Source: Mycolicibacterium aubagnense (lineage in GTDB: Bacteria > Actinomycetota > Actinomycetes > Mycobacteriales > Mycobacteriaceae). Taken from it: a stretch of 64,000 bases of DNA. A model generated the notes under the pieces. It was not told the origin of the DNA. It searched no databases and saw only the letters and a program-made list of their open reading frames with translations. Below, in pieces: positions 1-64,000 of the stretch. The translations under genes were made by a program, and so were the position numbers. How positions within the stretch are numbered: position 1 is the first letter of the stretch; the number at the start of each line of letters is the position of its first letter. The stretch covers positions 3,286,001-3,350,000 of the forward strand of contig NZ_AP022577.1 of assembly GCF_010730955.1 (NCBI RefSeq), written 5' to 3'.

Positions 1-402
1 CTCCTGCACCCGACGAGCCGCGATCTGGGTGTTCTTCTCGTAGACGCTGCGGGCCGGAGTGAAGGCGTCCAGGTCCGCCATGAACTGGTCCGACGCCGCG
101 TCCAGCACCGTCCCCACTGCCGACAGATAGGCAGTGATCCGGGCCCGGGCGCCACCGACTCCGGCGACGAGCTGCTCGACCTCGTCGGTGGCCTGGCGAA
201 AGAAGTGCACGGTCACGGCGCCTACCAGCTGCTCCTTGCTGCCGGCGAGGGTGTACAGCGTCGACTTCGAGCACCGCAGTCGCCCGGCGATGTCATCGAG
301 CGTGAGGTGCGCGAACCCCTCGTCGAGGAACAACGCGATCAGGGCATCGAACAGCTCGGTGCGTCGGCGGGTGCCGAATGCCGGGGACGGGCGCGCGCTC
401 AC
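1..402 (-). CDS. TetR-family regulator (C-terminus beyond window edge)
   Basis: Reverse-strand frame from a GTG at 402, open to the left edge (134 codons seen). The N-terminal 60 residues form a TetR-type helix-turn-helix: a first helix around RRTELFDALIALF, then LTLDDIAGRLRCSKSTLYTLAGSKEQL, whose core S-K-S-T-L-Y-T matches the recognition helix. The upstream ATG at 410 hits an in-frame stop almost at once, so GTG 402 is the sensible start. It is divergent from the acyl-CoA dehydrogenase, and two identical dyads lie between them, so it probably represses that gene and itself, with an acyl-CoA-like effector (inference). Only the start of the ligand domain is visible. Confidence 0.85.
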   Translation of the reverse strand, partial: MSARPSPAFGTRRRTELFDALIALFLDEGFAHLTLDDIAGRLRCSKSTLYTLAGSKEQLVGAVTVHFFRQATDEVEQLVAGVGGARARITAYLSAVGTVLDAASDQFMADLDAFTPARSVYEKNTQIAARRVQE

Positions 403-409
403 ATCGACA

Positions 410-471
410 TAGTACTGCGGGCCTTTACTCAGTACTACTCAATCAGTACTGTGTTAGATAATTCAGTACTG
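410..471. promoter_or_regulatory. Doubled TetR operator candidate
   Basis: Two perfect inverted repeats of the same form, AGTACTG-N12-CAGTACT, lie at 411-436 and 445-470. The first gains an extra outer T/A pair and the second an extra C/G pair. Their centres are 34 bp apart. They fill the intergenic space between the divergent TetR gene (start 402) and the acyl-CoA dehydrogenase (start 496), in a locally AT-rich stretch likely to hold both promoters. Position and symmetry fit binding of two TetR dimers; the binding itself is inferred. Confidence 0.65.
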
Positions 472-495
472 TCCGACGTATTAGTGGAGTGCCCG

Positions 496-1638
496 GTGCC
501 TGTTGATCGCCTCTTGCCCAACGACGAAGCCCACGCGCTCATCGAACTGACCCGCGACATCGCGGACAAGGTGCTGGACCCGATCGTCGACAAGCACGAG
601 AAGGACGAGACGTACCCGGGCGGGGTGTTCCCCACCCTGGGCGAGGCCGGGCTGCTGAGCCTGCCGTACCCCGAGGAGTGGGGTGGCGGCGGCCAACCCT
701 ACGAGGTGTATCTCCAGGTCCTTGAGGAACTCGCCGCCCGGTGGGCTTCGGTCGCCATCGCCGTCAGCGTGCACAGCTTGTCGTGCCACCCGCTGATGAC
801 GTTCGGCAGCGACGAGCAGCGGGAGCGTTGGCTGCCAGAGATGCTGAGCGGCAACGTGGTCGGCGCCTACAGCTTGTCCGAACCGCAGGCCGGCTCCGAC
901 GCCGCCGCACTGGCGTGCAAAGCCGTGCCGTCCGACGACGGGTACCGCATCACCGGCTCGAAAGCGTGGATCACCCACGGCGGACTTGCCGACTTCTACA
1001 CTCTGTTCGCCCGCACCGGCGAAGGGTCGCAAGGCATTTCGTGCTTCTTGGTACCCAAGGGCATCGAGGGACTCAGCTTCGGCCGCCCCGAAGAGAAAAT
1101 GGGCCTGCACGCGGTGCCCACCACCTCGGCGCACTACGACGATGTTTACTTGCCCACCGAGCGTCGCATCGGCGCCGAAGGACAGGGCCTGCCGATCGCC
1201 TTCAGCGCGCTCGACGCCGGCCGGCTCGGTGTCGCCGCCGTCGCGGTCGGCCTGGCCCAATCCGCACTGGACCAGGCGGTGGCCTACGCCCAGGAGCGAA
1301 CGACGTTCGGCCGCAAGATCATCGACCACCAAGGGCTGGGCTTCCTCCTCGCCGACATGGCCGCCGCCGTCGACTCGGCACGGGCCACGTACCTGGATGC
1401 CGCGCGCCGGCGCGATGCCGGCCTGCCGTACTCGCGCAACGCCTCGGTGGCCAAACTGGTCGCCACCGACGCCGCCATGAAGGTGACCACCGATGCGGTC
1501 CAGGTGTTGGGCGGCGCCGGCTACACCCGCGACTACCGCGTGGAGCGCTTCATGCGGGAAGCCAAGATCATGCAGATCTTCGAGGGCACCAACCAGATTC
1601 AGCGCTTGGTGATCAGCCGGAGCCTGGCGGGCCGGTAG
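496..1638 (+). CDS. Acyl-CoA dehydrogenase (FadE-type)
   Basis: FAD-dependent alpha,beta-dehydrogenation of an acyl-CoA, the first step of beta-oxidation. The 380-aa length is normal for a single-domain FadE. Seen: N-terminal helical part, the YSLSEPQAGSDAAAL flavin/substrate stretch near 120, ITGSKAWITHGG in the beta domain, and the C-terminal IFEGTNQIQR motif whose Glu (about 363) is the usual catalytic base of short/medium-chain enzymes. The frame stays open upstream to 205, but that part overlaps the TetR gene and the operators. GTG 496 is chosen because GGAG lies six bases before it. Probably regulated by the adjacent TetR. Substrate unknown. Confidence 0.9.
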   Translation: MPVDRLLPNDEAHALIELTRDIADKVLDPIVDKHEKDETYPGGVFPTLGEAGLLSLPYPEEWGGGGQPYEVYLQVLEELAARWASVAIAVSVHSLSCHPLMTFGSDEQRERWLPEMLSGNVVGAYSLSEPQAGSDAAALACKAVPSDDGYRITGSKAWITHGGLADFYTLFARTGEGSQGISCFLVPKGIEGLSFGRPEEKMGLHAVPTTSAHYDDVYLPTERRIGAEGQGLPIAFSALDAGRLGVAAVAVGLAQSALDQAVAYAQERTTFGRKIIDHQGLGFLLADMAAAVDSARATYLDAARRRDAGLPYSRNASVAKLVATDAAMKVTTDAVQVLGGAGYTRDYRVERFMREAKIMQIFEGTNQIQRLVISRSLAGR

Positions 1639-1790
1639 CCGTCAGCGTTCAGCCACTGCGGACTTGCGCTTGACCTTGCCGACCGAACGAATCATCAAGG
1701 CCGCCAAGACGATGAGCGATCGTCGACCGTTGACATCGGTAATGTCACCTTTCGTCAGGGTAGGTCGTTGCACAATCTGTTCCGCGGCGA

Positions 1791-2825
1791 TCAGCGGGAC
1801 GCCATGCGACTCACATCACCTACTGCGGCAGCGAATTGTGCGGGTGCCTCCTGCGGCACGTTGTGGCCGATTCCATCGAGAACGCGGTGCTCATATGCCC
1901 CGGTGTACATCGAGCGATATCCGGCGCCGTCTTTTGCCGCGCCGTCGAAGTCGCTACCGATCGTGATGGTGGGCACGTGGATCGATGGTTTGGCCTGCAG
2001 GCGTTGTTCGTCTGCCTCGTAACGGCTTTCGCCCTCCGCGAGGCTCAGTCGCCACCGGTAGTTGTGGATCACGATGGCGACGTGGTCGGGGTTGTCGAAC
2101 GAGCCGGCGCTCAGTCCGTAGGTCGCGTCGGTGAACTGCCACAGCGGCGACGCCTTCGACCAGATGAGCCGATTGAATGCCTTGGTGTTCTGGCGATAGC
2201 CGAGCTCACCGCGCGGCGTCGCGAAGTAGTACTGGTACCACCACCCCAGCTCGGCCTGCGGGTCCAACGGCTGCAGGTTGACGGCACGATTCACGACGAT
2301 GTAGCCGCTGACCGCGACCAGACCGGCGACGCGTTGCGGCCATAGTGCCGCAACGGCATTCGCCGAACGACCACCCCAGTCGTAACCGCCGAGGATTGCC
2401 TGGGGGATGCTGAGGGCGTCCATCAAGGCCACGACGTCCGCGGCCAGCGCGGCTTGCTGGCCGTTGCGGACCGTCGTGTCGGCCAGGAACCGGGTCGAGC
2501 CGAAGCCGCGGAGATACGGCACGATCACCCGGAAGCCCTGACCGGCCAGCAGCGCGGAAACGTCTGCGTAGCTGTGGATGTCGTACGGCCAGCCGTGCAA
2601 CAGGATGACGGGCTGACCGTCTGCTGGTCCGGCTTCGACGTATCCCACGTTGAGATCTCCGGCACGAACCTGTTTCACCGCATTCAGGTTGTGTTCCGGA
2701 GCGGGCGGAGGTGTCGTCTTGGCAACCGGTGGCGGCTCGGACGACGATCCGCACGCCGCCAGCGACGCGGCACCGACCGCTGCTGTCGCCATCAAGCCGA
2801 ACTGCCTTCTGCTGAAGCCGTTCAC
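1791..2825 (-). CDS. Exported lipoprotein alpha/beta-hydrolase, epoxide-hydrolase type
   Basis: 344 aa. The N-terminus has a twin-arginine motif (SRRQF, residues 5-9) followed by a hydrophobic stretch and an LAAC lipobox with Cys25, so it should be a Tat-exported lipoprotein outside the membrane. The hydrolase core shows the HGWP oxyanion motif (77-80), GGYDWGG with Asp149 as nucleophile, and a C-terminal GIGHNVPQE His near 321. An Asp nucleophile in this context is typical of epoxide hydrolases and haloalkane dehalogenases, not esterases. Single gene; no clear operon partner. An exported member is uncommon because most are cytoplasmic. Substrate cannot be told. Confidence 0.82.
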   Translation of the reverse strand: MNGFSRRQFGLMATAAVGAASLAACGSSSEPPPVAKTTPPPAPEHNLNAVKQVRAGDLNVGYVEAGPADGQPVILLHGWPYDIHSYADVSALLAGQGFRVIVPYLRGFGSTRFLADTTVRNGQQAALAADVVALMDALSIPQAILGGYDWGGRSANAVAALWPQRVAGLVAVSGYIVVNRAVNLQPLDPQAELGWWYQYYFATPRGELGYRQNTKAFNRLIWSKASPLWQFTDATYGLSAGSFDNPDHVAIVIHNYRWRLSLAEGESRYEADEQRLQAKPSIHVPTITIGSDFDGAAKDGAGYRSMYTGAYEHRVLDGIGHNVPQEAPAQFAAAVGDVSRMASR

Positions 2826-2975
2826 GGTTCGTCGTTCCTCTCATGGCGTCTCGGTAGGGTGCCCACGATTCACCACCGCAGCGCACGGCACCTATTTCAC
2901 CGACTGATCCACATCATGTCCAACGATAGATTTCGATAGGTGGCATCTGTTTTGCAGATGATCCGGCAGCGCTAC

Positions 2976-3452
2976 TCATTGGAGCGGAATGTCGTGCCCC
3001 GGGCCGCGTTCCGCCTCGGGACGCACGCCGAACCAGCGCCGCTCCGATTCGACGATCTGCAGATCGTTGATGCTGGCCTCGCGGCGCCGCATGAGCCCGT
3101 TGTCATCGAACTCCCACAGCTCGTTGCCGTAGCTGCGCCACCACTGCCCGCCGTGGTCGTGCCACTCGTACTGGAACCGGACGGCCATCCGGTTCCCGCG
3201 GAAGCCCCACAAGCTCTTGCGGAGCACGTAGTCGAGCTCGCGTTCCCACTTGGCCGTCAGGAACTCCACGATGGCATCGCGGCCTGTCACGAAGGTGTCG
3301 CGGTTACGCCATACCGAGTCCGGGGTGTACGCCGCGGCCACCAGCTCGGGATTGCGGGTGTTCCACGCATCCTCGGCCGCTTGCACCTTCACCAGTGCCG
3401 TCACTTCATCAAACGGCGGGAACGGCGGTCGGGACTCTGGGGTGCCGGACAT
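2976..3452 (-). CDS. NTF2-like (DUF1348-type) protein
   Basis: 158 aa from the ATG at 3452, preferred over the ATG at 3470 because GAGAGG lies upstream at usable spacing. The sequence reads as a compact NTF2/SnoaL-like cone: [20 protein letters not shown] near the N-terminus, then [30 protein letters not shown] and a [15 protein letters not shown] strand. These match the bacterial DUF1348 family as remembered. Such proteins are small cytoplasmic enzymes or binding proteins of unknown reaction. Nothing in the neighbourhood suggests a substrate. Confidence 0.75.
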
Positions 3453-3634
3453 GGGCGAACCTCTCGTCAATGGGATACGGCCGGACAGAACTGCCCGGCC
3501 CGGCCGTCCTTCACAACCCTAGGAGGCCCTCTGACATTTCCGCGGGCTCACACAGCGCCGGTAATTGTTAGTTCGCCTACACGTCACCCCAGCTGCGTTG
3601 ACAGTCGTCAGCGGCGCCGAGAAGGATCGACAAT

Positions 3635-3850
3635 ATGTCCGCCAAGACCGAAGAGCAGGTATTCACCGAAATCGAGAGCCGCCTCACGGCCAAGTTTGCG
3701 GACCTGCCCCCGGCTCGAGTGACAACCGTCATCGCAGGCGCACGCGACCAGTTCGCCGACAGCACGATTCGGGACTTCGTCCCGCTCCTGGTGGAACGTC
3801 GCGCCGAGGAGGAGTTGGCCAGGCTGCTGGCCGGTGAGGCCACCCGCTAG
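3635..3850 (+). CDS. Small three-helix protein, mycobacterial type
   Basis: 71 aa, acidic, fully helical in appearance, preceded by AGAAGGA. The sequence ARVTTVIAGARDQFADSTIRDFVPLLVERRAEEEL resembles a recurring actinobacterial small domain annotated as a three-helix-bundle dimerisation domain (SRIRDF-V-P-L-L-V-E-R-R is its hallmark, from memory). In other proteins the domain is attached to ArsR or phosphatase modules; here it stands alone. Function unknown. Next gene in the same direction is 260 bp away, so probably monocistronic. Confidence 0.7.
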   Translation: MSAKTEEQVFTEIESRLTAKFADLPPARVTTVIAGARDQFADSTIRDFVPLLVERRAEEELARLLAGEATR

Positions 3851-4115
3851 CCCGGCCCACGCGCCTCGTCGCTGAGTTTGCTAGCCTCGCAACGGGTTCC
3901 AGCACCACCCGATTGCCCCTCGAGACCTTTCTGTGAGGACTTTGAGGCGATTGACGGCGATTGAAACGGTGCGGTCACGGTCGCGGCTCAGTCCCATGTC
4001 GAGCGCGCATCCGATTGAGAACATGTCTTGAACCGGCCTCCCGCGGTGCCCTACGGTTCAGCTGCGCAAATTTTCGGCGCTGTAATTTAAGGGCACATTC
4101 AAGGAGACGCCGGTG

Positions 4116-4607
4116 ATGATCAGCTTTGGTCGAATCGCTGTGAAAGTAGTTGCCAGCGCTGGGGTGTGCGCGACCGCCGTGGCCGTGAGCCCGAGCGCCG
4201 CGGCAGTCCCACTGAAGACTGGCGGATATTCATGCGACGCGGGAGCCGTGGCACCTGCAGCTGGGGCACCCGCCGCCGCTGCAGCTGCGGCTGCCGCACC
4301 CTGCGCAGCACCAGCCGTCGAGTCCTCGGGCATCATCGGCCCCCTGGCGGCCGCCCCGGTCGTCCCGGCCGCGGTCCCGCCGGTTCCCGCCGTCGTCCCA
4401 CCCGTCCCGGCTGCGGTGCCTCCGGTCGTGCCTCCCATCCCGGCGGGCCTGCCCATCGGTGCACCCATCCCGATTGCCGCGGCGCCCGCAGCGATCCCGA
4501 TGGACATGGGTGGCATCACGGAAGGCAAGGAAGCCCGGACCCTGCGGCCCGTCGACGCCGGCGGCCCGACCCCCAACCAACCGACCCAGCCGGGCCCACA
4601 GAACTGA
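4116..4607 (+). CDS. Secreted Ala/Pro/Val-rich protein
   Basis: 163 aa. N-terminus has Arg/Lys, then a hydrophobic run and an AAA-type cleavage site near residue 30, a Sec signal peptide. The mature part is low complexity: an alanine run with few Cys, then repeated VPPVPA/VPPVVP units, then an acidic, Pro-rich tail (PTPNQPTQPGPQN). Two Cys flank the alanine run. This composition suits a mycobacterial cell-wall or surface protein of the Pro/Ala-rich class; no enzymatic domain is visible. AAGGAG at 4101-4106 serves the ATG at 4116 or the GTG at 4113. An AT-rich TAATTT at about 4083 could be the -10 box. A strong terminator follows. Confidence 0.75.
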   Translation: MISFGRIAVKVVASAGVCATAVAVSPSAAAVPLKTGGYSCDAGAVAPAAGAPAAAAAAAAAPCAAPAVESSGIIGPLAAAPVVPAAVPPVPAVVPPVPAAVPPVVPPIPAGLPIGAPIPIAAAPAAIPMDMGGITEGKEARTLRPVDAGGPTPNQPTQPGPQN

Positions 4608-4634
4608 GTCATCCAGCTGCACAACCGCTTTCAC

Positions 4635-4669
4635 TGAAGCACCCGAGCCCACACGGCTCGGGTGCTTCA
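4635..4669 (+). terminator. Perfect 14-bp stem terminator
   Basis: GAAGCACCCGAGC (4636-4648) and GCTCGGGTGCTTC (4656-4668) are exact inverse complements, with an added T/A pair outside and a 7-nt loop. It lies 27 bp after the stop of the Ala/Pro-rich protein. There is no U-tract, as is common for mycobacterial hairpin terminators. The symmetry may also stop transcription coming from the right. Confidence 0.85.
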
Positions 4670-4691
4670 TGCGTCTGATCGCGTTGAACAG

Positions 4692-4848
4692 TTTGACCCT
4701 GCACTGAAGGTCCGCCGCCCGTTGACCCTGCACTGAGGGCGCAGTCGTGCGAGTGGCGACCACCATGGACTCAGACTCAACCGAACCGCACGGCCACTAC
4801 CCCATCGACCCTGTACTCACGGCGCAGTCGTGCGAGTGGCAACCACCG
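4692..4848 (+). repeat. Dispersed intergenic repeat, array 1
   Basis: Two full units in the same direction, at 4722-4765 and 4804-4848. Each begins GACCCTGnACT, continues into the shared GCGCAGTCGTGCGAGTGGC, and ends (g/a)ACCACC. A partial unit with only TTGACCCTGCACTGA lies at 4692-4706. Start-to-start spacing is about 83-85 bp. Related units occur inverted at 20067-20186 in this window. No coding frame is supported here. The array fills the gap between a terminator and the convergent L,D-transpeptidase gene. Confidence 0.75.
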
Positions 4849-4897
4849 AAGGCGCGCAGCGTCCCAAGCGGGAAGCCGAATTAGCCTGCGGTGCAGC

Positions 4898-5695
4898 CTA
4901 AGGCTCGACGATGACGGGGTCGCCGACGTTGACGGTATTGAAGTACCACTCGGCTTCGGCCGGCAGCAGGCTGATACAGCCATGGCTGACATTCTCGAAG
5001 CCCATCGACTCCACGGCCCAGGGCGCCGAGTGCACGTACAGGCCGCGGCTCGAGATGCGGACCGCGTACTCGACCTCGGTCAGGTAGCCGTCGGGGTCAT
5101 TGACAGGAATGCCCACGCTGCTCGAATCCATGGTCACCGTGCGGTCTTTCGCCAACACGGTGTAACGACCGAGAGGGGTTTCGTACGGCGGCCGGCCCAT
5201 CGAAGCGAGCATCACACCGGGCTCCCCCAGATGCGGAAGATGATGTGGCGCCGGCATATCCGGCGGAGTCTGACCGTCGATTGTCACGGTGAACGTGTGG
5301 TCCGCCACGTGGGCGGTCCCGATAACGGCCGGCCCTGTGGTGAAGGCCATCGGCTGACCCCCGACGGTCAGCTTGATGGTGCTGTGTGCGGGCCAGAATC
5401 CCTCCGGAACCCATTGCACCACTTTGTTATCCAGCCATTCGAACTTGCCGGACATCGCAGGTGTCGACGTCACGTCAAGAGCCATTTCGGCAGCAGCCCG
5501 GTTGGTGATCGGGCGCTTGAATGTCACCACGACGGGATGCGCGACGCCGACCGGAAGCCCCTGCGTCGGCTGCGTCGACTCGATGATCGAGCCCAACGGC
5601 AATCGGATGCCTGCCGTCTCGATACCGAGCGCGCCGCCAGTGGTGGTCGTGGCGACCACGACCACGGCAAGGACCCCGTGTACTAACACCCGCAT
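4898..5695 (-). CDS. ldtA: L,D-transpeptidase, LdtA (LdtMt1) type
   Basis: Periplasmic enzyme forming 3-3 peptidoglycan cross-links, using a Cys in a YkuD fold. The 265-aa protein from ATG 5695 has a signal-like N-terminus (MRVLVHGVLAVVVVA), one Ig-like domain (VGVAHPVVVTF ... FEWLDNKVVQWVPEGFWP) and the catalytic motif YVHSAPW ... NVSHGCISL with His238 and Cys240. Length, single Ig domain and local wording match remembered M. tuberculosis LdtMt1 more than the two-Ig LdtMt2. An ATG at 5740 would add 15 residues before the signal; 5695 is preferred because it gives a normal signal peptide. Monocistronic. Confidence 0.88.
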   Translation of the reverse strand: MRVLVHGVLAVVVVATTTTGGALGIETAGIRLPLGSIIESTQPTQGLPVGVAHPVVVTFKRPITNRAAAEMALDVTSTPAMSGKFEWLDNKVVQWVPEGFWPAHSTIKLTVGGQPMAFTTGPAVIGTAHVADHTFTVTIDGQTPPDMPAPHHLPHLGEPGVMLASMGRPPYETPLGRYTVLAKDRTVTMDSSSVGIPVNDPDGYLTEVEYAVRISSRGLYVHSAPWAVESMGFENVSHGCISLLPAEAEWYFNTVNVGDPVIVEP

Positions 5696-5952
5696 ATATC
5701 CGACCCCTTTGTCGCTGGCCGCATGGTTGAACACCGTCATGGTATGGGCCTGCGAGCGCCGAAATCCTTACGGCGCGTCAATATTTCGGTCAAAGATTCG
5801 TCACGGATTGGACAACCAACATCACGGCGTGTCGCCGGTCGCTGATCCCCGCGATCCGGAGACCGGGGTCGACATCCACGGTTTCGCGACGTCGTCACTT
5901 GACGTGCGCGACAATTACACACACCGGGGGCAATAGAAGGGCTGGACGAGCC

Positions 5953-7425
5953 ATGACGACAGACCGCATTGCGCTCCCAACATCGGCCGACGAGGAATGT
6001 ATCGACTGCGGCTATACCCCGGAACTGAAGCGGACCCTCAGCGGCTTCCAGGTCTTCGCCATTTCGTTCGCCTTCATCTCGGTAGCCGTGGGTATTTTCG
6101 GGACCTACGACGACCTTCTGCAGACCTCCGGCCCCGTCGGCATTTGGCTCTGGGTCGTGGCGGCGGTGGGGCAGACGCTCGTCGCGCTCGTGGTCGCGCA
6201 GTTCGCGTCGCGCATCGCGCTGAGCGGCTCGTCGTACCAATGGGCGTCGCGGCTGGCCAACCCGAAAGTCGGCTGGCTATTCGGCTGGCTGACGTTCTGG
6301 TACCTCGCCATCGCCGTGGTCGCCGTCGACAACGCACTGGCGAGTCAAGCACTTATGCCGTTGCTGGGCCTGTCGAACAGCGAGGACACAGCACGCCTGA
6401 TCACCGTCGCGGTACTGATCGTCCAGGCGGTGCTCGTCATTGCCTCTACCCGCCTGCTCGGACTGGTCACGTCCGGTGCGGTGGGCTTGGAGATCGGCAT
6501 CATCGTGCTGCTGGTACTCGGGCTGGGGATCGTCATGGCGGTCACGGGTAGCGGCGACGTCGCCAACCTGACGACCCGCGGAGTCGCTGCGGGCTCCGGC
6601 GACTACTACGCGATCGGCGGCGGGCTGATGGCCGGGATGATCATGGGACTCACCACGCTCGTCGGTTTCGACTCTGCCGCCAACCTGGCCGAGGAGGCCG
6701 AGGATCCGTTCAAGAGTGTGCCGCGCGCCATCGTGGCGTCGGTGGTCGCCGCCGGCGTTGCCGGGTTGGTGTTTCTGATCGCCCTCACGATGGGAATCAA
6801 GGACATCACTGCGGTAAGCCGCAGCGGTTCACCGGTAGCCCTCATCATCCGCGAACAGCTAGGCCCGGTAGCAGAGCGAATTCTGCTGGCCGGCATCGCC
6901 TTTGCCATGTTCGGCGCCGGGATGGTGGTGATGGCGGCGTGCTCACGACAAGTGTTCGCCATGTCGCGCGACGGTCGCTTTCCGCTACACCAGATGATGC
7001 GGCGCGTCAATTCCCGCACCCAGACGCCGGTACCGGCCACCATTTTGATCCTGGTCGTAGGTGTCGTGCTGATGGCGACCTTGCGCGGGTCCGCGCTCAT
7101 CCAGCTGATCATCGCATCGACCATTCTGCCGGCATTGATCTACGGCGCCATCGTCGTGCTGTACCTGACGGTCCGGAAACGTTTGGAACACAAGGAAGGT
7201 GGCTTCAGCTTGCGCCGCTTTGAAGTCCCGGTCGCGGCCGTGGCACTGGTCTGGGTCGCGTTGGCACTCTTCGTACTCGTGACACCCCAATCCGCGCGGG
7301 TGCCGAGCGTCATCGTGCTCGGCCTCATCGCCGCCGGCATCGGATACTTCGTCAAAATGTTGGCCTTCAACCGTGAAGTACTGGACACGGAACCAGGCAT
7401 CGACGAATTCGCGGCCGACCGATGA
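5953..7425 (+). CDS. APC-superfamily amino-acid/amine permease
   Basis: 490 aa with about 12 hydrophobic segments. A short polar N-terminus holds CIDCGYTPELKRTLSGFQVFAISF, the usual first-helix entry of the amino-acid-permease family, and GFDSAANLAEEAEDPFKSVPRAI in the middle is the conserved cytoplasmic loop. ATG 5953 is preferred to the frame-open ATG 5899 because GAAGG and GGACGAG precede it and the upstream residues are unlike family members. The stop overlaps the next start (ATGA), so it is translationally coupled to the flavin oxidase. It therefore probably imports that enzyme's substrate (inference). Substrate unknown. Confidence 0.87.
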   Translation: MTTDRIALPTSADEECIDCGYTPELKRTLSGFQVFAISFAFISVAVGIFGTYDDLLQTSGPVGIWLWVVAAVGQTLVALVVAQFASRIALSGSSYQWASRLANPKVGWLFGWLTFWYLAIAVVAVDNALASQALMPLLGLSNSEDTARLITVAVLIVQAVLVIASTRLLGLVTSGAVGLEIGIIVLLVLGLGIVMAVTGSGDVANLTTRGVAAGSGDYYAIGGGLMAGMIMGLTTLVGFDSAANLAEEAEDPFKSVPRAIVASVVAAGVAGLVFLIALTMGIKDITAVSRSGSPVALIIREQLGPVAERILLAGIAFAMFGAGMVVMAACSRQVFAMSRDGRFPLHQMMRRVNSRTQTPVPATILILVVGVVLMATLRGSALIQLIIASTILPALIYGAIVVLYLTVRKRLEHKEGGFSLRRFEVPVAAVALVWVALALFVLVTPQSARVPSVIVLGLIAAGIGYFVKMLAFNREVLDTEPGIDEFAADR

Positions 7426-8807
7426 GTTCGCTTTCGAGCTGGCCCGGAACCATCACCGGACCGGTCGTGTGCCCGGATGACGCCGACTACCCCGCGGCCT
7501 GCGCCGGATTCAACCTGCTCTACACACACCGGCCAGCCGCCATCGTATTTGCCCGGGATACAACGGATGTCGTCAATGCGTTGAGCTGGGCCCGGCAACA
7601 CGACCTACCGGTGCGGGCTCGCAGCGGACGGCACTGCCTCGAAGGCTGGTCCACCGTCGACGACGGAGTCGTCATCGACGTGAGTCACTTGAAGTCGGCG
7701 GCGATCGACACCGAATCACGAACCGCGACAGTCGGCGCTGGCCTCAACCAATCCGAAGCGGTGGCGGCACTCGGCCGAGCGGGCTTCGCGGCGCCGACGG
7801 GGACCGAGGGCACCGTCGGGTTAGTCGGCGCGACGCTCGGCGGTGGGTTCGGGCTCCTCACGCGTGCCTTCGGCATGGCGTGCGATAACCTCCTCGCGGC
7901 CGAGATAGTCGTTGCACCTGCCGGCGGCGGCGCCGAGGTGCTGGTCGCCGACGCGAAAACCAACACCGACTTGTTGTGGGCATTGCGCGGCGCCGGCAAC
8001 GGCAATCTCGGCATCGTCACGTCCATGGCGTACTCGATTCATCCACTCGCACAGTGCATTTATGCGGTCGCACGATGGTCAGGACTGGACGACCTTCCGG
8101 CAGTTTTCGAGGCTTGGCAACGCTGCGCGCCGTTTCTGGACCATCGCCTCACCAGCCAACTCGAGATCCGTCGCGACGAGATTTCGATGGTCAGCGTCCT
8201 TGCCTCCGGTTCGGAGCCCGAGGCGCTGCAGATGCTGACGCCGGTGCTGTCCGCGGGCGAACCCGGTGTCGAATGCACTGACGCCAATTGGCCCGACATC
8301 TTCGCCGGCTTCCAGATACCGCTGGACGACGAGCCCGCGAACTGGAAGTTCCTTTCGCAGTTCATGTCTGACCCGTTTCCAGACGAAGCGATACAACTCG
8401 TCCGCGACCACATGTCGACGGCGCCGACGCCTGCCTGCAATTACTTCACCAACGCATTGCGCGGCGCAGTCCAGGTGCGCGAACCTTCCGGCGGCGCGGC
8501 CTTTGCCCACCGAGATTCTCTCTTCTATGCCGAACCGGGCGCGGGCTGGGGCGTCCGCGGTGGCGAGCCCGCTTCGGACGATCCGTTGACCGAACGCTGC
8601 CTCAATTGGATCGCCGCGTTCGGAGACGCATTGCAGCCCTTCGTGACCGGCGCGTATACCAACGTCCCGAATGCCGGCATTCCCGACTGGGAATACGCCT
8701 ACTGGGGCACAAATGTCGACCGATTGCGCGCCGTCAAAGCCAAATACGATCCCGACAATATATTCCGGTTCGAACAAAGCATCGCGCCGCCGAAATTCGA
8801 GTCATGA
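7422..8807 (+). CDS. FAD-linked oxidase, berberine-bridge-enzyme type
   Basis: 461 aa. N-terminal FAD-binding-4 (PCMH) fold with RARSGRHCLEGWS, where His71 is the expected covalent FAD attachment, then GTVGLVGATLGGGFGLLTR. The C-terminal BBE motif YWGTNVDRLRAVKAKYDPDNIFRFEQSI is clear. The second Cys that gives bicovalent FAD in plant BBE and glucooligosaccharide oxidase is not at the usual place, so flavin is probably monocovalent (inference). Such enzymes oxidise alcohols or amines with O2. The start overlaps the permease stop by 4 bp, making a two-gene uptake-and-oxidation unit. Confidence 0.85.
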   Translation: MSSLSSWPGTITGPVVCPDDADYPAACAGFNLLYTHRPAAIVFARDTTDVVNALSWARQHDLPVRARSGRHCLEGWSTVDDGVVIDVSHLKSAAIDTESRTATVGAGLNQSEAVAALGRAGFAAPTGTEGTVGLVGATLGGGFGLLTRAFGMACDNLLAAEIVVAPAGGGAEVLVADAKTNTDLLWALRGAGNGNLGIVTSMAYSIHPLAQCIYAVARWSGLDDLPAVFEAWQRCAPFLDHRLTSQLEIRRDEISMVSVLASGSEPEALQMLTPVLSAGEPGVECTDANWPDIFAGFQIPLDDEPANWKFLSQFMSDPFPDEAIQLVRDHMSTAPTPACNYFTNALRGAVQVREPSGGAAFAHRDSLFYAEPGAGWGVRGGEPASDDPLTERCLNWIAAFGDALQPFVTGAYTNVPNAGIPDWEYAYWGTNVDRLRAVKAKYDPDNIFRFEQSIAPPKFES

Positions 8808-8885
8808 CATGTTTTACGCGTTTTCGCCGGCCGCAGAATAACTGCAACAGTTAACGAAGTAGCCGGACTCGGCCGGCTGGGCTGA

Positions 8886-9794
<909 letters not shown>

Positions 9795-9827
9795 CTCAGG
9801 AGGCGACCAGCCACACGGCGAGCGGAA

Positions 9828-10844
9828 TCAGTGCGCCGCGTTGCGAGCCAGGTCGATGGCGAACGACTTCACGAAGGTGCCCGCACCGGGCTCCCCGCGG
9901 CCGCACGACCCGTCGGACTCGCCGACTCGCTTGACCCAGAGGTACGCGTCGGCGTGCGCGCCGGCAGTGTCAGTGGTAGGCGCGACACCCAGTGCGCGGC
10001 CATCAGGGTTGCACCAGTACATCGGGTCGCCCTCGGCCGGTCCGGCACCGTTGCGCGAGGTGTCGATGACGTAATGCGCGCCGTTGGTGAGGCCGGAGAT
10101 CGCCTCGCCGTAGCCGATTTCCTCACCGGTGGTGAAGTAATTCGTCGTGTTGAGGCTGAAGCCCCGCGCCTTCGCGACACCGACGTCGTTCAGACGCGAC
10201 GCCATGGTCTCGGCACTGACCCAGCGCGAGTGCCCGGCGTCGATGTAGACCGCCGCGGCCGGGTCGCGGGTCAGCGTGTCCACGGCGTAGCGGATCAGGT
10301 CGAAGCGCTCCTGGCGCTGACCGCCGGAAAGGCAGTCGGCCATGGCGAGGGCGTCGGGCTCGACGATGATCGCCGCCGGCGAGCCACCCAGGCCCGCCGC
10401 GACGCTGTCGATCCACGCCCGGTAGCTGTCGGCCGACCCGAATCCGCCCGCGGCGTAGCTGCCGCAGTCGCGGTGCGGGATGCCATACAGGACCAGCACG
10501 GGAGTGGCGCCCGCGGCGTTCGCGGCGCCGGTCAACCCGGCGACCGTGCCGCCGACCGTGGAGGCGGGGAACGCCTGGTCCAGCCAGTAGGCCTGCGGCG
10601 TGTTGGCGATCGCGGTGAGCTCGGGGCTGGGCGGGTCGGACTGGGCGGCGGCAGCCTTGGCCTTCGAGATCGGATCGGCGTAGAAGGGCCGGCCGGCCAG
10701 CGGGTTGCTGTCGTCGACCAGGCGGATCGCCGGCGCGTCTTCGCGCGGCGCGCGGTCGGTGGACAGGCCCAGACTCGCGACGGCGGCAACAGCCAGAAAC
10801 GGAGCAGTCCAGCGGGCAACAACGCCAACAGCTGAGGAGATCAC
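9828..10844 (-). CDS. celA1: Glycoside hydrolase family 6 protein, CelA1-like
   Basis: Endo-beta-1,4-glucanase family GH6, secreted. After a hydrophobic N-terminus (VVARWTAPFLAVAAVASLGL) come NPLAGRPFYADP, QAYWLDQAFP, LVLYGIPHRDCGSYAAGG, IIVEPDALAMADC (catalytic-acid Asp region), AAVYIDAGHSRW and GFSLNTTNYFTT. These run in the GH6 order and closely follow remembered Rv0062. The frame is open back to 10997, but I take GTG 10844 because the residues after it form the signal; the ribosome site is weak (GAG directly before). An inverted CTGAGG/CCTCAG straddles this start. Mycobacteria do not make cellulose, so the natural target is uncertain. Confidence 0.85.
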   Translation of the reverse strand: MISSAVGVVARWTAPFLAVAAVASLGLSTDRAPREDAPAIRLVDDSNPLAGRPFYADPISKAKAAAAQSDPPSPELTAIANTPQAYWLDQAFPASTVGGTVAGLTGAANAAGATPVLVLYGIPHRDCGSYAAGGFGSADSYRAWIDSVAAGLGGSPAAIIVEPDALAMADCLSGGQRQERFDLIRYAVDTLTRDPAAAVYIDAGHSRWVSAETMASRLNDVGVAKARGFSLNTTNYFTTGEEIGYGEAISGLTNGAHYVIDTSRNGAGPAEGDPMYWCNPDGRALGVAPTTDTAGAHADAYLWVKRVGESDGSCGRGEPGAGTFVKSFAIDLARNAAH

Positions 10845-11078
10845 CTCAGGAAAATAGTTCGACTTGGTCAATAAGCGCCAATCGGGAGCCAAAGTTGGTG
10901 TGCGAGTGATCAATGTGACGATTTGCGAACGCGCCTCACCTGTGAACCGACCTGCACCCTGTCCCCGCGAATACCAGGACCATCTCGGCCTTCTCACCGG
11001 CGTCCGACAGTCGCAGTGTGTATGGAGAGCCGCTCGACCGGCGGCTGACTACCACGGCAAACCAGCAGGGGATACAGC

Positions 11079-11804
11079 ATGACACTGCTCGACGAAGTGG
11101 TCTCGGCCTACGGAGGCCGCGATCGCTGGGATCAACTCACTTCCATCACCATCCACCAGAACATCGGCGGCACCCTCTGGACGCGCAAAGGCGTCGACGG
11201 GATCCTCGACGGCGCGACCGTCGAGATCGAACCGAGGCACCAACGCACGTGGCACCGCCCATTGCCCACGGCGGGCTTTCGATCGTCCTACAGTCCCGAA
11301 CTCATCAGGCTCGAGACCGACGACGAAACGGCGGCTGTCATCGAGGAGCTGCGCTCGCCGCGAGAATCGTTCGTCGGCCATACCGCTGAGACACCGTGGA
11401 CCACATTGCAGCTCGCGTACTTCGCAGGCTTTGCGATGTGGACATATCTGTCCGAGCCCTATTCGCTGACGCTGCCGGGCGTGCACACCGAAGAACTCGG
11501 ACCCTGGCGTGAAGACGGACACACCTGGCGCCGGCTAGGCATCCATTTTCCCGACTACATCGCCACCCAGAGCTCCGAGCAGACCGTCTACATCGACGCC
11601 GACGGGCTCATCCAGCGCCGCGATTACACCGCGGAACTGCTCGGAAGTTCCTTGACCGCACACTATTCGACCGGTCACCAGGAGTTCGACGGCATCGTCA
11701 TCGCCACCAAACGCGCCGCCTATCGCCGCGGCTGTGACAACGCGACCGTCAGCGGTTCCGAACCGATCGTGACCATCGATATCGACAACGTCGTCGTGAA
11801 ATAA
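11079..11804 (+). CDS. Conserved hypothetical, possible lipocalin/LolA-like fold
   Basis: 241 aa, no signal peptide or membrane helix. It starts with [29 protein letters not shown], an opening often seen in LolA-like or beta-barrel binding proteins (YGGRDRW then a strand). It continues as alternating beta-like strands to the C-terminal [13 protein letters not shown] do not recognise a named family. It lies 49 bp before a nitrilase and in the same direction, so the two are probably co-transcribed and it may bind the nitrile or acid (inference). Confidence 0.7.
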
Positions 11805-11853
11805 CGAGGCAGACCATCTTTTTCAACACCACATCTTTGAAAGGAGCAGCACT

Positions 11854-12810
11854 GTGACTTCCGTTAAAGCAGCGGCCGTACAAATCAGCCCCGTGCTCTA
11901 CAGCCGCGAGCGCACCGTCGAGCGCATTGTCGCGAAGATCGACGAATTGGCCACTCTTGGCGTCCAATTCGCCGTCTTCCCGGAAACCGTGATCCCCTAC
12001 TACCCCTACTTCTCCTTCGTGCAACGGCCGTTCGAAATGAGCGCCGAACAATTGCGGCTGATGGAGGAAGCCGTCACGGTACCGTCACCGGCCACGGACG
12101 CCATCGGCGACGCCGCGCGACGCGCCGGCATGGTGGTGTCCATCGGAGTCAACGAGCGCGACGGCGGCTCGATCTACAACACGCAGTTGCTTTTCGACGC
12201 CGACGGAGAACTGATCCAGCGCCGCCGCAAGATCACACCGACCTACCACGAACGCATCGTGTGGGGCCAGGGCGACGGCAGCGGCCTTCGAGCCACCGAC
12301 AGCGCCGTCGGGCGAATCGGCCAGCTGGCGTGTTGGGAGCACTACAACCCGCTCTACCGATACGCACTGATCGCCGACCACGAGCAGATCCACGCGGCCA
12401 TGTTCCCGGGCTCGATCTTCGGTGAGCAGTTCGCGCAGCAGACTGAGATCCAAGTCCGCAACCACGCGCTGGAATCGGGTGCGTTCGTCGTGGTTTCCAC
12501 GGCATGGCTGAACCCCGAACAGCAGCAACAGATCATGGCGGACACCGGCACTCCGGTCGGACCGATCTCAGGCGGCTGCTTCACCGCAATCATCAACCCC
12601 CAGGGCGAGATCATCGGTGAACCGCTGCGTTCCGGTGAGGGCCACGTGATCGCCGACCTCGATTTTGCGCAGATCGACCGACGCAAAGCATTCATGGACG
12701 CCAGCGGACACTACAGCCGGCCTGAACTCCTCAGCTTGAACGTTGATCACACGCCCCGGCCACACCTCCACCGGACCGACGTCGCGGAGGTCGATCGTGT
12801 CGACGATTGA
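11854..12810 (+). CDS. Nitrilase
   Basis: Hydrolyses a nitrile to the carboxylic acid and ammonia. 318 aa, GTG start with AAGGAG at 11841-11846. The Glu-Lys-Cys triad is explicit: FPETV (Glu44), [10 protein letters not shown] (Lys126) and [10 protein letters not shown] (Cys160). The CWEHYNPL block marks true nitrilases rather than amidases or carbamoylases of the same superfamily. Its 3' end overlaps the start of the DUF302 gene by 14 bp, so the three genes from 11079 to 13309 look like one operon. Substrate class (aromatic or aliphatic) cannot be read from the sequence. Confidence 0.92.
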
Positions 12811-13309
12811 CGCCCAGGAGATTCCGTTCAGCGGGGTGCGGGTGCGGTTCGGCAGCGACAAGACGTTCGACGAACTGAGTGATTCCCTGTTTTCCGATAT
12901 CGGCGCAGAGCCCGCACATATAACGGATCTACCTGCGTTGGCAGATCGTGACTGGGCCGCGTTCGCCGCAGACGTCCAGCGCCAAGCCGGGCCGAGCGAT
13001 TTCATGTTGATGCACCTGATCGACCACACCGTGTGGCTCAGCACCGCGGGAGTAGAGCGCAAGGCCCTGCGCGTCATCCTGGGCAATCCGCTCATCGCGA
13101 TCACCATGATTCGTCACGACCTCACAGCGGGGCTGTTCGCTCCCGTTGAGATCCTGCTCATGGAAGAGGACGATGACCGCAGCAGCCTGACCTACGTCAA
13201 GCCATCGTCGCTCATGGTGATCGAGGACAACGAGGCGCTACGTGCCGCAGCACTGATCCTCGATGACAAACTTGCTGCGCTGGCCACCAAAGTCGTATCG
13301 ACCGAATAG
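12797..13309 (+). CDS. DUF302-family protein
   Basis: 170 aa from GTG 12797, chosen because GGAGG lies six bases upstream; the start sits inside the 3' end of the nitrilase gene. The second half holds a DUF302-like pattern: [30 protein letters not shown] followed by [14 protein letters not shown]302 is a small alpha/beta domain seen with metal or lipid-linked proteins; its function is unresolved. Overlap with the nitrilase implies linked expression and perhaps a joint role in the nitrile pathway. Confidence 0.8.
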
Positions 13310-13351
13310 GGCCCCACACCACCTACGGTCGGGCACTTTTCCGGACGATTT

Positions 13352-15307
13352 CTAGATCTCCGGGATGCGCTCCGGATGCAGCATCTCGGCGTACCGCAGC
13401 TGCTCGGGGATCCCGAACCCGTCGACCAGCACCTCGGCGTACGGCCGGAGCTTGCGGCAGCGGTCATTGATCCCGGCGGTGACGGCCTTGGCCCGGTCCA
13501 TGGACAGGAAGCGGTGCTCGATGTACCACGCCTTGTCCTCTTCGATCGCCGACAGCGCATACAGATCGCACATGAGGCCGAAGATCTCGCGGGCCTCCGG
13601 ATCGGCGCACGCGTCGATCCCGGCGGCAAAGGACTCGAACACGATGCGGTCGATGTGCGCCGACGCCGCGTGCAGCACATGGTCCTGCACGGAGTTGAAC
13701 GCCTCGAACGGGCTCATCTCCTTGGAGTTGGCCTGCAAGCGGCGGGCCACCGTCGACAGCAGGTAGTCGGCCCGGTCCTCGAACATCTTGGCCTGAGTGC
13801 CGCGGTTGAAGAGGCTGCCCGCTTCCTCGTTGTCCTGCCGGGTGTCAAGCAGGTTCTGCAGGATGGTCTCGGTGCCGGTGCTCCGGCGAACGCGCTCTCG
13901 AGCCGTGCTGGTCGCGAACCGCACCCACTCGAACGGGCTCATGCCCTTGATGTCGTCGGCGTACTCGGTGAGCAGGTGCTTGGCCACCAACTGCGTCAGG
14001 ACGTGGTTGTCACCTTCGAAGGTGGTGAACACATCGGTGTCGGCCTTCAGCGAAATCAGCCGGTTCTCCGCCAGATACCCGGCACCACCGCAGGCTTCGC
14101 GACACTCCTGGATGGCCTTGGTGGCATGCCACGTCGCGGCGGCTTTCAGGCCCGCGGCCCGCGCCTCCAGTTCACGCTGCACCTCACCGTCGGGTTCGGC
14201 GATTGCAGTCAGATCGTGCAGGTCCGAGACCAGCTCGTTCTGGGCGAACTGCAGCGCATAGGACTTCGCGATCAACGGCAGCAGCCGACGCTGATGCACC
14301 AGGTAGTCCATGATGAGGACTTCTTCGTCGGTCTGTGTCGTACCCCCCGGTCGCTTCGCTCCTGCCCCTGACGGCGCCTCGAACTGCCTGCGCTGCAGCG
14401 CGTACCGGGTCGCGATGTCCAATGCGACGCGGGCGGCCGCCGCGGCGCTCCCGCCGACCGTCACCCGGCCGCGGATCAGCGTGCCCAGCATGGTGAAGAA
14501 CCGCCGGTTGGGGCTCTCGATCGGGGACGAGTACGTTCCGTCCTCGGCGACGTCGCCGTACCGGTTGAGCAGGCTCTCCCGCGGAATCCGCACCTGGTCG
14601 AACTGGATGCGGCCGTTGTCCACGCCGGGCAGTCCACCCTTGTAGTGGCAGTCCGACGTCCGGATGCCTGGTAGGTCATTGCCGTATTCGTCACGCAGCG
14701 GCACCACGAAGCAGTGCACGCCGTGGTTCTCCCCTTTGGTGATCAGTTGTGCGAAAACCGCTGCCACCTGCGCTGATTCAGCCGCGCCGCCGATGTAGTC
14801 CTTACGTGCGGTGGGTGTTGGTGAATCGATGACGAATTCGCCGGTGGCCTGGTCGTAGGTGGCGGTCGTCTCCAGGGACTGCACGTCGCTGCCGTGCCCG
14901 GTTTCCGTCATCGCGAAGCAACCGACCAGATCCAGGTCGATCGCCTTGCGCACATACGCCTTGTGGTGTCGCTCGGTACCAAGATTATCGATCGCACCGC
15001 CGAACAGGCCCCACTGCACACCGGCCTTGACCATCAACGAAAGGTCGCTCATGGCCAGCATCTCGATGCGGGCGATCGTGGCGCCCGCATCTCCGTTACC
15101 GCCGTGGCCCTTCGCGAAGGCGTCCTCGGCGGCACCCCGCGAAGCCATGTACTTCATCTGTTCGGTGACCTTGGCCCGGGCGATCGCGGTGCTCGGGGTG
15201 TAGTGCGGCTTGAACAGTTCGGCGGAAAGCTCTTCGCGGATGCGGTCTTTCACCTCGCGCCACCGTCCGTCGAGGACGTAGCGGAGATGTTCGGCGGTCG
15301 ACGTCAC
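13352..15307 (-). CDS. Acyl-CoA oxidase/dehydrogenase with ACOX C-terminal domain
   Basis: 651 aa, far longer than a plain FadE. The N-terminal two thirds are an acyl-CoA dehydrogenase core (FAMTETGHGSDVQSLET near 131-146), and the last 200 residues are the extra helical ACOX domain. The motif TTFEGDNHVL carries Glu431, the position of the catalytic base in acyl-CoA oxidases. The frame is open to 15754, but that part overlaps the P450 gene. GTG 15307 is chosen because GGAGGGG precedes it by six bases. It is the last gene of the 19.2-13.3 kb operon and may shorten fatty acids released or modified by the upstream alpha-dioxygenase and P450 (inference). Confidence 0.88.
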   Translation of the reverse strand: MTSTAEHLRYVLDGRWREVKDRIREELSAELFKPHYTPSTAIARAKVTEQMKYMASRGAAEDAFAKGHGGNGDAGATIARIEMLAMSDLSLMVKAGVQWGLFGGAIDNLGTERHHKAYVRKAIDLDLVGCFAMTETGHGSDVQSLETTATYDQATGEFVIDSPTPTARKDYIGGAAESAQVAAVFAQLITKGENHGVHCFVVPLRDEYGNDLPGIRTSDCHYKGGLPGVDNGRIQFDQVRIPRESLLNRYGDVAEDGTYSSPIESPNRRFFTMLGTLIRGRVTVGGSAAAAARVALDIATRYALQRRQFEAPSGAGAKRPGGTTQTDEEVLIMDYLVHQRRLLPLIAKSYALQFAQNELVSDLHDLTAIAEPDGEVQRELEARAAGLKAAATWHATKAIQECREACGGAGYLAENRLISLKADTDVFTTFEGDNHVLTQLVAKHLLTEYADDIKGMSPFEWVRFATSTARERVRRSTGTETILQNLLDTRQDNEEAGSLFNRGTQAKMFEDRADYLLSTVARRLQANSKEMSPFEAFNSVQDHVLHAASAHIDRIVFESFAAGIDACADPEAREIFGLMCDLYALSAIEEDKAWYIEHRFLSMDRAKAVTAGINDRCRKLRPYAEVLVDGFGIPEQLRYAEMLHPERIPEI

Positions 15308-15354
15308 AAGAATCCCCTCCATCGCACGGTCGCGTTGACGACCGAGTGGTCCAT

Positions 15355-16665
15355 CTAGCGTTCGATGCTGATGCCGTACAAATCGATACTGTGCGGCAGT
15401 GACTTCTGCGGATTCAGCGTAGCTCCGCGCAGCACCGGAGTGGATCCGGTCAACACGTGCGCCAGGAAGGCCTGCCCCAGGAACACCGACAACCCGGCCC
15501 CCGGACAACCCTGCGGGCCGTGGCTGAAAAAGTTGTACGACCAGTCGCTTCCGGCATCCCCGCTGACCCATTCTCCTGGTGAGAAGCGGTCGGCGTACTG
15601 GATCCGGTCCCGGTTTCGGTGGTTGAACACGTTGTAGATGAGGACCTGTTTGCCTTCGGGCAGCACTGCACCACTGGGGAATTCGATGTCCCGTGTTGCG
15701 ACGCGGCCGAACAATCCCGTCGTCGGCCACAGCCGCATGGTGTCGAGCAGGCACCCGCCGAGGTACTTCAGCGAGGCGATGCCCTGCCCCGAATTGATGT
15801 CGGCGGAGGCCATCTCCGCCCGGACCTCGTTCAGGTTCTCCGAGTGCGTGGACAGCACCGCGAGCGTCCGGAATGCGTTGGCCGCCAGGGTGTCCCCCAT
15901 CGCGAACAGCCAGTGGATGACCTGGCTCGCCGGGGACGCATCCGCAGGCGGCGGGGTGTCGGCGATCAGCGCGGCCAGGCTCCCCGGCTCCGGGTTCTGC
16001 AGGTAGGACTCGATGTGCGCCAAGAACTCCGGATATCCCGGCGCGGGCTCGCCGGGCATTCCATTGCCGGCGGACATCAGTTCGCTGAGCTGTGAGGTGA
16101 GCCGGGTATCGTCGGCGGCTTTGTCACCGAAGACCACACACCGCGTCAGCCGCTGGAATGCGGCGTTCCAGTCCGACCACCGCAGGGCCCCGGCACCCAG
16201 ACTCTCCACCGTCCGTGCAACCTTCTCGACGAACGCCTGCGCCAGCCGGTGTACCGGGTGTCCGGTGTCCAGCACTGCTTCGGCGAACCGGCGGCGATCC
16301 TCCCACGGCTGACCGCGGGAGATGGTCAGTGCGTCCGGCTGGAACGCTGCCATGCCATCCCGCTTGGGCTTCGGGTCGGAGGCGAACGGGTCCGGCGATC
16401 CACTCAACACGAACTCCAGGTCGTCGGGGTGATGCACCAGCAATGCCTCGTCGGCGACGACCCGGACATAGAACGGACTGGGGCCGTAACTGCGGACCAT
16501 GCCTTCGACAAGCTGGTACCCCAAGTAGTCCGAACTCAAACCGGATGCGATGCGCGTGGGAAGTTCTCTCTTGTTGAACAGTCCCAGAAGGACATTCGGC
16601 ACCCCGATCTGAGCGGTGAACCGAACACCTTCGATGATGGACGCGTGCGGGAAATCCTCGGCCAT
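15355..16665 (-). CDS. Cytochrome P450
   Basis: 436-aa heme-thiolate protein without membrane anchor. Heme loop FFSHGPQGCPGAG puts the axial Cys at 387. The K-helix reads LLDTMRLWP, that is DxxR rather than the usual ExxR. The I-helix reads FAMGDTLAANAF, a variant of AGxDT. The start is 6 bp after the alpha-dioxygenase stop, so the two enzymes are strictly co-translated. By analogy with fungal dioxygenase-P450 fusions, it may rearrange a fatty acid hydroperoxide instead of acting as a monooxygenase (inference). No ferredoxin gene is nearby, which fits a redox-partner-free isomerase but does not prove it. Confidence 0.88.
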   Translation of the reverse strand: MAEDFPHASIIEGVRFTAQIGVPNVLLGLFNKRELPTRIASGLSSDYLGYQLVEGMVRSYGPSPFYVRVVADEALLVHHPDDLEFVLSGSPDPFASDPKPKRDGMAAFQPDALTISRGQPWEDRRRFAEAVLDTGHPVHRLAQAFVEKVARTVESLGAGALRWSDWNAAFQRLTRCVVFGDKAADDTRLTSQLSELMSAGNGMPGEPAPGYPEFLAHIESYLQNPEPGSLAALIADTPPPADASPASQVIHWLFAMGDTLAANAFRTLAVLSTHSENLNEVRAEMASADINSGQGIASLKYLGGCLLDTMRLWPTTGLFGRVATRDIEFPSGAVLPEGKQVLIYNVFNHRNRDRIQYADRFSPGEWVSGDAGSDWSYNFFSHGPQGCPGAGLSVFLGQAFLAHVLTGSTPVLRGATLNPQKSLPHSIDLYGISIER

Positions 16666-16671
16666 TGTTCA

Positions 16672-18480
16672 TCAGCCCCAGGGCAGGTAGGCGCGGACGG
16701 AGTCGGCCAGTTGCACCACCGGGTTCTTCTTCCCCGGCACCGGCGCACCCAACTTCGGCCATGGCGCGAACACCCGCTCGACGTCGCCGATCACCGGCTC
16801 CAGTTCCGGGTAGTGCCGCAGCATGACGTCCTTCATGGTGTTGTTGTTCACCCAGTCGAATCCGACCTGTGTGTACACCTCCGGCTTGAAGTCGTTGGTG
16901 AAGAAGCGGTCGCTCTTGAGCCGGCGTGAGGCCATCAGGATGAAGATACGGAAAGCGGTGTCCGAGAAGCCGAATCCCTTCGGCGGCTGCTCGGCCTGCA
17001 TACCGATCTGGAGGTCGACGGCGTCGACGTCGCCGTTGTAGACCTCGTTGATCTCCCGGGCCCACTGCTTGTTCGGGGTGATGTCGTCGATGGTCTTGCG
17101 GCGCGGCATCCGGAGCGCTTCCCGGAAGTCGTTGTAGCGCGGTACACCTCGTTCCCGGTCGCGCACGATGTCGAGGGTGGCGAGGTCGGTGACCTGGCCG
17201 TCGACGCGGGTGAGGTTGCGCAGCGCGTTCGGGTAGTTATGCAGGCACACCGCGCCGGCACTGGCCAGACCGAACGAGTACCACATATCGCCCATCTGGA
17301 TCTTGTCCATGAAGCCCCGGGTATAGCTGCCCTGCAGCTGGGTGAAGTCCGCCTTGACCAGGTGCTCACCGGACTCCAGCGAGAAGAAGTTCCAGTCGTC
17401 GGGGATCAGCGGGTGCATCCGGTAAACCGAGACGAACTCCTCGGTCAGCGAGAACGGTGCGCCATGGTGGTCGGTCGATGATCCGACGACGCCCGAGAGG
17501 GCCTCGCTGTCTCCGATCCGGCCGATCTTGTCGCGGAACGTTTCACCAAGCGCGCCATACCAGTTCGCGTTCATGCCGATCTGCAGCGCCGGGTGACGCA
17601 GCACGCAGGGCGTCCACTCGACGGTATGGATCTTGGCGATCAGCGCCGACACCACAAGCACGCCCAGTTCGAAGAGGCGCTGGTCGTCGAAGCTCGGGTA
17701 GGCCTTCTTCAGTGCCTCGCAGACGGCGTTGTGCTCGCGCGCGAACATGGTGTGCAGCAGGCCGGTGCCGACCCAATAGTTCTCTTTCATCCCGGTGAGG
17801 TCGATGCCCGGGATGTCGCTCTCGGGCAGTCGGCCGCTCGCATCGACCTTGACCTTGCCGTCGACGAAGGTGCGGATCTCGGCCTGGCGTTCCTTGCCGC
17901 TGCCGTACACCTGGGAGCCGTCCCACCAATGGGTCTCCGCGTTGGCGAAAACCGGTGCGGGACAGCCATCGGCGATCTCGCCGCGCAACGGGATGGTGCA
18001 GCGGATCTTCATCGGATTCTCGGGGAACTGGTCGTCGGCGCTCAGCGGGATATCGATGGTTTTGTCCGGGACGCCGTCGCCGTGGAAGAACCAGTTGTGG
18101 TTCTCGAACTGCAGCCACGCGGCGGCGAGCGCGTTGATGATGCCGGCGGGCTTGAAGTCGTCGCGGGCCATCAGCTTGCGACTGATCACGCGTGGGTCCG
18201 GTTTGAGAAGGCGCTTGACGTCGGTGACGGTCATGGACAGTGGCACGTTGCGCCCGAAGCCGGTGCCCTTGGCGCCCATGTGCGGATCTTCCAGATCGTT
18301 CCAAGTGCCGTCGGGCTGGCGAGCGCGGCGCACCTCATCGGTGGGTTGGCCCAGATCGTTGGACGGCCGCATGCCGTACGCCTCGTACAGGTTGTGCTCG
18401 CGCAGCTCGTCGCGGGTCTTCGACAGCGCGTTCAGTTGCAGCAGGAGCGAGGGGTATTCGTGCCACTGGGACGGAATCAT
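16672..18480 (-). CDS. Fatty acid alpha-dioxygenase (plant alpha-DOX / COX-like heme peroxidase)
   Basis: 602 aa. Alpha-DOX adds O2 to C2 of fatty acids, giving 2-hydroperoxides that can lose CO2 to aldehydes. Evidence: LQFENHNWFFHG with distal-His candidate 128, HWWDGSQVYGS, EHNAVC, IAKIHTVEWT, and EEFVSVYRMHPLIP, where Tyr353 sits three before proximal His356 as in cyclooxygenases. Later blocks RDRERGVPRYNDFR and ASRRLKSDRFFTNDF match plant alpha-DOX as remembered. The length suits that family. No signal peptide. The ribosome site before ATG 18480 is weak. It lies 57 bp after the 219-aa unknown gene and directly before the P450. Confidence 0.9.
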   Translation of the reverse strand: MIPSQWHEYPSLLLQLNALSKTRDELREHNLYEAYGMRPSNDLGQPTDEVRRARQPDGTWNDLEDPHMGAKGTGFGRNVPLSMTVTDVKRLLKPDPRVISRKLMARDDFKPAGIINALAAAWLQFENHNWFFHGDGVPDKTIDIPLSADDQFPENPMKIRCTIPLRGEIADGCPAPVFANAETHWWDGSQVYGSGKERQAEIRTFVDGKVKVDASGRLPESDIPGIDLTGMKENYWVGTGLLHTMFAREHNAVCEALKKAYPSFDDQRLFELGVLVVSALIAKIHTVEWTPCVLRHPALQIGMNANWYGALGETFRDKIGRIGDSEALSGVVGSSTDHHGAPFSLTEEFVSVYRMHPLIPDDWNFFSLESGEHLVKADFTQLQGSYTRGFMDKIQMGDMWYSFGLASAGAVCLHNYPNALRNLTRVDGQVTDLATLDIVRDRERGVPRYNDFREALRMPRRKTIDDITPNKQWAREINEVYNGDVDAVDLQIGMQAEQPPKGFGFSDTAFRIFILMASRRLKSDRFFTNDFKPEVYTQVGFDWVNNNTMKDVMLRHYPELEPVIGDVERVFAPWPKLGAPVPGKKNPVVQLADSVRAYLPWG

Positions 18481-18537
18481 TGTGTCGCCGTTTCTTTTTC
18501 GAGGTTGTCAGGTGGTCATCGAGTGATCTGAGGTCCG

Positions 18538-19188
18538 TCAGCGAGGCGTGCGCAGCGCGAAATATCCAATCTTGCTGTACCGGTCAGAGCCGGTGTTGAA
18601 CAGAATCTTGCCGAGGTAGACACCGGGTACCAGCTCCACCAACTCGTCGCGGATGCTGCGGATCACCAGCCGCGGATTGGATTCCACGTTGGCGTAATCG
18701 ATGACCATCACCTGGCGGTCGGCATCGTCCTTGCCGGCTTCGACGTACGTGGCGAAATCGAAGGCGAGTTTGCCGGATTCAGCGTCACGCATGGAGTACA
18801 GCGGCCACAACAATTTGCCGACGAGGCCGGTGCTCCGGGTCAGCCGGTTGTCGCCAGTGCCAGTGTCGGCGTCGAAACGTTTGCCCTGCCACGGCATCCA
18901 CAACGCCGTGACCGCTCGGGTCACCGTGTCGAGGGCGGGATTGGTCGTCGTCATGACCAAGATGCCCTCAGTCGGGCCGTCGAGGTCGACCGGTGGGGTA
19001 CCCAGCCGAAACAGTTCGTTGAGCTGCGCCTCGGCCGAATCGGCGTCGTTGTCGGCGAGCGTGGACAGCTCGACGATCCAGCTCCACGCCGAGCGGGCCG
19101 CCCCTGATTGCCCCTCCGATACCGATTTTCGCAACCACTCCAACCTGTCGCCCGCGGCAGAATCCGCGGTGGTTCCCTGTTCGCTCAT
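18538..19188 (-). CDS. Unknown protein heading the alpha-dioxygenase operon
   Basis: 216 aa from ATG 19188 (GGGG nine bases upstream; ATG 19197 is an alternative). The N-terminal third is acidic and helical. The rest looks like a small beta-rich binding domain: GPTEGILVMTTTNP, WMPWQGKRFD, then MVIDYANVESNPRLVIRSIRDELVELVPGVYLGKILF. The WxGK.F and YLGK wording faintly recalls GXWXG/DUF4334-type lipid-binding proteins, but I would not assign it. Being first in an alpha-dioxygenase/P450/acyl-CoA oxidase operon suggests a fatty-acid or oxylipin carrier (inference). Confidence 0.75.
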   Translation of the reverse strand: MSEQGTTADSAAGDRLEWLRKSVSEGQSGAARSAWSWIVELSTLADNDADSAEAQLNELFRLGTPPVDLDGPTEGILVMTTTNPALDTVTRAVTALWMPWQGKRFDADTGTGDNRLTRSTGLVGKLLWPLYSMRDAESGKLAFDFATYVEAGKDDADRQVMVIDYANVESNPRLVIRSIRDELVELVPGVYLGKILFNTGSDRYSKIGYFALRTPR

Positions 19189-19306
19189 CGGCACCATCCC
19201 CGTTGAATTTCGAGCACCCGCGGAGCATGATAGTGATCTGCGCCACTCTTTGTGGGCAATTCAAGACGATCGTCCAAACTTTGCCACCGAAGGCAGAAGT
19301 GCCTGA

Positions 19307-19325
19307 TCAGAGGAATATATTCTGA
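19307..19325. promoter_or_regulatory. Candidate TetR operator of the alpha-dioxygenase operon
   Basis: TCAGA at 19307-19311 and TCTGA at 19321-19325 are inverted. They lie around an overlapping 10-bp palindrome GAATATATTC (19313-19322) in an AT-rich patch. The site lies between the divergent TetR gene (GTG 19370) and the operon start (19188), where an autoregulatory operator would be. The two symmetries have different centres, so the exact operator is uncertain. Confidence 0.4.
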
Positions 19326-19369
19326 CTTTCCCGCCAGTTCACTGACACCTCATCCGCCACTGGAGCCCT

Positions 19370-20008
19370 GTGGATACCGCTTCGAGCCGCGTTGCAGGCC
19401 GACTGACGGGTGCGCGCGCGCAAAAGTTCGCTGCGCGTCGTCAGGCGTTGGCCGTCCAAGCCACCGGGGGGCTTGCTGAATTGGGCTTCGCCCGAGCCAG
19501 CATGCGCGAGCTTGCCCAACATTGCGAGATATCACTCGGCATTCTGCACTACTACTTCGACGACAAAGACGACCTCGTCGTGTGCTGCGTGCGGCAGTAC
19601 AAGGACCAGTTCATCGACCGCTACAACTCGATCGTCATCGAGGGTGGTTCCGGACCGGAACTCAAGACCCGCATCAGTGGTGCGCTGAGCAACTCGCTGC
19701 GCGAGTCGGCTGTGATGCACCGACTCTGGTACGACCTGCGCACTCAAGCGCTCTTCGACGATCGTTTCGCCTTGAGCATCGACGAAATCGACGACAGCCT
19801 TGCGGCGCTCACCTGGAAGGCCGTCACCGCCTATGCGCGGCTGACAGGCAAGTCCGTCATCGTGGCGCCCGCCATCGTCTATGCGACGGCCGACGGCCTG
19901 TTCCACCGCGCGCTACGCGACCTGATCACCGGCGACACTGAGGCACCGGAGCGGCTGGCGCGCGAAATCGATTCGGCGCTGGACGATTTCGTCGGGCTGA
20001 CCTCCTAG
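19370..20008 (+). CDS. TetR-family regulator divergent from alpha-dioxygenase operon
   Basis: 212 aa, GTG start with TGGAG upstream at 19361. N-terminal DNA-binding domain: ARRQALAVQATGGLAELGFARASMRELAQHCEISLGILHYYFDDKDDLVV, with S-L-G-I-L-H-Y-Y-F as the recognition helix and its end. The C-terminal 140 residues form the helical ligand pocket. It is transcribed away from the 219-aa/alpha-dioxygenase/P450/acyl-CoA oxidase operon, so it is the natural repressor, perhaps sensing a fatty acid, hydroperoxide or acyl-CoA (inference). Confidence 0.88.
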   Translation: MDTASSRVAGRLTGARAQKFAARRQALAVQATGGLAELGFARASMRELAQHCEISLGILHYYFDDKDDLVVCCVRQYKDQFIDRYNSIVIEGGSGPELKTRISGALSNSLRESAVMHRLWYDLRTQALFDDRFALSIDEIDDSLAALTWKAVTAYARLTGKSVIVAPAIVYATADGLFHRALRDLITGDTEAPERLAREIDSALDDFVGLTS

Positions 20009-20066
20009 CAGCAGGATGGCCGGCGCGTCGCGGTCCGATTGCGGCTGAGCGTGCGTCCTCGCTGAG

Positions 20067-20186
20067 GTCCACTCGCACAACTACGCCCAGGATCCAGCGT
20101 CAACTCGACTTCAGCATCCAGAACCATTGATCCTGACGTGGCGGCGCACCTCACTCGAACAAGTACACCGTGGATACAGGGTCAAC
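20067..20186 (-). repeat. Dispersed intergenic repeat, array 2 (inverted relative to array 1)
   Basis: Read on the minus strand, one unit at about 20186-20142 starts TTGACCCTGTATCCACGG and continues to TTCGAGTGAGG. A second at 20103-20067 reads TTGACGCTGGATCC ... GTAGTTGTGCGAGTGGACC. They match the units at 4722 and 4804 (shared GACCCTG, then GTGCGAGTGG), and the unit-to-unit distance of about 82 bp is almost the same as in array 1. The copies here are more diverged. The 292-bp gap between the TetR gene and the next small gene holds nothing else I can support. Confidence 0.65.
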
Positions 20187-20300
20187 CGGGGAAGCCCCGC
20201 GATCCACCCGCAGTCGCTCGTGACCCCCTACCATGGTCGGACATCAAGATCAGCCCCTGGCGCGATGCCGGCCGGCTGGCTGATTCGTAGCGTCGGTCCT

Positions 20301-20510
20301 ATGACACACGCACACGTTCCGACCCCCGCGGAGATGATGCGGGGTTGGCTGCGCCACAGCGCACAGCAGATCGCCGAAGCGATGGTCGCGGCCGGCGCCC
20401 GGATTCAGAAGCGGACGCATTGGGCTCAGCATCCGGCCGACTACTACCCACCGCGACGCGAAGAGTCCTTCGAAGAAGCAGCCATGGCACGCGAAATGTA
20501 CCGACTCTGA
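20301..20510 (+). CDS. Small hypothetical protein
   Basis: 69 aa starting at ATG 20301. The frame stays open to 20127, but that part runs through the intergenic repeat, so it is not taken as coding. The protein reads as one or two helices (AEMMRGWLRHSAQQIAEAMVAAGARIQ) followed by WAQHPADYYPPRREESFEEAAMAREMYRL. There is no signal peptide, membrane segment or known family that I recognise. The ribosome site is weak. Codon use matches its neighbours, which is the main reason to call it. Confidence 0.5.
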   Translation: MTHAHVPTPAEMMRGWLRHSAQQIAEAMVAAGARIQKRTHWAQHPADYYPPRREESFEEAAMAREMYRL

Positions 20511-20567
20511 GGCGCTTTCACGGCCGCCTCGGATCAACGGGCCGTTGGCGGGGAGCCCTGCTCGATT

Positions 20568-21098
20568 TCAGACGCCGACAGACCCGTCGATGCGTTCACG
20601 GATCAGGTCCGCGTGTCCGCAATGCCGGGCATATTCCGCAATCATGTGGGTGTAGATCCACCGCAGGCTGACTTCACTGCCCATGAACGGGCTCGTGTCA
20701 TCGAGCGCACGACTGGCGCAGTTGGCGCGTGCCTGGTCGATCTCGTTCTGCCAGACGTCCATTGCGGCTCGGTGCGACGACAGCGGAGATAATTCGAATC
20801 CCCCGTCGTGGCCCTCGGGATGGTCTCGCGGCCCGTAGATCGGCAACGCCTGTTCGCCGGCCATCACTCGCCGAAACCAACTCCGTTCCACCTCTGCCAC
20901 GTGCTGGAGCAAGCCGAGCAAGGTCAGCTCGGATGGTGGCACCGACGCGGTGCGCAACTGCTCATCACTGAGCCGGTCGCATTTGGCGGCCAGCGTGGCG
21001 CGATAGAAGTCGAGCCAACTCTCCAGGGTCGTTCGTTCGTCTGCATTCATCGGCGGCACTGGCCGGTCCATCGACGTCACACTTATCGATGGTGCCAT
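20568..21098 (-). CDS. DinB/DUF664-family protein
   Basis: Up to 176 aa (an ATG at 21071 is an alternative start). Four-helix DinB-like fold with metal-binding His candidates: LLGLLQHVAEVERSWF, then YTHMIAEYARHCGHADLIRERIDG at the C-terminus. This matches the DUF664 branch of mycothiol/bacillithiol-dependent transferases common in mycobacteria. Probably a cytoplasmic thiol S-transferase of unknown substrate. Transcribed away from the ssu operon and ending just after the small hypothetical gene. Confidence 0.82.
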   Translation of the reverse strand: MAPSISVTSMDRPVPPMNADERTTLESWLDFYRATLAAKCDRLSDEQLRTASVPPSELTLLGLLQHVAEVERSWFRRVMAGEQALPIYGPRDHPEGHDGGFELSPLSSHRAAMDVWQNEIDQARANCASRALDDTSPFMGSEVSLRWIYTHMIAEYARHCGHADLIRERIDGSVGV

Positions 21099-21220
21099 CT
21101 TCCCCGCCCCGTTCCCGTGGAATCAGGGCGACGGTAAGTCTTCACGCCCCCCGGACGGCCTCCTACCTTCGGTGTCACGGCGTACGCGCCAGACCGATTG
21201 CCGTCGACGTAAGGAGCGTG

Positions 21221-22057
21221 ATGACCACCCGCGAGGCCCCGGTGGCCGCGGTAACGCCGGTGGCCCCCGACACCGAACCTGCTGTGCCGCACTGGCGCAG
21301 CAGGGTTCACGCGCGGCGCTGGGAAATGGTCCGTTGGCTGTCCCCGCTGGTGGTCCTGCTGGTCTGGCAGGCCGGCAGCGCCTGGGGCCTCATCGATCCC
21401 GAGATCCTGCCGGCACCGCAGACCATCGCGGAGGCCGGGATCGAACTGATCGGGAACGGTCAGCTCGCCGAAGCACTGCGCATTTCCGGAATCCGTGCGG
21501 CCGAGGGCCTGCTCCTCGGCGGAATCATCGGCGCCGCGCTGGGCGCCCTCGTGGGCTTCTCGAAATGGGCGGACGCTGCCGTGGATCCGACGATGCAGAT
21601 GATCCGCGCCCTACCCCACCTCGGGCTGATTCCGCTCTTCATCGTCTGGTTCGGTATCGGTGAATTACCCAAGGTGCTCATGGTGGCATTGGGGGCGGCA
21701 TTCCCGCTCTACCTCAATACCTCGTCGGCGATCCGCCAGGTCGATCCGAAGTTGTTCGAAACAGCTGCGGTACTCGGGTTCTCGCCATTGCAGCGGCTGC
21801 GCACCGTCGTCATCCCGAGCGCGGCTCCGCAGATTCTCGTCGGGCTGCGGCAATCCTTGGCCATCTCGTGGCTCACGCTGATCGTGGCCGAGCAGATCAA
21901 CGCCGACTCCGGTATCGGTTACCTCATCAACAACGCGCGCGACTTCTTGCGTATCGACGTGATCATCTTCGGGCTCGTCGTCTATGCGCTGCTCGGCATC
22001 ATCACCGACGCGCTGGTGCGGATCCTGGAGCGCCGTGCCTTGCGCTACCGAGTCTGA
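21221..22057 (+). CDS. ssuC: Sulfonate ABC transporter permease
   Basis: 278 aa inner-membrane permease of the BPD-type (SsuC/TauC/NrtB). Six or so hydrophobic spans from residue 40 on. The cytoplasmic loop is SSAIRQVDPKLFETAAVLGFSPLQRLRTVVIPSAAPQILVGLRQSL, containing the EAA-like coupling motif. RBS AAGGAG at 21211-21216. First gene of a four-gene run with an ATPase, a binding lipoprotein and an FMNH2-dependent monooxygenase, which fixes the substrate class as organosulfonates. Expression is expected under sulfate limitation (family knowledge). Confidence 0.88.
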   Translation: MTTREAPVAAVTPVAPDTEPAVPHWRSRVHARRWEMVRWLSPLVVLLVWQAGSAWGLIDPEILPAPQTIAEAGIELIGNGQLAEALRISGIRAAEGLLLGGIIGAALGALVGFSKWADAAVDPTMQMIRALPHLGLIPLFIVWFGIGELPKVLMVALGAAFPLYLNTSSAIRQVDPKLFETAAVLGFSPLQRLRTVVIPSAAPQILVGLRQSLAISWLTLIVAEQINADSGIGYLINNARDFLRIDVIIFGLVVYALLGIITDALVRILERRALRYRV

Positions 22058-22067
22058 AAGGCACTCC

Positions 22068-22820
22068 ATGACAGCACTTTACGAAGTACCCGTGGAAAGG
22101 CACGCGACATCAGGACCGCCCACAGCGGAGTTGCGTTCGGTATCCAAGTGGTACGGCGCCAATCGGGTGCTCGATGACGTCACCCTTCGGGTGAAGCGTG
22201 GCGAGATCGTCGCGCTCGTCGGGCGCAGCGGTTCGGGCAAATCGACGATACTGCGCGTGCTTTCGGGCTTGGCCGGTGATTTCCAGGGTGAGCGCGAGGT
22301 ACAGGGCGCGCCGGCCGTCGCCTTCCAGGAGCCCCGGCTGTTCCCGTGGCGATCCGTTCGCGACAACGTCCGCTACGGCCTGACTCGCGCCAAATTGTCC
22401 CGCGCCGAATCGCTTTCCCGCGCGGATCAGGCCTTGGCTGAGGTAGGCCTGGCCGACAAGGCGCAGTCCTGGCCGCTGACCCTGTCAGGCGGTCAGGCGC
22501 AACGGGTCTCACTGGCCCGCGCGCTGGTGGCGGAGCCGCAACTGCTGCTGCTCGACGAGCCGTTCGGGGCGCTCGACGCGCTGACCCGGCTCTCCATGCA
22601 CCGCCTCCTGCTGAACCTCTGGCGCCAGCACAGTTTCGGCGTACTGCTGGTAACGCACGACGTCGACGAGGCCATCGCGCTGGCCGACACCATCGTCGTA
22701 CTCGAGCACGGGCGGGTGGCGCACACCCTGTCGATCGAAAACCCCCGCCAACCGCATGGTCTGCGCGACCGACACACCGACGACTACCGCACCGAGCTGC
22801 TGACGCGACTCGGGGTCTGA
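22068..22820 (+). CDS. ssuB: Sulfonate ABC transporter ATPase
   Basis: 250 aa ABC ATPase that powers sulfonate import. Seen: Walker A GRSGSGKST, Q-loop AFQEPRLFPW, signature LSGGQAQRVSLARAL, Walker B LLLLDEPFGALDALT and H-loop LLVTHDVDEA. The FPW-S-V-R-D-N-V pattern is typical of the SsuB/TauB/NrtC group. ATG 22068 lies 10 bp after the permease stop. The frame upstream overlaps ssuC and is not used. Confidence 0.9.
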   Translation: MTALYEVPVERHATSGPPTAELRSVSKWYGANRVLDDVTLRVKRGEIVALVGRSGSGKSTILRVLSGLAGDFQGEREVQGAPAVAFQEPRLFPWRSVRDNVRYGLTRAKLSRAESLSRADQALAEVGLADKAQSWPLTLSGGQAQRVSLARALVAEPQLLLLDEPFGALDALTRLSMHRLLLNLWRQHSFGVLLVTHDVDEAIALADTIVVLEHGRVAHTLSIENPRQPHGLRDRHTDDYRTELLTRLGV

Positions 22821-22832
22821 CAGGAGAACACT

Positions 22833-23858
22833 GTGACGCACTCACGGGTAGCCCGGCTGCTATCCATTCTCGCCGCCGGCGCACTGCTCACCGCCTGTGT
22901 ATCCAACCGAGACGCCAAGAACGAAGTGGCTGTGCCCCAAACGGTTCCGGCATCGGATCTGACCGGCCTGACGCTCCAGGTCGGCGACCAGAAGGGCGGC
23001 ACCGAGTCCTTGCTCCGGGCGGCCGGGGAACTCGACAACGTGCCCTACAAGGTGCAGTTCTCGACCTTCACCTCCGGACCGCCGCAGGTCGAAGCGGCCA
23101 CCGCAGGCAAGATCGACTTCGCCGTCACTGGCAACACGCCGCCGGTCTTTGGAGCCGCGGCCGGTGCGAAAATCCGTGTCGTATCCGCATATTCGAACGA
23201 GGCGGGCGGCGACCAGATCCTCATCCCCGCCGATTCGCCCGCCCATTCGGTGGCCGACCTCCGCGGCAAGAAGGTCGTCGTCGGTAAGGGCAGCTCGGCG
23301 CACGGCCATCTGCTGCTCCAGCTACAGAAGGCCGGGCTGACGATCAAGGACGTTCAGCTGGTGTTCCTCCAGCCGGCCGACGCCTTCACCGCGCTGAGTC
23401 AGGGGCAGGCCGATGCGTGGGCTATCTGGGATCCGTACACGGCCCTCGCGCAGAACCAGCTCAAGGTGCGCACGCTGGTCACCGCCCAAGGCGTCACCAA
23501 CGGCTACGGATTCGGCATCGCCTCGGTCACCGCCCTCCAGGACGCCAAGCGCAACACCGCGCTGGCCGACCTCGTTCAGCGCATTGCCCGTGCTTCCCGC
23601 TGGGCCAAGGACCATCCTGACGAGTGGTACCAGAAGTACGCTGCCGCAATCGGAATCGATCCGCAGGTTGCCCGGGTGGCCCAGTCACGAAGCCTGCGAT
23701 TGGCCATTCCCATCACCGACGAGGTGGTCGCCTCCGAGCAGCAACTCGCCGATGCGTTCGCACAATCCGGACAGCTCGGGCACAAACCCAGCTTCTCGCA
23801 ATTAGTAGACAACCGGTTCAACGACGTGTTGTCGCCGTTCTGGAACACCGCCAAATAG
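22833..23858 (+). CDS. ssuA: Sulfonate-binding lipoprotein
   Basis: 341 aa, GTG start with CAGGAGAA upstream. Signal with lipobox LTAC (Cys22), so membrane-anchored outside. The mature part follows the SsuA/TauA fold: LTLQVGDQKGGTESLLRAAG, then GPPQVEAATAGKIDFAVTGNTPPVF (the usual GxxDxGxxGxxP-type region) and AIWDPYTALAQ. It captures sulfonates for SsuBC. Position third in the operon, 12 bp after the ATPase. Confidence 0.9.
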   Translation: MTHSRVARLLSILAAGALLTACVSNRDAKNEVAVPQTVPASDLTGLTLQVGDQKGGTESLLRAAGELDNVPYKVQFSTFTSGPPQVEAATAGKIDFAVTGNTPPVFGAAAGAKIRVVSAYSNEAGGDQILIPADSPAHSVADLRGKKVVVGKGSSAHGHLLLQLQKAGLTIKDVQLVFLQPADAFTALSQGQADAWAIWDPYTALAQNQLKVRTLVTAQGVTNGYGFGIASVTALQDAKRNTALADLVQRIARASRWAKDHPDEWYQKYAAAIGIDPQVARVAQSRSLRLAIPITDEVVASEQQLADAFAQSGQLGHKPSFSQLVDNRFNDVLSPFWNTAK

Positions 23859-23870
23859 GAGGCCATCCCC

Positions 23871-24968
23871 TTGTCCGCCAAGTTCTTCTGGTTCCTGCCC
23901 ACCAATGGCGACAGTCGCTCGATCGTCGGCGCGTCGCACGCATCGTCGCACCACACGGTTCCGGCGGGATACCGCAAGCCCAGCCTCCGCTATCTGGCGG
24001 AAATCGCCCGAGCGGCTGACCGTCTCGGCTTCGAGGGAGTACTGACGCCGACCGGGACGTGGTGTGAGGACGCCTGGCTGACGTCAGCAGCGCTGCTCGA
24101 ACAGACCGAACGCCTCAAGTTCTTGGTCGCGTTCCGGCCCGGCTTGGTCCCGCCCACGCTGGCCGCGCAGCAGGCGGCGACGTTCCAGCGATTCTCGGAG
24201 GGACGCCTGCTGCTCAACATCGTCAGCGGCGGCGACGACGCCGAGCAGCGCCGGTTCGGCGACTGGCTCAGCCACGACCAGCGCTACGAACGCACCGGTG
24301 AGTTCCTCGAGATCGTGCGCGAGGTCTGGCGCGGCGAGCCCGTGGACTACCGGGGCAGGCACTACTCCGTCACCGACGCCCGCGTGTCCGAGCCGCCGAA
24401 TCCGTTGCCGCAGCTGTATTTCGGCGGCTCGTCGCCCGCCGCGCTGCCCATCGCCGCCGAGCACGTCGACGTCTATTTGACGTGGGGCGAGCCACCGGCT
24501 GCGGCAGCGGCCAAGATCGCGCAGGTGCGCGAACTCGCCAAAGCCCGCGGTCGCACCCTGCGATTCGGCATCCGGCTGCACACCATCACCCGCGACACCT
24601 CGGCAGCCGCCTGGGCGGTGGCCAATTCCCTCCTCGCGGAGTTGACGCCGGAACAGATCGCGAAAGCCACTGCCCTGCACGCCAACTCGGAGTCAGAAGG
24701 ACAGCGACGCATGACGGCGCTGCACGGCGGACGGCTCGACCACCTCGAGGTCTACCCGAACCTCTGGGCGGGCGTCGGTCTGGTACGCGGCGGCGCCGGC
24801 ACCGCGCTGGTCGGTAGCCATGAAGAGGTGGCCGCCTTGATCTCCGAGTACCACGATCTCGGATTCGACGAGTTCATCCTCTCGGGCTACCCGCACCTCG
24901 AGGAGGCCTACTGGTTCGCCGAAGGGGTGCTGCCGCTGCTGCGCAAGCGCGGCGCCCTGGCTGCTTAG
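23871..24968 (+). CDS. ssuD: FMNH2-dependent alkanesulfonate monooxygenase
   Basis: 365 aa luciferase-like flavin monooxygenase that cleaves C-S bonds of alkanesulfonates, giving sulfite and an aldehyde. The start is TTG at 23871, supported by AGGAGG at 23857-23862. Seen: FFWFLPTNGDSRS at the N-terminus, LKFLVAFRPGLVPPTLAAQQAATFQRFSEGRLLLNIVSGG, and LPQLYFGGSSPAAL, all characteristic of SsuD. No flavin reductase (SsuE) is encoded in this window, so FMNH2 must come from elsewhere. Confidence 0.92.
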   Translation: MSAKFFWFLPTNGDSRSIVGASHASSHHTVPAGYRKPSLRYLAEIARAADRLGFEGVLTPTGTWCEDAWLTSAALLEQTERLKFLVAFRPGLVPPTLAAQQAATFQRFSEGRLLLNIVSGGDDAEQRRFGDWLSHDQRYERTGEFLEIVREVWRGEPVDYRGRHYSVTDARVSEPPNPLPQLYFGGSSPAALPIAAEHVDVYLTWGEPPAAAAAKIAQVRELAKARGRTLRFGIRLHTITRDTSAAAWAVANSLLAELTPEQIAKATALHANSESEGQRRMTALHGGRLDHLEVYPNLWAGVGLVRGGAGTALVGSHEEVAALISEYHDLGFDEFILSGYPHLEEAYWFAEGVLPLLRKRGALAA

Positions 24969-25852
24969 CCGAGGTTCGCGCCGGCAGTGTCGAGATCGCT
25001 GTGCTGCAGCGCCATCGGGGTGATCGCCGGTAGGTCGCCACCGGCGACCACCATCCGGGCGAGCGGCGTGAGCGCCTGGAACAGGGTCTCGACCTCGGCG
25101 TCGCTGAGCACATCGAGCGTGGGGAGGGCGGCGGCATCGGTGCGGAACTCGATGTCGTCCTTGAGGGCGCGGCCTTCCGCGCTGAGCGAGCCATCCGCGG
25201 TCAGCAACCCGCGATCAGCCAACTGCGCGGTGACCGCCGCCCACTCGCCCTCGTCGTAATCGCGGGTGGCGACGACCTTCTCCTTGGTGGTCCGGCCCGC
25301 CGCAACATGCAGCACATTCGATTCGCGACCGGTGATGCCGGCCGCCACGAGAGCGGCAACATGGGCGTCGCCGCGTTGTTCCCGCAGCAGGGTTGCCGCG
25401 TGCCACAGCGCAGCCACCGGCTCGTCGGGCCAGGGCACCGCCGACAGGGCGGCGAATAGCGGCCGGCCGTCGACGGCCGCGCAGCGTGCGACCCGTCCCA
25501 GCAAGTCAGCGGCGGAGCGCAGGTTTTCATCGGCGGTGAGGCCGTACCGGTTCAAGGCGGCGACAGCGCCGGCTTGCCGGGCCGCGAGCGCCTGTTCCGG
25601 GGTGGCGATGTCCCATACGCCGGCCAGTGACTTGGCCACCCGGTGTGAGGCGAAGTTGTAGAAGATCGCCTCGACGACTCGTGGAGATACCGGTCCCAGG
25701 GGCGCTGACCGGGTGACGAAGTAGCCGTTCCAGAAGCTGCGGTAACCCAGCTCCTGCGCGGCGGCGCGTGATTCGGGCGAGAAGTAGGTGATCGCGTGCA
25801 CGGGTTCGAATCGCTCGAAAAACCGGCGGGCCAAGGTAGGTGTGCGGGCCAT
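24965..25852 (-). CDS. SCO6745-family protein (helix-turn-helix-like)
   Basis: 295 aa from ATG 25852. The reading frame extends to 26041, but those residues run into the promoter of the divergent gene and look non-coding. The N-terminus, ARRFFERFEPVHAITYFSPESRAAAQELGYRSFWNGYFVTRSAPLGPVSP, is the actinobacterial SCO6745 signature as remembered. The C-terminal half (EWAAVTAQLADRGLLTADGSLSAEGRALKDDIE) looks like a winged helix of MarR type. Function unknown, possibly ligand-sensing. Overlaps the ssuD stop by 4 bp in convergent orientation. Confidence 0.8.
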   Translation of the reverse strand: MARTPTLARRFFERFEPVHAITYFSPESRAAAQELGYRSFWNGYFVTRSAPLGPVSPRVVEAIFYNFASHRVAKSLAGVWDIATPEQALAARQAGAVAALNRYGLTADENLRSAADLLGRVARCAAVDGRPLFAALSAVPWPDEPVAALWHAATLLREQRGDAHVAALVAAGITGRESNVLHVAAGRTTKEKVVATRDYDEGEWAAVTAQLADRGLLTADGSLSAEGRALKDDIEFRTDAAALPTLDVLSDAEVETLFQALTPLARMVVAGGDLPAITPMALQHSDLDTAGANLG

Positions 25853-26045
25853 GCTGCCAGTCAAGCACGGTCCGGTTTCCGCCCGCGAACGGCCACAGGC
25901 GTTCGCGGAATCGGGTGGTTTTGGGCACATTTCTGCGCGCTCGGCGCAGGTAGAACGCGGATCGACGTGTGTTGCCACCGCCTCTCCGCGTAGGGTGCTT
26001 TGGTCGGCCTCAGCGAACATGCCGATAGAAAAGTTGGGCACAGTA

Positions 26046-27068
26046 ATGACGACAGCAGCAGAAGCGTCGCCGCTCGAAGCACGGATCGGCCACCACTACC
26101 AGATGGAGGGCACCTATCTGGTCGGCCGCGAGAAGCTGCGCGAGTACGCGCGCGCCGTGCAGGACTACCACCCTGCGCACTGGGACGTCGCTGCCGCCAA
26201 CGCGCTCGGCTACGCGGATGTCATCGCGCCGATCACCTTCACCTCGACCCCCGGCATGAAGTGCAACCGCCGGATGTTCGAGTCGATCGTCGTCGGTTAT
26301 GACACCTACCTGCAGACCGAAGAGGTCTTCGAGCAGCACCGGCCGATCGTCGCGGGCGACGAGCTCGTGATCGACGTCGAGCTGACATCGGTGCGCCGGA
26401 CCGCCGGCCGCGACTTCATCACCGTGACCAACACCTTCACCGACACCAAGGGCGAGCGGGTCCACACCCTGCACACCACCGTCGTCGGCGTGACCGCCGA
26501 AGACATCGACGGCGACGTCAAGGAGGAAGTGCAGAAGGCCATGATGCACGATATGAACATCCTCGACATTGGGGAAGAGGAGTACCACAAGACGGTGCGC
26601 CCCGACGGTGCGATCCGGATCGCCACCGATACAGCCCGCACACCCGGAACGCCGTCGTTCGACGACGTGGCGGTCGGTGACGAGCTGCCGGTGCGTCCCA
26701 TGCACCTGTCCATCGGCGACCTGGTGAACTACGCCGGCGTCGCGGGCGACGCGAACCCAATTCACTGGGACAAGCGTCTCGCACAGCTGGCAGGCCTGCC
26801 CGATGTCATCGCTCACGGCATGCTCACCATGGGCCTCGGCGCCGGATACGCCTCCACGTGGTCCGGCGATCCCGGTGCCGTCAGCCGCTACACGGTGCGA
26901 CTGTCCGCGCCCGCCGTCGTCCCGGCGGCCGAGGGCTGCGCCATCGAGTTCAGCGGCAAGGTCAAATCACTGAACCCGGAAACCCGGACCGGTGTGGTCA
27001 TCGTCGGCGCCAAGTCGGAGGGCAAGAAGATCTTCGGCCTCGCGACCATGGACGTCCGCTTCCGCTAG
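26046..27068 (+). CDS. Double hot-dog (MaoC-like) hydratase/dehydratase, fused HadA/HadB type
   Basis: 340 aa with two hot-dog domains. The first (1-150) has REKLREYARAVQDYHPAHWD. The second (about 215-340) carries the R-hydratase motif YAGVAGDANPIHWDKRLAQLAGLPDVIAHGM, with Asp, His and HG positioned for (R)-3-hydroxyacyl hydration. The first domain has a degenerate motif, so activity probably sits in the second. Such fused HadA/HadB-like proteins act on acyl-CoA or acyl-ACP in mycobacterial lipid metabolism. Monocistronic, divergent from the SCO6745 gene; the 3' end overlaps the TetR gene by 4 bp. Confidence 0.85.
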   Translation: MTTAAEASPLEARIGHHYQMEGTYLVGREKLREYARAVQDYHPAHWDVAAANALGYADVIAPITFTSTPGMKCNRRMFESIVVGYDTYLQTEEVFEQHRPIVAGDELVIDVELTSVRRTAGRDFITVTNTFTDTKGERVHTLHTTVVGVTAEDIDGDVKEEVQKAMMHDMNILDIGEEEYHKTVRPDGAIRIATDTARTPGTPSFDDVAVGDELPVRPMHLSIGDLVNYAGVAGDANPIHWDKRLAQLAGLPDVIAHGMLTMGLGAGYASTWSGDPGAVSRYTVRLSAPAVVPAAEGCAIEFSGKVKSLNPETRTGVVIVGAKSEGKKIFGLATMDVRFR

Positions 27069-27715
27069 GCCGGCTTGCCGTCGGCCAACGCGTCGAACCA
27101 CAACCGCAAGTTGGCCACCATCAGGGCGGCGCCGCGCTCAGCGTCGATGGTCCCCAGCGCCTGCGCCATGGCGATGCCGGCACCGGTCGCCACGGCGATC
27201 TCGATGGCATCGTCCATCAGCGGGTGATCCGCGGGAACCCCTTCCGGCACTGCATCTTCCAGCAAGACGCGCGTCGATTCCTTGAATCGCTCCAGCGCCT
27301 CTCGGGCCTTGGCGAGCTGCGCGGGGTCATGGAAGGTACTGGTCACATACTCCGCAGTGAGCACGACCAGGTTGGGTTCGGCGCCGATGCGTGCCCACCA
27401 ACTCGCGAGGGCCGCGAGGCGGTCTTCGGCGGAAACACCGGCAGCCACGAGCGGCCCGAGCAGTTGATTGAGTTCGGCCATGGAGCGATTGCGGATGACC
27501 TCGAGGCACAGCGCTTCTTTGCCGTCGAAGTTGCTGTACACCGCACCGATGGTGCGGCCCGCCTCTGCCGCGATGGCCGCCAGGGACGTGGCGTGGTACC
27601 CGTTGGCATAGAACAGCGTCTCCGCGGCGTCCAGCAATTCCTGCCGCGTCTGCGCCTGGCTCTCCGCGCGAGTCAGCACCTTCCGAGCAGCCACCGCGTC
27701 CTCCGCATCGTCCAT
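27065..27715 (-). CDS. TetR-family regulator
   Basis: 216 aa. DNA-binding domain: TRQELLDAAETLFYANGYHATSLAAIAAEAGRTIGAVYSNFDGKEALCLEVI, a clean TetR helix-turn-helix with G-A-V-Y-S-N-F. The C-terminal helices include LMDDAIEIAVATGAGIAMAQALG and resemble the TetR_C domains of actinobacterial regulators. It is convergent with the hydratase and divergent from the small-protein/UbiB operon. A dyad between it and that operon makes the operon its likely target. Confidence 0.87.
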   Translation of the reverse strand: MDDAEDAVAARKVLTRAESQAQTRQELLDAAETLFYANGYHATSLAAIAAEAGRTIGAVYSNFDGKEALCLEVIRNRSMAELNQLLGPLVAAGVSAEDRLAALASWWARIGAEPNLVVLTAEYVTSTFHDPAQLAKAREALERFKESTRVLLEDAVPEGVPADHPLMDDAIEIAVATGAGIAMAQALGTIDAERGAALMVANLRLWFDALADGKPA

Positions 27716-27735
27716 GCAACGGGTCTCGATACTAT

Positions 27736-27751
27736 CGCTATCCAGATAACG
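27736..27751. promoter_or_regulatory. Candidate TetR operator
   Basis: CGcTATC-CA-GATAaCG, a 16-bp inverted repeat with one mismatched pair, 21 bp upstream of the TetR start and about 85 bp upstream of the divergent operon at 27836. The flanking DNA is unusually AT-rich (TTACAATCCC, GTTATTTAGGA), consistent with promoters. Assignment to this TetR is by position only. Confidence 0.45.
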
Positions 27752-27835
27752 AGCCAGCTGAGGGGCACTTTTTCAGCTCGAAGCAGGTCTTCAGATAGCA
27801 TTACAATCCCAATGTGCTAGTTATTTAGGATGGAC

Positions 27836-28057
27836 ATGGCCACTGCAGGTGCCGACAATCCGCTGCTCGTCGAACTGAAGGAACCGCGGGATGTGCTGGA
27901 CAAGCTGACGCCCGAGGAGTCGGCCCTGCTGCTCGGCCTACTCCGGAAAGCTCGGGTGGCCCATCAGCACAGCCTGGACCGCTCGCTTGACGATGGCCTG
28001 AAGGTCTTGCCCCGGCTGATCCGGCCGGCGGCCCGCAAGATCCTGTTCGGGAAGTGA
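27836..28057 (+). CDS. Small hypothetical protein upstream of UbiB-kinase gene
   Basis: 73 aa from ATG 27836 (AGGA five bases before; ATG 27830 is an alternative). Helical: LKEPRDVLDKLTPEESALLLGLLRKARVAHQHSLDRSLDDGLKVLPRLIRPAARKIL. No signal or membrane segment, no family recognised. Seven bases separate it from the next gene, so it belongs to a three-gene operon with a helical-repeat protein and an ABC1/UbiB kinase. Confidence 0.65.
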   Translation: MATAGADNPLLVELKEPRDVLDKLTPEESALLLGLLRKARVAHQHSLDRSLDDGLKVLPRLIRPAARKILFGK

Positions 28058-28064
28058 TGCGCTG

Positions 28065-28964
28065 ATGTCCGATATCCTGACCCGCGCACAACTGTCGCTC
28101 CTCGCCGATCTGTTGCAGACCGACACCGCGCGCCTGTCCAGCCTGGCACACCTCGGCGCCGACGATCTGAAAGCGCTCCGCGGCGCCCTCTCCGACGCGC
28201 TGTTCGATGAACAGGCCGAAGCGTTCGCGCGGGTGAGCAAGCTGGCGCCGCTGGTTCCCAACGCCTTGGTGGTCACTGTCGCGCAGCGGGCGGTACCTCC
28301 CGAAGTCGCGGGACGCGTCGGTGGCGCGGTCGGCCTGGCCCACACCGATCGCGCCATCGGCGTGTTGTCGGGCCTGAAGCCCGCCTACCTCGCCGACGCG
28401 GCACCGTACGTCGATCCGCGGGTGATCCCGCACTTCGCCCCGCGACTGCCGGCCAAGCTGCTGATCCCGGCCGCGAAGGAACTGCTGCGGCGCCGCGACT
28501 ATCTGACCGCATCACGTTTCGTCGAATTCGCCACCGACGAGCACATCGTGGCATTCGAGAAGGCCATCGATGACGACGAAGGCATCATCCTGACCGGCGT
28601 CCTGGTGTCCGACACCAAGGTCATGAACGACATCATGCGGGCAGCCGGACCGGATCGCTCGCTGCGCATGGCGAGGACGGCCACCGCCCGCGCCAAGCCC
28701 GAGGTGCTGGCCGCGCTGCTGTCTCTGCTGAACCGGATCGACCCTGCACTCGCGAGGCCCGCCGTTACCGAGTTACTCGGCCATCCCGACGCCGAGAGGG
28801 TCACCTACGTCCTCGATGTCGCCGCGGCGGAAGGCGTTGTTGTTGAGACACTTGCGGTTTCAGCGGCGCTGGACGACGACGCCCTTGCCCGCCTGACGAG
28901 CTTGGAGGCCTGGCACCGGCTGGCCGGCGCCGCTGAATCCTGGGCAAACGAGACTCCTGCGTGA
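28065..28964 (+). CDS. Helical-repeat protein of unknown function
   Basis: 299 aa, all-helical in appearance, with successive amphipathic helices such as LSLLADLLQTDTARLSSLAHLG and LRGALSDALFDEQAEAFARVSKL. Repeated PAKLLIPAAKELLRRRDYLTASRF-like pairs suggest a HEAT- or DUF2336-like solenoid. No catalytic motif. It sits between a small helical protein and an ABC1 kinase in one operon, so it may be a scaffold or partner of that kinase (inference). Confidence 0.7.
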   Translation: MSDILTRAQLSLLADLLQTDTARLSSLAHLGADDLKALRGALSDALFDEQAEAFARVSKLAPLVPNALVVTVAQRAVPPEVAGRVGGAVGLAHTDRAIGVLSGLKPAYLADAAPYVDPRVIPHFAPRLPAKLLIPAAKELLRRRDYLTASRFVEFATDEHIVAFEKAIDDDEGIILTGVLVSDTKVMNDIMRAAGPDRSLRMARTATARAKPEVLAALLSLLNRIDPALARPAVTELLGHPDAERVTYVLDVAAAEGVVVETLAVSAALDDDALARLTSLEAWHRLAGAAESWANETPA

Positions 28965-29017
28965 CAGCATCGACGACATGGTGAACGAGCGGTTGCACCA
29001 ACTCAGGGGCGGGCAGC

Positions 29018-30382
29018 GTGGCACGCCGACTGCCTGAAGGGCGGCTGGCCCGGGGCGGAAAGCTGGGTGCCCTGGCCGCCAAACAGGCTGTGCGCGGCGG
29101 CCGCACCCGACTGTCGATGGTCGGCCGGTCGGAACGCGCCAAAGAACTGCTCGCCGAGCGCGCCACCATCGAGATGGCCGAGAATCTTGTGACGGTGCTG
29201 GGTGCCATGAAGGGCGCAGCGATGAAGCTCGGTCAGATGCTGTCGGTGATCGAACTCGACCTGGTGCCCGAGTCACATCGCGAGCAGTTCCGGCAGAAGC
29301 TTGCCACGCTACGCGACCAGGCACCCCAGGCGCCGTTCAGCGCCATGCGCGAAGTAATGGAAGCCGACCTCGGGCCGATGTCTGCCGTCTTCTCCGATTT
29401 TGACGAAAGCCCCACGGCGGCAGCGTCAATCGGCCAGGTGTACCGGGCCCAGCTGCGTGACGGCCGGGATGTTGCGGTCAAGGTCCAGTACCCCGGCGTG
29501 GACCGCGCGATCCAGGCCGACATGCGCAATCTGGCGCTGCTGATGAAGCTCTGGCGGGTATGGTCGGCGGCGAATACCGCGATGCTCGACGAGATAACCA
29601 GGAATTTCGAAAGCGAACTGGATTACCTGCGGGAGGCAACGACTCAACACCTCGTGGCCGAGCAGTACCGGGGACACCCGTTCATCGTCGTCCCCGACAG
29701 CGTCACCCAGTTCTGTACGCCGCGGGTGCTGATCACCGAATACCTTGACGCCACCGGATTCGACCACATGCGGACGCTGCCGGCCGCCGACCGTAATCAC
29801 ATCGGTGAACTGATCTACCGGTTCTACATCGGGTCACTGTTCATCAACCACGAGTTCTGCGGCGATCCGCACCCCGGCAATATCATGCTGGCACCCGATG
29901 GCCGGGTCGGATTCGTCGACTTCGGGCTGTACAACCACATGGATCCGGCCAACGTGGCGTTCGAGCTGGACTGCTTTCACGCAGCCGTCGAAGACCGCGC
30001 CGACGACCTCTACCGGCTGATGCTCGGCCGCGGAATCATCGACGCGGAATCCGATGTGACAGCCCAGGATTGTCTCGAATACACCTGGGCTGCCAGCGAG
30101 TGGCACATGGTCGATGAGGACATCACCATCACCCCCGAGCTGGCCACGGGCGCCGTCGTCTCGGCCATCGACCCGCGCCAGACAGAATTCGCGGGCATGA
30201 AACAGCAGATGCTGCCGCCCGAACACGTCTTCTCCCGGCGTGCCGACTTCCTTACTTTCGGCACCCTGGGGCATCTGCAGAGCACCAACAACTGGTACCG
30301 GATCGGCCAGGAGTGGTTCTTCGGCCGCCCCGCTGCCACCGAGGTCGGCCGCGAGATAGCACGCTGGCGAGCCGCACGCTGA
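29018..30382 (+). CDS. ABC1/UbiB-family atypical kinase
   Basis: 454 aa from GTG 29018 with GGGGCGGG upstream. ABC1 hallmarks in order: KGAAMKLGQMLS (the KxGQ element), AAASIGQVYRA (Ala-rich loop), VAVKVQYPG (catalytic Lys), FESELDYLREA, LITEYLDATG, FCGDPHPGNIMLAPDG and VDFGL. UbiB-type proteins support quinone or lipid metabolism at the membrane, though no C-terminal membrane helices are obvious here. Last gene of the operon; its stop is 3 bp from the convergent amine oxidase. Confidence 0.88.
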   Translation: MARRLPEGRLARGGKLGALAAKQAVRGGRTRLSMVGRSERAKELLAERATIEMAENLVTVLGAMKGAAMKLGQMLSVIELDLVPESHREQFRQKLATLRDQAPQAPFSAMREVMEADLGPMSAVFSDFDESPTAAASIGQVYRAQLRDGRDVAVKVQYPGVDRAIQADMRNLALLMKLWRVWSAANTAMLDEITRNFESELDYLREATTQHLVAEQYRGHPFIVVPDSVTQFCTPRVLITEYLDATGFDHMRTLPAADRNHIGELIYRFYIGSLFINHEFCGDPHPGNIMLAPDGRVGFVDFGLYNHMDPANVAFELDCFHAAVEDRADDLYRLMLGRGIIDAESDVTAQDCLEYTWAASEWHMVDEDITITPELATGAVVSAIDPRQTEFAGMKQQMLPPEHVFSRRADFLTFGTLGHLQSTNNWYRIGQEWFFGRPAATEVGREIARWRAAR

Positions 30383-30385
30383 AAC

Positions 30386-31753
30386 TCAGACTGCGACAAC
30401 GCTTTCCGCGGCAATGACTTCGGCCGCGGCGCGTTCGCCCGAGCGCACCGCGCCGTCGATCCAGCCGCACATGATGGCCGAACTCTCCGTGCCGGCCCAG
30501 TGGATCCGTCCGCAAGGGGTCCGTAGCGCGTGGCCGAACTCGGTCAACACACCGGGCGGCGCATGGCTGATCATGCCGCCGCCGGAGTAGCGCTCGACCG
30601 TCCAGTCCTGCTCGTGATAGCTGATCGGGGACGCCGCCTTCGCACCGAACCGGTCGACCAGCTCGTCGATGACCACAGCTTTGCGGGCATCCGGATCGAG
30701 CAGTCCGAGCTTCCGCGCGGCCGGCCCCTCGGTGATGACGCACATGATCCCGGGCGTGCCCGTATCCGTGCACGCGTCGATGGTCAGGGTGGCCGGGCTG
30801 CCGGGTGCGGCCGACTGCCCGCATAGGCCGTCGGCCCGCCAGAACGCGGTGTCGTAGACGACCGAGATCTTGTAGACGGCCCCGCTGGGCATGCGGCGGT
30901 GCAAGAACATCCGGTCGACGGGAAGCATTGGCTCGTAATCGATTTGCGCGGCGACGGCCAGTGGGACGGCGACGATGGCGTGCCGTGCGCGGACGGTCAG
31001 CCGCTCGGAACGCACGGTGACGCCGTCGTCGTCCTGCGCGATGCGGTCAACCGGCCGCGAAAGGTGCAGTGCGTCACCGACTTCGGCCGCCATAGGTCCG
31101 TAGATGGCGCCCATCCCACCATGCACCCGGGCGTCCTGAGCACCGCCGGAGTTGGAGATGACGAAGACCGGTCCGCCGCCAGACCCCATCTGGTGCAGCG
31201 CCCACAGCAGTGACACCTCGGAGGCGGCCGATGTGTAGATGCCGGCGAGTGCCATGTCGAGCATCTCTCGCGCCTGCTGCGAGTGGATATTTCGATTCAG
31301 CCACTCCCCCAGCGTGATTCGATCCCATTCGGCGGCCTTCTTCGCTTCCCACGGCGCGTCGAACGGGATCGATGTGCACATCTGCCCGACCTCGAGGAGA
31401 CCGGCGCCGAGGTTGGCGATGGCCCAGGGGCTCATCGCCCAGGGAATGGTCCCGGAGTACCGATGCTTCTTGCCATCGACGATCATCAGGGCATCGCCGT
31501 CGACGTACTCCTTGTATTCGGCCACGCCGTATTCGGCCATCAGCGCCTTGATCCGGTCCTGCCCCGGACCCACCCATGCCCCGCCCCGGTCGATCCACGT
31601 TCCGTCGGGCAGCATCTCGGTGAAGGTGCGCCCGCCCACCCGGTCCCGCGCCTCCAGCAAGGCCACCGTGTGGCCCGCCTGCTTGAGTCGCAACGCTGCG
31701 GTCAGCCCCGCAAAACCTGCCCCCACAACACAAAAGTCGACATCGGCGGCCAT
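30386..31753 (-). CDS. Flavin monoamine oxidase, AofH-like
   Basis: 455 aa. FAD dinucleotide fold at the start, VVGAGFAGLTAALRLKQAG, then LLEARDRVGGRTFTEMLPDGTWIDRGGAWVG, the GG-doublet characteristic of the amine oxidase family. C-terminal HWAGTESSAIMCGWIDGAVRSGERAAAEV closes the FAD site. The conserved Cys for covalent FAD in animal MAO is not evident, so FAD is probably non-covalent. Likely oxidises a primary amine to aldehyde with H2O2 and NH3; putrescine or tyramine are family precedents. A TetR gene lies upstream in the same direction. Confidence 0.87.
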   Translation of the reverse strand: MAADVDFCVVGAGFAGLTAALRLKQAGHTVALLEARDRVGGRTFTEMLPDGTWIDRGGAWVGPGQDRIKALMAEYGVAEYKEYVDGDALMIVDGKKHRYSGTIPWAMSPWAIANLGAGLLEVGQMCTSIPFDAPWEAKKAAEWDRITLGEWLNRNIHSQQAREMLDMALAGIYTSAASEVSLLWALHQMGSGGGPVFVISNSGGAQDARVHGGMGAIYGPMAAEVGDALHLSRPVDRIAQDDDGVTVRSERLTVRARHAIVAVPLAVAAQIDYEPMLPVDRMFLHRRMPSGAVYKISVVYDTAFWRADGLCGQSAAPGSPATLTIDACTDTGTPGIMCVITEGPAARKLGLLDPDARKAVVIDELVDRFGAKAASPISYHEQDWTVERYSGGGMISHAPPGVLTEFGHALRTPCGRIHWAGTESSAIMCGWIDGAVRSGERAAAEVIAAESVVAV

Positions 31754-31864
31754 GAGTCACCCCTTCGTTCGGCGTCGCAACTGCCCACATCCGGGTACCG
31801 CTGAAATTACGCCGCCCAGAGCACGTCAGAGCCAGGAACTGACGAATAGGTCAAATATCTGGGT

Positions 31865-31890
31865 CCACGTGCGCCTGATTGTGCGCGTGG
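31865..31890 (-). terminator. Hairpin between TetR gene and amine oxidase gene
   Basis: CCACGTGCGC (31865-31874) can pair over ten positions with GTGCGCGTGG (31881-31890) if two G-U pairs are allowed, with a 6-nt loop. It lies 27 bp past the stop of the minus-strand TetR gene and upstream of the amine oxidase, so it probably ends the TetR transcript. No U-tract. Confidence 0.5.
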
Positions 31891-31916
31891 CCGGCGGGCT
31901 GTGCGACGAGGTGACG

Positions 31917-32561
31917 TCATGGCTGCACGTGAGAACCCCTAGGCGGGACCTCTCTGCGCTGGTCCACGGGCAATCGATCGATGACGCCCAGGGCGAGCTC
32001 CCTGGCGCACTCCAGCTCGCCGTCGTCAGCGAACAGTTCCCGACGGGTGTTGCCCGCGGTGAGAAATGCGTCGATTGCGAAGGCGTCCGCCGCCGGGTTC
32101 GGCGAGCCCGCGGCGCTCAGCTCGGTTTCCAGCAGCACCAACCAGCCACGCTTGAGCTTGCGAACCTCGTCGGCGACCGGACCGTCTCGCCGGCCGTATT
32201 CGGCCGTCGTCGCGGCCATGAAGCAACCGCCGCGAAATACGCCGGCCCGCAGATTGTCGACCCACGAATCGATGAGCACGCGTAGTCGCGGTGCACCCGC
32301 AGCTGCGTCGTACACGTTCGCGAGCAGCGTGTCGCGGTAGATGTTCCGCGCCTCGGCCACCGCCGCGACCTGTATCGCCTCACGATTTCCGAACACCGTG
32401 AGGATGCCGCTCTTGCTCACCCCGGTGGCCGTTGCCAACGTACCCACCGTGATCGAGTCGAGGCCGTGCGTTGTCGCGATCATGGCCGCCTCGTGAGCGA
32501 CCTTGCGACGCGTCGCGTCCCCACGGACGCGGCGTCCATCCGTCTGATCGTCGGTTGCCAT
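31917..32561 (-). CDS. TetR-family regulator
   Basis: 214 aa. DNA-binding domain: TRRKVAHEAAMIATTHGLDSITVGTLATATGVSKSGILTVFGNREAIQ, with V-S-K-S-G-I-L-T-V-F as recognition helix. C-terminal domain contains GVFRGGCFMAATTAEYGRRDGPVADEV, typical of the TetR_C_16/AcrR-like group with an FxGGCFxA motif. It is divergent from an SRPBCC protein and separated from it by a strong dyad. Confidence 0.88.
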   Translation of the reverse strand: MATDDQTDGRRVRGDATRRKVAHEAAMIATTHGLDSITVGTLATATGVSKSGILTVFGNREAIQVAAVAEARNIYRDTLLANVYDAAAGAPRLRVLIDSWVDNLRAGVFRGGCFMAATTAEYGRRDGPVADEVRKLKRGWLVLLETELSAAGSPNPAADAFAIDAFLTAGNTRRELFADDGELECARELALGVIDRLPVDQRREVPPRGSHVQP

Positions 32562-32571
32562 CTCGATACTT

Positions 32572-32593
32572 TATACGTCCGACTGGACGCATA
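32572..32593. promoter_or_regulatory. TetR operator candidate
   Basis: TATACGTCC (32572-32580), four spacer bases, GGACGCATA (32585-32593): a 9-bp inverted repeat with one mismatch. It lies 10 bp upstream of the TetR start and 67 bp upstream of the divergent SRPBCC gene, where it would control both. Size and symmetry are typical of TetR operators. Confidence 0.6.
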
Positions 32594-32660
32594 GGAGCAT
32601 GATCGCTATGGTCCAGATACACGACCGTTCGAACGTTTATCTCTGGGATTGGGGTGCCAC

Positions 32661-33170
32661 ATGACTGCGAATCCACAACCGGTGCTCGAGGACAGCATCG
32701 ACATCGCCGCGACGCCGACCACGGTTTGGTCGTTGGTCAGCGACGTCCGCCGCATGGCCGAGTGGAGCCCACAGGTCGAATCGACGCGACTTCGACATGG
32801 CGCGGATGAGGTGGTCCAGGGTGTGGAATTCACCAACCTGAACAGCAACGGCACATTCCAGTGGAAGACGCACGGAACGGTGGTGCGGTTGGACAGTGAC
32901 CGCGAGATCGCGTTCCGGATCACGGAGAACTGGGCCATCTGGTCCCTGCGCCTAGAGCCCACGCCGGGCGGAACCAAGCTCACCCAGCGGCGCGAGAGCC
33001 CCGACGGCAGCCCTGACGGGACAGTCAAGGTCATCGACGCCTACCTGGGCGGGCAGGCTGTCTTCACCGAATCCATGCGCGACGGGATGCGTCATACCCT
33101 GCAGGCGATCAAGGCAGCTGCGGAACAGCAGTCGGCTGCAACCGGGGCGGCGTCGCCTGGCCTACGTTGA
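32661..33170 (+). CDS. SRPBCC-family protein
   Basis: 169 aa. START/polyketide-cyclase-like fold: EDSIDIAATPTTVWSLVSDVRRMAEWSPQVES at the N-terminus is the classical SRPBCC opening. It is followed by strands GVEFTNLNSN, TFQWKTHGTVVRL and WSLRLEPTPGGTKLTQRRE, and a long C-terminal helix TESMRDGMRHTLQAIKAAAE. It probably binds a hydrophobic ligand in the cytoplasm. Divergent from a TetR with a shared operator, so likely induced by the ligand that the TetR senses. Confidence 0.82.
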   Translation: MTANPQPVLEDSIDIAATPTTVWSLVSDVRRMAEWSPQVESTRLRHGADEVVQGVEFTNLNSNGTFQWKTHGTVVRLDSDREIAFRITENWAIWSLRLEPTPGGTKLTQRRESPDGSPDGTVKVIDAYLGGQAVFTESMRDGMRHTLQAIKAAAEQQSAATGAASPGLR

Positions 33171-33225
33171 CATCCGCACCAATCCCCTTGGACAGCAATC
33201 GCATAACGGCGATCAACCGTCGTCA

Positions 33226-33762
33226 TTACCCTCGCGGTGTGACGTCGTACGCGTGGTGGACGATGTCGTGCAAGTGGTAGACAGAGATGGTCGCGATGGT
33301 GAATTCGCTTCCATTACTGCGTAATCCGCGTCGACTCCACGCGTCCGCCGGCACAGTGGCATACGTGGCGGCAACAGCGTTCGCGGCGTCGAAGAGCTCG
33401 GTGGCGACCACGGCGGGGTCTTGCGACGCGTAGTCGTCGGCGATCGCGGTTTCGTCCTGGTCCCAGTTCGGGAACTGCGGATCGTCCTCGGTCAGCATCA
33501 ATCGGACGCGGTGATCGAAGATCCGGTGCACGTCACGGATATGGCACCCGTATTCGAGGGTCGACCACACACCGGGCTCGGGCCGGGCACGGACACCGGA
33601 CCCCGCCAACCGGTGCACCCAATCAGCGGCATCGTCACGAATCCGGTCCGCGACGTCGGTGGGCTGGACAGACGACGCATCAAAGCCGCATGCCGGGCAC
33701 GCGCGGGACAGTACCCACGTCCAGTCCTTGGTGTCGGGCTCGATCGGGTCAGGAGTCGTCAC
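33226..33762 (-). CDS. DinB-family protein with N-terminal CPACGFD motif
   Basis: 178 aa from GTG 33762; the frame is open to 34515 but overlaps the permease gene there. N-terminus WTWVLSRACPACGFDASS is a Cys pair typical of a mycobacterial DinB subgroup. Metal-binding His candidates are in LEYGCHIRDVHRIFDHRVRL and SVYHLHDIVHHAYDV. Likely a metal-dependent thiol transferase or related enzyme in the cytoplasm. Divergent from the permease with a 138-bp gap. Confidence 0.82.
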   Translation of the reverse strand: MTTPDPIEPDTKDWTWVLSRACPACGFDASSVQPTDVADRIRDDAADWVHRLAGSGVRARPEPGVWSTLEYGCHIRDVHRIFDHRVRLMLTEDDPQFPNWDQDETAIADDYASQDPAVVATELFDAANAVAATYATVPADAWSRRGLRSNGSEFTIATISVYHLHDIVHHAYDVTPRG

Positions 33763-33900
33763 GGGACCAGTGTGGCACGTGGTCCGAGTGAGGTGATTCG
33801 GATCGGTCCCCCGAGCAGCACGGGATAGCCTCGACGCACCAACGTGACCGCGGCCGAGCTCCACACACCACGCGATCACCAACAGACGGAAGGCGACCCG

Positions 33901-35286
33901 ATGACTCCGAGCACCCGTCGCGCGGAAGGACCCCCGGCCCAGACCGCGGACGGCACACTCGATTCGGGGATGCACCGCAAGCTGAAGAACCGGCACCTGC
34001 AGATGATCTCGCTGGGATCTGCAATCGGTACCGGCCTGTTCCTGGTCTCCGGTACCTCGGTCCAAACCGCCGGGCCGATCGTTCTCGTCGGATACGCGAT
34101 CGCCGGCATCGTGCTGTATGGGGTGATGCGGATGCTCGGTGAGATGGCCGTGGCTCATCCGGTCCCTGGGTCGTGGTCGGCGTACGCGCGCGAATACCTC
34201 GGCAAGCCAGCGGGATTCATCGCCGGCTGGAACTGGTGGTACGTGTGCATCGTCGTGTGCATGGTGGAGCTGACGGCCGCCTCGGAGTTCATGGCCTTCT
34301 GGTTCCCGCAGCTGCCGCACTGGATCACCACCGCGGGCTGCCTGGCGCTGATCACCGCGGCAAACATGATCAACGTCAAGGCCTTTGGCGAATTCGAATT
34401 CTACTTCACGCTGATCAAGGTGACGGCCGTCCTCGCCATGATCGGGCTCGGTATCGCCATCATCTTCGGCGCCGGTGACTACAACGTGCACGGCATGGAG
34501 AACCTCTGGGCGCATGGCGGTTTCGCGCCGAAGGGGCTCGGCGCGTTCATGATCTCGCTGGTCGCGATCACCTTCTCGTTCGGCGGCATCGAATCACTGG
34601 GCACCGCCGCCGGCGAGGTCGAAGAACCCGCCCGCAACATCCCCCGCGCCATCAATCAGGTCCTGCTGCGCATCCTGGTCTTCTACGTGGGCGCCATCGG
34701 CGTCATGCTGATCATCTGGCCCTGGGACAAAGTGGGCACGGACGGCAGTCCCTTCGTGCTGATGCTCGTCGGCCTCGGAATCGGTGGCGCCGCAACACTG
34801 CTCAATATCGTCGTGCTGACCGCGGCACTGTCCGTGGCAAACGTCATGACCTACAGCAACGCGCGTGTCCTGTCCGACCTCGCCGCCAGCGGTCAGGCAC
34901 CACGGTTTCTCGCCCACACCAACGAGCGCGGCGTACCGGTGCGTGCCCTCCTCATCAATTCCGGATTCGTTGCCGTTGCGGTGATCCTGAATGTCGCGCT
35001 GCCCGGCAAGGCGCTCGCGATCCTCATTCCCGTCGTGGTGGGTGCCGAGCTCATCACCTGGAGCATCATCGCGCTGAGCCACCTGCGCTTCCGTGCCCGC
35101 GAGGGAGCCGGTGTCTTCAAGACACCGCTGTCTCCGATCACGAACTACCTGTGCCTGGCGTACTTCGCCTTGATCTACCTGTTGATGACACAAGACCCGT
35201 CTTCGCACTCGGGGGCCATTGCGCTGCCCGTGTGGTTCTGCGGGCTCCTCGCCGTCGGGTTCCTGCTCAACAGGGTCACCCGCTAA
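33901..35286 (+). CDS. Amino-acid permease (AAT family)
   Basis: 461 aa, about 12 membrane spans. N-terminal LKNRHLQMISLGSAIGTGLFLVSG is the hallmark of the amino-acid transporter family (CycA, GabP, AnsP, AroP). It has SFGGIESLGTAAGEVEEPARNIPRAI in the central loop. RBS GGAAGG precedes ATG 33901; the earlier ATG at 33844 has none. Substrate not readable. It is followed 10 bp later by a serine hydrolase gene in the same direction. Confidence 0.88.
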   Translation: MTPSTRRAEGPPAQTADGTLDSGMHRKLKNRHLQMISLGSAIGTGLFLVSGTSVQTAGPIVLVGYAIAGIVLYGVMRMLGEMAVAHPVPGSWSAYAREYLGKPAGFIAGWNWWYVCIVVCMVELTAASEFMAFWFPQLPHWITTAGCLALITAANMINVKAFGEFEFYFTLIKVTAVLAMIGLGIAIIFGAGDYNVHGMENLWAHGGFAPKGLGAFMISLVAITFSFGGIESLGTAAGEVEEPARNIPRAINQVLLRILVFYVGAIGVMLIIWPWDKVGTDGSPFVLMLVGLGIGGAATLLNIVVLTAALSVANVMTYSNARVLSDLAASGQAPRFLAHTNERGVPVRALLINSGFVAVAVILNVALPGKALAILIPVVVGAELITWSIIALSHLRFRAREGAGVFKTPLSPITNYLCLAYFALIYLLMTQDPSSHSGAIALPVWFCGLLAVGFLLNRVTR

Positions 35287-35296
35287 CGTCGAGACC

Positions 35297-36814
35297 GTGG
35301 AGGTGTCAGGGTCACGGGTCGCACGGCTATCCGTCGTTCTGCTCACGCTCGCGGTGACGTCGTGTGGCCGTACGCCCCCACCCATCAGTGCTCCATCGCC
35401 GGCCGTGACACCACCGCGGGCCGCGATCCCGGCCACGACCCCGCCCGCCAATCCGGTGCCACGCGTCGTACCGAGCGGTCCGTTCGCAGCCGTCTCACAA
35501 CTGGTCAACGACGCAATCGCGGCACATCGCCTGCCCGGCGCGGTAATTCAGATCGGCCATGGCGGCGAGGTGGTCTTCCGGCAGGCCTACGGTGTTCGCC
35601 GACTCGGGGATGAACCCGGGCTCGACGGTTCGTCGTCGCCGGCCGAGCCGATGACCGACGACACCATCTTCGATCTCGCGTCGTTGTCGAAGAGCGTCGC
35701 GACGACGGTGGCTTTCCTACAGTTGTACGAAAAAGGACTGGTGCGGGTCGACGAGCCGATCCAGACCTACTTTCCGGAATTCAATCCCACCAATGACCCC
35801 CGGCGCGCCGAGGTCACCGTGCGGATGATGCTGACGCACACATCCGGTACCGGCGGCGACCTCAGTCACCAGGGTCCGTGGGGACTGACCGCGGCCGACA
35901 AGGCAGAAGGCATTCACCGAGCCCTCACCGCGCCGCTGGAATTCAACCCCGGCGACGGGTTCCACTACTCCGACCTCAACTTCATCATTCTCGGCGCACT
36001 GATCGAGAAGATCACGGGCCAAGAGTTGGACAACTACGTGCAGGACAACGTCTTTGGGCCATTGGGGCTTGCCGACACCCGGTATCTCCCCGCCACCAAA
36101 GCCTGCGGTCCGCACCAGATTCGGGGCACGGCAATCGTTTTCGAGGGCGTACCGTCCGGACCGTGCCCTCCAGGAACCTGGAGCACCGGGCTGCTGACGC
36201 GGGTGGCACCGACCGCGCACGACGACGACACCCCGGGCATCAATCCCGACTTCGACCACCTGATCCGCGGGACGGTCCACGACCCCACGGCGCGACGCAT
36301 GGGCGGGACCGGCGGAAGCGCCGGGGTGTTCTCGACGGTCGAGGACATCGGCCGCTACGCGCAGGCCCTGCTCGACCGGCTCGCCGGCCGACCGAGCCCG
36401 TTCCCGCTTGCGCAGGCCACCGCAGAACTGATGGCGACTCCGCAGCAGCCGGGGCATACGGCTTCGCAAGTTGACGCGGCGAATGCGGCGAGCCGCGCGG
36501 CCATCCACACGCACCCCAACACCGTAGATCCGCTGCTGGCCCCGAACTATCCCGCCATCGCGGGACAGTCGCTGCGGAGTTTTGGCTGGGACATCGACAC
36601 CGAGCATTCGCGACCCCGCGGCATGGTCTTCCCCGTCGGCAGCTTCGGCCATACCGGGTTCACGGGAGTCTCGCTGTGGATAGACCCCGCCTCCGACACC
36701 TACGTGGCGGTGTTGGCCAACGTGATCCATCAGCGCGGCGGTCCGCCCATCGCGAAGCTGAGCGGCGATATTGCCACCGAAGCGGCGCGGGCGCTGCGGC
36801 TGTATGGGAACTGA
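35297..36814 (+). CDS. Beta-lactamase-family serine hydrolase, lipoprotein
   Basis: 505 aa from GTG 35297 (GTG 35303 is also possible). Signal with lipobox VTSC (Cys23), followed by a Pro/Ala-rich linker, so it is tethered outside the membrane. The class C-like catalytic domain has SLSK (Ser129, Lys132), then TVRMMLTHTSGTGG and the FHYSDLNF tyrosine motif. GHTGFTG near the C-terminus replaces the KTG box. Such proteins act as esterases or D-Ala peptidases (LpqF/LipL-like), rarely as real beta-lactamases. Short hairpin GTCAGC-ATCA-GCTGAC at 36875-36890 downstream. Confidence 0.87.
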   Translation: MEVSGSRVARLSVVLLTLAVTSCGRTPPPISAPSPAVTPPRAAIPATTPPANPVPRVVPSGPFAAVSQLVNDAIAAHRLPGAVIQIGHGGEVVFRQAYGVRRLGDEPGLDGSSSPAEPMTDDTIFDLASLSKSVATTVAFLQLYEKGLVRVDEPIQTYFPEFNPTNDPRRAEVTVRMMLTHTSGTGGDLSHQGPWGLTAADKAEGIHRALTAPLEFNPGDGFHYSDLNFIILGALIEKITGQELDNYVQDNVFGPLGLADTRYLPATKACGPHQIRGTAIVFEGVPSGPCPPGTWSTGLLTRVAPTAHDDDTPGINPDFDHLIRGTVHDPTARRMGGTGGSAGVFSTVEDIGRYAQALLDRLAGRPSPFPLAQATAELMATPQQPGHTASQVDAANAASRAAIHTHPNTVDPLLAPNYPAIAGQSLRSFGWDIDTEHSRPRGMVFPVGSFGHTGFTGVSLWIDPASDTYVAVLANVIHQRGGPPIAKLSGDIATEAARALRLYGN

Positions 36815-36970
36815 CGGAGTTCTGCGCGCACGTCGGCGTGTCGGCTCCCTGTGCGGCACTTGCGATCTGAAGCTGTCAGCATCAGCTGACGTTGTCCGCT
36901 CTTGTTGACAATGTCCCTTTTTGTGACAACTCGGAACCGGAACTGCCGTCACGGAAGGAGAATGCACCGG

Positions 36971-37600
36971 GTGACGACTCTCTCCGGCGCCAACAGATTC
37001 TGGATCAGCTTGACCGCCGGGCTCATTGTCGGCGCCGCGATCGGCGTACTGACAGATCGCTGGCCGGTGGGACTCCTCGCGGTCGTGATCACCACCGCGG
37101 CCGGCTACGTGATCTGGGCGCTCGCCGTGTTGTGGCGCATGAATCCCGAACGAACGAGGGCACACGCAGGCGAGGCCGATGTCGACGATGAGGTCGGCGA
37201 CATCGTGCTGCTCCTCATCCTGACCGCGAGCCTGACCGCCATCGGAATACTCCTGTGGTCCGCCAACGATGCCGACAAGGCCTCGTACGCGGGTCTGTCG
37301 CTGGCGGCGATACTCGCTGCCTGGGCCTCGCTCCACACCATGTACACGGCGCGCTACGCCCGGCTGTACTACGACGGCGACCCCGGTGGGATCGACTTCA
37401 ACAACCCCGGGGTCGATCCGCAGTACAGCGACTTCTACTACTTCTCGTTCAACCTCGGGATGACCTACCAGGTGTCCGATACCAACGTGACGACCTCGCA
37501 GATCCGGGCAGAAGTACTCCGGCATTGCCTGTTCAGTTACATCTACGGCACCGTCATCATCGCGTGCACGATCAATCTCGTCATCAACCTGGTCGGGTGA
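36971..37600 (+). CDS. DUF1345 membrane protein
   Basis: 209 aa from GTG 36971, picked because AAGGAG lies ten bases upstream; ATG 36962 would be too close. About four membrane helices: SLTAGLIVGAAIGVL, LLAVVITTAAGYVIWAL, IVLLLILTASLTAIGILL, and a C-terminal IYGTVIIACTINLVINL. The soluble stretch GGIDFNNPGVDPQYSDFYYFSFNLGMTYQVSDTNV is the DUF1345 signature. Function unknown. It sits 57 bp before the polyamine decarboxylase gene in the same direction. Confidence 0.82.
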   Translation: MTTLSGANRFWISLTAGLIVGAAIGVLTDRWPVGLLAVVITTAAGYVIWALAVLWRMNPERTRAHAGEADVDDEVGDIVLLLILTASLTAIGILLWSANDADKASYAGLSLAAILAAWASLHTMYTARYARLYYDGDPGGIDFNNPGVDPQYSDFYYFSFNLGMTYQVSDTNVTTSQIRAEVLRHCLFSYIYGTVIIACTINLVINLVG

Positions 37601-37657
37601 TTGTCATGCTGCTGCTTTGGCCAGCGGCGGCCGAATCAGTTGAGTAGTCTGCCGCCT

Positions 37658-38749
37658 GTGCCCAGTCGGCCGTATCTGACCATCGATCTCGAGACAGTAC
37701 GCAAGAACGTGCTCGGCCTCCGAGCCGCGCTGCCCACGGCCGAGATTCGGTACGCGGTGAAGGCCAACCCCGCTGAGCCGATTCTGCGACTGCTCGTGAA
37801 CCTCGGCTGCACCTTCGATGTCGCGTCGGTCGGTGAAGTCGACCTGTGCGCCGCGGCAGGCATCGACGGCGCCCTCATGACGTTCGGGAACCCGCTCAGG
37901 AAGCCCGCCGAGACCGCGTACGCGTTTGCGCGGGGTGTCCGGCGGTTCACCTTCGACACCGCGGCCGGGCTGCAGGCCATCGCCGAGAATGCGCCTGGGT
38001 CGGGCGTCGAGTGCCGCATCGCACCGGCGTTCCCATCGTCGGTGACACCGTTCGGGCACAAGTTCGGGTGCGCGCCCGAGGATGCGATCGAATTGTTGAC
38101 GCAGGCCCCACGGCTCGAGTTGCACGCGGACGGCGTGGCGTTCCACGTCGGCTCGCAGCAGCTCGACCCGAAGGCATGGGAGATCGGTATCCGTTGCGCA
38201 CGTGACATTTTCGAGGCCGTGCCCGGCCTGACGACACTCAACCTGGGCGGCGGCATCCCGGTCTCGTACGATGCGCGCGTACCCGGCGTCGGGGTCGTCG
38301 GCGACGCCATCGCCGACGCACTCGGGCAGCACTTCCCGGCGCTCCCCCACATCGTCATCGAACCGGGACGCGCGGTCGTCGGCTCGGCCGGGACGCTCTC
38401 CTGCGAAGTCGTGTCGGTGCGGACCGGCACCGACGGCAGCCGCTGGGTGTACCTGGACATCGGCCGCTACGGCGGGCTGGCCGAAACCGAGAACGAATAC
38501 ATCCGGTACCGGCTGCGCACCAAGCGCGATGGCGATCCCGTCGACGACGCAGTCGTCGCCGGCCCCACGTGCGATGGTGACGACGTGCTGTATCGGCGGT
38601 ATCCGCTGCCGGTGACGCTGCGCGCGGGCGATCTGGTCGAGATCGATTCGGCCGGTGCCTATACGACGAGCTACTCATCGTCGTTCAATGGATTTGCATG
38701 CTTGACAACGGAGTTCGTGGAGGTCACTGATGCAGTCACAACCGGGTAG
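37658..38749 (+). CDS. Fold-III PLP decarboxylase (ornithine/lysine decarboxylase type)
   Basis: 363 aa from GTG 37658. Alanine-racemase-fold decarboxylase making putrescine or cadaverine. Seen: RYAVKANPAEP with PLP Lys35, VASVGEVDL, VAFHVGSQQ, LNLGGGIPVSYD, VIEPGRAVVGSAG, and GPTCDGDDVL with Cys305 plus DSAGAYTTSY, the active-site pair of eukaryotic-type ornithine decarboxylases. Shorter than the eukaryotic enzyme (about 420-460 aa). The 3' end overlaps the SpeD-SpeE gene by 20 bp, giving a compact putrescine-to-spermidine operon. Ornithine versus lysine preference is uncertain. Confidence 0.88.
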   Translation: MPSRPYLTIDLETVRKNVLGLRAALPTAEIRYAVKANPAEPILRLLVNLGCTFDVASVGEVDLCAAAGIDGALMTFGNPLRKPAETAYAFARGVRRFTFDTAAGLQAIAENAPGSGVECRIAPAFPSSVTPFGHKFGCAPEDAIELLTQAPRLELHADGVAFHVGSQQLDPKAWEIGIRCARDIFEAVPGLTTLNLGGGIPVSYDARVPGVGVVGDAIADALGQHFPALPHIVIEPGRAVVGSAGTLSCEVVSVRTGTDGSRWVYLDIGRYGGLAETENEYIRYRLRTKRDGDPVDDAVVAGPTCDGDDVLYRRYPLPVTLRAGDLVEIDSAGAYTTSYSSSFNGFACLTTEFVEVTDAVTTG

Positions 38750-39965
38750 CAGCTTCGCGGGCTGTCACGTACTGGCCGAGTTCACGGGTGTCGATCCCGA
38801 GCTGGCCAACGACCGCGTGCGGTTGCGCCACCTGTTGCGTAACGCCGTCGAGCGCGCCGGAGCCACCGTGTGCGACATGGTGGACAAGCGCTTCGAGCCG
38901 TACGGCGTGACGGTGCTGGCGTTGCTGGCCGAGTCGCACGCGTCGATTCACAGCTACCCCGAGCGCGGCGCGATGTTCGTCGACGTCTTCACCTGCGGTG
39001 AGTCTGCCGATGCCGAGGAGGCCGTCCGGCTACTGCGGCAGGCCGTGGGCGCGGCAGATGCCCACGTCCACACCGTGTTTCGCGGAGCAGGCAAACAGAT
39101 CGTCGAGCCGATGGCACCGGGCATCACGCGCACCTGGCAGCTGACCGACGTGCTGTGCGACGTCCATACCGAGTTTCAGCATCTGGTGATCGGCCGCACA
39201 GAGCAGGGCATCTCGCTGTTCAGCGACTCGGACCGCCAGAGCACCGAATTCAGTCAGCTCGTCTATCACGAGGCGCTGATGGTGCCCGCGATGCTGCTGA
39301 CCGAGACGATCGATCGGGTGCTGATCATCGGCTCCGGCGAGGGCGTGGCCAGCCAGCTGGCCGTAGCCGCCGGGGCCACCCACGTCGACCACGTCGACAT
39401 CGACCGAGGGGCCGTCCGGCTCTGCGCCGAACATCTGCCCTACGGCTACACGCCCCATGAATTGGCAAAGGCCGAAGCCGGACTCGGCCCCGTCAGGGTG
39501 CACTACACCGACGGATACGAGTTCGTCGCCAACCACACCGGCCCGAGGTACGACGTCGTCGTCATCGATCTACCGGATGAGCGCACCGAGCCCGCCCAGC
39601 ACAACCGCCTCTACGGCGCGGACTTCATGAAGCTATGCGGCGACATCGGCGTCATCGTCGTCGGCCAGGCGGGCTGCCCCACGCTCTGGCGCAACGAGAC
39701 GCTGATCCGGTCGTGGGAGCGCTTCGGCGAAACCTTCAGCACCGTGGTCTATTTCGGCAGCGATGAGCACGAGTGGGCGTTCCTGTCAGGTACCGCCGAG
39801 GCGCTCGAGGACCCGCTGACCACGATGACGGCGCGGCTGGAGACGCTGCCGTACCGGTGTCAGACGATCGATGCGGCAGCGCTCGCAGCGGCGACGACTC
39901 CGCCGATGTCATTGCGGCCGAATCGGATCGGCCTGGGAGCCGGCGCACCGGAGTACGCCGACTAG
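38730..39965 (+). CDS. Fused S-adenosylmethionine decarboxylase - spermidine synthase
   Basis: 411 aa, GGAGG before ATG 38730. Residues about 8-115 are a bacterial SpeD: LLAESHASIHSYPERG with self-cleavage expected at Glu68-Ser69 (pyruvoyl), His74 and Cys89. These spacings (5 and 20 residues from the Ser) equal those of the Thermotoga enzyme as remembered. Residues about 130-380 are an aminopropyltransferase: VLIIGSGEGVASQLAVA, VDIDRGAVRLC, and VVIDLPDERTEPAQHNRLYG. One polypeptide would make decarboxylated AdoMet and use it to turn putrescine into spermidine. Co-translated with the upstream decarboxylase. Confidence 0.88.
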   Translation: MQSQPGSSFAGCHVLAEFTGVDPELANDRVRLRHLLRNAVERAGATVCDMVDKRFEPYGVTVLALLAESHASIHSYPERGAMFVDVFTCGESADAEEAVRLLRQAVGAADAHVHTVFRGAGKQIVEPMAPGITRTWQLTDVLCDVHTEFQHLVIGRTEQGISLFSDSDRQSTEFSQLVYHEALMVPAMLLTETIDRVLIIGSGEGVASQLAVAAGATHVDHVDIDRGAVRLCAEHLPYGYTPHELAKAEAGLGPVRVHYTDGYEFVANHTGPRYDVVVIDLPDERTEPAQHNRLYGADFMKLCGDIGVIVVGQAGCPTLWRNETLIRSWERFGETFSTVVYFGSDEHEWAFLSGTAEALEDPLTTMTARLETLPYRCQTIDAAALAAATTPPMSLRPNRIGLGAGAPEYAD

Positions 39966-39975
39966 AGTCGGCGCC

Positions 39976-40458
39976 ATGCGACTCGTCGGTACAGCCATCG
40001 CCATGGCAGGTGCGCTCACGTTACTCGGACCGATATCAACCGCGTCCGCCGACGCGGCGAGCCCTTTCGACGTATCTGACCCCACCGTCGGCCGGCTTGA
40101 CCCGGCCTTATTGGCAGCCATCCAGCACGCGGCCACCGCGGCAGCCGCCGAGGGGATCCCCATGACGATCACCTCGGGCTGGCGCACTCCCGAGTTCCAG
40201 CAGCAACTACTCGATGACGCGATCCAGACCTACGGCAGTTACAGCGCTGCGCGGCAATACGTTCAGACGCCACAGCAGTCCAAGCACGTCAGCGGCCAGG
40301 CCGTCGATATCGGCGGCAAGAGCGCCGACACGTGGCTGATCGCCAACGGTGCACGGTTCGGTCTGTGTCAGATCTACGCCAACGAACTCTGGCACTTCGA
40401 GTTGGCCACCGACGCCCATGGGGACTGCCCTCCGTTGCTTCCCAACGCTGCCAGCTGA
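39976..40458 (+). CDS. Secreted M15/VanY-type D,D-carboxypeptidase
   Basis: 160 aa, starting ATG 39976 just 10 bp after the SpeD-SpeE stop. Signal peptide RLVGTAIAMAGALTLLGPISTASA with cleavage near 26. The peptidase motifs are complete: ITSGWRTPEFQQQLL, SKHVSGQAVDIGG (SxHxxGxAxD zinc site), and ELWHFEL (WHxE with zinc His). It would trim D-Ala from peptidoglycan stem peptides. The single-domain small size is normal for mycobacterial family members. Its function seems unrelated to the polyamine genes despite close spacing. Confidence 0.87.
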   Translation: MRLVGTAIAMAGALTLLGPISTASADAASPFDVSDPTVGRLDPALLAAIQHAATAAAAEGIPMTITSGWRTPEFQQQLLDDAIQTYGSYSAARQYVQTPQQSKHVSGQAVDIGGKSADTWLIANGARFGLCQIYANELWHFELATDAHGDCPPLLPNAAS

Positions 40459-41694
40459 TCAGCCGGCAGGTGCCGGCGCCGTGGTGGCGACTGGCGCCGA
40501 CGAGCGGGTAAGGCCAAGTGCGACAGTGATTTCCAATACCGCCTCGGGATCGTCCAGGCGGTCGCCGTAGAAGTCGCGCAACTGGGTCATCCGGTAACGC
40601 ACTGTCTGCGGGTGCACGAACAGCGACTCGGCGACGGCGTCCCGGCGGCCGAGGTGCAAGACCCAAGCCCGCAGCGTTTCCTCGAGCCGTTCGGCCGTAC
40701 TGGGACGCAACCCGGCGAGCGGCGCCAGCACGCGCCGTCGCAGATCGCCGACGGCGTCGTGGTCGGCACTGAGCACCAGGTCGACGAGGTGCTCTTCGGT
40801 GTCGACGACACCGGAGCCACCTGCTGCCAGGGCACGGGTGCGCATCGCGCGCAGGTAGGAGGATTTCACCTGCCACCATTGACGCGAGGGTCCGACAATC
40901 ACGCGGCTGCCGGTCATGGCGTCGAGGACCCGCTGACGCTGCTGACCGTCGGCGTCGGGTACGAGCACCACGGCCAGCGATTCACCGGCATCCACCTCCG
41001 ACACGTCAACACTCGTGTGGAGGGTTTCCTGGGCGAAAAGGACTGACAGCTTCCGGGTTTCAACCTCGGGCAGCAGCACGGCGCTCAGAGTCTTCGGCGG
41101 CTTCCAGTCGGCCTGCTCGGCACTGGCGAGCAACTGGTTCAATGGCGCGCCCGCCAACAATTCCGCGGCGAGCCGGTCGAGGTGGCGTTGTCGGACCCGG
41201 CCGGCGGCGGCGAGCTCATCGGCGTGGCCCGACACGCTGGCCGCCGACAGTTCATCGATGAACGCGAACACCATTTCGGCGAACCGCGCAGTGGTCGCCG
41301 CCGACAGTCCTGCTGCGACCGCGGTGGCCGACAGCTCTCGCCATGCCACTCGAGCGCCGACCCGGTAGGCCGAGAGCAGTGCATCGATCGAACGGCCGGT
41401 GCGGGCCTCTCCCCGACCCAGGTCGTAGGCACCGTCGAGCGCCGGAGACAGTCTGGGTCCCGCGTCGGTGCCGTGGGACCGGGTGGTCAGGCGCAAGAAG
41501 GCACCCAGCGCCAGCTGCACCGCGTTCTCGATGGTCTGCCCCATCGGACCACTGAACGCGTCGGTGTAGCTCGGCACCTCGGCCGTGACTGCCGCGACGG
41601 TCCGCTCAGCCATGTGTGGCAACACCCGTTCCAGGGCCCCGACTATCTCCTCGTCGAGGTCCAGACCACTGAACCGGGCAGCGGGATCCGTCAC
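40459..41694 (-). CDS. PucR/CdaR-type transcriptional regulator
   Basis: 411 aa. The C-terminal helix-turn-helix AVAESLFVHPQTVRYRMTQLRDFYGD is the PucR_HTH (HTH_30) domain. A GGDEF-like middle (LSAVLLPEVETRKL) and an N-terminal helical RsbRD-type domain (AFLRLTTRSHGT, DALLSAYRVGARVAWREL) complete the CdaR architecture. It is divergent from the DesA3 reductase gene with only 85 bp between starts, so it most likely controls the desaturase operon. Ligand unknown. Confidence 0.87.
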   Translation of the reverse strand: MTDPAARFSGLDLDEEIVGALERVLPHMAERTVAAVTAEVPSYTDAFSGPMGQTIENAVQLALGAFLRLTTRSHGTDAGPRLSPALDGAYDLGRGEARTGRSIDALLSAYRVGARVAWRELSATAVAAGLSAATTARFAEMVFAFIDELSAASVSGHADELAAAGRVRQRHLDRLAAELLAGAPLNQLLASAEQADWKPPKTLSAVLLPEVETRKLSVLFAQETLHTSVDVSEVDAGESLAVVLVPDADGQQRQRVLDAMTGSRVIVGPSRQWWQVKSSYLRAMRTRALAAGGSGVVDTEEHLVDLVLSADHDAVGDLRRRVLAPLAGLRPSTAERLEETLRAWVLHLGRRDAVAESLFVHPQTVRYRMTQLRDFYGDRLDDPEAVLEITVALGLTRSSAPVATTAPAPAG

Positions 41695-41697
41695 AAC

Positions 41698-41712
41698 TGT
41701 TCTTTACGAACA
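41698..41712. promoter_or_regulatory. Inverted repeat in the PucR/desA3-operon promoter
   Basis: TGTTC-TTTAC-GAACA lies 3 bp upstream of the PucR start and 68 bp upstream of the reductase start. It is the only clear dyad in the divergent promoter gap, so it is a candidate binding site for the regulator. Arms of 5 bp are short; moderate support only. Confidence 0.4.
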
Positions 41713-41779
41713 AAACACTGCGGATATCTCACCCCCACAGCATAGGACTTTGTTTCCCTCATTCAGGGAGGCTAAGAGC

Positions 41780-42871
41780 ATGACCACGACATCAGTTCGC
41801 CCGACCGCTGCGGGGTTGCGCCGGCGTGTGCTCGAGCTGGCCGAGCGGATCACCACCCCACTGCTGCCCGGCGACTACCTCGACCTCGTCGCACCACTGC
41901 GTTCCGGAGCCCCCCTGCGTGGACGCATCATCGCGGTACTTCCCGAGACACGCGACTGCGTCACCGTGACGATCAAGCCCGGCAACGGCTGGCAGTCACA
42001 CATCCCCGGCCAGTACGTCCGCATCGGCATCGACGTCGACGGGGTACGCCAATGGCGCACCTACTCGCTGACCTCACATACCGATCGCCCGGACGGGCAC
42101 ATCGCGATCACCGTGAAAGCCATCGCAGACGGGACGGTCAGCAACTATCTGGTGCATCGTGCAACCGTCGGCACGCTGGTGCACCTCGACCAGGCCGCCG
42201 GCGACTTCGTCCTTCCGGCCTCGGTACCCGACAGGCTGCTGTTCGTCTCCGCCGGCAGCGGCATCACGCCGATCATGGGCATCCTGCGCAACCTCGCCGA
42301 CGACGCGGACACCGATGCCGTGGTCGTGCACAGCGCGCCCACTGCCGACGACATGATCTTCGCCGGTGAGCTGCGCCAACTGGCCGCGCACGGCCGGATC
42401 CGGCTCATCGAGATCCACACCGCCACCGACGGACGGCTCGACATGACGCGCCTGCAGGAACTGGTCGGCGACCTCGCCGGCCGCCACACCTGGGCGTGCG
42501 GACCTGCCGGACTACTCGATGCGCTGCAACAACATTGGACCGAGCACGGCGTGGCCGACCGGTTGCACACCGAGCGCTTCCGCGCCGAAGTTCTCACCAC
42601 CGGCGACGGCGGCACCGTGACATTCACCAAGAGCGGCACGACCACCGAGGCTGCCGGCGATCAGACGCTGCTCGACACCGGAGAAGCCGCCGGCGTCCTG
42701 ATGCCCTCGGGCTGCCGGATGGGCGTGTGCTTCGGCTGCGTCGTCCCCCTCCGCCGAGGGACCGTGCGCGACGTGCGCACGGGCGACGTCACCACCGCCG
42801 TCGAAGGAGACGGCGTCGTGATCCAAACCTGCATCAGCGCAGCCGCGGGCGCCTGTGCCCTAGACATATGA
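41780..42871 (+). CDS. Ferredoxin-NAD(P)H reductase partner of DesA3
   Basis: 363 aa. Three modules: FAD domain with RTYSLTSHTD, NAD domain with LLFVSAGSGITPIMGIL and HTWACGPAGLLDAL, and a C-terminal plant-type 2Fe-2S ferredoxin with CRMGVCFGC plus a later Cys (IQTCISA). This is the Rv3230c type of electron donor for stearoyl-CoA desaturase. GGGAGG upstream fixes ATG 41780. The desaturase gene follows 40 bp later. Regulated probably by the divergent PucR protein. Confidence 0.9.
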   Translation: MTTTSVRPTAAGLRRRVLELAERITTPLLPGDYLDLVAPLRSGAPLRGRIIAVLPETRDCVTVTIKPGNGWQSHIPGQYVRIGIDVDGVRQWRTYSLTSHTDRPDGHIAITVKAIADGTVSNYLVHRATVGTLVHLDQAAGDFVLPASVPDRLLFVSAGSGITPIMGILRNLADDADTDAVVVHSAPTADDMIFAGELRQLAAHGRIRLIEIHTATDGRLDMTRLQELVGDLAGRHTWACGPAGLLDALQQHWTEHGVADRLHTERFRAEVLTTGDGGTVTFTKSGTTTEAAGDQTLLDTGEAAGVLMPSGCRMGVCFGCVVPLRRGTVRDVRTGDVTTAVEGDGVVIQTCISAAAGACALDI

Positions 42872-42911
42872 GTCATCTGACCAATCCGCTCTTCGCACAA
42901 GGAGTTACGCC

Positions 42912-44072
42912 ATGACTGCCCTGCAACGCAAACTCAACAACCCCGTCGCGCACCTCACCGAGGCCGACATCGAGAACATCGGCATCGAACTCGACGCGAT
43001 CCGCGCCGACGTCATCGCCAGCCGCGGCGAACAAGACGCCGCCTACATCCGCAAAGTCATCGCCGGCCAGCGCAAGCTCGAATTGACCAGCCGCGCCGTA
43101 CTGCTGTTCTCGCTGTTCCCACCGGCATGGATCGCCGGCACCGCCGGACTCGCCGTGTCGAAAATCATCGACAACATGGAGATCGGCCACAACGTGATGC
43201 ACGGCCAGTGGGACTGGATGCGCGACCCGAAGATCCACTCGACGACCTGGGAATGGGACAGCGCCTCGCCCGCCGAGATGTGGAAGCACTCCCACAACGA
43301 GCTGCACCACACGTACACCAACGTGCTCGGCAAGGACCAGGACCTCGGCTACGGCATCATGCGCGTCGACGAAGACCAGCGGTGGACCCCCTTCTACCTG
43401 ATGCAACCGCTCACCAACTTCGTCAATGCCTGCTTCTTCCAATACGGCATCGCTGCCTACGACCTGCAGATCGGCCGCTATCTGAAAGGCAAGACCGACA
43501 AGGAAGTGTTCCGCCGTCAGGGCAAGGAAGTGCTTGCCAAGACCGGCCGACAGGCACTGAAAGACTATGTCCTGCACCCACTTCTGTCCGGTCCGTCGGC
43601 ACTCACCACCCTCACCGCGAATCTGACCGCCAACCTCATCCGCAATTTGTGGACCCACTCGGTCATCATGTGCGGGCACTTCCCCGAAGGGGTCCAGACG
43701 TACGAGAAGACGTCGATCGACGGCGAGACCCGCGGTCAGTGGTACCTGCGGCAGATGCTCGGCTCGGCCAACATCTCCGGTGGACGCTGGATGCATTTCA
43801 TGACCGGCAACCTGTCCTTCCAGATCGAGCATCATCTGTTTCCCGATCTGCCCAGCAATCGCTATCAGGAAATCGCACCGCAGGTCGAGGCACTGTTCGA
43901 GCGCTACGACCTGACTTATGTCAGTGGCTCGCTGCCGAAACAGGTTGGGTCAGCGTGGAAAAAGGTGTTCCGGCTCTCCCTGCCCAACCGATTCGCGACG
44001 ATGCGCCTGCCGCGCCTCGGGCTGACCCGGGCACCGAAGGCCACGCCGGAATTGTCGACGGCAGCCGCGTAG
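42912..44072 (+). CDS. desA3: Acyl-CoA desaturase, DesA3-like
   Basis: 386 aa membrane di-iron desaturase. Three His boxes: GHNVMHGQW (His93-97), HSHNELHHTY (His128-133) and FQIEHHLFPD near 303. Hydrophobic spans lie around 60-85 and 210-230. This matches the M. tuberculosis DesA3 stearoyl-CoA delta-9 desaturase that makes oleate; the gene pair order reductase-desaturase is also the same. ATG 42912 follows an AAGGAG at 42899. Confidence 0.9.
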   Translation: MTALQRKLNNPVAHLTEADIENIGIELDAIRADVIASRGEQDAAYIRKVIAGQRKLELTSRAVLLFSLFPPAWIAGTAGLAVSKIIDNMEIGHNVMHGQWDWMRDPKIHSTTWEWDSASPAEMWKHSHNELHHTYTNVLGKDQDLGYGIMRVDEDQRWTPFYLMQPLTNFVNACFFQYGIAAYDLQIGRYLKGKTDKEVFRRQGKEVLAKTGRQALKDYVLHPLLSGPSALTTLTANLTANLIRNLWTHSVIMCGHFPEGVQTYEKTSIDGETRGQWYLRQMLGSANISGGRWMHFMTGNLSFQIEHHLFPDLPSNRYQEIAPQVEALFERYDLTYVSGSLPKQVGSAWKKVFRLSLPNRFATMRLPRLGLTRAPKATPELSTAAA

Positions 44073-44100
44073 CAGTTCACTGCGAATCCTGTTGTCACCG

Positions 44101-44883
44101 TCAGATGTTCATGTGATCGATGAGTGCCTGGGCTTCGTCATAGGACATTGCCGCGGGAGTCGGGGCACCGGTGGCGTACGCCGTCACGGCTGAAGCGGCC
44201 GCTGTGATGGCGATGCGGAACGGCAGTGACCCGGTGCTGACCCGTCGGACACCCAGTTCGCGGAGCCGCTGAAATGAGAGTTCGGCCAGAAGGTTGAGCG
44301 GGGTTTGTCCGAGGGTGGTGACGAGTTGCTCGATCAGGTGCTCGTCGCGAAGACCCGGCACGAAGACGCCGTCCGCGCCGGCGTCCACGTAGGCCAGCGC
44401 TCGTTGCGTGGTGTCCTCCGTCGCGAGATGGAGCCAGTACGTATCCACTCGAGCGTTGACGAACACGTTCGGCGCAGCGCCCTTGAACGCTGAGATCAGC
44501 GCGCACTGCCCGTCGAGCGCCGCGAGGTGGTCGCCGCGGCCATCCTCGATGTTGACGCCCGCAATCCCGATGGCGGTCAGCTCAACGGCCAATTCTGCCG
44601 GGTCCATGCCGAAGCCGGCCTCGATGTCGACGGTCACCGGAATTGGCAGGCGCGCCAAGGACTTTGCGAGGGCAAGAGTTTGCGACCCGGTGACACCCGT
44701 AGCGTCAGAGAGCCCGTGGGATGCGGCGACGCCGAGGCTTGTGGTGCCGACGGCAGAGAAACCCGCGCGGACGAACGCCGCTGCCGACGCGAAGTCCCAC
44801 GCGTTCGGCAACAGCAGCGGTTCGTCGGTGTGATGCAAGTTTGCGAACTGGCGAGCTTTCTCAGCTTGCGCTTGGGCGTCCAT
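44101..44883 (-). CDS. Isocitrate lyase / PEP mutase-family protein
   Basis: 260 aa TIM-barrel. LLLPNAWDFASAAAFVRAGFSAVGTTSLGVAASHG is the family opening. TVDIEAGFGMDPAELA and GIAGVNIEDGR carry the Mg-binding acids, and NARVDTYWL is the third block. The Cys loop of isocitrate lyase (KKCGH) is missing, as in the PEP mutase/2-methylisocitrate-lyase-like branch, so the reaction is probably a C-C or P-C lyase of unknown substrate, cytoplasmic. The 306 bp beyond it (44884-45189) contain no gene I can support. Confidence 0.83.
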   Translation of the reverse strand: MDAQAQAEKARQFANLHHTDEPLLLPNAWDFASAAAFVRAGFSAVGTTSLGVAASHGLSDATGVTGSQTLALAKSLARLPIPVTVDIEAGFGMDPAELAVELTAIGIAGVNIEDGRGDHLAALDGQCALISAFKGAAPNVFVNARVDTYWLHLATEDTTQRALAYVDAGADGVFVPGLRDEHLIEQLVTTLGQTPLNLLAELSFQRLRELGVRRVSTGSLPFRIAITAAASAVTAYATGAPTPAAMSYDEAQALIDHMNI

Positions 44884-45189
44884 CGCTCCATTCTGGCGGG
44901 AGTAGTCATGCCGGGCACGCCGCGGGCCGGCTACCGCACCTCAACCGATGTGCCCGCCCAGCGAAGCGGTGATCAGCGCGGGTGGCGAGTAGGAAACGAA
45001 CACATTCGCCCGTTCTTGGGCCGTCAAGTTTCGTCGGGCCCATAGCCGCCGATATCCCTGGCGAGACAACGCAATCCACGAAGTCACGCGCGAACTCGTC
45101 GCCACCCGCTGGTTGTGTACAACCATGACCGTTGCAAATCCTCTCGATATGAACTGAAACTGCCGTCTATCAGATGCAGCCAAAACTGT
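44884..45189. other. 306-bp stretch with no supported gene
   Basis: Lies between two minus-strand genes. An 80-codon minus-strand frame (44941-45183) has no ribosome site, no family resemblance and a composition like random high-GC sequence. I see no clear hairpin or repeat. Confidence 0.5.
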
Positions 45190-45777
45190 TCAGGGACAGT
45201 GATGTTCGTTGGTGGCTCGGGTCGCGCCGAGTCGGTCGTAGACCTGCCACCAGATGGCTTCGTGAGCGCTTACCGACAATCGGCCCTGATCACGCCAGCG
45301 GTCTGCGGACAGAAGCATGCCCACCAGTACTTTCAGCTCGGCGTATTCCGCTTCGAGTTGTTCGTCTGGTCGGCCCGCGAACCGCGTGACGCAGCATGTC
45401 CGGATCTGAGCGTGCGATCGTGCGACTCGGACGAAGAGCGCGGCCCCGACTCCCAGCCACACCATGGTCGTGATGGCGAACTGCACCCAGGATGCCTCGG
45501 CGCCCAGCAGAATCAGGCAAAACAGCCACAGGACGGCACCCCATGTCGGCCATGCCCGCCACGCGCGCAACCATCGGCGCTCGACACTGTCGATGCCAGG
45601 TGGGTACAGCACCAACAAATAGCGTGTGACGCCGTAGCGGCTGGGTGAGACGCTCAACGAACCCCACACAAAATCACCGTCCACCAGGCGTGTCCACCAT
45701 CCCCTGGCGGCGGGCGCCCAACCAGGCAGCGGCTGGGGCCAGCGATCACCACCGTCCCCGCAGTGCGGGTTCTCCAT
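45190..45777 (-). CDS. Small membrane protein, DUF6611-like
   Basis: 195 aa from ATG 45777; the frame continues to 45867 but with Arg-rich, unlikely residues. GDFVWGSLSVSPSRYGVTRYLLVLYPPGIDSVERRWLRAWRAWPTWG matches a mycobacterial membrane-protein family I associate with DUF6611. Two hydrophobic spans follow (VLWLFCLILLGAE and FAITTMVWLGVGAALFV). The C-terminus is soluble and helical. Function unknown. Divergent from the DUF2254 gene. Confidence 0.65.
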   Translation of the reverse strand: MENPHCGDGGDRWPQPLPGWAPAARGWWTRLVDGDFVWGSLSVSPSRYGVTRYLLVLYPPGIDSVERRWLRAWRAWPTWGAVLWLFCLILLGAEASWVQFAITTMVWLGVGAALFVRVARSHAQIRTCCVTRFAGRPDEQLEAEYAELKVLVGMLLSADRWRDQGRLSVSAHEAIWWQVYDRLGATRATNEHHCP

Positions 45778-46044
45778 GAGTATCCGGTTTACTCGCTCGC
45801 CGGAGTCGCGGACGCGTTGCTTACGGAATCCGTACACATCCTGGCGGTCGCCACTGTCACAAATCACGTCGCGTCAACGTTCGGACCAGTCCAGCAACTG
45901 GCCGTCAGGACACGGTATTGACGTCTCAAAGCGGCCTCGTGGTCGAAGCCGCGGAATCTTTACGATTCGTTGACGCCGACAAGCCTCGCGCCGAGCGGGC
46001 CAACGGTGTTGGATCGCAGCCATGGTGCTCAGGCGACGGCCCTG

Positions 46045-47385
46045 ATGCCGGGTTATGCATACCTGGCATCAGATTGGCGAAAGGAGGCACTGCGCACCAA
46101 CTTATGGGTGGCACCGGTTGCGCTGACCGCCGCCGTTCTGGCGTTGTTCATCGGCACCTACGGAATCGACCGCGCCGCCTATGACGGTCGGCTGACGCTG
46201 CCCTCCTGGGTGCTCAGCGGTACCGCCGATGCAGCGCGCCTGGTATTGACCACCGTCGCAGCCGCCGTGATCACCGTGGTGGGCATCGTCTTCTCGATCA
46301 CCATCGTGGTGCTGACCTTGGCCTCTACCCAATTCGGTCCACGGATGCTCCGAAACTTCGTGCGGGACTTGGGCACTCAGGTGACACTGGGCGCCTTTGT
46401 CGCTACGTTCTGCTATGCCGTGATTACGTTGGTATCGATCGGCGGTGGATCGCGCGGCGACTTCGTCCCCCACTTGTCCGTCACCGTCGCGCTGGTGCTG
46501 ACCCTGCTTGACGTCGGCGTGCTGATCTACTTCCTGAACCACATCGCCTCGATGATCCAGTTGCCTATCGTGATCGCCAAGATCGCCGGCACGCTTGCCG
46601 ACGAGATTTCGGCACAGGAAAACGGCCGAATGTTCGGGATCGGCGCGGCACGCGGGCCGTCCTGCGACGAACTCCTCGAGCAGTTGCTGACCTCAGGTGC
46701 CGACATCCACACCACCCACAGCGGGTATCTGCAGGTGATTCGGCATGAGACCTTGCTGAAGGTGGCGACCTCGGCCGACGCGGTGATCCAATTACCTTAT
46801 CGCCCGGGCCATTTCATGGTTGCTGGTCAGGTGGTGGCCCGCGTGTGGCCGGCCGAGGCGGCGCATTTCGTTGAGCAGAATCTGTCGCGCGGCCACGTCA
46901 CCGGCCCGTACCGCACCTTGACCCAGGACGTCTCGTTTGGATTCGACCAGTTGGTCGAGATCGCGCTCAGGGCGTTGTCACCAGCGGTCAATGACACGTT
47001 CACCGCGCTGACGTGCGTTGACTGGATCGGCGACTGCCTATGCCGGATCTCGACCTCGTGGCGTCCACAACGGATCCGCCGCGATGCCTCCGGACATATC
47101 CGGGTGATCGCCTATCAAGCTGATTTCGAACGACTGGTGGAGCGAGCCTACGAGAAGATCCGCCAGGCCGCCGACGGTATGCCGGCCGTGATGATCCGGC
47201 AACTGGACTCGCTGGTGAAGGTCGCCGAGCAGACCCCAGACCGAAGCCGGCGCACGATCTTGATACGTGAGGCCGAGCGGATTCAGCGGGCCAGTGCGAG
47301 GTCAGTGGTCGATGCCGATGATCGGGCCGACGTGACGCGCGCCTATCACGCCGTCATCGCACTGGTCGGCACACCGTCGGCGTAA
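46045..47385 (+). CDS. DUF2254 membrane protein
   Basis: 446 aa from ATG 46045; TTG 45970 or GTG 46006 would add up to 25 residues and cannot be excluded. Four hydrophobic spans in the first 180 residues (VAPVALTAAVLALFIG, VITVVGIVFSITIVVL, TLGAFVATFCYAVITL, LSVTVALVLTLLDVGVLIYFL). The STQFGPRMLRNFVRDLGTQ loop is characteristic of DUF2254. The C-terminal half is soluble, with ALSPAVNDTFTALTCVDWIG, the other conserved block. Function unknown. It is 121 bp upstream of kdpA in the same direction. Confidence 0.82.
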   Translation: MPGYAYLASDWRKEALRTNLWVAPVALTAAVLALFIGTYGIDRAAYDGRLTLPSWVLSGTADAARLVLTTVAAAVITVVGIVFSITIVVLTLASTQFGPRMLRNFVRDLGTQVTLGAFVATFCYAVITLVSIGGGSRGDFVPHLSVTVALVLTLLDVGVLIYFLNHIASMIQLPIVIAKIAGTLADEISAQENGRMFGIGAARGPSCDELLEQLLTSGADIHTTHSGYLQVIRHETLLKVATSADAVIQLPYRPGHFMVAGQVVARVWPAEAAHFVEQNLSRGHVTGPYRTLTQDVSFGFDQLVEIALRALSPAVNDTFTALTCVDWIGDCLCRISTSWRPQRIRRDASGHIRVIAYQADFERLVERAYEKIRQAADGMPAVMIRQLDSLVKVAEQTPDRSRRTILIREAERIQRASARSVVDADDRADVTRAYHAVIALVGTPSA

Positions 47386-47450
47386 CAAACGCCACAGCGG
47401 GTGTTCAGATCGCGTCAAGACCGGGTCGCATTCCTCTCATTCGGGTCTAA

Positions 47451-47489
47451 CGTCGGCCCCCGCGGCGGATGGCACGCCGCAGGCTGACG
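47451..47489 (+). promoter_or_regulatory. Two-part hairpin abutting the kdpA ribosome site
   Basis: CGTCGGCC (47451-47458) pairs with GGCTGACG (47482-47489) using one G-U, enclosing an inner stem GCGGCG (47462-47467) with CGCCGC (47475-47480). The 39-nt structure ends one base before the Shine-Dalgarno AGGAGGGG at 47491-47498. A weaker AGACC/GGTCT pairing precedes it. It could act as a translational control element or as a terminator for the upstream DUF2254 gene. Confidence 0.45.
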
Positions 47490-47506
47490 CAGGAGGGGCA
47501 GTAACG

Positions 47507-49168
47507 ATGCATTGGGGCATGACGGCGTGGCTGCAACTCGCCACCATCGTTGCGATCCTGGCAGTGCTGCACGTGCCGTTGGGCAACTACATGGCATCCG
47601 TCTACTCCGGCGAAAAGCATTGGCGTGCTGAGCGATTGATCTATCGAATAGCCGGCGTAGAGCCGGATCGCGAGCAGCATTGGGTCTGGTATGCGGCTTC
47701 GGTGCTCGCGTTTTCGGTGGTCAGCGTGGCCGTGCTGTTCGGTCTACTGATGCTGCAGGCCCAGCTGCCCGCACCCTGGGGTGCACAGGGAATGACCCCA
47801 CTGCTCGCGCTGAACACGGCAGTCAGCTTCGTCACCAACACCAGTTGGCAGAACTACGCGGGCGAGTCGAGTCTCGGTCACGTCGGCCTCACCGTTGGCC
47901 TGGGTGTGCAGGCGTTCGCCAGCTCCGCGGTCGGCATGGCGGTGGCCATCGCGCTGATTCGCGGCATCGTGCGCCGTCAGACCGTCGAACTCGGCAACTT
48001 CTGGGTGGACTTGGTCCGCGGCATCATCCGAATCCTCATCCCGATGGCGGTTCTCATCGCGGTCCTGCTCACCGCGCTCGGCGTGCTGGAGACTTTCGGC
48101 GCCGCGCAGTCGATCGGCACCCTGGCCGGCGGATCACAGACCTTGCCGACAGCACCGGTCGCGTCGTGGGAGTCCATCAAACTGATGTCCGGCGACGGCG
48201 GTGGTGCCTTCAACGCCAACAGTGCGCACCCGTTCGAGAACCCGACACCGCTGACCAACGTCATCGAGATCGTGACCATGGCCGTCATCCCGGTATCGCT
48301 GGTCCGCACCTATGGCGTCATGATCGGCGACCGGCGTCAAGGCTGGGCGTTGCTGGCCGTGGTCGTCGTCCTGTTCGGCTTGGGCACGGCCGCCGTCGGG
48401 ATGTCGGAAGCGATGCCGCACGGCACCGTCACGAGCGCGGTCGGTGCGGCGTTGGAAGGCAAAGAGGTTCGGTTCGGGATACCCGGAAGCGCGCAGTTCG
48501 GCCAGGTTGCCACCGCTACCGCAGACGGCGCGGCGAACTCGTCGTACGACAGTTTCACCAGTGTCGGCGGTGGGGTACTGATGGCCAATATGATGCTGGG
48601 CGAGATCAGCCCTGGCGGTACCGGCAGCGGACTATACGGTTTGGTTGTCATCGCGCTGCTCGCCGTGTTCCTCGGTGGTCTGATGATCGGCCGGACACCG
48701 GAATATCTGGGCAAGCGGGTCAGCGCCCGCGAGATGAAGTTGGTCAGCCTGGCGGTGCTCACCCCGCCGGTGGCGGTATTGACCGGCGTCGCGATCGCCA
48801 TGGCGCTGCCGGCCGGTGCCAGGGCCGCGACCAACTCCGGCCCGCACGGGCTATCCGAAGTGTTGTACGCGTTCACCAGTTGCGTCGCGGGTAACGGCAG
48901 CGCGTTCGGCGGATTCAGCGGTAACACAACAGGATTCAACATCGGACTGGCCGTGGCGATGATCATCGGCCGGTACGTGCCGATGATCCTGGTGATCTCC
49001 CTGGCTGCCAGCTTCGCCGGTCAGCGTTCCGGGGTGGTCACCGACGGCACTCTGCGCACTCACGAACCGTCGTTCGTCGGGCTGATGATCGGTGCCGCCC
49101 TGATCGTGGTCGGGCTGGAGTACCTACCGGCACTCGCGTTGGGCCCCATCGCCGAACGACTGTCTTAG
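47507..49168 (+). CDS. kdpA: Orphan KdpA-like potassium-translocating subunit
   Basis: 553 aa, about ten membrane spans, KdpA length. Seen: TNTSWQNYAGE (filter 1), SGDGGGAFNANSAHPFENPTP (filter 2; most KdpA have GTNGGGFFN), SVGGGVLMANMMLGE (filter 3) and SCVAGNGSAFGGF (filter 4; most have AANNNGSAFAGL). MIGRTPEYLGK and LALGPIAERLS are family-typical. kdpB and kdpC are not encoded: the next gene is convergent and overlaps by 4 bp. KdpA is normally the K+ channel-like part of the KdpFABC ATPase. Alone and with altered filters, its role is open. Confidence 0.88.
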   Translation: MHWGMTAWLQLATIVAILAVLHVPLGNYMASVYSGEKHWRAERLIYRIAGVEPDREQHWVWYAASVLAFSVVSVAVLFGLLMLQAQLPAPWGAQGMTPLLALNTAVSFVTNTSWQNYAGESSLGHVGLTVGLGVQAFASSAVGMAVAIALIRGIVRRQTVELGNFWVDLVRGIIRILIPMAVLIAVLLTALGVLETFGAAQSIGTLAGGSQTLPTAPVASWESIKLMSGDGGGAFNANSAHPFENPTPLTNVIEIVTMAVIPVSLVRTYGVMIGDRRQGWALLAVVVVLFGLGTAAVGMSEAMPHGTVTSAVGAALEGKEVRFGIPGSAQFGQVATATADGAANSSYDSFTSVGGGVLMANMMLGEISPGGTGSGLYGLVVIALLAVFLGGLMIGRTPEYLGKRVSAREMKLVSLAVLTPPVAVLTGVAIAMALPAGARAATNSGPHGLSEVLYAFTSCVAGNGSAFGGFSGNTTGFNIGLAVAMIIGRYVPMILVISLAASFAGQRSGVVTDGTLRTHEPSFVGLMIGAALIVVGLEYLPALALGPIAERLS

Positions 49169-49917
49169 CTGGCTGTCGGTGCGCGGAGGTCGGGCATTGC
49201 AGTCGCATCGATCGACCGTGCCAATGCCACAAAAGGCGCCCGCTGAACCGCCTCCGTGGTGCCCGGCGCCTCCGGATGCCATTGCACCGCAAGCACCCAG
49301 CCATCGACGGCCTCGAACGACTCGATCAGTCCGTCAGGCGCATGCCCCGTCGCCTTCAGCCCAACGCCGAGCGATGCGATGCCCTGGTGGTGAGCCGATG
49401 CGACGACGATCTGCTCAGAGTTGTGTGCGGCACGAACGCGACTACCGGCCGCAAGGTCGACCGAATGCCATCCGAACGTCTCGTCGGCAGTCGCGCTCTG
49501 GTGCGGGACTTCGCCTGGAACCAGGTCGATCTGGAGATCACCGCCCCGCGACACGTTCAGTACCTGCGCGCCGCGACAGATACCGAGCACCGGCAGGCCG
49601 GCGTCCTGTGCCCGCGCCGCCAAGATGAAGTCGAGGTCGTCTTGCGCGTCGTTGACGTCGTACACCGCCCCGGTAGCGCCCTGCCCATAGCGCTGCGGGT
49701 TGATGTCGCCGCCGCCGGGCAGCACGAGTCCGCCGACGTCGGACAGCGCGACGAACGGGTCGTCGACCAGCAGCGGCGTCAGGCCGGCCTCGACGACCAA
49801 TTCGACAATCCGGTCGAAGAGTTCATTCGCCGCGATGACTCGTGGGTCGTCGCCGACCGAAAATCGCCGCGGCACGACGACAGCAGGTGCGGCCACTATC
49901 AGGCCCTTCCTCTCCAC
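49165..49917 (-). CDS. Gamma-glutamyl-amide hydrolase, PuuD-like (peptidase C26)
   Basis: 250 aa class I glutamine-amidotransferase fold, free-standing. LPVLGICRGAQVLNV gives nucleophile Cys114, and AVQWHPE gives His214 and Glu216. GGLVLPGGGDINPQRYG is the PuuD-type opening. It cleaves gamma-glutamyl amides such as gamma-glutamyl-GABA. It is last in a five-gene operon, 6 bp after the DszC-like gene, where it would release the product after upstream gamma-glutamylation and oxidation (inference). Confidence 0.87.
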   Translation of the reverse strand: MERKGLIVAAPAVVVPRRFSVGDDPRVIAANELFDRIVELVVEAGLTPLLVDDPFVALSDVGGLVLPGGGDINPQRYGQGATGAVYDVNDAQDDLDFILAARAQDAGLPVLGICRGAQVLNVSRGGDLQIDLVPGEVPHQSATADETFGWHSVDLAAGSRVRAAHNSEQIVVASAHHQGIASLGVGLKATGHAPDGLIESFEAVDGWVLAVQWHPEAPGTTEAVQRAPFVALARSIDATAMPDLRAPTAS

Positions 49918-49923
49918 GCAGGT

Positions 49924-51123
49924 CTAGAAGTATCCGGAGTTGGGCGGAAGGGCGCCGTTGACCACGAAGTCCCCAGTCGCCCAGGCTTTGTACGCTAGCG
50001 GATTGTGACTGGCGATGGTTCGCGCGTTACGCCAATGCCGATCGAGATTCAGTGTTCGCGCGGTCGCCGACGCGCCACCGGTGTCGAACAACCGCTGTGT
50101 GGCGTCGAGGGTGAGTCGCTCGGCGACGAGTTGGGCCTTCGCCACCTCGATCGCGGCGGCACCGATGGCCTGCTGGTCGTCGATCTGGCCGGAATTCACC
50201 ACATGATCCAGTGCCGCTGCGGCGCCGAGGGTGACCGCGGTGGCGGTCGACGTCCAGGCGGCGATCTCCCCCACCGCCTGCAGAATGAACGGATCCTGGG
50301 TAGCGGAGGGGGTCAACGCGTGTGCCGCGGGACGCGCCTTGTTCTGGACGAACCAGATGGCATCCCGCAAGGCGCCCTTGGCAATTCCCACTGCCACGGC
50401 GGTGAGATAGAGCTGCAGGAACGTCTGGCTGTGCGCGAGCCGGTGGTCCACAGGGACCAGCGACACCTCGTCTTCGTGGACCGGCACCGCATCGAAAGTC
50501 GTTGCACCGCTTGCGGTCAGTCGCTGCCCGAAGCCGTCCCAGTCGTCGAACAACGTCACACCCTGCCGGTCGGCAGGAATGATGACGTGTACTTCGCGGC
50601 CATCTTCCCGTTCCGCCGAGACGGCGATCAAGTCGGCGTAGAGGGTTCCGGTCGAGTAGAACTTCTTGCCGTCCAGCCGGTATCGGCCGTCGCCGATGGA
50701 ACGCAATGTAGTGCCGATGGCCGCCGGGGATGCACCCACGGCTTCGGTGATCGCGTTTCCCACGATCTTTCCGCTGAGGACATCGGGGAACCAGCGGGCC
50801 CGCAGAGCGTCGTCGCCCCGGTTGCCCAGAAGCCGTTCCACGAACCCGAAGTGGGCGCGGAGCGCCTGGGCCACGTTGGAGCTGGCCTGCGCGATGTCGA
50901 TCACGGTCTCGATGACATCGACGATGGAACCGCCTGGGCCGCCGTGTTCCCGGGGGATCCGCAGGGCGAGCACACCGGTGTCGGAGATCGCGCGAATCGC
51001 CTCGTGGTGCAACGTGCGGGTCAGTTCATATTGGGCATCGTGCTCGCCGAGAGTTTCGACGACCGACTGCAACAGCGCCCGCCGGTCGGCGACGGACCCT
51101 ACCGGCAACGTCGTAATGGTCAT
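49924..51123 (-). CDS. DszC/SfnB-like flavin monooxygenase (acyl-CoA dehydrogenase fold)
   Basis: 399 aa. Acyl-CoA dehydrogenase fold but with DszC-type ending NLDRHWRNARTIASHNPLAYKAWATGDFVVNG, the hallmark of FMN-dependent sulfur monooxygenases (DszC, SfnB/SfnC relatives). The catalytic Glu motif of acyl-CoA dehydrogenases is absent. LRIPREHGGPGGS and DGRYRLDGKKFYSTGTLYADLIAV are the N-terminal and middle blocks. It would use reduced flavin and O2 to oxidise S or N. No dedicated reductase is nearby. It lies 18 bp after the luciferase-like gene. Confidence 0.85.
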   Translation of the reverse strand: MTITTLPVGSVADRRALLQSVVETLGEHDAQYELTRTLHHEAIRAISDTGVLALRIPREHGGPGGSIVDVIETVIDIAQASSNVAQALRAHFGFVERLLGNRGDDALRARWFPDVLSGKIVGNAITEAVGASPAAIGTTLRSIGDGRYRLDGKKFYSTGTLYADLIAVSAEREDGREVHVIIPADRQGVTLFDDWDGFGQRLTASGATTFDAVPVHEDEVSLVPVDHRLAHSQTFLQLYLTAVAVGIAKGALRDAIWFVQNKARPAAHALTPSATQDPFILQAVGEIAAWTSTATAVTLGAAAALDHVVNSGQIDDQQAIGAAAIEVAKAQLVAERLTLDATQRLFDTGGASATARTLNLDRHWRNARTIASHNPLAYKAWATGDFVVNGALPPNSGYF

Positions 51124-51141
51124 AGGATTTCCTTTCTCAGC

Positions 51142-52179
51142 TCATCGGAACAGGGGCATGATGTGCGTCGCGAACCGTTCCATCTCGGTTTCCAGCGGCT
51201 GGAACTGCAACATGAACAGGTCGATGCCGAGGTCGGCGAATGTCGTGATCCGTTCGGCCACCTGCTCATAACTTCCGATGAGACCGGCGAGAGTGCCGCC
51301 GTTGGTGCCCACGCGCGCGACACCCTCGTGCACCTTGAACATCGCGGTTGCGGGATCGGCTCCCACCGTGCGGTCCCGTTGTCCCGAACCGTCGACCAGG
51401 CCCTGCAGGTATTCGAATTCGCGCTGCGCTTCTTCCGGTGACTCACGGGCGATGACGAACGCTGACAACCCGAACTGCAAGGGCTCCAGCTTGTTCCGCT
51501 CCCGGCGCCGCATGTCGTCGATGATGTCCGCGGCATCCTGCGGCGGCCGTCCATTCAAGAAGAACACGTCGGCCTGCGCTGCAGCCAGGGCGCGCGCCGC
51601 TTCCGATTCACCGCCGAGGTACACGCGCGGTGTGCGGTCGAGAGCCGGCCGCAGCTGAGCGCCGGCCGCGACGGCCCCGTCCAGCCCGGACTCGATGGCA
51701 TCGCCACGCCACAGCCGACCGACGACGTCAAGCCACTCCCGGGAGTACTCGTATCGATCACCATGGGTGACGTCTCCGAGGCCGATCGCCTCCAGCTCGG
51801 GCAGAAACCAACCGCTGACGAGGTTGATCGCCACCCGGTCGGCAGCGATCTGTTCAATGTTGGCAACCGTTTTCGCGAAGACCAGCGGATTGAACAGCAA
51901 CGGCTTGATCGCGCCGATCAACTCGACGCGGCTGGTGGCCTCCGCCAATCCGGCCAGCGTCGACCAGGTTTCCAGTACGTCGTGTTCGGCGCCGCCAGGA
52001 TGTAGGACATGTTGAGCCACCAACGTCGAATCGAAGCCCAGCTCCTCCGCACGAACGATGAGATCGCGCGTCCGGCGGTAGCTGGCGTCCGGAATCTCCA
52101 CGGGATGCGTTCTGGCGCCCCATGTTCCGTAGACGGGTGCCCATACCCCGAATCGGGGCGCGGTCACAGTGACAGTCAT
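51142..52179 (-). CDS. Luciferase-like FMNH2-dependent monooxygenase (SsuD/SfnG-like)
   Basis: 345 aa LLM-class TIM barrel. RFGVWAPVYGTWGARTHP, then RTRDLIVRAEELGFDSTLVAQHVL, LFNPLVFAKTVANIEQIAADRVAINLVSGWFLPELEAIGL and VYLGGESEAARALAA follow the alkanesulfonate/dimethylsulfone monooxygenase pattern. It probably cleaves a C-S (or C-N) bond using FMNH2. The ATG overlaps the stop of the glutamine-synthetase-like gene (4 bp), so the enzymes are translationally coupled and probably share a pathway. It is not an ssuD duplicate: the two differ widely. Confidence 0.86.
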   Translation of the reverse strand: MTVTVTAPRFGVWAPVYGTWGARTHPVEIPDASYRRTRDLIVRAEELGFDSTLVAQHVLHPGGAEHDVLETWSTLAGLAEATSRVELIGAIKPLLFNPLVFAKTVANIEQIAADRVAINLVSGWFLPELEAIGLGDVTHGDRYEYSREWLDVVGRLWRGDAIESGLDGAVAAGAQLRPALDRTPRVYLGGESEAARALAAAQADVFFLNGRPPQDAADIIDDMRRRERNKLEPLQFGLSAFVIARESPEEAQREFEYLQGLVDGSGQRDRTVGADPATAMFKVHEGVARVGTNGGTLAGLIGSYEQVAERITTFADLGIDLFMLQFQPLETEMERFATHIMPLFR

Positions 52180-53513
52180 GAGTTCTCCAGGTAGCGCCGA
52201 AATTCCCAGTCGGTGACCGCACTGGAGTATTCATCCCACTCGCTCTGTGCGATCTCGGCGAAGTCATGCACGGAGTCCGCGCCCAAGATGTCGACGATGG
52301 CGTCGTCGCTGCGCGCCAGCGCAATCGCGACACTGAGCGATTCCGGCAGCCGTACCCCGACGTCGTAGAGGTTACCGGTCTGCGGCTCTGTTGGGTTGCG
52401 TCTGGCTTCCAGACCGGCCACGACGGCGGCCAGCGCAGATGCGATGAGCCAGTAGGGGTTTGCGTCGGATGCGCCGGTGCGCAGCTCGATTCGCGTTGCC
52501 GCGGGTTTCGGCTCCAAGAGCGACCGGACGGCAGACGTCCGGTTGTCACGGCTCCATGTCAACGTTGCCGGGGCGAACGAACCGGGGACGTACCTGCGGT
52601 ACGCGTTGACCGAATGCGCCCCGAACAGCGTGATCGACGGCAGGTGCTCGAGGAGGCCGGCGATGGCATGGAGTCCGACCTGACTCTCGGTGCCGTCGGC
52701 GCCCGCAAGGACCGGCTCGCCGTCACGCCACAGCGAAATGTGCAGGTGCGCAGAACTTCCAGAGTGCTCCGAGAACGGCTTGGGCATGAACGTCGCCAAC
52801 TTGCCGTTGCGTCGGGCGATCTCCTTGACCGCGTACTTCAGCCGAGCACTGTCGTCGGCGGCATCGAGTGCCTCGCTGTAGACCAGGTTCGCTTCCACCT
52901 GCCCGGGACCGTATTCGGTGAGCAGGCCCTCCAGGGAGGTGAACTCACGCAACACCGAGTAGAGCTCGCTGAGCACCGGTTCAAGAGTGTTGGCGTTCTG
53001 CAGCGAGTAGGCGTGGACGTCGTCCTGGAAGATCGACCCGTCAGCATTGAGCAGGTAGAACTCGAACTCGGCGCCGACTTTGGCGGTGTACCCCAGGGCT
53101 TCCAGTCGCTCGATGACGCGCCTCAAGACGCCGCGGGGATCGAGCGGAGACGGTGTCCGGTCGTGATCGACGATGTCGGATATGACGTGTCCCACGCCGG
53201 GCCGCCACGGCAGCTCTCGGAACGTGCTCAGGTCGGGTACCGCGAAAGCGTCCGGATAGCCCGTGTTCCAGTTGGTCGACCGCAAACTTTCGATGACGCG
53301 CGCGTTGGAGTTCCACGCGAGCGCTCCATTGCAGAAGCCGAAGCCAGACGCTTCGGCGCGACTGCGGAATTGATCGGCGGGCACCCGCTTGCCCAGGGCA
53401 TGTCCGAACTGATCACTCCACGCCACCTCGACCTCGGTGATGGCTCCGGAGTCGAGCAGATCCCCAACACTCCTGTGCCGCTGGTCCGTCACGGCTTCAG
53501 TGGTCACCGACAT
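52176..53513 (-). CDS. Glutamine synthetase-like gamma-glutamyl-amine ligase
   Basis: 445 aa from ATG 53513, with GGAGAGGAG upstream; the longer frame overlaps the permease. Seen: KVGAEFEFYL (first metal Glu motif), EYGPGQVEANLVY, GSSAHLHISLW (catalytic His) and RTGASDANPYW. The length and missing adenylylation loop fit the PuuA/GlnA3/FluG group that ligates glutamate to amines rather than housekeeping GlnA. It sits second in the operon between an amine permease and two flavin monooxygenases, so it probably activates an imported amine as its gamma-glutamyl amide (inference). Confidence 0.87.
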   Translation of the reverse strand: MSVTTEAVTDQRHRSVGDLLDSGAITEVEVAWSDQFGHALGKRVPADQFRSRAEASGFGFCNGALAWNSNARVIESLRSTNWNTGYPDAFAVPDLSTFRELPWRPGVGHVISDIVDHDRTPSPLDPRGVLRRVIERLEALGYTAKVGAEFEFYLLNADGSIFQDDVHAYSLQNANTLEPVLSELYSVLREFTSLEGLLTEYGPGQVEANLVYSEALDAADDSARLKYAVKEIARRNGKLATFMPKPFSEHSGSSAHLHISLWRDGEPVLAGADGTESQVGLHAIAGLLEHLPSITLFGAHSVNAYRRYVPGSFAPATLTWSRDNRTSAVRSLLEPKPAATRIELRTGASDANPYWLIASALAAVVAGLEARRNPTEPQTGNLYDVGVRLPESLSVAIALARSDDAIVDILGADSVHDFAEIAQSEWDEYSSAVTDWEFRRYLENS

Positions 53514-53514
53514 T

Positions 53515-54966
53515 TCAGCGCTCCTCTCCTGCCGATGTGAACGACTCTGTTCGGGCACGGCGGTAGCCCAGCACGGCACCGCCCACGAAACCCATTACCA
53601 GCACCAGGATTACGGCCAACGCCAGGCCTGACGATCCGCCGACCAGATCCTTGAGGTTCACCAGGATCAGGCCCAGGAATGCCACCAGCCCGGCCAGGCC
53701 GAGCGCCGGAGCCACCCGGACGCGCCACAACGAGTAGTGCCGCCGGTCCCGTGCGAAGAACGTCAGCACCGCCGCGCTCGTCAGCACCATCAGGGCGAGC
53801 ACTCCGACCGTGGTGATCCCCGACAGCCAGGTGTAGAACTCCGTGCTCGGGTCGAGCCGCGCAACCGTGGCGACACCGACGACCGCGAGGATCAGTGCCG
53901 ACAGCGCCAGCGATGCGATGTGCGGCGAGCCGTGGCGGGTGTGTGGCCGTCCGAAGGCGGCGGGCAGCACACCCCGGCCGGACAGCGCGAACAGGTACCG
54001 GGACACCACGTTGTGGAATGACAGGATGCACGCGAAGAGGCTGGTGACGAAAAGGACTTGAATGATGTCGGCTCCCACCACACCCAGGTAGCGCTGTGCG
54101 GTGTCGACCAGCATGGTCCCGCCCGAGTTCGTCGCGCGTTCAACGGCTTCGCGATCACCCCACGCCGAGATCAGTGCCCAGCTCGAGACCGTGTAGAAGA
54201 CGCCGATCACGGCCAGTGCGAGGTACGTCGCGTACGGGATGGTGCGGTCCGGATCGCGTGCCTCGTCGCGGAAGATGGCCGTCGCCTCGAAACCGAGGAA
54301 CGAGATGATCGCGAACAGCAACCCGATTCCTGGTGCCCCCGAAGTGATCTGGGTCGGGTTCACCAGCCCCGTCGACAATCCATGGTCGCCACCGCGCCCG
54401 ACGATAACCGCATCGAGGACGACGACGATGGCGATCTCGGCGACGAGCAGAACCGCGAGTACTCGACTGGACAGCTCGATGTTGCGGTAACCGAGGTAGG
54501 CGATCACCGCGAGCCCTGCCAGCGCCCACACCGGCCACGGCAACTGGGGTACGCCGACCAAGGCCAACAGGCCACCGAGCTGCGGACCGAGCAGGCCATA
54601 CACCGCGGCCTCCATCGAGGCGTACGTCAGGACCGCCACGAACGCGGCACCGATGGCCGCGCTGACCCCAAATCCTTGCTGCACATAAGAAAAGAAGGCC
54701 CCGGCCTCGCGGACGAAAGGCGTCATGGCGGTGAAGCCGATGGCGAACAGCAGGAGCACGACGGTGGCAATGACGAACGTCGCGGGGAACCCTGATCCAT
54801 TGCCGGTGGCGATGCCCAATGGCACCGGTCCGCCGATGACGCCCAACGGCGCCGCCGCGGCCAACACCATGAAGACGATGGCCGGGATCCCCAAATTGCC
54901 GCGGAGGCGCTGCGCGCCGGCCGGCGGCCCACCATCGGTGCGCGCCGCCGCATGTTCGACTGTCAT
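53515..54966 (-). CDS. APC-superfamily permease, first gene of gamma-glutamylation operon
   Basis: 483 aa, about 12 spans. LGIPAIVFMVLAAAAPLGVIGGPVPLG opening, FSYVQQGFGVSAAIGAAF, and ISFLGFEATAIFRDEARDPDRTIPYATY in the central loop are typical of the APA/PuuP-like branch. ATG 54966. The stop lies one base before the ligase start, so the unit is strictly co-translated. It likely imports the amine substrate for the operon. Divergent from the NlpA-like gene. Confidence 0.87.
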   Translation of the reverse strand: MTVEHAAARTDGGPPAGAQRLRGNLGIPAIVFMVLAAAAPLGVIGGPVPLGIATGNGSGFPATFVIATVVLLLFAIGFTAMTPFVREAGAFFSYVQQGFGVSAAIGAAFVAVLTYASMEAAVYGLLGPQLGGLLALVGVPQLPWPVWALAGLAVIAYLGYRNIELSSRVLAVLLVAEIAIVVVLDAVIVGRGGDHGLSTGLVNPTQITSGAPGIGLLFAIISFLGFEATAIFRDEARDPDRTIPYATYLALAVIGVFYTVSSWALISAWGDREAVERATNSGGTMLVDTAQRYLGVVGADIIQVLFVTSLFACILSFHNVVSRYLFALSGRGVLPAAFGRPHTRHGSPHIASLALSALILAVVGVATVARLDPSTEFYTWLSGITTVGVLALMVLTSAAVLTFFARDRRHYSLWRVRVAPALGLAGLVAFLGLILVNLKDLVGGSSGLALAVILVLVMGFVGGAVLGYRRARTESFTSAGEER

Positions 54967-55166
54967 GACGCCCCTTGTTGTTCGGTGAATGTTGTTGGAT
55001 ACAAAAACTATTGGGTGCGGTCGACGTGCTCCAGCGGGCAGGACACCGGCGCTGACAATGCGTCACATGCCGTAACACTCGGCGGAATTCAGTGCCCCAG
55101 ATTCGGCATCCGGTCGGTAGTCTGGGTGGCATGGCGCCGTGGGCGCATCAGCCAAAGGGGTTGTCA

Positions 55167-55913
55167 GTGGGGACCATTCGATCGATCCGCGGTACCGGCC
55201 GCGTCCTGCGCGTGGGTGCGACTCCGGTGCCGCACGCCGAGATCCTGGACCACGTCCGACCGGCGCTCGCGCGCGCCGGAATCGATCTGCATGTGGAGGT
55301 GTTCGACACGTTCGACGAACCGAACCACCAGCTGGTCGCCGGGACGATCGATGCGAACTTCTTTCAGTACCTGCCATTTCTCGAGGAGTTCAACAGCTCG
55401 TCGGCTCAGCATCTGGTCCCCGTCGCGCCGGTCCACATCGAGCCGTTCGCGCTCTACTCGGAATCGGTCGCCACTCTTGGTGCGGTACCGCATTACGCAC
55501 AGGTGGCGCTGCCCGGCGATCCGGCGAATGTCGGGCGCGCAATGCGCATCCTTCATGACCTGGGTCTGCTCACGCTGCGTGCGGGTGAGCTGTCCGCGCC
55601 CGGCGTCGACGCGGTCATCGACAACCCTAAACAGTTGCTGTTCAAGGAAATCGCCAGCGCACACCTGGCCGATGTCCTCGCGGACTTCGATCTGGTGTTC
55701 CTCTTCGGCAACTACGCCATGGATCGTCAGATCGACTTGCGCTCGGCGCTCTACTGCGATCACGCAAACCGCGACTATGCCGAGTATCTCGTCGCGCGTC
55801 AGGACAACCATCAGAGCGAACCAATCAGGCTGTTGGCCACGGCCTTACAGTCAGAATCCGTGCGCTCGTTCATCGCACGGTCGTACGGTGGTCTGGTGGT
55901 GCCCGCGTTCTGA
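55167..55913 (+). CDS. NlpA/MetQ-like protein lacking a signal peptide
   Basis: 248 aa from GTG 55167 (AAAGGGG six bases upstream). The sequence is a MetQ-type binding domain: VLRVGATPVPHAEILDHVRPALARAGIDLHVEVFDTFDEPNHQLVAGTIDANFFQYLPFLEEF, then APVHIEPFALYSES and AVIDNPKQLLFKEI. Normal MetQ has a signal and lipobox before this; here the domain begins about 18 residues in, with a basic, non-hydrophobic leader, so it should stay in the cytoplasm. ATG 55131 upstream adds no signal either. No ABC transporter genes adjoin. It may sense a ligand for the divergent operon (inference). Confidence 0.8.
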   Translation: MGTIRSIRGTGRVLRVGATPVPHAEILDHVRPALARAGIDLHVEVFDTFDEPNHQLVAGTIDANFFQYLPFLEEFNSSSAQHLVPVAPVHIEPFALYSESVATLGAVPHYAQVALPGDPANVGRAMRILHDLGLLTLRAGELSAPGVDAVIDNPKQLLFKEIASAHLADVLADFDLVFLFGNYAMDRQIDLRSALYCDHANRDYAEYLVARQDNHQSEPIRLLATALQSESVRSFIARSYGGLVVPAF

Positions 55914-55916
55914 CAG

Positions 55917-56504
55917 TCAGGCGGACCGGATCGGTCGCTGGTCCCGGAACCGCGTCGAGGGCTGCGGATCGAAGCGATAGCCCTTCCCACGGACCGTCGT
56001 CAGCGTCAGCGCATGGACGCCCAGCTTCACCCGGAGCCGTCGAACGTGGGTATCGATGGTCCGCGTCGAAGCGAAACCGGCGTCCCACACGTTTTCGATC
56101 AGCTCGTCTCGCGAAATGATCCGCCGCGGATGCTGCGCCAGGTACGCCAGCAATTCGAACTCTTTGTACGCCATCGCGATCGGGCGGCCATCGGCGATGA
56201 CCTGCCGGGTGGACCGGTCGATGACGAGTCCACCGATCGGCGTCGGCGGCGAGGTGCGTACCGGGCCGGGGGCGACCGCCGACTTATCCACCCTGGCGCC
56301 CGGCACCCGGTACGCCAGATACGCGCTGAACTCGTCCATCAGGGTCGTCACCTGAGCCAGCGCATCGCGGGAGGCGGCGGGCAGCTCCACCGTCAGCACC
56401 ACCTGCGATGCGCGGACACTGCGGCCCTGATACATCCACTCTCCCTTGTCGATCCGCAGTCCAGTGTTCGCGAGGAGGACGGCCGTGGACATCGTTAGCG
56501 TCAC
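55917..56504 (-). CDS. Winged-helix (OmpR/PhoB-type) regulator without receiver domain
   Basis: 195 aa. The C-terminal 95 residues are an OmpR-type DNA-binding domain: AMAYKEFELLAYLAQHPRRIISRDELIENVWDAGFASTRTIDTHVRRLRVKLG ... VRGKGYRFD. The N-terminal 95 residues show no receiver Asp pocket. They hold a short beta/alpha part (VVLTVELPAASRDALAQVTTLMDEFSAYL) and a Pro-rich linker. Regulation is therefore not by phosphorylation, but perhaps by partner or ligand. The stop is 4 bp from that of the NlpA-like gene (convergent). ATG 56492 is an alternative start. Confidence 0.83.
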   Translation of the reverse strand: MTLTMSTAVLLANTGLRIDKGEWMYQGRSVRASQVVLTVELPAASRDALAQVTTLMDEFSAYLAYRVPGARVDKSAVAPGPVRTSPPTPIGGLVIDRSTRQVIADGRPIAMAYKEFELLAYLAQHPRRIISRDELIENVWDAGFASTRTIDTHVRRLRVKLGVHALTLTTVRGKGYRFDPQPSTRFRDQRPIRSA

Positions 56505-56614
56505 TCTGAATCGAACGAGCCTTCACACCGAGGATGGATACAGTCCGGTTACGATCTGAATTCAGCCGGCAACGGCCACAGCTTTCACATCTGTTGCATT
56601 GTTAACATCTCGCA

Positions 56615-57412
56615 ATGCAGGACTTCCCGGAGCCCAGCGGCCTTCGGCGCCCGCTGTCGCGGCGTGACGCGCTGCGCTACGTCGGCGCCGCGTCGGCGCT
56701 GGCCGGGCTGGGCGCGGCAGGTCTTGCCATGCCGACTGCGTCGGCCGCCGCCCCCACGCTGATCGACTTCGCCATGAAGCAGATTCCGGCAGAGGACATC
56801 CGGGCCGCCGGCCACGCCGGCGTCGTCAACTACGTCTCGATGTCACGCCCCGGCTCCACCATGGGCGCCAAGCCGATCACCCTGCCCTACGCCAAGTCGC
56901 TGGCCGCGGCGGGGTTGGCGATCGTCAGCAACTACCAATACGGCAAGCCCGGTGGGACCGTGCCGTCGGACTTCACCCGCGGATACGCGGGCGGTGTCGC
57001 CGACGCCAAGACTGCCTGGCAGCTGCACAGCGCCGCAGGTGGCGGCCAGAGCGCGCCGATCTTCTTCTCCGTCGACGACGACATCAATCGTGAAACGTGG
57101 AACAACGTTGCGCTGCCGTGGTTTCAGGGCATCAACTCGGTGCTGGGCGCGCAACGCACCGGCGTCTACGGCGGCATCAACACCTGCCAGTGGGCCGCGA
57201 CCGACGGCGTCATCGGGCGCTCGACCACGCCGGGGCACGTGTGGGCCTGGCAGACCCGGTCCTGGTCCGGCGGCAAGATCTATCCAGCCGCCGTGATGTA
57301 CCAGCGGATAGTCAGCACCGCGTCGAACCCCGGCCCGGTGGTCGGCGGGCTCGAAGTCGACGTCAGCGATGCGCTGGCCTCAGACGTCGGGCAGTGGAGC
57401 CTGCACCCGTGA
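56615..57412 (+). CDS. Tat-exported DUF1906 protein, Rv2525c-like
   Basis: 265 aa. The N-terminus has a Tat motif (SRRDALRYVG) and an ALA-type cleavage site near 45. The mature domain is DUF1906, a glycoside-hydrolase-like TIM barrel: LIDFAMKQIPAEDIRAAGHAGVVNYVS, IVSNYQYGKPGG, APIFFSVDDDIN, TGVYGGINTCQWA, VWAWQTRSW and VGGLEVDVS. It matches the remembered order of M. tuberculosis Rv2525c, a Tat-exported cell-wall-associated protein. Role in the envelope is unsettled. The 475 bp after it (57413-57887) hold no gene I can support. Confidence 0.87.
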   Translation: MQDFPEPSGLRRPLSRRDALRYVGAASALAGLGAAGLAMPTASAAAPTLIDFAMKQIPAEDIRAAGHAGVVNYVSMSRPGSTMGAKPITLPYAKSLAAAGLAIVSNYQYGKPGGTVPSDFTRGYAGGVADAKTAWQLHSAAGGGQSAPIFFSVDDDINRETWNNVALPWFQGINSVLGAQRTGVYGGINTCQWAATDGVIGRSTTPGHVWAWQTRSWSGGKIYPAAVMYQRIVSTASNPGPVVGGLEVDVSDALASDVGQWSLHP

Positions 57413-57887
57413 GGTCGCAGGCCACGCGACACCGCCGGTGATCGCGAATCTCTTTGTCACCCGATGAGCTTCACGCAATCGCGGAGTGCGTGGATTTCGG
57501 CGTAGGACGCTGCGGATGGCGATCGGCGTGCGGCGGCGGACAGTCGCGCTGAGCGTTCCGCACGTCAAGAGAACGTCAATAACGACGACCGCTCCGTCAA
57601 GAATTCGTGAGATGTGTTGTCCGACTGGCCTGTCGCACGCTGTCATGGACCGTATGGCTCACCACGCGGCAACTTGTCGTGCCGTGCCTTCGACGATTGA
57701 GCGCTACGGTGTCGGGTTCGACGACGAACCGCCGTCGCGCACGCCCCTCGGCACCTGAATGAAATCCGTCGCCCTCTGCGATTCACTCCGAGCGCGCAGT
57801 CGCTCGTCATCTCGCTTCCATTCCATCGGCAATCCGTCTGCAGTTTCTCGATGTTGCCGGTGAGCACTCCATCTCGCGAAAGTGATC
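57413..57887. other. 475-bp stretch with no supported gene
   Basis: Between the DUF1906 and SDR genes, both on the plus strand. Several short frames (for example 57380-57646 and 57643-57867 on the minus strand) lack ribosome sites and recognisable motifs. Base composition is a little lower in GC than the neighbours. The SDR promoter must be in its right part. It may be a decayed gene, but no frame can be tied to a family. Confidence 0.5.
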
Positions 57888-58712
57888 ATGTCCGAACTCC
57901 TTTCAACCTGCCCCACCGTTCTCGTCACCGGCGCCACCGACGGCATCGGTTATGCGACGGCCCGCCAGTTCGCCGACGACGGCGCTACGGTGTACCTGCA
58001 CGCACCTGACCGCAACAGTGGTGAGGAAGCAATGACGCGCCTCGTCAATGATGGCGCCGAAGCACAGCGCCTCAACCTGGTCGTCGCCGACTTCACTCGC
58101 CTAGGCGAGGTCGCCGACCTCGCCGACACGCTCGCCGCGGCCTTGCCGAAGCTGGACGTGCTGGTCAACAACGCCGCCGTTGCCGGACCCGAACAACGCA
58201 CGTACACCCCAGACGGCCACGAAATCGCCTTCCAGGTCAACTATCTCGCGCCCTACCTGTTGACAACCAAACTGGCATCGAAACTCGTCTGCTCGCGCGG
58301 GCGCGTCGTCAACCTCTCGTCGGTGATGCACCGCGGCGGGAACATCAGCTGGAACAACCTCTCTCGGGTGCATCAGTACTCGCCGCTGGCGGTGTACGCA
58401 CAATCGAAGCTCGCACTCACGATGCACACCAAGTCAATTGCCGAAGCCAGCGGCGATTCGTTCGCCGCGTTCAGCGTGCATCCCGGCATGTTCGCAACCC
58501 GAATGCTCCCCGTCTATGGCGATTCTGGTCAGCCCGTCGAAGAGGCTGCGACGATACTGACCACCCTCAGTTCACCCACCCATCCGGTGATCGACGGTGC
58601 GTTCTACGACGGTGTTGAGCCAGCGCGGGCGGCCGCGATGGTTGCGAACCCGCGCGCCCGCATTCGCCTACAAAAACTAACCAGCCGGCTTCTTGAGCCA
58701 GTGCTGAACTGA
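57888..58712 (+). CDS. Short-chain dehydrogenase/reductase
   Basis: 274 aa classical SDR. TVLVTGATDGIGYATARQFADDG gives the TGxxxGIG cofactor motif; LDVLVNNAAVAG, RVVNLSSVMHRGG and YAQSKLAL (Tyr and Lys of the active site) follow. The 260-280-aa length with the NNAAV and SSVMH wording resembles the retinol-dehydrogenase/protochlorophyllide-reductase-like SDR group in mycobacteria. Substrate unknown. A tiny gene follows 21 bp downstream. Confidence 0.87.
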   Translation: MSELLSTCPTVLVTGATDGIGYATARQFADDGATVYLHAPDRNSGEEAMTRLVNDGAEAQRLNLVVADFTRLGEVADLADTLAAALPKLDVLVNNAAVAGPEQRTYTPDGHEIAFQVNYLAPYLLTTKLASKLVCSRGRVVNLSSVMHRGGNISWNNLSRVHQYSPLAVYAQSKLALTMHTKSIAEASGDSFAAFSVHPGMFATRMLPVYGDSGQPVEEAATILTTLSSPTHPVIDGAFYDGVEPARAAAMVANPRARIRLQKLTSRLLEPVLN

Positions 58713-58733
58713 ATATCCGAAAGACACCCTCAG

Positions 58734-58826
58734 ATGTCCAAACGAGCCGATCAGAAGCGCGGCCGCAGGAAGAAGAAGGCCAATCACGGGAATCGACCAG
58801 CGGTCGGGAAGCGGCGCCGGCGGTGA
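58734..58826 (+). CDS. bL37-like mycobacterial ribosomal protein
   Basis: 30-codon frame from ATG 58734. The peptide is extremely basic (about half Lys/Arg): it begins MSKRADQKRGRRKKK and contains KANHGNRP, close to the KANHGKRP core of the 24-aa mycobacterial large-subunit protein bL37 as remembered. A tail AVGKRRRR extends it. Mycobacterial bL37 was found from cryo-EM and is often missed because of its size. The ribosome site is weak. Placement 21 bp after an SDR and convergent to an ABC-F ATPase is consistent with a translation link but may be coincidence. Confidence 0.65.
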   Translation: MSKRADQKRGRRKKKANHGNRPAVGKRRRR

Positions 58827-58918
58827 CCCGTGCGGCGACCGCAGACGAAGGGGACGTTTCGGCTGCGTAAGCAGAATGGTGGTGGGGCGTCGGATGCCCG
58901 GGGCTGGCGCAGTTCGAG

Positions 58919-60565
58919 CTATAGCTCCGTAACGCGCCCGCGCTCGACCAGCCATGAGCGATCCAACCAAACGTTCTGCAACATCCGGCGGTCATGGGTC
59001 ACCAGCAAGAGTGCTCCGTCGTAGGTCTTGAGCGCCTCTTCGAGCTGCTCGATGGCCGGGAGGTCCAGATGGTTGGTCGGCTCATCGAGAACCAATACGT
59101 TCGTGCCGCGGGCCTGCAGCAGCGCGAGGCCAGCGCGGGTGCGCTCACCGGGCGACAGCTCCTCGACCGTACGTTCCACATGGTCGGCCCGTAGCCCAAA
59201 CTTCGCGAGCAGGGTGCGCACATCCGCGGTGGTCCACGACGGCACGTGTTGTTCGAAGCGATCGACGAGTCGGGCGGTACCGGTGAAATCAGCACGCGCC
59301 TGGTCGATTTCACCGATGGCGACATTGGTGCCCAGACTCGCCCGGCCCTGATCAGGCTGCTGCCGGCCGAGCAGCAGCCGCAACAGGGTCGACTTGCCTG
59401 CCCCGTTTGGTCCGGTGATACCGATGCGCTCGCCGGCGTCAACCTGCAGCGACACCGGCCCGAGAACGAAATCCCCGTGCCGCACAACGGCATTGTCCAG
59501 TGTCGCGACGACCGAACTCGACCGTGGCGCGGACCCGATGGTGAACTGGAGCGTCCATTCCTTGCGCGGCTCCTCGACTTCCTCGAGGCGGGCGATCCGG
59601 CTCTCCATCTGCCGGACCTTCTGCGCTTGCTTCTCGCTGGACTCGGTTTGTGCGCTACGCCGGTTCTTGTCGTTGTCGGGGGCCTTGCGCATCGCGTTGC
59701 GCACACCCTGGCTCGACCACTCCCGCTGTGTACGTGCGCGCGCCACCAGATCGGCCTTCTTCTCGGCGAACTCGTCGTACTGTTCGCGCCGGTGTCGACG
59801 CGCGACCTCACGCTCTTCCAGATAACTCTCGTAGCCGCCGCCGTAGACGGTGGTCCTGTTCTGCGCCAGATCGAGTTCGAGCACGCGGGTTACCGTGCGA
59901 GCCAGGAACTCTCGATCGTGGCTGACCAGCACCACACCACCGCGGAGGTTACCGACGATCTCTTCCAGCCGAGCCAGCCCGTCCAGGTCCAGATCGTTGG
60001 TCGGCTCGTCGAGCAGGACGATGTCGAAGCGGGACAGCATCAGTGCGGCCAGCCCCACGCGCGCTGCCTGGCCACCGGACAACGCCGTCATCAGAGTCGA
60101 TTCCGGCCGCACCGCATCGGAATCGAGCCCCAGGTCGGCCAGCACTGCCGGCAGCCGTTCGTCGAGGTCCGCCGCGCCGGTCGCGAGCCAGTGATCCAGC
60201 GCCGCGGAGTAGCCATCGGCGTCCGCCGCCGGATCTGCCAGGGCCTCCGCCGCGGCGTCCATCGCCTGTGTCGCGGCGGCGCATCCGGTCCGGCGCGCGA
60301 CGTACGCGGCTACGGTCTCTCCCGGCACCCGCTCGTGCTCCTGTGGCAACCACCCGACGAATGCGTCGGCCGGCGCGAGGCTGACTGTTCCTTCGAGCGG
60401 CGTGAGTTCTCCCGCCAGGATCCGCAGCAGCGTGCTCTTGCCGGCACCGTTGGACCCGACCACGCCGATCACATCGCCGGGCGCCACCGTCACATCGAGC
60501 CGTTCGAAGAGCGTGCGGTGGGCGAAGCCCCCGGCCAGATTGGTCGTGACAAGCGTTGCGGTCAT
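58919..60565 (-). CDS. ABC-F ATPase (ribosome-associated, possible antibiotic-resistance type)
   Basis: 548 aa, two ATPase domains, no membrane part. First domain: [52 protein letters not shown]. The linker around 240-330 is charged and helical ([21 protein letters not shown]), the ribosome-probing P-site tRNA-interaction motif. Second domain: [49 protein letters not shown]. Rv1473-like. ABC-F members of this size protect ribosomes or confer macrolide-type resistance; that is not provable here. The TetR gene at 60598 lies upstream in the same direction. Confidence 0.88.
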
Positions 60566-60597
60566 GGCGTCAATCGTCGCATTGCCGCGACGCTCCG

Positions 60598-61272
60598 CTA
60601 CGACTTGTGGAAACAGGACTCCGGCGGCGAGGTGGTCATGGCGATCGCGGCCTGGTCAGCATCGAGGGCGTCGACCGGCAGGGCGTGCTGCCCATCGCGA
60701 TCGCGCAGACCGTCAAGAAAGATCGCCACGTACCGTCGCCACAGGTCGGCGTCGACGTGCCCGGCGAACTCGCTGACGGTGCCCGCCAAGAGACCCAGGA
60801 TCGGCATGTCGCTGTCGGAGACACCAGGTCGCAGATAACCATCTTTTTGGGCGCGCTCAACAAGTTTCGCGAGCTTCGGGACCAGGCGGGTACGTGCCGC
60901 ATCCACCCGATTGCCCCCACCACCCTTGCCGTACAGGATTTCTCGCAGGCCACGATCAGTGGCCGTCTGCTGGCACATCTGTTCCACGAACCAGGCAAAT
61001 CCTCGCCAAGAATCGTCGAACTCCAATGCCGCATCGGCCACCGCGGCGATCTCGTCGATCGCATCCTCGAAGATGGCCTCGAACAGCTCTTCTTTCGTGG
61101 GGAACCTGCGATATACCGTGCCGACGCCGATCCCGCCGTGGTGCGCTACCTCATTGAGCGTCGCGCTCAGGCCTCGGGTCGCGAACAGATCGCGGGCCGC
61201 GTCGATCACTCGCTGACGATTGCGCACGGCATCCTTGCGCAACGGTCGATCCGAGGTCGGGCGGGTCATCAC
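60598..61272 (-). CDS. TetR-family regulator of the DUF732-mmpSL region
   Basis: 224 aa. DNA-binding domain: [51 protein letters not shown], with G-V-G-T-V-Y-R-R-F as recognition helix. C-terminal helical pocket. It is divergent from a DUF732 gene, and a 43-bp dyad lies between. The same dyad recurs before mmpS, 1.0 kb away, so it probably represses both units (inference from matching sequences). The TetR-mmpS/mmpL pairing has precedent in M. abscessus drug resistance loci. Confidence 0.88.
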
Positions 61273-61294
61273 CCCCGCAGTGTAATCCGAGACA

Positions 61295-61337
61295 CTATTC
61301 CGGTAAGTGGATTGACTTCATCCATTTACCTGAATAG
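61295..61337. promoter_or_regulatory. TetR operator O1
   Basis: Core: GGTAAGTGGAT (61302-61312), 7-nt spacer, ATCCATTTACC (61320-61330), one mismatched pair. Outside the core, CTATTC (61295-61300) and GAATAG (61332-61337) are also exact inverse complements. The dyad spans the TetR (61272) and DUF732 (61402) divergent promoter. It is the strongest operator candidate in the window; its core recurs at O2. Confidence 0.75.
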
Positions 61338-61401
61338 TTTCATGCCGAACACTGCGATCGGCTGACGATTGCGGTGATCCGCAACCAGGAGGGCGCGCTG
61401 C

Positions 61402-61773
61402 ATGACGCGACATCACCGGGCCGTACATGCGCTGGCGGCCGCCGGTATCGGAATCGCTGTGGCAGTGTCGAATTCGGCGACAGCGTATGCCGATCCCGAT
61501 ACAGACTTCGCCAACCAGCTGCACACCTACGGGATCTATGGCCCGAAGGACTACAACGCTTGGCTGGGCAAGATCGCCTGCCAGCGGTTGGACAACAACA
61601 TCGACCACGACGCCTATCAGTCGGCCACGTTCGTCGCCACCAACTTGTCGCGACAGAACGCCACCCAGCAGAACTGGCAGTTCCTCAGTGCCGCAATAGA
61701 TTTCTATTGCCCCGACAAGCGCTCGGTACTGGAAGAGGCCGCTCATCAGTCGCAAACGGGAGTCCGCGCATGA
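61402..61773 (+). CDS. Secreted DUF732 protein
   Basis: 123 aa with AGGAGG before ATG 61402. N-terminal signal [23 protein letters not shown], cleavage before DPDTDF. The mature sequence [29 protein letters not shown] plus YCPDKR is the DUF732 hallmark, with two Cys likely paired. DUF732 proteins are exported mycobacterial proteins of unknown function. The gene ends overlapping the DUF5078 start (GCATGA), so the two are co-translated. Confidence 0.85.
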
Positions 61774-62237
61774 CGCTTCGATCGCTCCGCACCGGACTGG
61801 CCGCCATGGCGTTTGGCCTTGCGGCGACCTCTCTGCCGCTGGCCGGGCCGGCTGCCGCTGACGCGACCGACGACTACCCGATCCCGCACCGGATCATCAC
61901 CACCACCTGCGATGCCGAGCAGTACCTGCAGGCAGTACGCGACACCAGTCCGGTGTACTACCAGCGCTACATGATCGACCGGAACAACCGTCCCGCCGAC
62001 ATCCAGCAGATGGCCCAGGACCGCATCCACTGGTTCTTCTCGCTCGATCCCGTGGGCCGCCGCCAGTACTCCGAAGACACCGCCACCAACGTCTACTACG
62101 AGCAGGTGGCCACCCACTGGGGCAACTGGGCCAAAATCTTCTTCAACAACAAGGGCGTCGTCGCCAAGGCCACCGACGTCTGCATGAACTATCCGGCCGG
62201 CAACATGCAGGTCTGGGACTTCGCCTCCAATAGCTGA
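61770..62237 (+). CDS. Secreted DUF5078-like protein
   Basis: 155 aa, ATG 61770 overlaps the DUF732 stop by 4 bp. Signal peptide [27 protein letters not shown]. The mature part reads [40 protein letters not shown] ... [34 protein letters not shown], recognisable as mycobacterial DUF5078. Two Cys suggest one disulfide. Exported; function unknown. It shares the O1-controlled operon with DUF732 and precedes mmpS-mmpL, suggesting a joint role in envelope transport (inference). Confidence 0.82.
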
Positions 62238-62241
62238 GTGG

Positions 62242-62265
62242 CGTGGGCCTGGGTTTTCCGGCCAC
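62242..62265 (+). terminator. Hairpin after DUF5078 gene
   Basis: CGTGGgCCtGG and CCGGCCACG pair with two bulged bases around a GTTTT loop, followed by TGTTTTCC. It is 4 bp after the DUF5078 stop, so it could end the DUF732-DUF5078 transcript and leave mmpS-mmpL to its own O2-controlled promoter. The stem is imperfect, so confidence is moderate. Confidence 0.5.
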
Positions 62266-62346
62266 GTGTTTTCCGGCGCAATTCACGCCAACTCGCCAGC
62301 GGCAGGAATGCGGCAGGCCGGCGTCGGGTTGTAACGAAGACGACAC

Positions 62347-62371
62347 TTAAATGGATGGACTCTATCCACTT
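62347..62371. promoter_or_regulatory. TetR operator O2, before mmpS
   Basis: TAAATGGAT, 7 nt, ATCCACTTT: the same layout as the O1 core (TAAGTGGAT, 7 nt, ATCCATTTA). Aligned over 25 positions, 19 are identical, including GACT in the spacer. It lies about 105 bp upstream of the mmpS start. A TAGGTTACCTA near-palindrome with a TANNNT-like -10 follows at 62378-62388. Confidence 0.65.
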
Positions 62372-62473
62372 TTTCCGTTAGGTTACCTAGCTAGATGTAC
62401 GGGGCCCGCCAATGGTGGTGCGTCTCCGCATGCCCGACGACCGCGCGGTCGGCAACTTCTGAAGAAGGCAGCG

Positions 62474-62899
62474 ATGACAAGAGTGTTTCGGCGGGCATGG
62501 CTACCGCTATTGGTGGTTGTCGCGGTCGCCGCCGGTGTGGTGATCGTGTCGAACGTGCGCCAGGTATTCGGCGCGAATCCTGTTGTGATTACCGAGAAGA
62601 GCTCGGACAACGCCGAGGATTTCAACCCGAAATTCGTGAAATACGAGATCTTCGGCACGGGTAGCACCGCCGTCGTCAACTACATGGACCTCGAAGGCAA
62701 GCCCCAGCGCGCTGCAGGGGTTTCGTTGCCGTGGACGTTGACGCTGTCGACCACGCTGCCCTCGGTGCAGCCCAACATTCTGGCCCAGAGCGACGGCAAC
62801 AGCATCAGCTGCCGGGTCAGTGTCGATGACGTGGTCAAAGAGGAGAGGACCGCCACCGGTATGAACGCCGAAACCTTCTGCTTTGTGAAGGCCGCATGA
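62474..62899 (+). CDS. MmpS-family membrane protein
   Basis: 141 aa, AAGAAGG before ATG 62474. One N-terminal membrane span ([21 protein letters not shown]), then the MmpS periplasmic beta domain: [86 protein letters not shown], with the family's paired Cys. MmpS proteins assist their cognate MmpL transporter. Stop and mmpL start overlap (ATGA), so they are co-translated. Confidence 0.92.
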
Positions 62900-64000
62900 G
62901 CGCGCCGGCCGACGAGGCCCAGACCGACGCCATCCCGGTGGTAGAGAACAAGGGGCACAAGGGGATACCGCGGTTCCTCCGCCGGTTCGCGGTGCTGATC
63001 ATCCTGGCCTGGATCGGGGTCATCGCCGCACTGAACACCGTCGTCCCACAGCTCGAGGAAGTCGGCAAGCTGCGCGCGGTGTCCATGAGCCCGAACGATG
63101 CGCCGTCGATGATCGCCACCAAACGCGTCGGCAAGGTGTTCGACGAATACAGCACCAGCAGTTCGGTGATGATCGTGCTCGAAGGCGACAATCCGCTGGG
63201 AGCCGACGCGCACGCCTTCTACGACAAGATGGTCGCTGACCTCCGCGCCGATACCACCCACGTCCAGCATGTCCAGGACTTCTGGGGTGACACCCTGACC
63301 GCAAAGGGCGCGCAGAGCCGCGACGGCAAGGCGGCCTACGTTCAGGTCTACATCGCCGGTGATCAGGGGGAGACGCTGGCCAACGACTCGGTCGCCGCAG
63401 TGCGCCACATCGCCACCGAAAGCCCCGCTCCGCCAGGGGTGAAGGCTTATGTGACCGGTCCCGCAGCGACGAGCACCGACCAGAACGTCGTCGGCGACAA
63501 GAGCATGGAGCTGATCGAACTCGTCACCTTCGGCGTCATCGCGGTCATGCTCTTGCTGGTCTACCGATCCGTCATCGCGACCTTGATCGTGTTGGTGATG
63601 GTCGTGCTCGAACTCTCCGGGGCGCGCGGTCTGGTGGCATTCCTGGGCTACCACAACGTTTTCGGGCTGACCACCTTCGCCACCAACCTGCTGGTGACGC
63701 TGGCGATCGCCGCGGCGACGGATTACGTCATCTTCCTGATCGGGCGTTATCAAGAGGCGCGACGAGCCGGAGAAGACCGAGAATCGGCCTACTACACCAT
63801 GTTTCACGGCACCGCGCACGTGGTGCTGGCCTCCGGCCTGACCATTGCCGGCGCCACCCTGTGCCTGCACTTCACCCGGTTGCCGTACTTCCAAACCATG
63901 GGCTTCCCGCTGGCCATCGGCATGGTGATGGTGGTCGCGATGGCGCTGACCCTCGGGCCCTCGGTGATCGCGGTCGCAACCCGCTTCGGCCGGGTCCTCG
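62896..64000 (+). CDS. MmpL-family RND transporter (C-terminus beyond window edge)
   Basis: Frame from ATG 62896 to the window end, 368 codons visible of roughly 950. First membrane helix [24 protein letters not shown], then a periplasmic porter domain ([34 protein letters not shown]). From residue about 210 several helices follow, with the MMPL motif [39 protein letters not shown], carrying the Asp-Tyr pair used for proton relay. Exports a lipid, siderophore or drug, typically with MmpS. Controlled with mmpS by the O2 site (inference). Confidence 0.92.

Follow-up and report, generated by a model that had tools for sequence, protein, structure and literature searches.

A mycobacterial operon of a permease, a glutamine synthetase-like ligase and two sulfur-type flavin monooxygenases, with a probable role in sulfur scavenging

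Organization and conservation of the operon

The genes described here lie on the minus strand of a 64,000-nucleotide stretch of Mycolicibacterium aubagnense DNA (the window), and the first of them encodes an APC-family amino acid permease (53515..54966; PF00324, AA_permease, 70 bits). It is followed by a glutamine synthetase (GS)-like gene, likely coding for a gamma-glutamyl-amine ligase (52176..53513; PF00120, Gln-synt_C, 296 bits), by the gene of an SfnG-like, luciferase-fold flavin monooxygenase of group C (Bac_luciferase; termed LLM, 51142..52179), by that of an SfnB-like flavin monooxygenase of group D with the acyl-CoA dehydrogenase fold (termed ACAD, 49924..51123) and finally by that of a PuuD-like class I gamma-glutamyl hydrolase (Peptidase_C26; 49165..49917; PF07722, 143 bits), which carries GICRG and WHPE. 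The open reading frames are spaced by 1, −4, 18 and 6 bp, exactly as an earlier note on this DNA had described them; if the hydrolase starts at GTG 49896, behind AGAGGAAGG, its gap to ACAD may become 27 bp. In the profile search an NCBIfam cut-off was reached by none of the five proteins.

The region between the permease ATG and the next frame (54967..55091) is, judging from its position, likely the promoter of two divergent units. The divergent gene (55092..55913, plus strand; PF03180, 207 bits) encodes a MetQ-like solute-binding domain, a candidate cytoplasmic sensor: the window protein has no visible signal peptide, and a hydrophobic N-terminal stretch is absent in 9 of 10 orthologues and present in that of locus L064. 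Convergent with it runs the gene of an OmpR-type winged-helix regulator that lacks a receiver domain (55917..56504, minus strand; PF00486, 80 bits). The MetQ-like gene adjoins the cluster in 10 of 34 ligase loci, and the regulator gene adjoins it in those same ten. The MetQ-like protein was also considered as a DszB-like desulfinase, presumably of the same general fold and with Cys27 as its cysteine; this was dropped, since no shared cysteine occurs near the domain start (the commonest lies about 183 residues into the domain) and the protein matches methionine-binding proteins. No Rfam family was found in the window or in four loci searched.

The 34 ligase loci are a sample, as a scan of named genomes gave at least 78 loci. 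L043–L047 were removed as duplicates of L067, L081, L069, L070 and L064, respectively; some stretches cover less than 10 kb per side (e.g., L064 and L077), and genes outside the window were called with a simple hexamer caller, so that their starts are approximate. The contiguous order permease–ligase–LLM–ACAD is kept in 16/34 loci, which is beyond chance. The conserved unit is therefore one of four genes: permease, GS-like ligase and the SfnG-like and SfnB-like flavin monooxygenases. The hydrolase, which the note had counted as a fifth member of the operon, lies outside this unit: it is present in only three of the 34 loci (the window, L057 and L058) and its best match in the other 147 genomes of a 148-genome set is only 41% identical, so on-site release of glutamate is not general. 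The ligase clade was detected in 2 of 396 genomes of a phylum sample, and the operon is carried by environmental mycobacteria.

The ligase and the two monooxygenases

With NCBIfam models the ligase scores best against GlnA (250 bits, cut-off 429), followed by PuuA (212 bits, cut-off 650), and its closest PDB entry by sequence is 5dm3. That it might be an ordinary glutamine synthetase draws on this top score and on the shared fold, yet the alignment contradicts it at the level of the signature. In all 33 ligases aligned (L039, with an in-frame stop, excluded) Tyr179 of the ammonium site is replaced by Leu and Glu327 of the flap by Phe, while the genome of the window holds another GS (L001) that is identical to E. 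coli GlnA at the active-site positions checked. We consider an ordinary GS highly improbable, in line with the GS-like ligase of the note. The metal, ATP and most glutamate residues of GS are retained: E129, E131, E220, G265, H269, H271, R321, R339, R344, R355, E357 and R359 are kept in 33/33 ligases, and position N264 is Ser in 33/33. The aligner left a gap at E212, where inspection by eye gives TEYGPGQVE; around D50 the alignment is poor and the letter varies. The protein thus lacks the GS ammonium site and likely belongs, by its signature, to the GS-like gamma-glutamyl-amine ligases. GlnA4 of the Streptomyces ethanolamine route is likewise a GS-like ligase with Phe at E327 and an altered Tyr179, but it serves another amine and other oxidation genes than those found here (PMC6529630).

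LLM was called SsuD/SfnG-like in the note, and the second half of that name fits it better. The SfnG model is the best one (TIGR04021, 192 bits, cut-off 383; SsuD model, 130 bits), and the SfnG residue pattern is matched at most positions checked. All six SsuD residues checked are absent from LLM, and W197, R227, H229, Y332 and H334 are replaced in 22/22 ligase-linked LLMs; the sulfonate-binding W195 and R225 of MsuD are N and S in 22/22, and the position of MsuD R296 is a gap in 22/22, with N in three ligase-linked rows after realignment. It is therefore doubtful that gamma-glutamyl-taurine would be attacked in the plain manner of SsuD. LLM homologues of 48–49% identity occur outside the genus, in an operon SsuD-like–LLM–SfnB (three genomes, all of one genus; both of the SfnB proteins scored there exceed the cut-off), and one further such homologue adjoins a sulfonate-type ABC transporter (one genome).

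For ACAD, the best model is SfnB (TIGR04022, 312 bits, cut-off 431), with DszC at 154 bits; distant SfnB homologues in L191 and L192 score 518–519 bits. Its closest PDB relatives are TdsC, 8cda and MsuC. The 'DszC-like' of the note fails at the residues with a catalytic role in DszC/TdsC (His92, Tyr96, Ser163 and His391): in 25/25 proteins (the truncated one of L081 excluded) His92 is replaced by Q and Tyr96 by A, P or S, Ser163 is T, and only His391 is kept. Such an SfnG-patterned LLM beside an ACAD of the SfnB/MsuC group recalls the SfnG–MsuC–SsuD route of dimethyl sulfone use (PMC13352529; PMC8234197); the present operon differs by the absence of SsuD, by the ligase and permease and by scores under the SfnG and SfnB cut-offs.

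Alternatively, the operon might simply house two separate modules: the ligase and permease would serve amine nitrogen, and the SfnG/SfnB-like pair would act on its own on an uncapped sulfone or sulfinate. The ligase does stand without both LLM and ACAD in 8/34 loci (in another 4/34 ACAD is present and an intact LLM is absent), which also weighs against the joint route proposed below, and outside the genus the pair occurs without the ligase. However, LLM at E≤1e-50 is found in 8 genomes of the 148-genome set, with the ligase adjacent in all eight, and 11 of the 12 genomes with close ACAD orthologues (56% or more) have the ligase; in the twelfth (G033) ACAD adjoins a fragment of LLM, at a scar resembling a deletion. 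Furthermore, a motif tracks ligase linkage: NGRP in 22/22 ligase-linked LLMs versus NGQP in four outside-genus homologues (no ligase in the stretch read). Such merely shared transcription seems quite unlikely.

Sulfur genes around the ligase loci

A first set of sulfur markers was found at 15/34 ligase loci, 0/59 other GS-like loci and 0/38 random stretches, a comparison that is post hoc because the set was drawn from the ligase loci themselves. E. coli proteins of sulfur import and sulfate assimilation, used as independent markers, agree with it: they match near 16/34 ligase loci, in 1/38 random 20-kb stretches (a CysM match) and at 1/59 GS-like loci (a TauD match). These GS-like loci belong largely to other genera, with Streptomyces foremost, in which mycobacterial markers might escape detection. 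The Fisher values (8e-6 against random stretches and 8e-8 against GS-like loci) are overstated, since the loci are related. The random stretches come from 40 drawn in four ligase-bearing genomes, one on a ligase locus and one overlapping stretch having been omitted. L042 owes its place among the 16 loci to CysM only, a generic family and the one behind the single random match. In L038 and L041 the cluster sits inside a sulfate-assimilation locus, between a sulfate ABC transporter and a group made up of a sulfite/nitrite-reductase-family gene, cysH and a chelatase-like gene.

A TauABC-type importer adjoins the cluster in 9/34 loci, which fall into two clades of the ligase tree; in six of these nine no permease was found in the stretch and TauABC lies divergent next to the ligase. 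In the 148-genome set 13 of the 14 genomes that carry the ligase have a TauA-like protein, compared with 21 of the 134 that do not (Fisher 7e-9, overstated by kinship); of the 74 genomes of the same genus that lack the ligase, 15 have TauABC as well, and at E≤1e-30 no TauA-like protein was detected in the window genome. All 29 mycobacterial TauA-like sequences keep Q30, E106, T132 and D205, given as mutagenised taurine contacts in PMC6906117; ten of twelve positions compared agree with the letter in that text, and 84 and 109 differ, so the numbering at those two is unsure. The pocket residue Ser32 is Phe in 29/29, and among the 34 genomes with a TauA-like match the TIGR01729 cut-off (304) was never reached; the imported ligand may therefore not be taurine. 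TauD gave no match in the 34 ligase stretches, nor in 20 stretches around unlinked TauABC, and this sets the cluster apart from TauABC–TauD taurine use, which it resembles in the four contacts kept by the relatives' importer. Across whole genomes the E. coli TauD query matches 81/148, mostly at about 30–47% identity, too unspecific to name true TauD carriers.

The guess of the earlier note at an aminosulfonate or sulfur-containing amine thus finds its sulfur context in relatives and not at the window locus, which is among the 18/34 with no E. coli sulfur marker and has no sulfur gene beside the operon. This bears on another explanation, a sulfur-free amine that would be capped and then hydroxylated at C or N by the flavin enzymes, for nitrogen scavenging or detoxification, as in the Puu, ethanolamine and isopropylamine routes. 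Besides the unmarked window locus, it may appeal to the 5/34 loci where the permease is the sole operon partner of the ligase, to the LLM relative RutA, an LLM enzyme that cuts a C–N bond, and to ACAD-fold enzymes that act on amines (nitrososynthase 3mxl, a weak PDB match of ACAD). It is nevertheless unlikely in view of the sulfur neighbourhood of the relatives, of TauABC in place of the missing permease and of the SsuD-like and SfnB genes that accompany homologues of LLM. Moreover, E. coli PuuB and PuuC gave no tblastn match at 1e-10 in the window stretch and the 33 other ligase stretches, which bears out the note in listing the Puu oxidase and aldehyde dehydrogenase as missing. The operon shares with the E. 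coli putrescine pathway the permease, the GS-like ligase, the PuuD-like hydrolase and the logic of the gamma-glutamyl cap, and departs from it in these two absences, in oxidation by flavin monooxygenases and in a hydrolase that is unconserved.

A putative route to sulfur

Taken with gene order, protein families and the loss of the ammonium site, the sulfur neighbourhood of relatives suggests that the operon probably serves sulfur scavenging, in which a small organosulfur amine would receive a gamma-glutamyl cap before flavin-dependent S-oxidation and C–S cleavage; reactions, their order and the substrate are what we infer from this sequence-level basis. The permease, likely the importer of the amine (TauABC in relatives), would bring it in, and the ligase would use ATP and glutamate to cap it as a gamma-glutamyl amide, hiding the positive charge and preventing a free reactive amino-aldehyde. 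Both monooxygenases would use reduced flavin to oxidise the sulfur and cut the C–S bond: the cleavage would fall to the SfnG-like LLM, and the oxidation of the sulfur, before or after that step, to the SfnB-like ACAD. A sulfinate, sulfonate or sulfite could then pass to assimilation, and glutamate would be freed by the PuuD-like hydrolase in the window and by an unlinked hydrolase in relatives.

The likeliest substrate class would be the 2-aminoethyl sulfur oxides, i.e., taurine, hypotaurine or a sulfone relative, with taurine itself a plausible candidate of less than even probability. A fuller scheme, likewise of less than even probability, is TauD-independent desulfurisation of taurine or hypotaurine: the cap might turn the aminosulfonate into a substrate of the SfnG/SfnB type, the NGRP arginine of LLM might recognise either the carboxylate of the glutamyl group or the sulfonate, and the MetQ-like protein, as a cytoplasmic one, might sense the substrate together with the winged-helix regulator.

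Nitrogen amines are known to be capped by a gamma-glutamyl group, and sulfur amino acids by N-acetylation; no description of a pathway such as the one proposed here was found in the literature. The nearest counterpart is S-alkylcysteine salvage by CmoO/CmoJ in Bacillus, where, according to PMC10863075, an acetyl cap is put on the amine first, two flavin monooxygenases oxidise the sulfur and cut the C–S bond, and the cap is removed last. Here, in contrast, the cap would be a gamma-glutamyl group set by a GS-like ligase, and the oxidising enzymes are an SfnB/ACAD-type flavoenzyme and an SfnG-like LLM. If true, sulfur scavenging by this operon would join the glutamyl cap to C–S chemistry of the SfnG/SfnB type as a new way of drawing sulfur from amines, and it predicts, in a form open to assay, that mycobacteria use taurine-like compounds. 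It would also give a function to a ligase family that now carries generic names: 801 proteins match the window ligase at E≤1e-60, and the best 120 of them, at least 67% identical, are called no more than 'glutamine synthetase family protein' or the like.

Composition of the operon and its conserved part

The operon consists of five minus-strand frames running from 54966 to 49165, and they show the packing described in the earlier note (gaps of 1, -4, 18 and 6 bp). Pfam and NCBIfam profiles identify an APC permease, a Gln-synt_C ligase, a luciferase-fold monooxygenase (LLM) that fits the SfnG model best, an acyl-CoA-dehydrogenase-fold flavoenzyme (ACAD) whose top model is SfnB, followed by DszC, and a C26/PuuD-like hydrolase. 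None of the five proteins reaches an NCBIfam cut-off. Divergent from the permease gene lies a MetQ-like gene (55092-55913), convergent with a winged-helix regulator gene. The hydrophobic N-terminus of this MetQ/NlpA-family protein is absent in nine of 10 orthologues (the stretch L064 holds the exception) and the paired regulator is of the receiver-less OmpR type; the MetQ-like protein is possibly a cytoplasmic ligand sensor. A lone second kdpA (47507-49168, opposite strand) overlaps the hydrolase gene by 4 bp at its own end, and the other kdpA of the genome adjoins its sole over-cut-off kdpB (C1:4393392-4397186).

Ligase orthologues (65-95% identity) were identified at no fewer than 25 named loci (L057-L081). 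A further 13 genomes, members of a 148-genome set, also carry one; the cut there was placed at E 1e-190 by our choice, the next match standing at 1e-75. The nearest named record among the matches listed is Mycolicibacterium llatzerense (95% identical ligase). The clade, present in 2/396 genomes of a phylum sample, looks nearly confined to mycobacteria: Millisia brevis (L060) is the sole clearly different named genus among the named loci, L078 being a MAG with a phylum-level name. In L094, whose record title reads Vibrio cholerae strain 35D, a GS-like gene ranks among actinobacterial matches, and that contig is possibly contamination.

After five duplicates were dropped, the comparison covered 34 loci, the window's own among them. 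The order permease-ligase-LLM-ACAD occurs in 16, a permease-less ligase-LLM-ACAD in six, and ligase with ACAD but without intact LLM in four. LLM and ACAD are both missing from eight: five with ligase and permease alone (order reversed in L042, ligase broken by a stop in L039) and three with no other cluster gene adjoining the ligase, although in two of these, L070 and L073, a 57% permease relative lies elsewhere in the stretch. The hydrolase was found in only 3/34 loci (window, L057, L058), therefore the conserved unit comprises four genes. On this distribution the hydrolase is a lineage-specific addition or retention; its matches in the 148 genomes, the window's own aside, are 33-46% identical among those listed.

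LLM and ACAD are co-inherited with the ligase. LLM matches at E<=1e-50 occur in 8/148 genomes, with the ligase adjacent in all eight, and 11 of 12 genomes with close ACAD orthologues carry the ligase. The twelfth, G033, has the ACAD beside an LLM fragment in a deletion-like scar, flanked by genes matching cysH and the sulfate-transport genes of the ligase loci L038 and L068. Of the LLM, the scar (L159 8618-10084) retains just the C-terminal portion, next to a complete ACAD, and both lie between sulfate-assimilation genes.

Ligase signatures and sulfur genes around the cluster

The ligases were aligned with E. coli GlnA (L158) and E. coli PuuA (L136). The 33 sequences retain the residues for metal and ATP and most of those for glutamate, and they lack the DGSS stretch. 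The E212 position was gapped by the aligner; the Glu is present, since TEYGPGQVE is seen in the sequence. Leu at Tyr179 and Phe at flap Glu327 occur in 33/33, and these signatures contradict the alternative, raised earlier as fatal to the proposal, that the ligase is an ordinary GlnA. A flap Phe is also reported for the ethanolamide synthetase GlnA4, a likeness to the ligase described here (PMC6529630).

A first marker set, drawn from the ligase loci themselves and hence post hoc, was matched in 15/34 ligase loci vs 0/59 other GS-like loci and 0/38 random 20-kb stretches, the latter from four ligase-bearing genomes. Independent markers, 15 E. coli sulfur proteins (Tau, Ssu, Cys; E<=1e-10), gave 16/34, 1/59 and 1/38, respectively, unchanged at 1e-20 (Fisher 8e-6 for ligase loci vs random stretches); the window's own stretch has no match at E<=1e-10. 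In L038 and L041 the cluster has a sulfate ABC transporter on one flank and, on the opposite flank, cysH together with a sulfite/nitrite-reductase-family gene and a chelatase-like gene; CysD-, CysN- and CysC-like matches lie close to it in L067, and in L049 a TauE-family gene abuts the ACAD gene tail-to-tail. TauABC-like genes adjoin the cluster in 9/34 loci, in two clades of the ligase tree (3 state changes), being upstream of the permease in three and divergent from the ligase in a permease-less stretch in six, as if TauABC and permease were importers substituting for each other. An SsuA-type transporter is close by in L070, L071 and L079, where, as in L046 (duplicate of L070), a larger flavoprotein (PRK13800) adjoins it. 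Two further arrangements were seen: L074 7905-9785 joins a TauC-like permease and a TauA-like binding protein in one 626-aa frame, which may be a genuine fusion or stem from faulty sequencing, and in L046 11135-14791 a ligase lacking adjoining LLM and ACAD is accompanied by three further luciferase-fold genes, two of the NtaA/DmoA type and one of the MsnO8 type.

A search of the 148 genomes with TIGR01729 (E<=1e-30; no match exceeds the model's cut-off) found a TauA-like protein in 13/14 ligase-bearing genomes vs 21/134 others (Fisher 7e-9) and, within the genus, in 13/14 vs 15/74 (3.6e-7), values inflated by relatedness of the genomes; the sole exception of the 14 is the window's own genome. 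In E. coli TauA the mutagenised taurine contacts are Q30, E106, T132 and D205, the last reported missing from SsuA (PMC6906117). All four are present in each of the 29 mycobacterial sequences aligned, of which 9 adjoin the cluster, 10 come from other sites in genomes with the ligase and 10 from ligase-free genomes; in all 29 the pocket Ser32 is replaced by Phe. Neither the 34 ligase stretches nor 20 stretches around unlinked TauABC copies gave a TauD match.

Proposed route and the two flavoenzymes

Gene order, families, signatures and the neighbourhood in relatives are direct observations; for the reactions, each of which we infer, the most likely scheme has four steps. An amine would be imported via permease or TauABC and gamma-glutamylated in an ATP-dependent manner, then ACAD and LLM would oxidise the sulfur and cleave the C-S bond, using reduced flavin that an unlinked reductase would supply, and finally the hydrolase, where present, would free the glutamate. 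The nearest worked-out logic is that of CmoO/CmoJ, in which an acetyl cap is added before a pair of flavoenzymes does its work and is taken off afterwards (PMC10863075); the cap proposed here would be gamma-glutamyl. Titles and abstract openings, in a search whose coverage excludes most subscription papers, yielded no prior description of such a pathway.

gamma-Glutamyltaurine is named as a natural compound (PMC6529630), and the chief result that speaks against its simple desulfonation is the residue pattern of the LLM. MsuD binds sulfonate by W195, R225 and R296 (PMC8234197); ligase-linked LLMs have N, S and N there (the third a gap in one alignment, N in rows realigned) and F, Q and L/I at SsuD H229, Y332 and H334. 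At the same six positions the residues of SfnG are N, N, N, F, L and F, which argues that the LLM is SfnG-like and makes a plain alkanesulfonate monooxygenase role unlikely; thus, from the earlier label of an SsuD/SfnG-like enzyme, the SfnG part stands and the SsuD part falls on the active-site letters. The ACAD retains DszC His391, with His92 replaced by Gln and Ser163 by Thr in 25/25.

At E<=1e-60 the LLM occurs in 9/394 genomes of a class sample: the window's, three congeners and five outside the genus. Three of the five, from one genus, have the order SsuD-like - LLM - SfnB (LLM 48-49% identical); the two SfnB proteins that were scored exceed their cut-off, at 518 and 519, and the two SsuD-like proteins tested both fall below theirs. 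These SsuD-like neighbours keep both Arg and the LLM beside them lacks them, therefore the LLM there performs another step, in the manner of the SfnG - MsuC - SsuD route (PMC13352529). The fourth LLM (49%) adjoins a flavoprotein and a sulfonate-type ABC transporter; around the fifth (33%) lie ABC ATPases and a second luciferase-fold gene. No GS-like gene was found in the five non-genus stretches. The motif NGRP is present in 22/22 ligase-linked LLMs, NGQP in the four homologues of 48-49% and HGGT in the fifth, so that one letter, R vs Q, follows ligase linkage; this Arg may read the glutamyl carboxylate or a sulfur oxide. In genome G440 (L190 4354-10106) an LLM homologue is clustered with SsuA-like, ferredoxin-like and fumarate-reductase/aspartate-oxidase-type flavoprotein genes, and this cluster and the PRK13800/SsuA-type loci perhaps represent a sulfonate-linked redox module.
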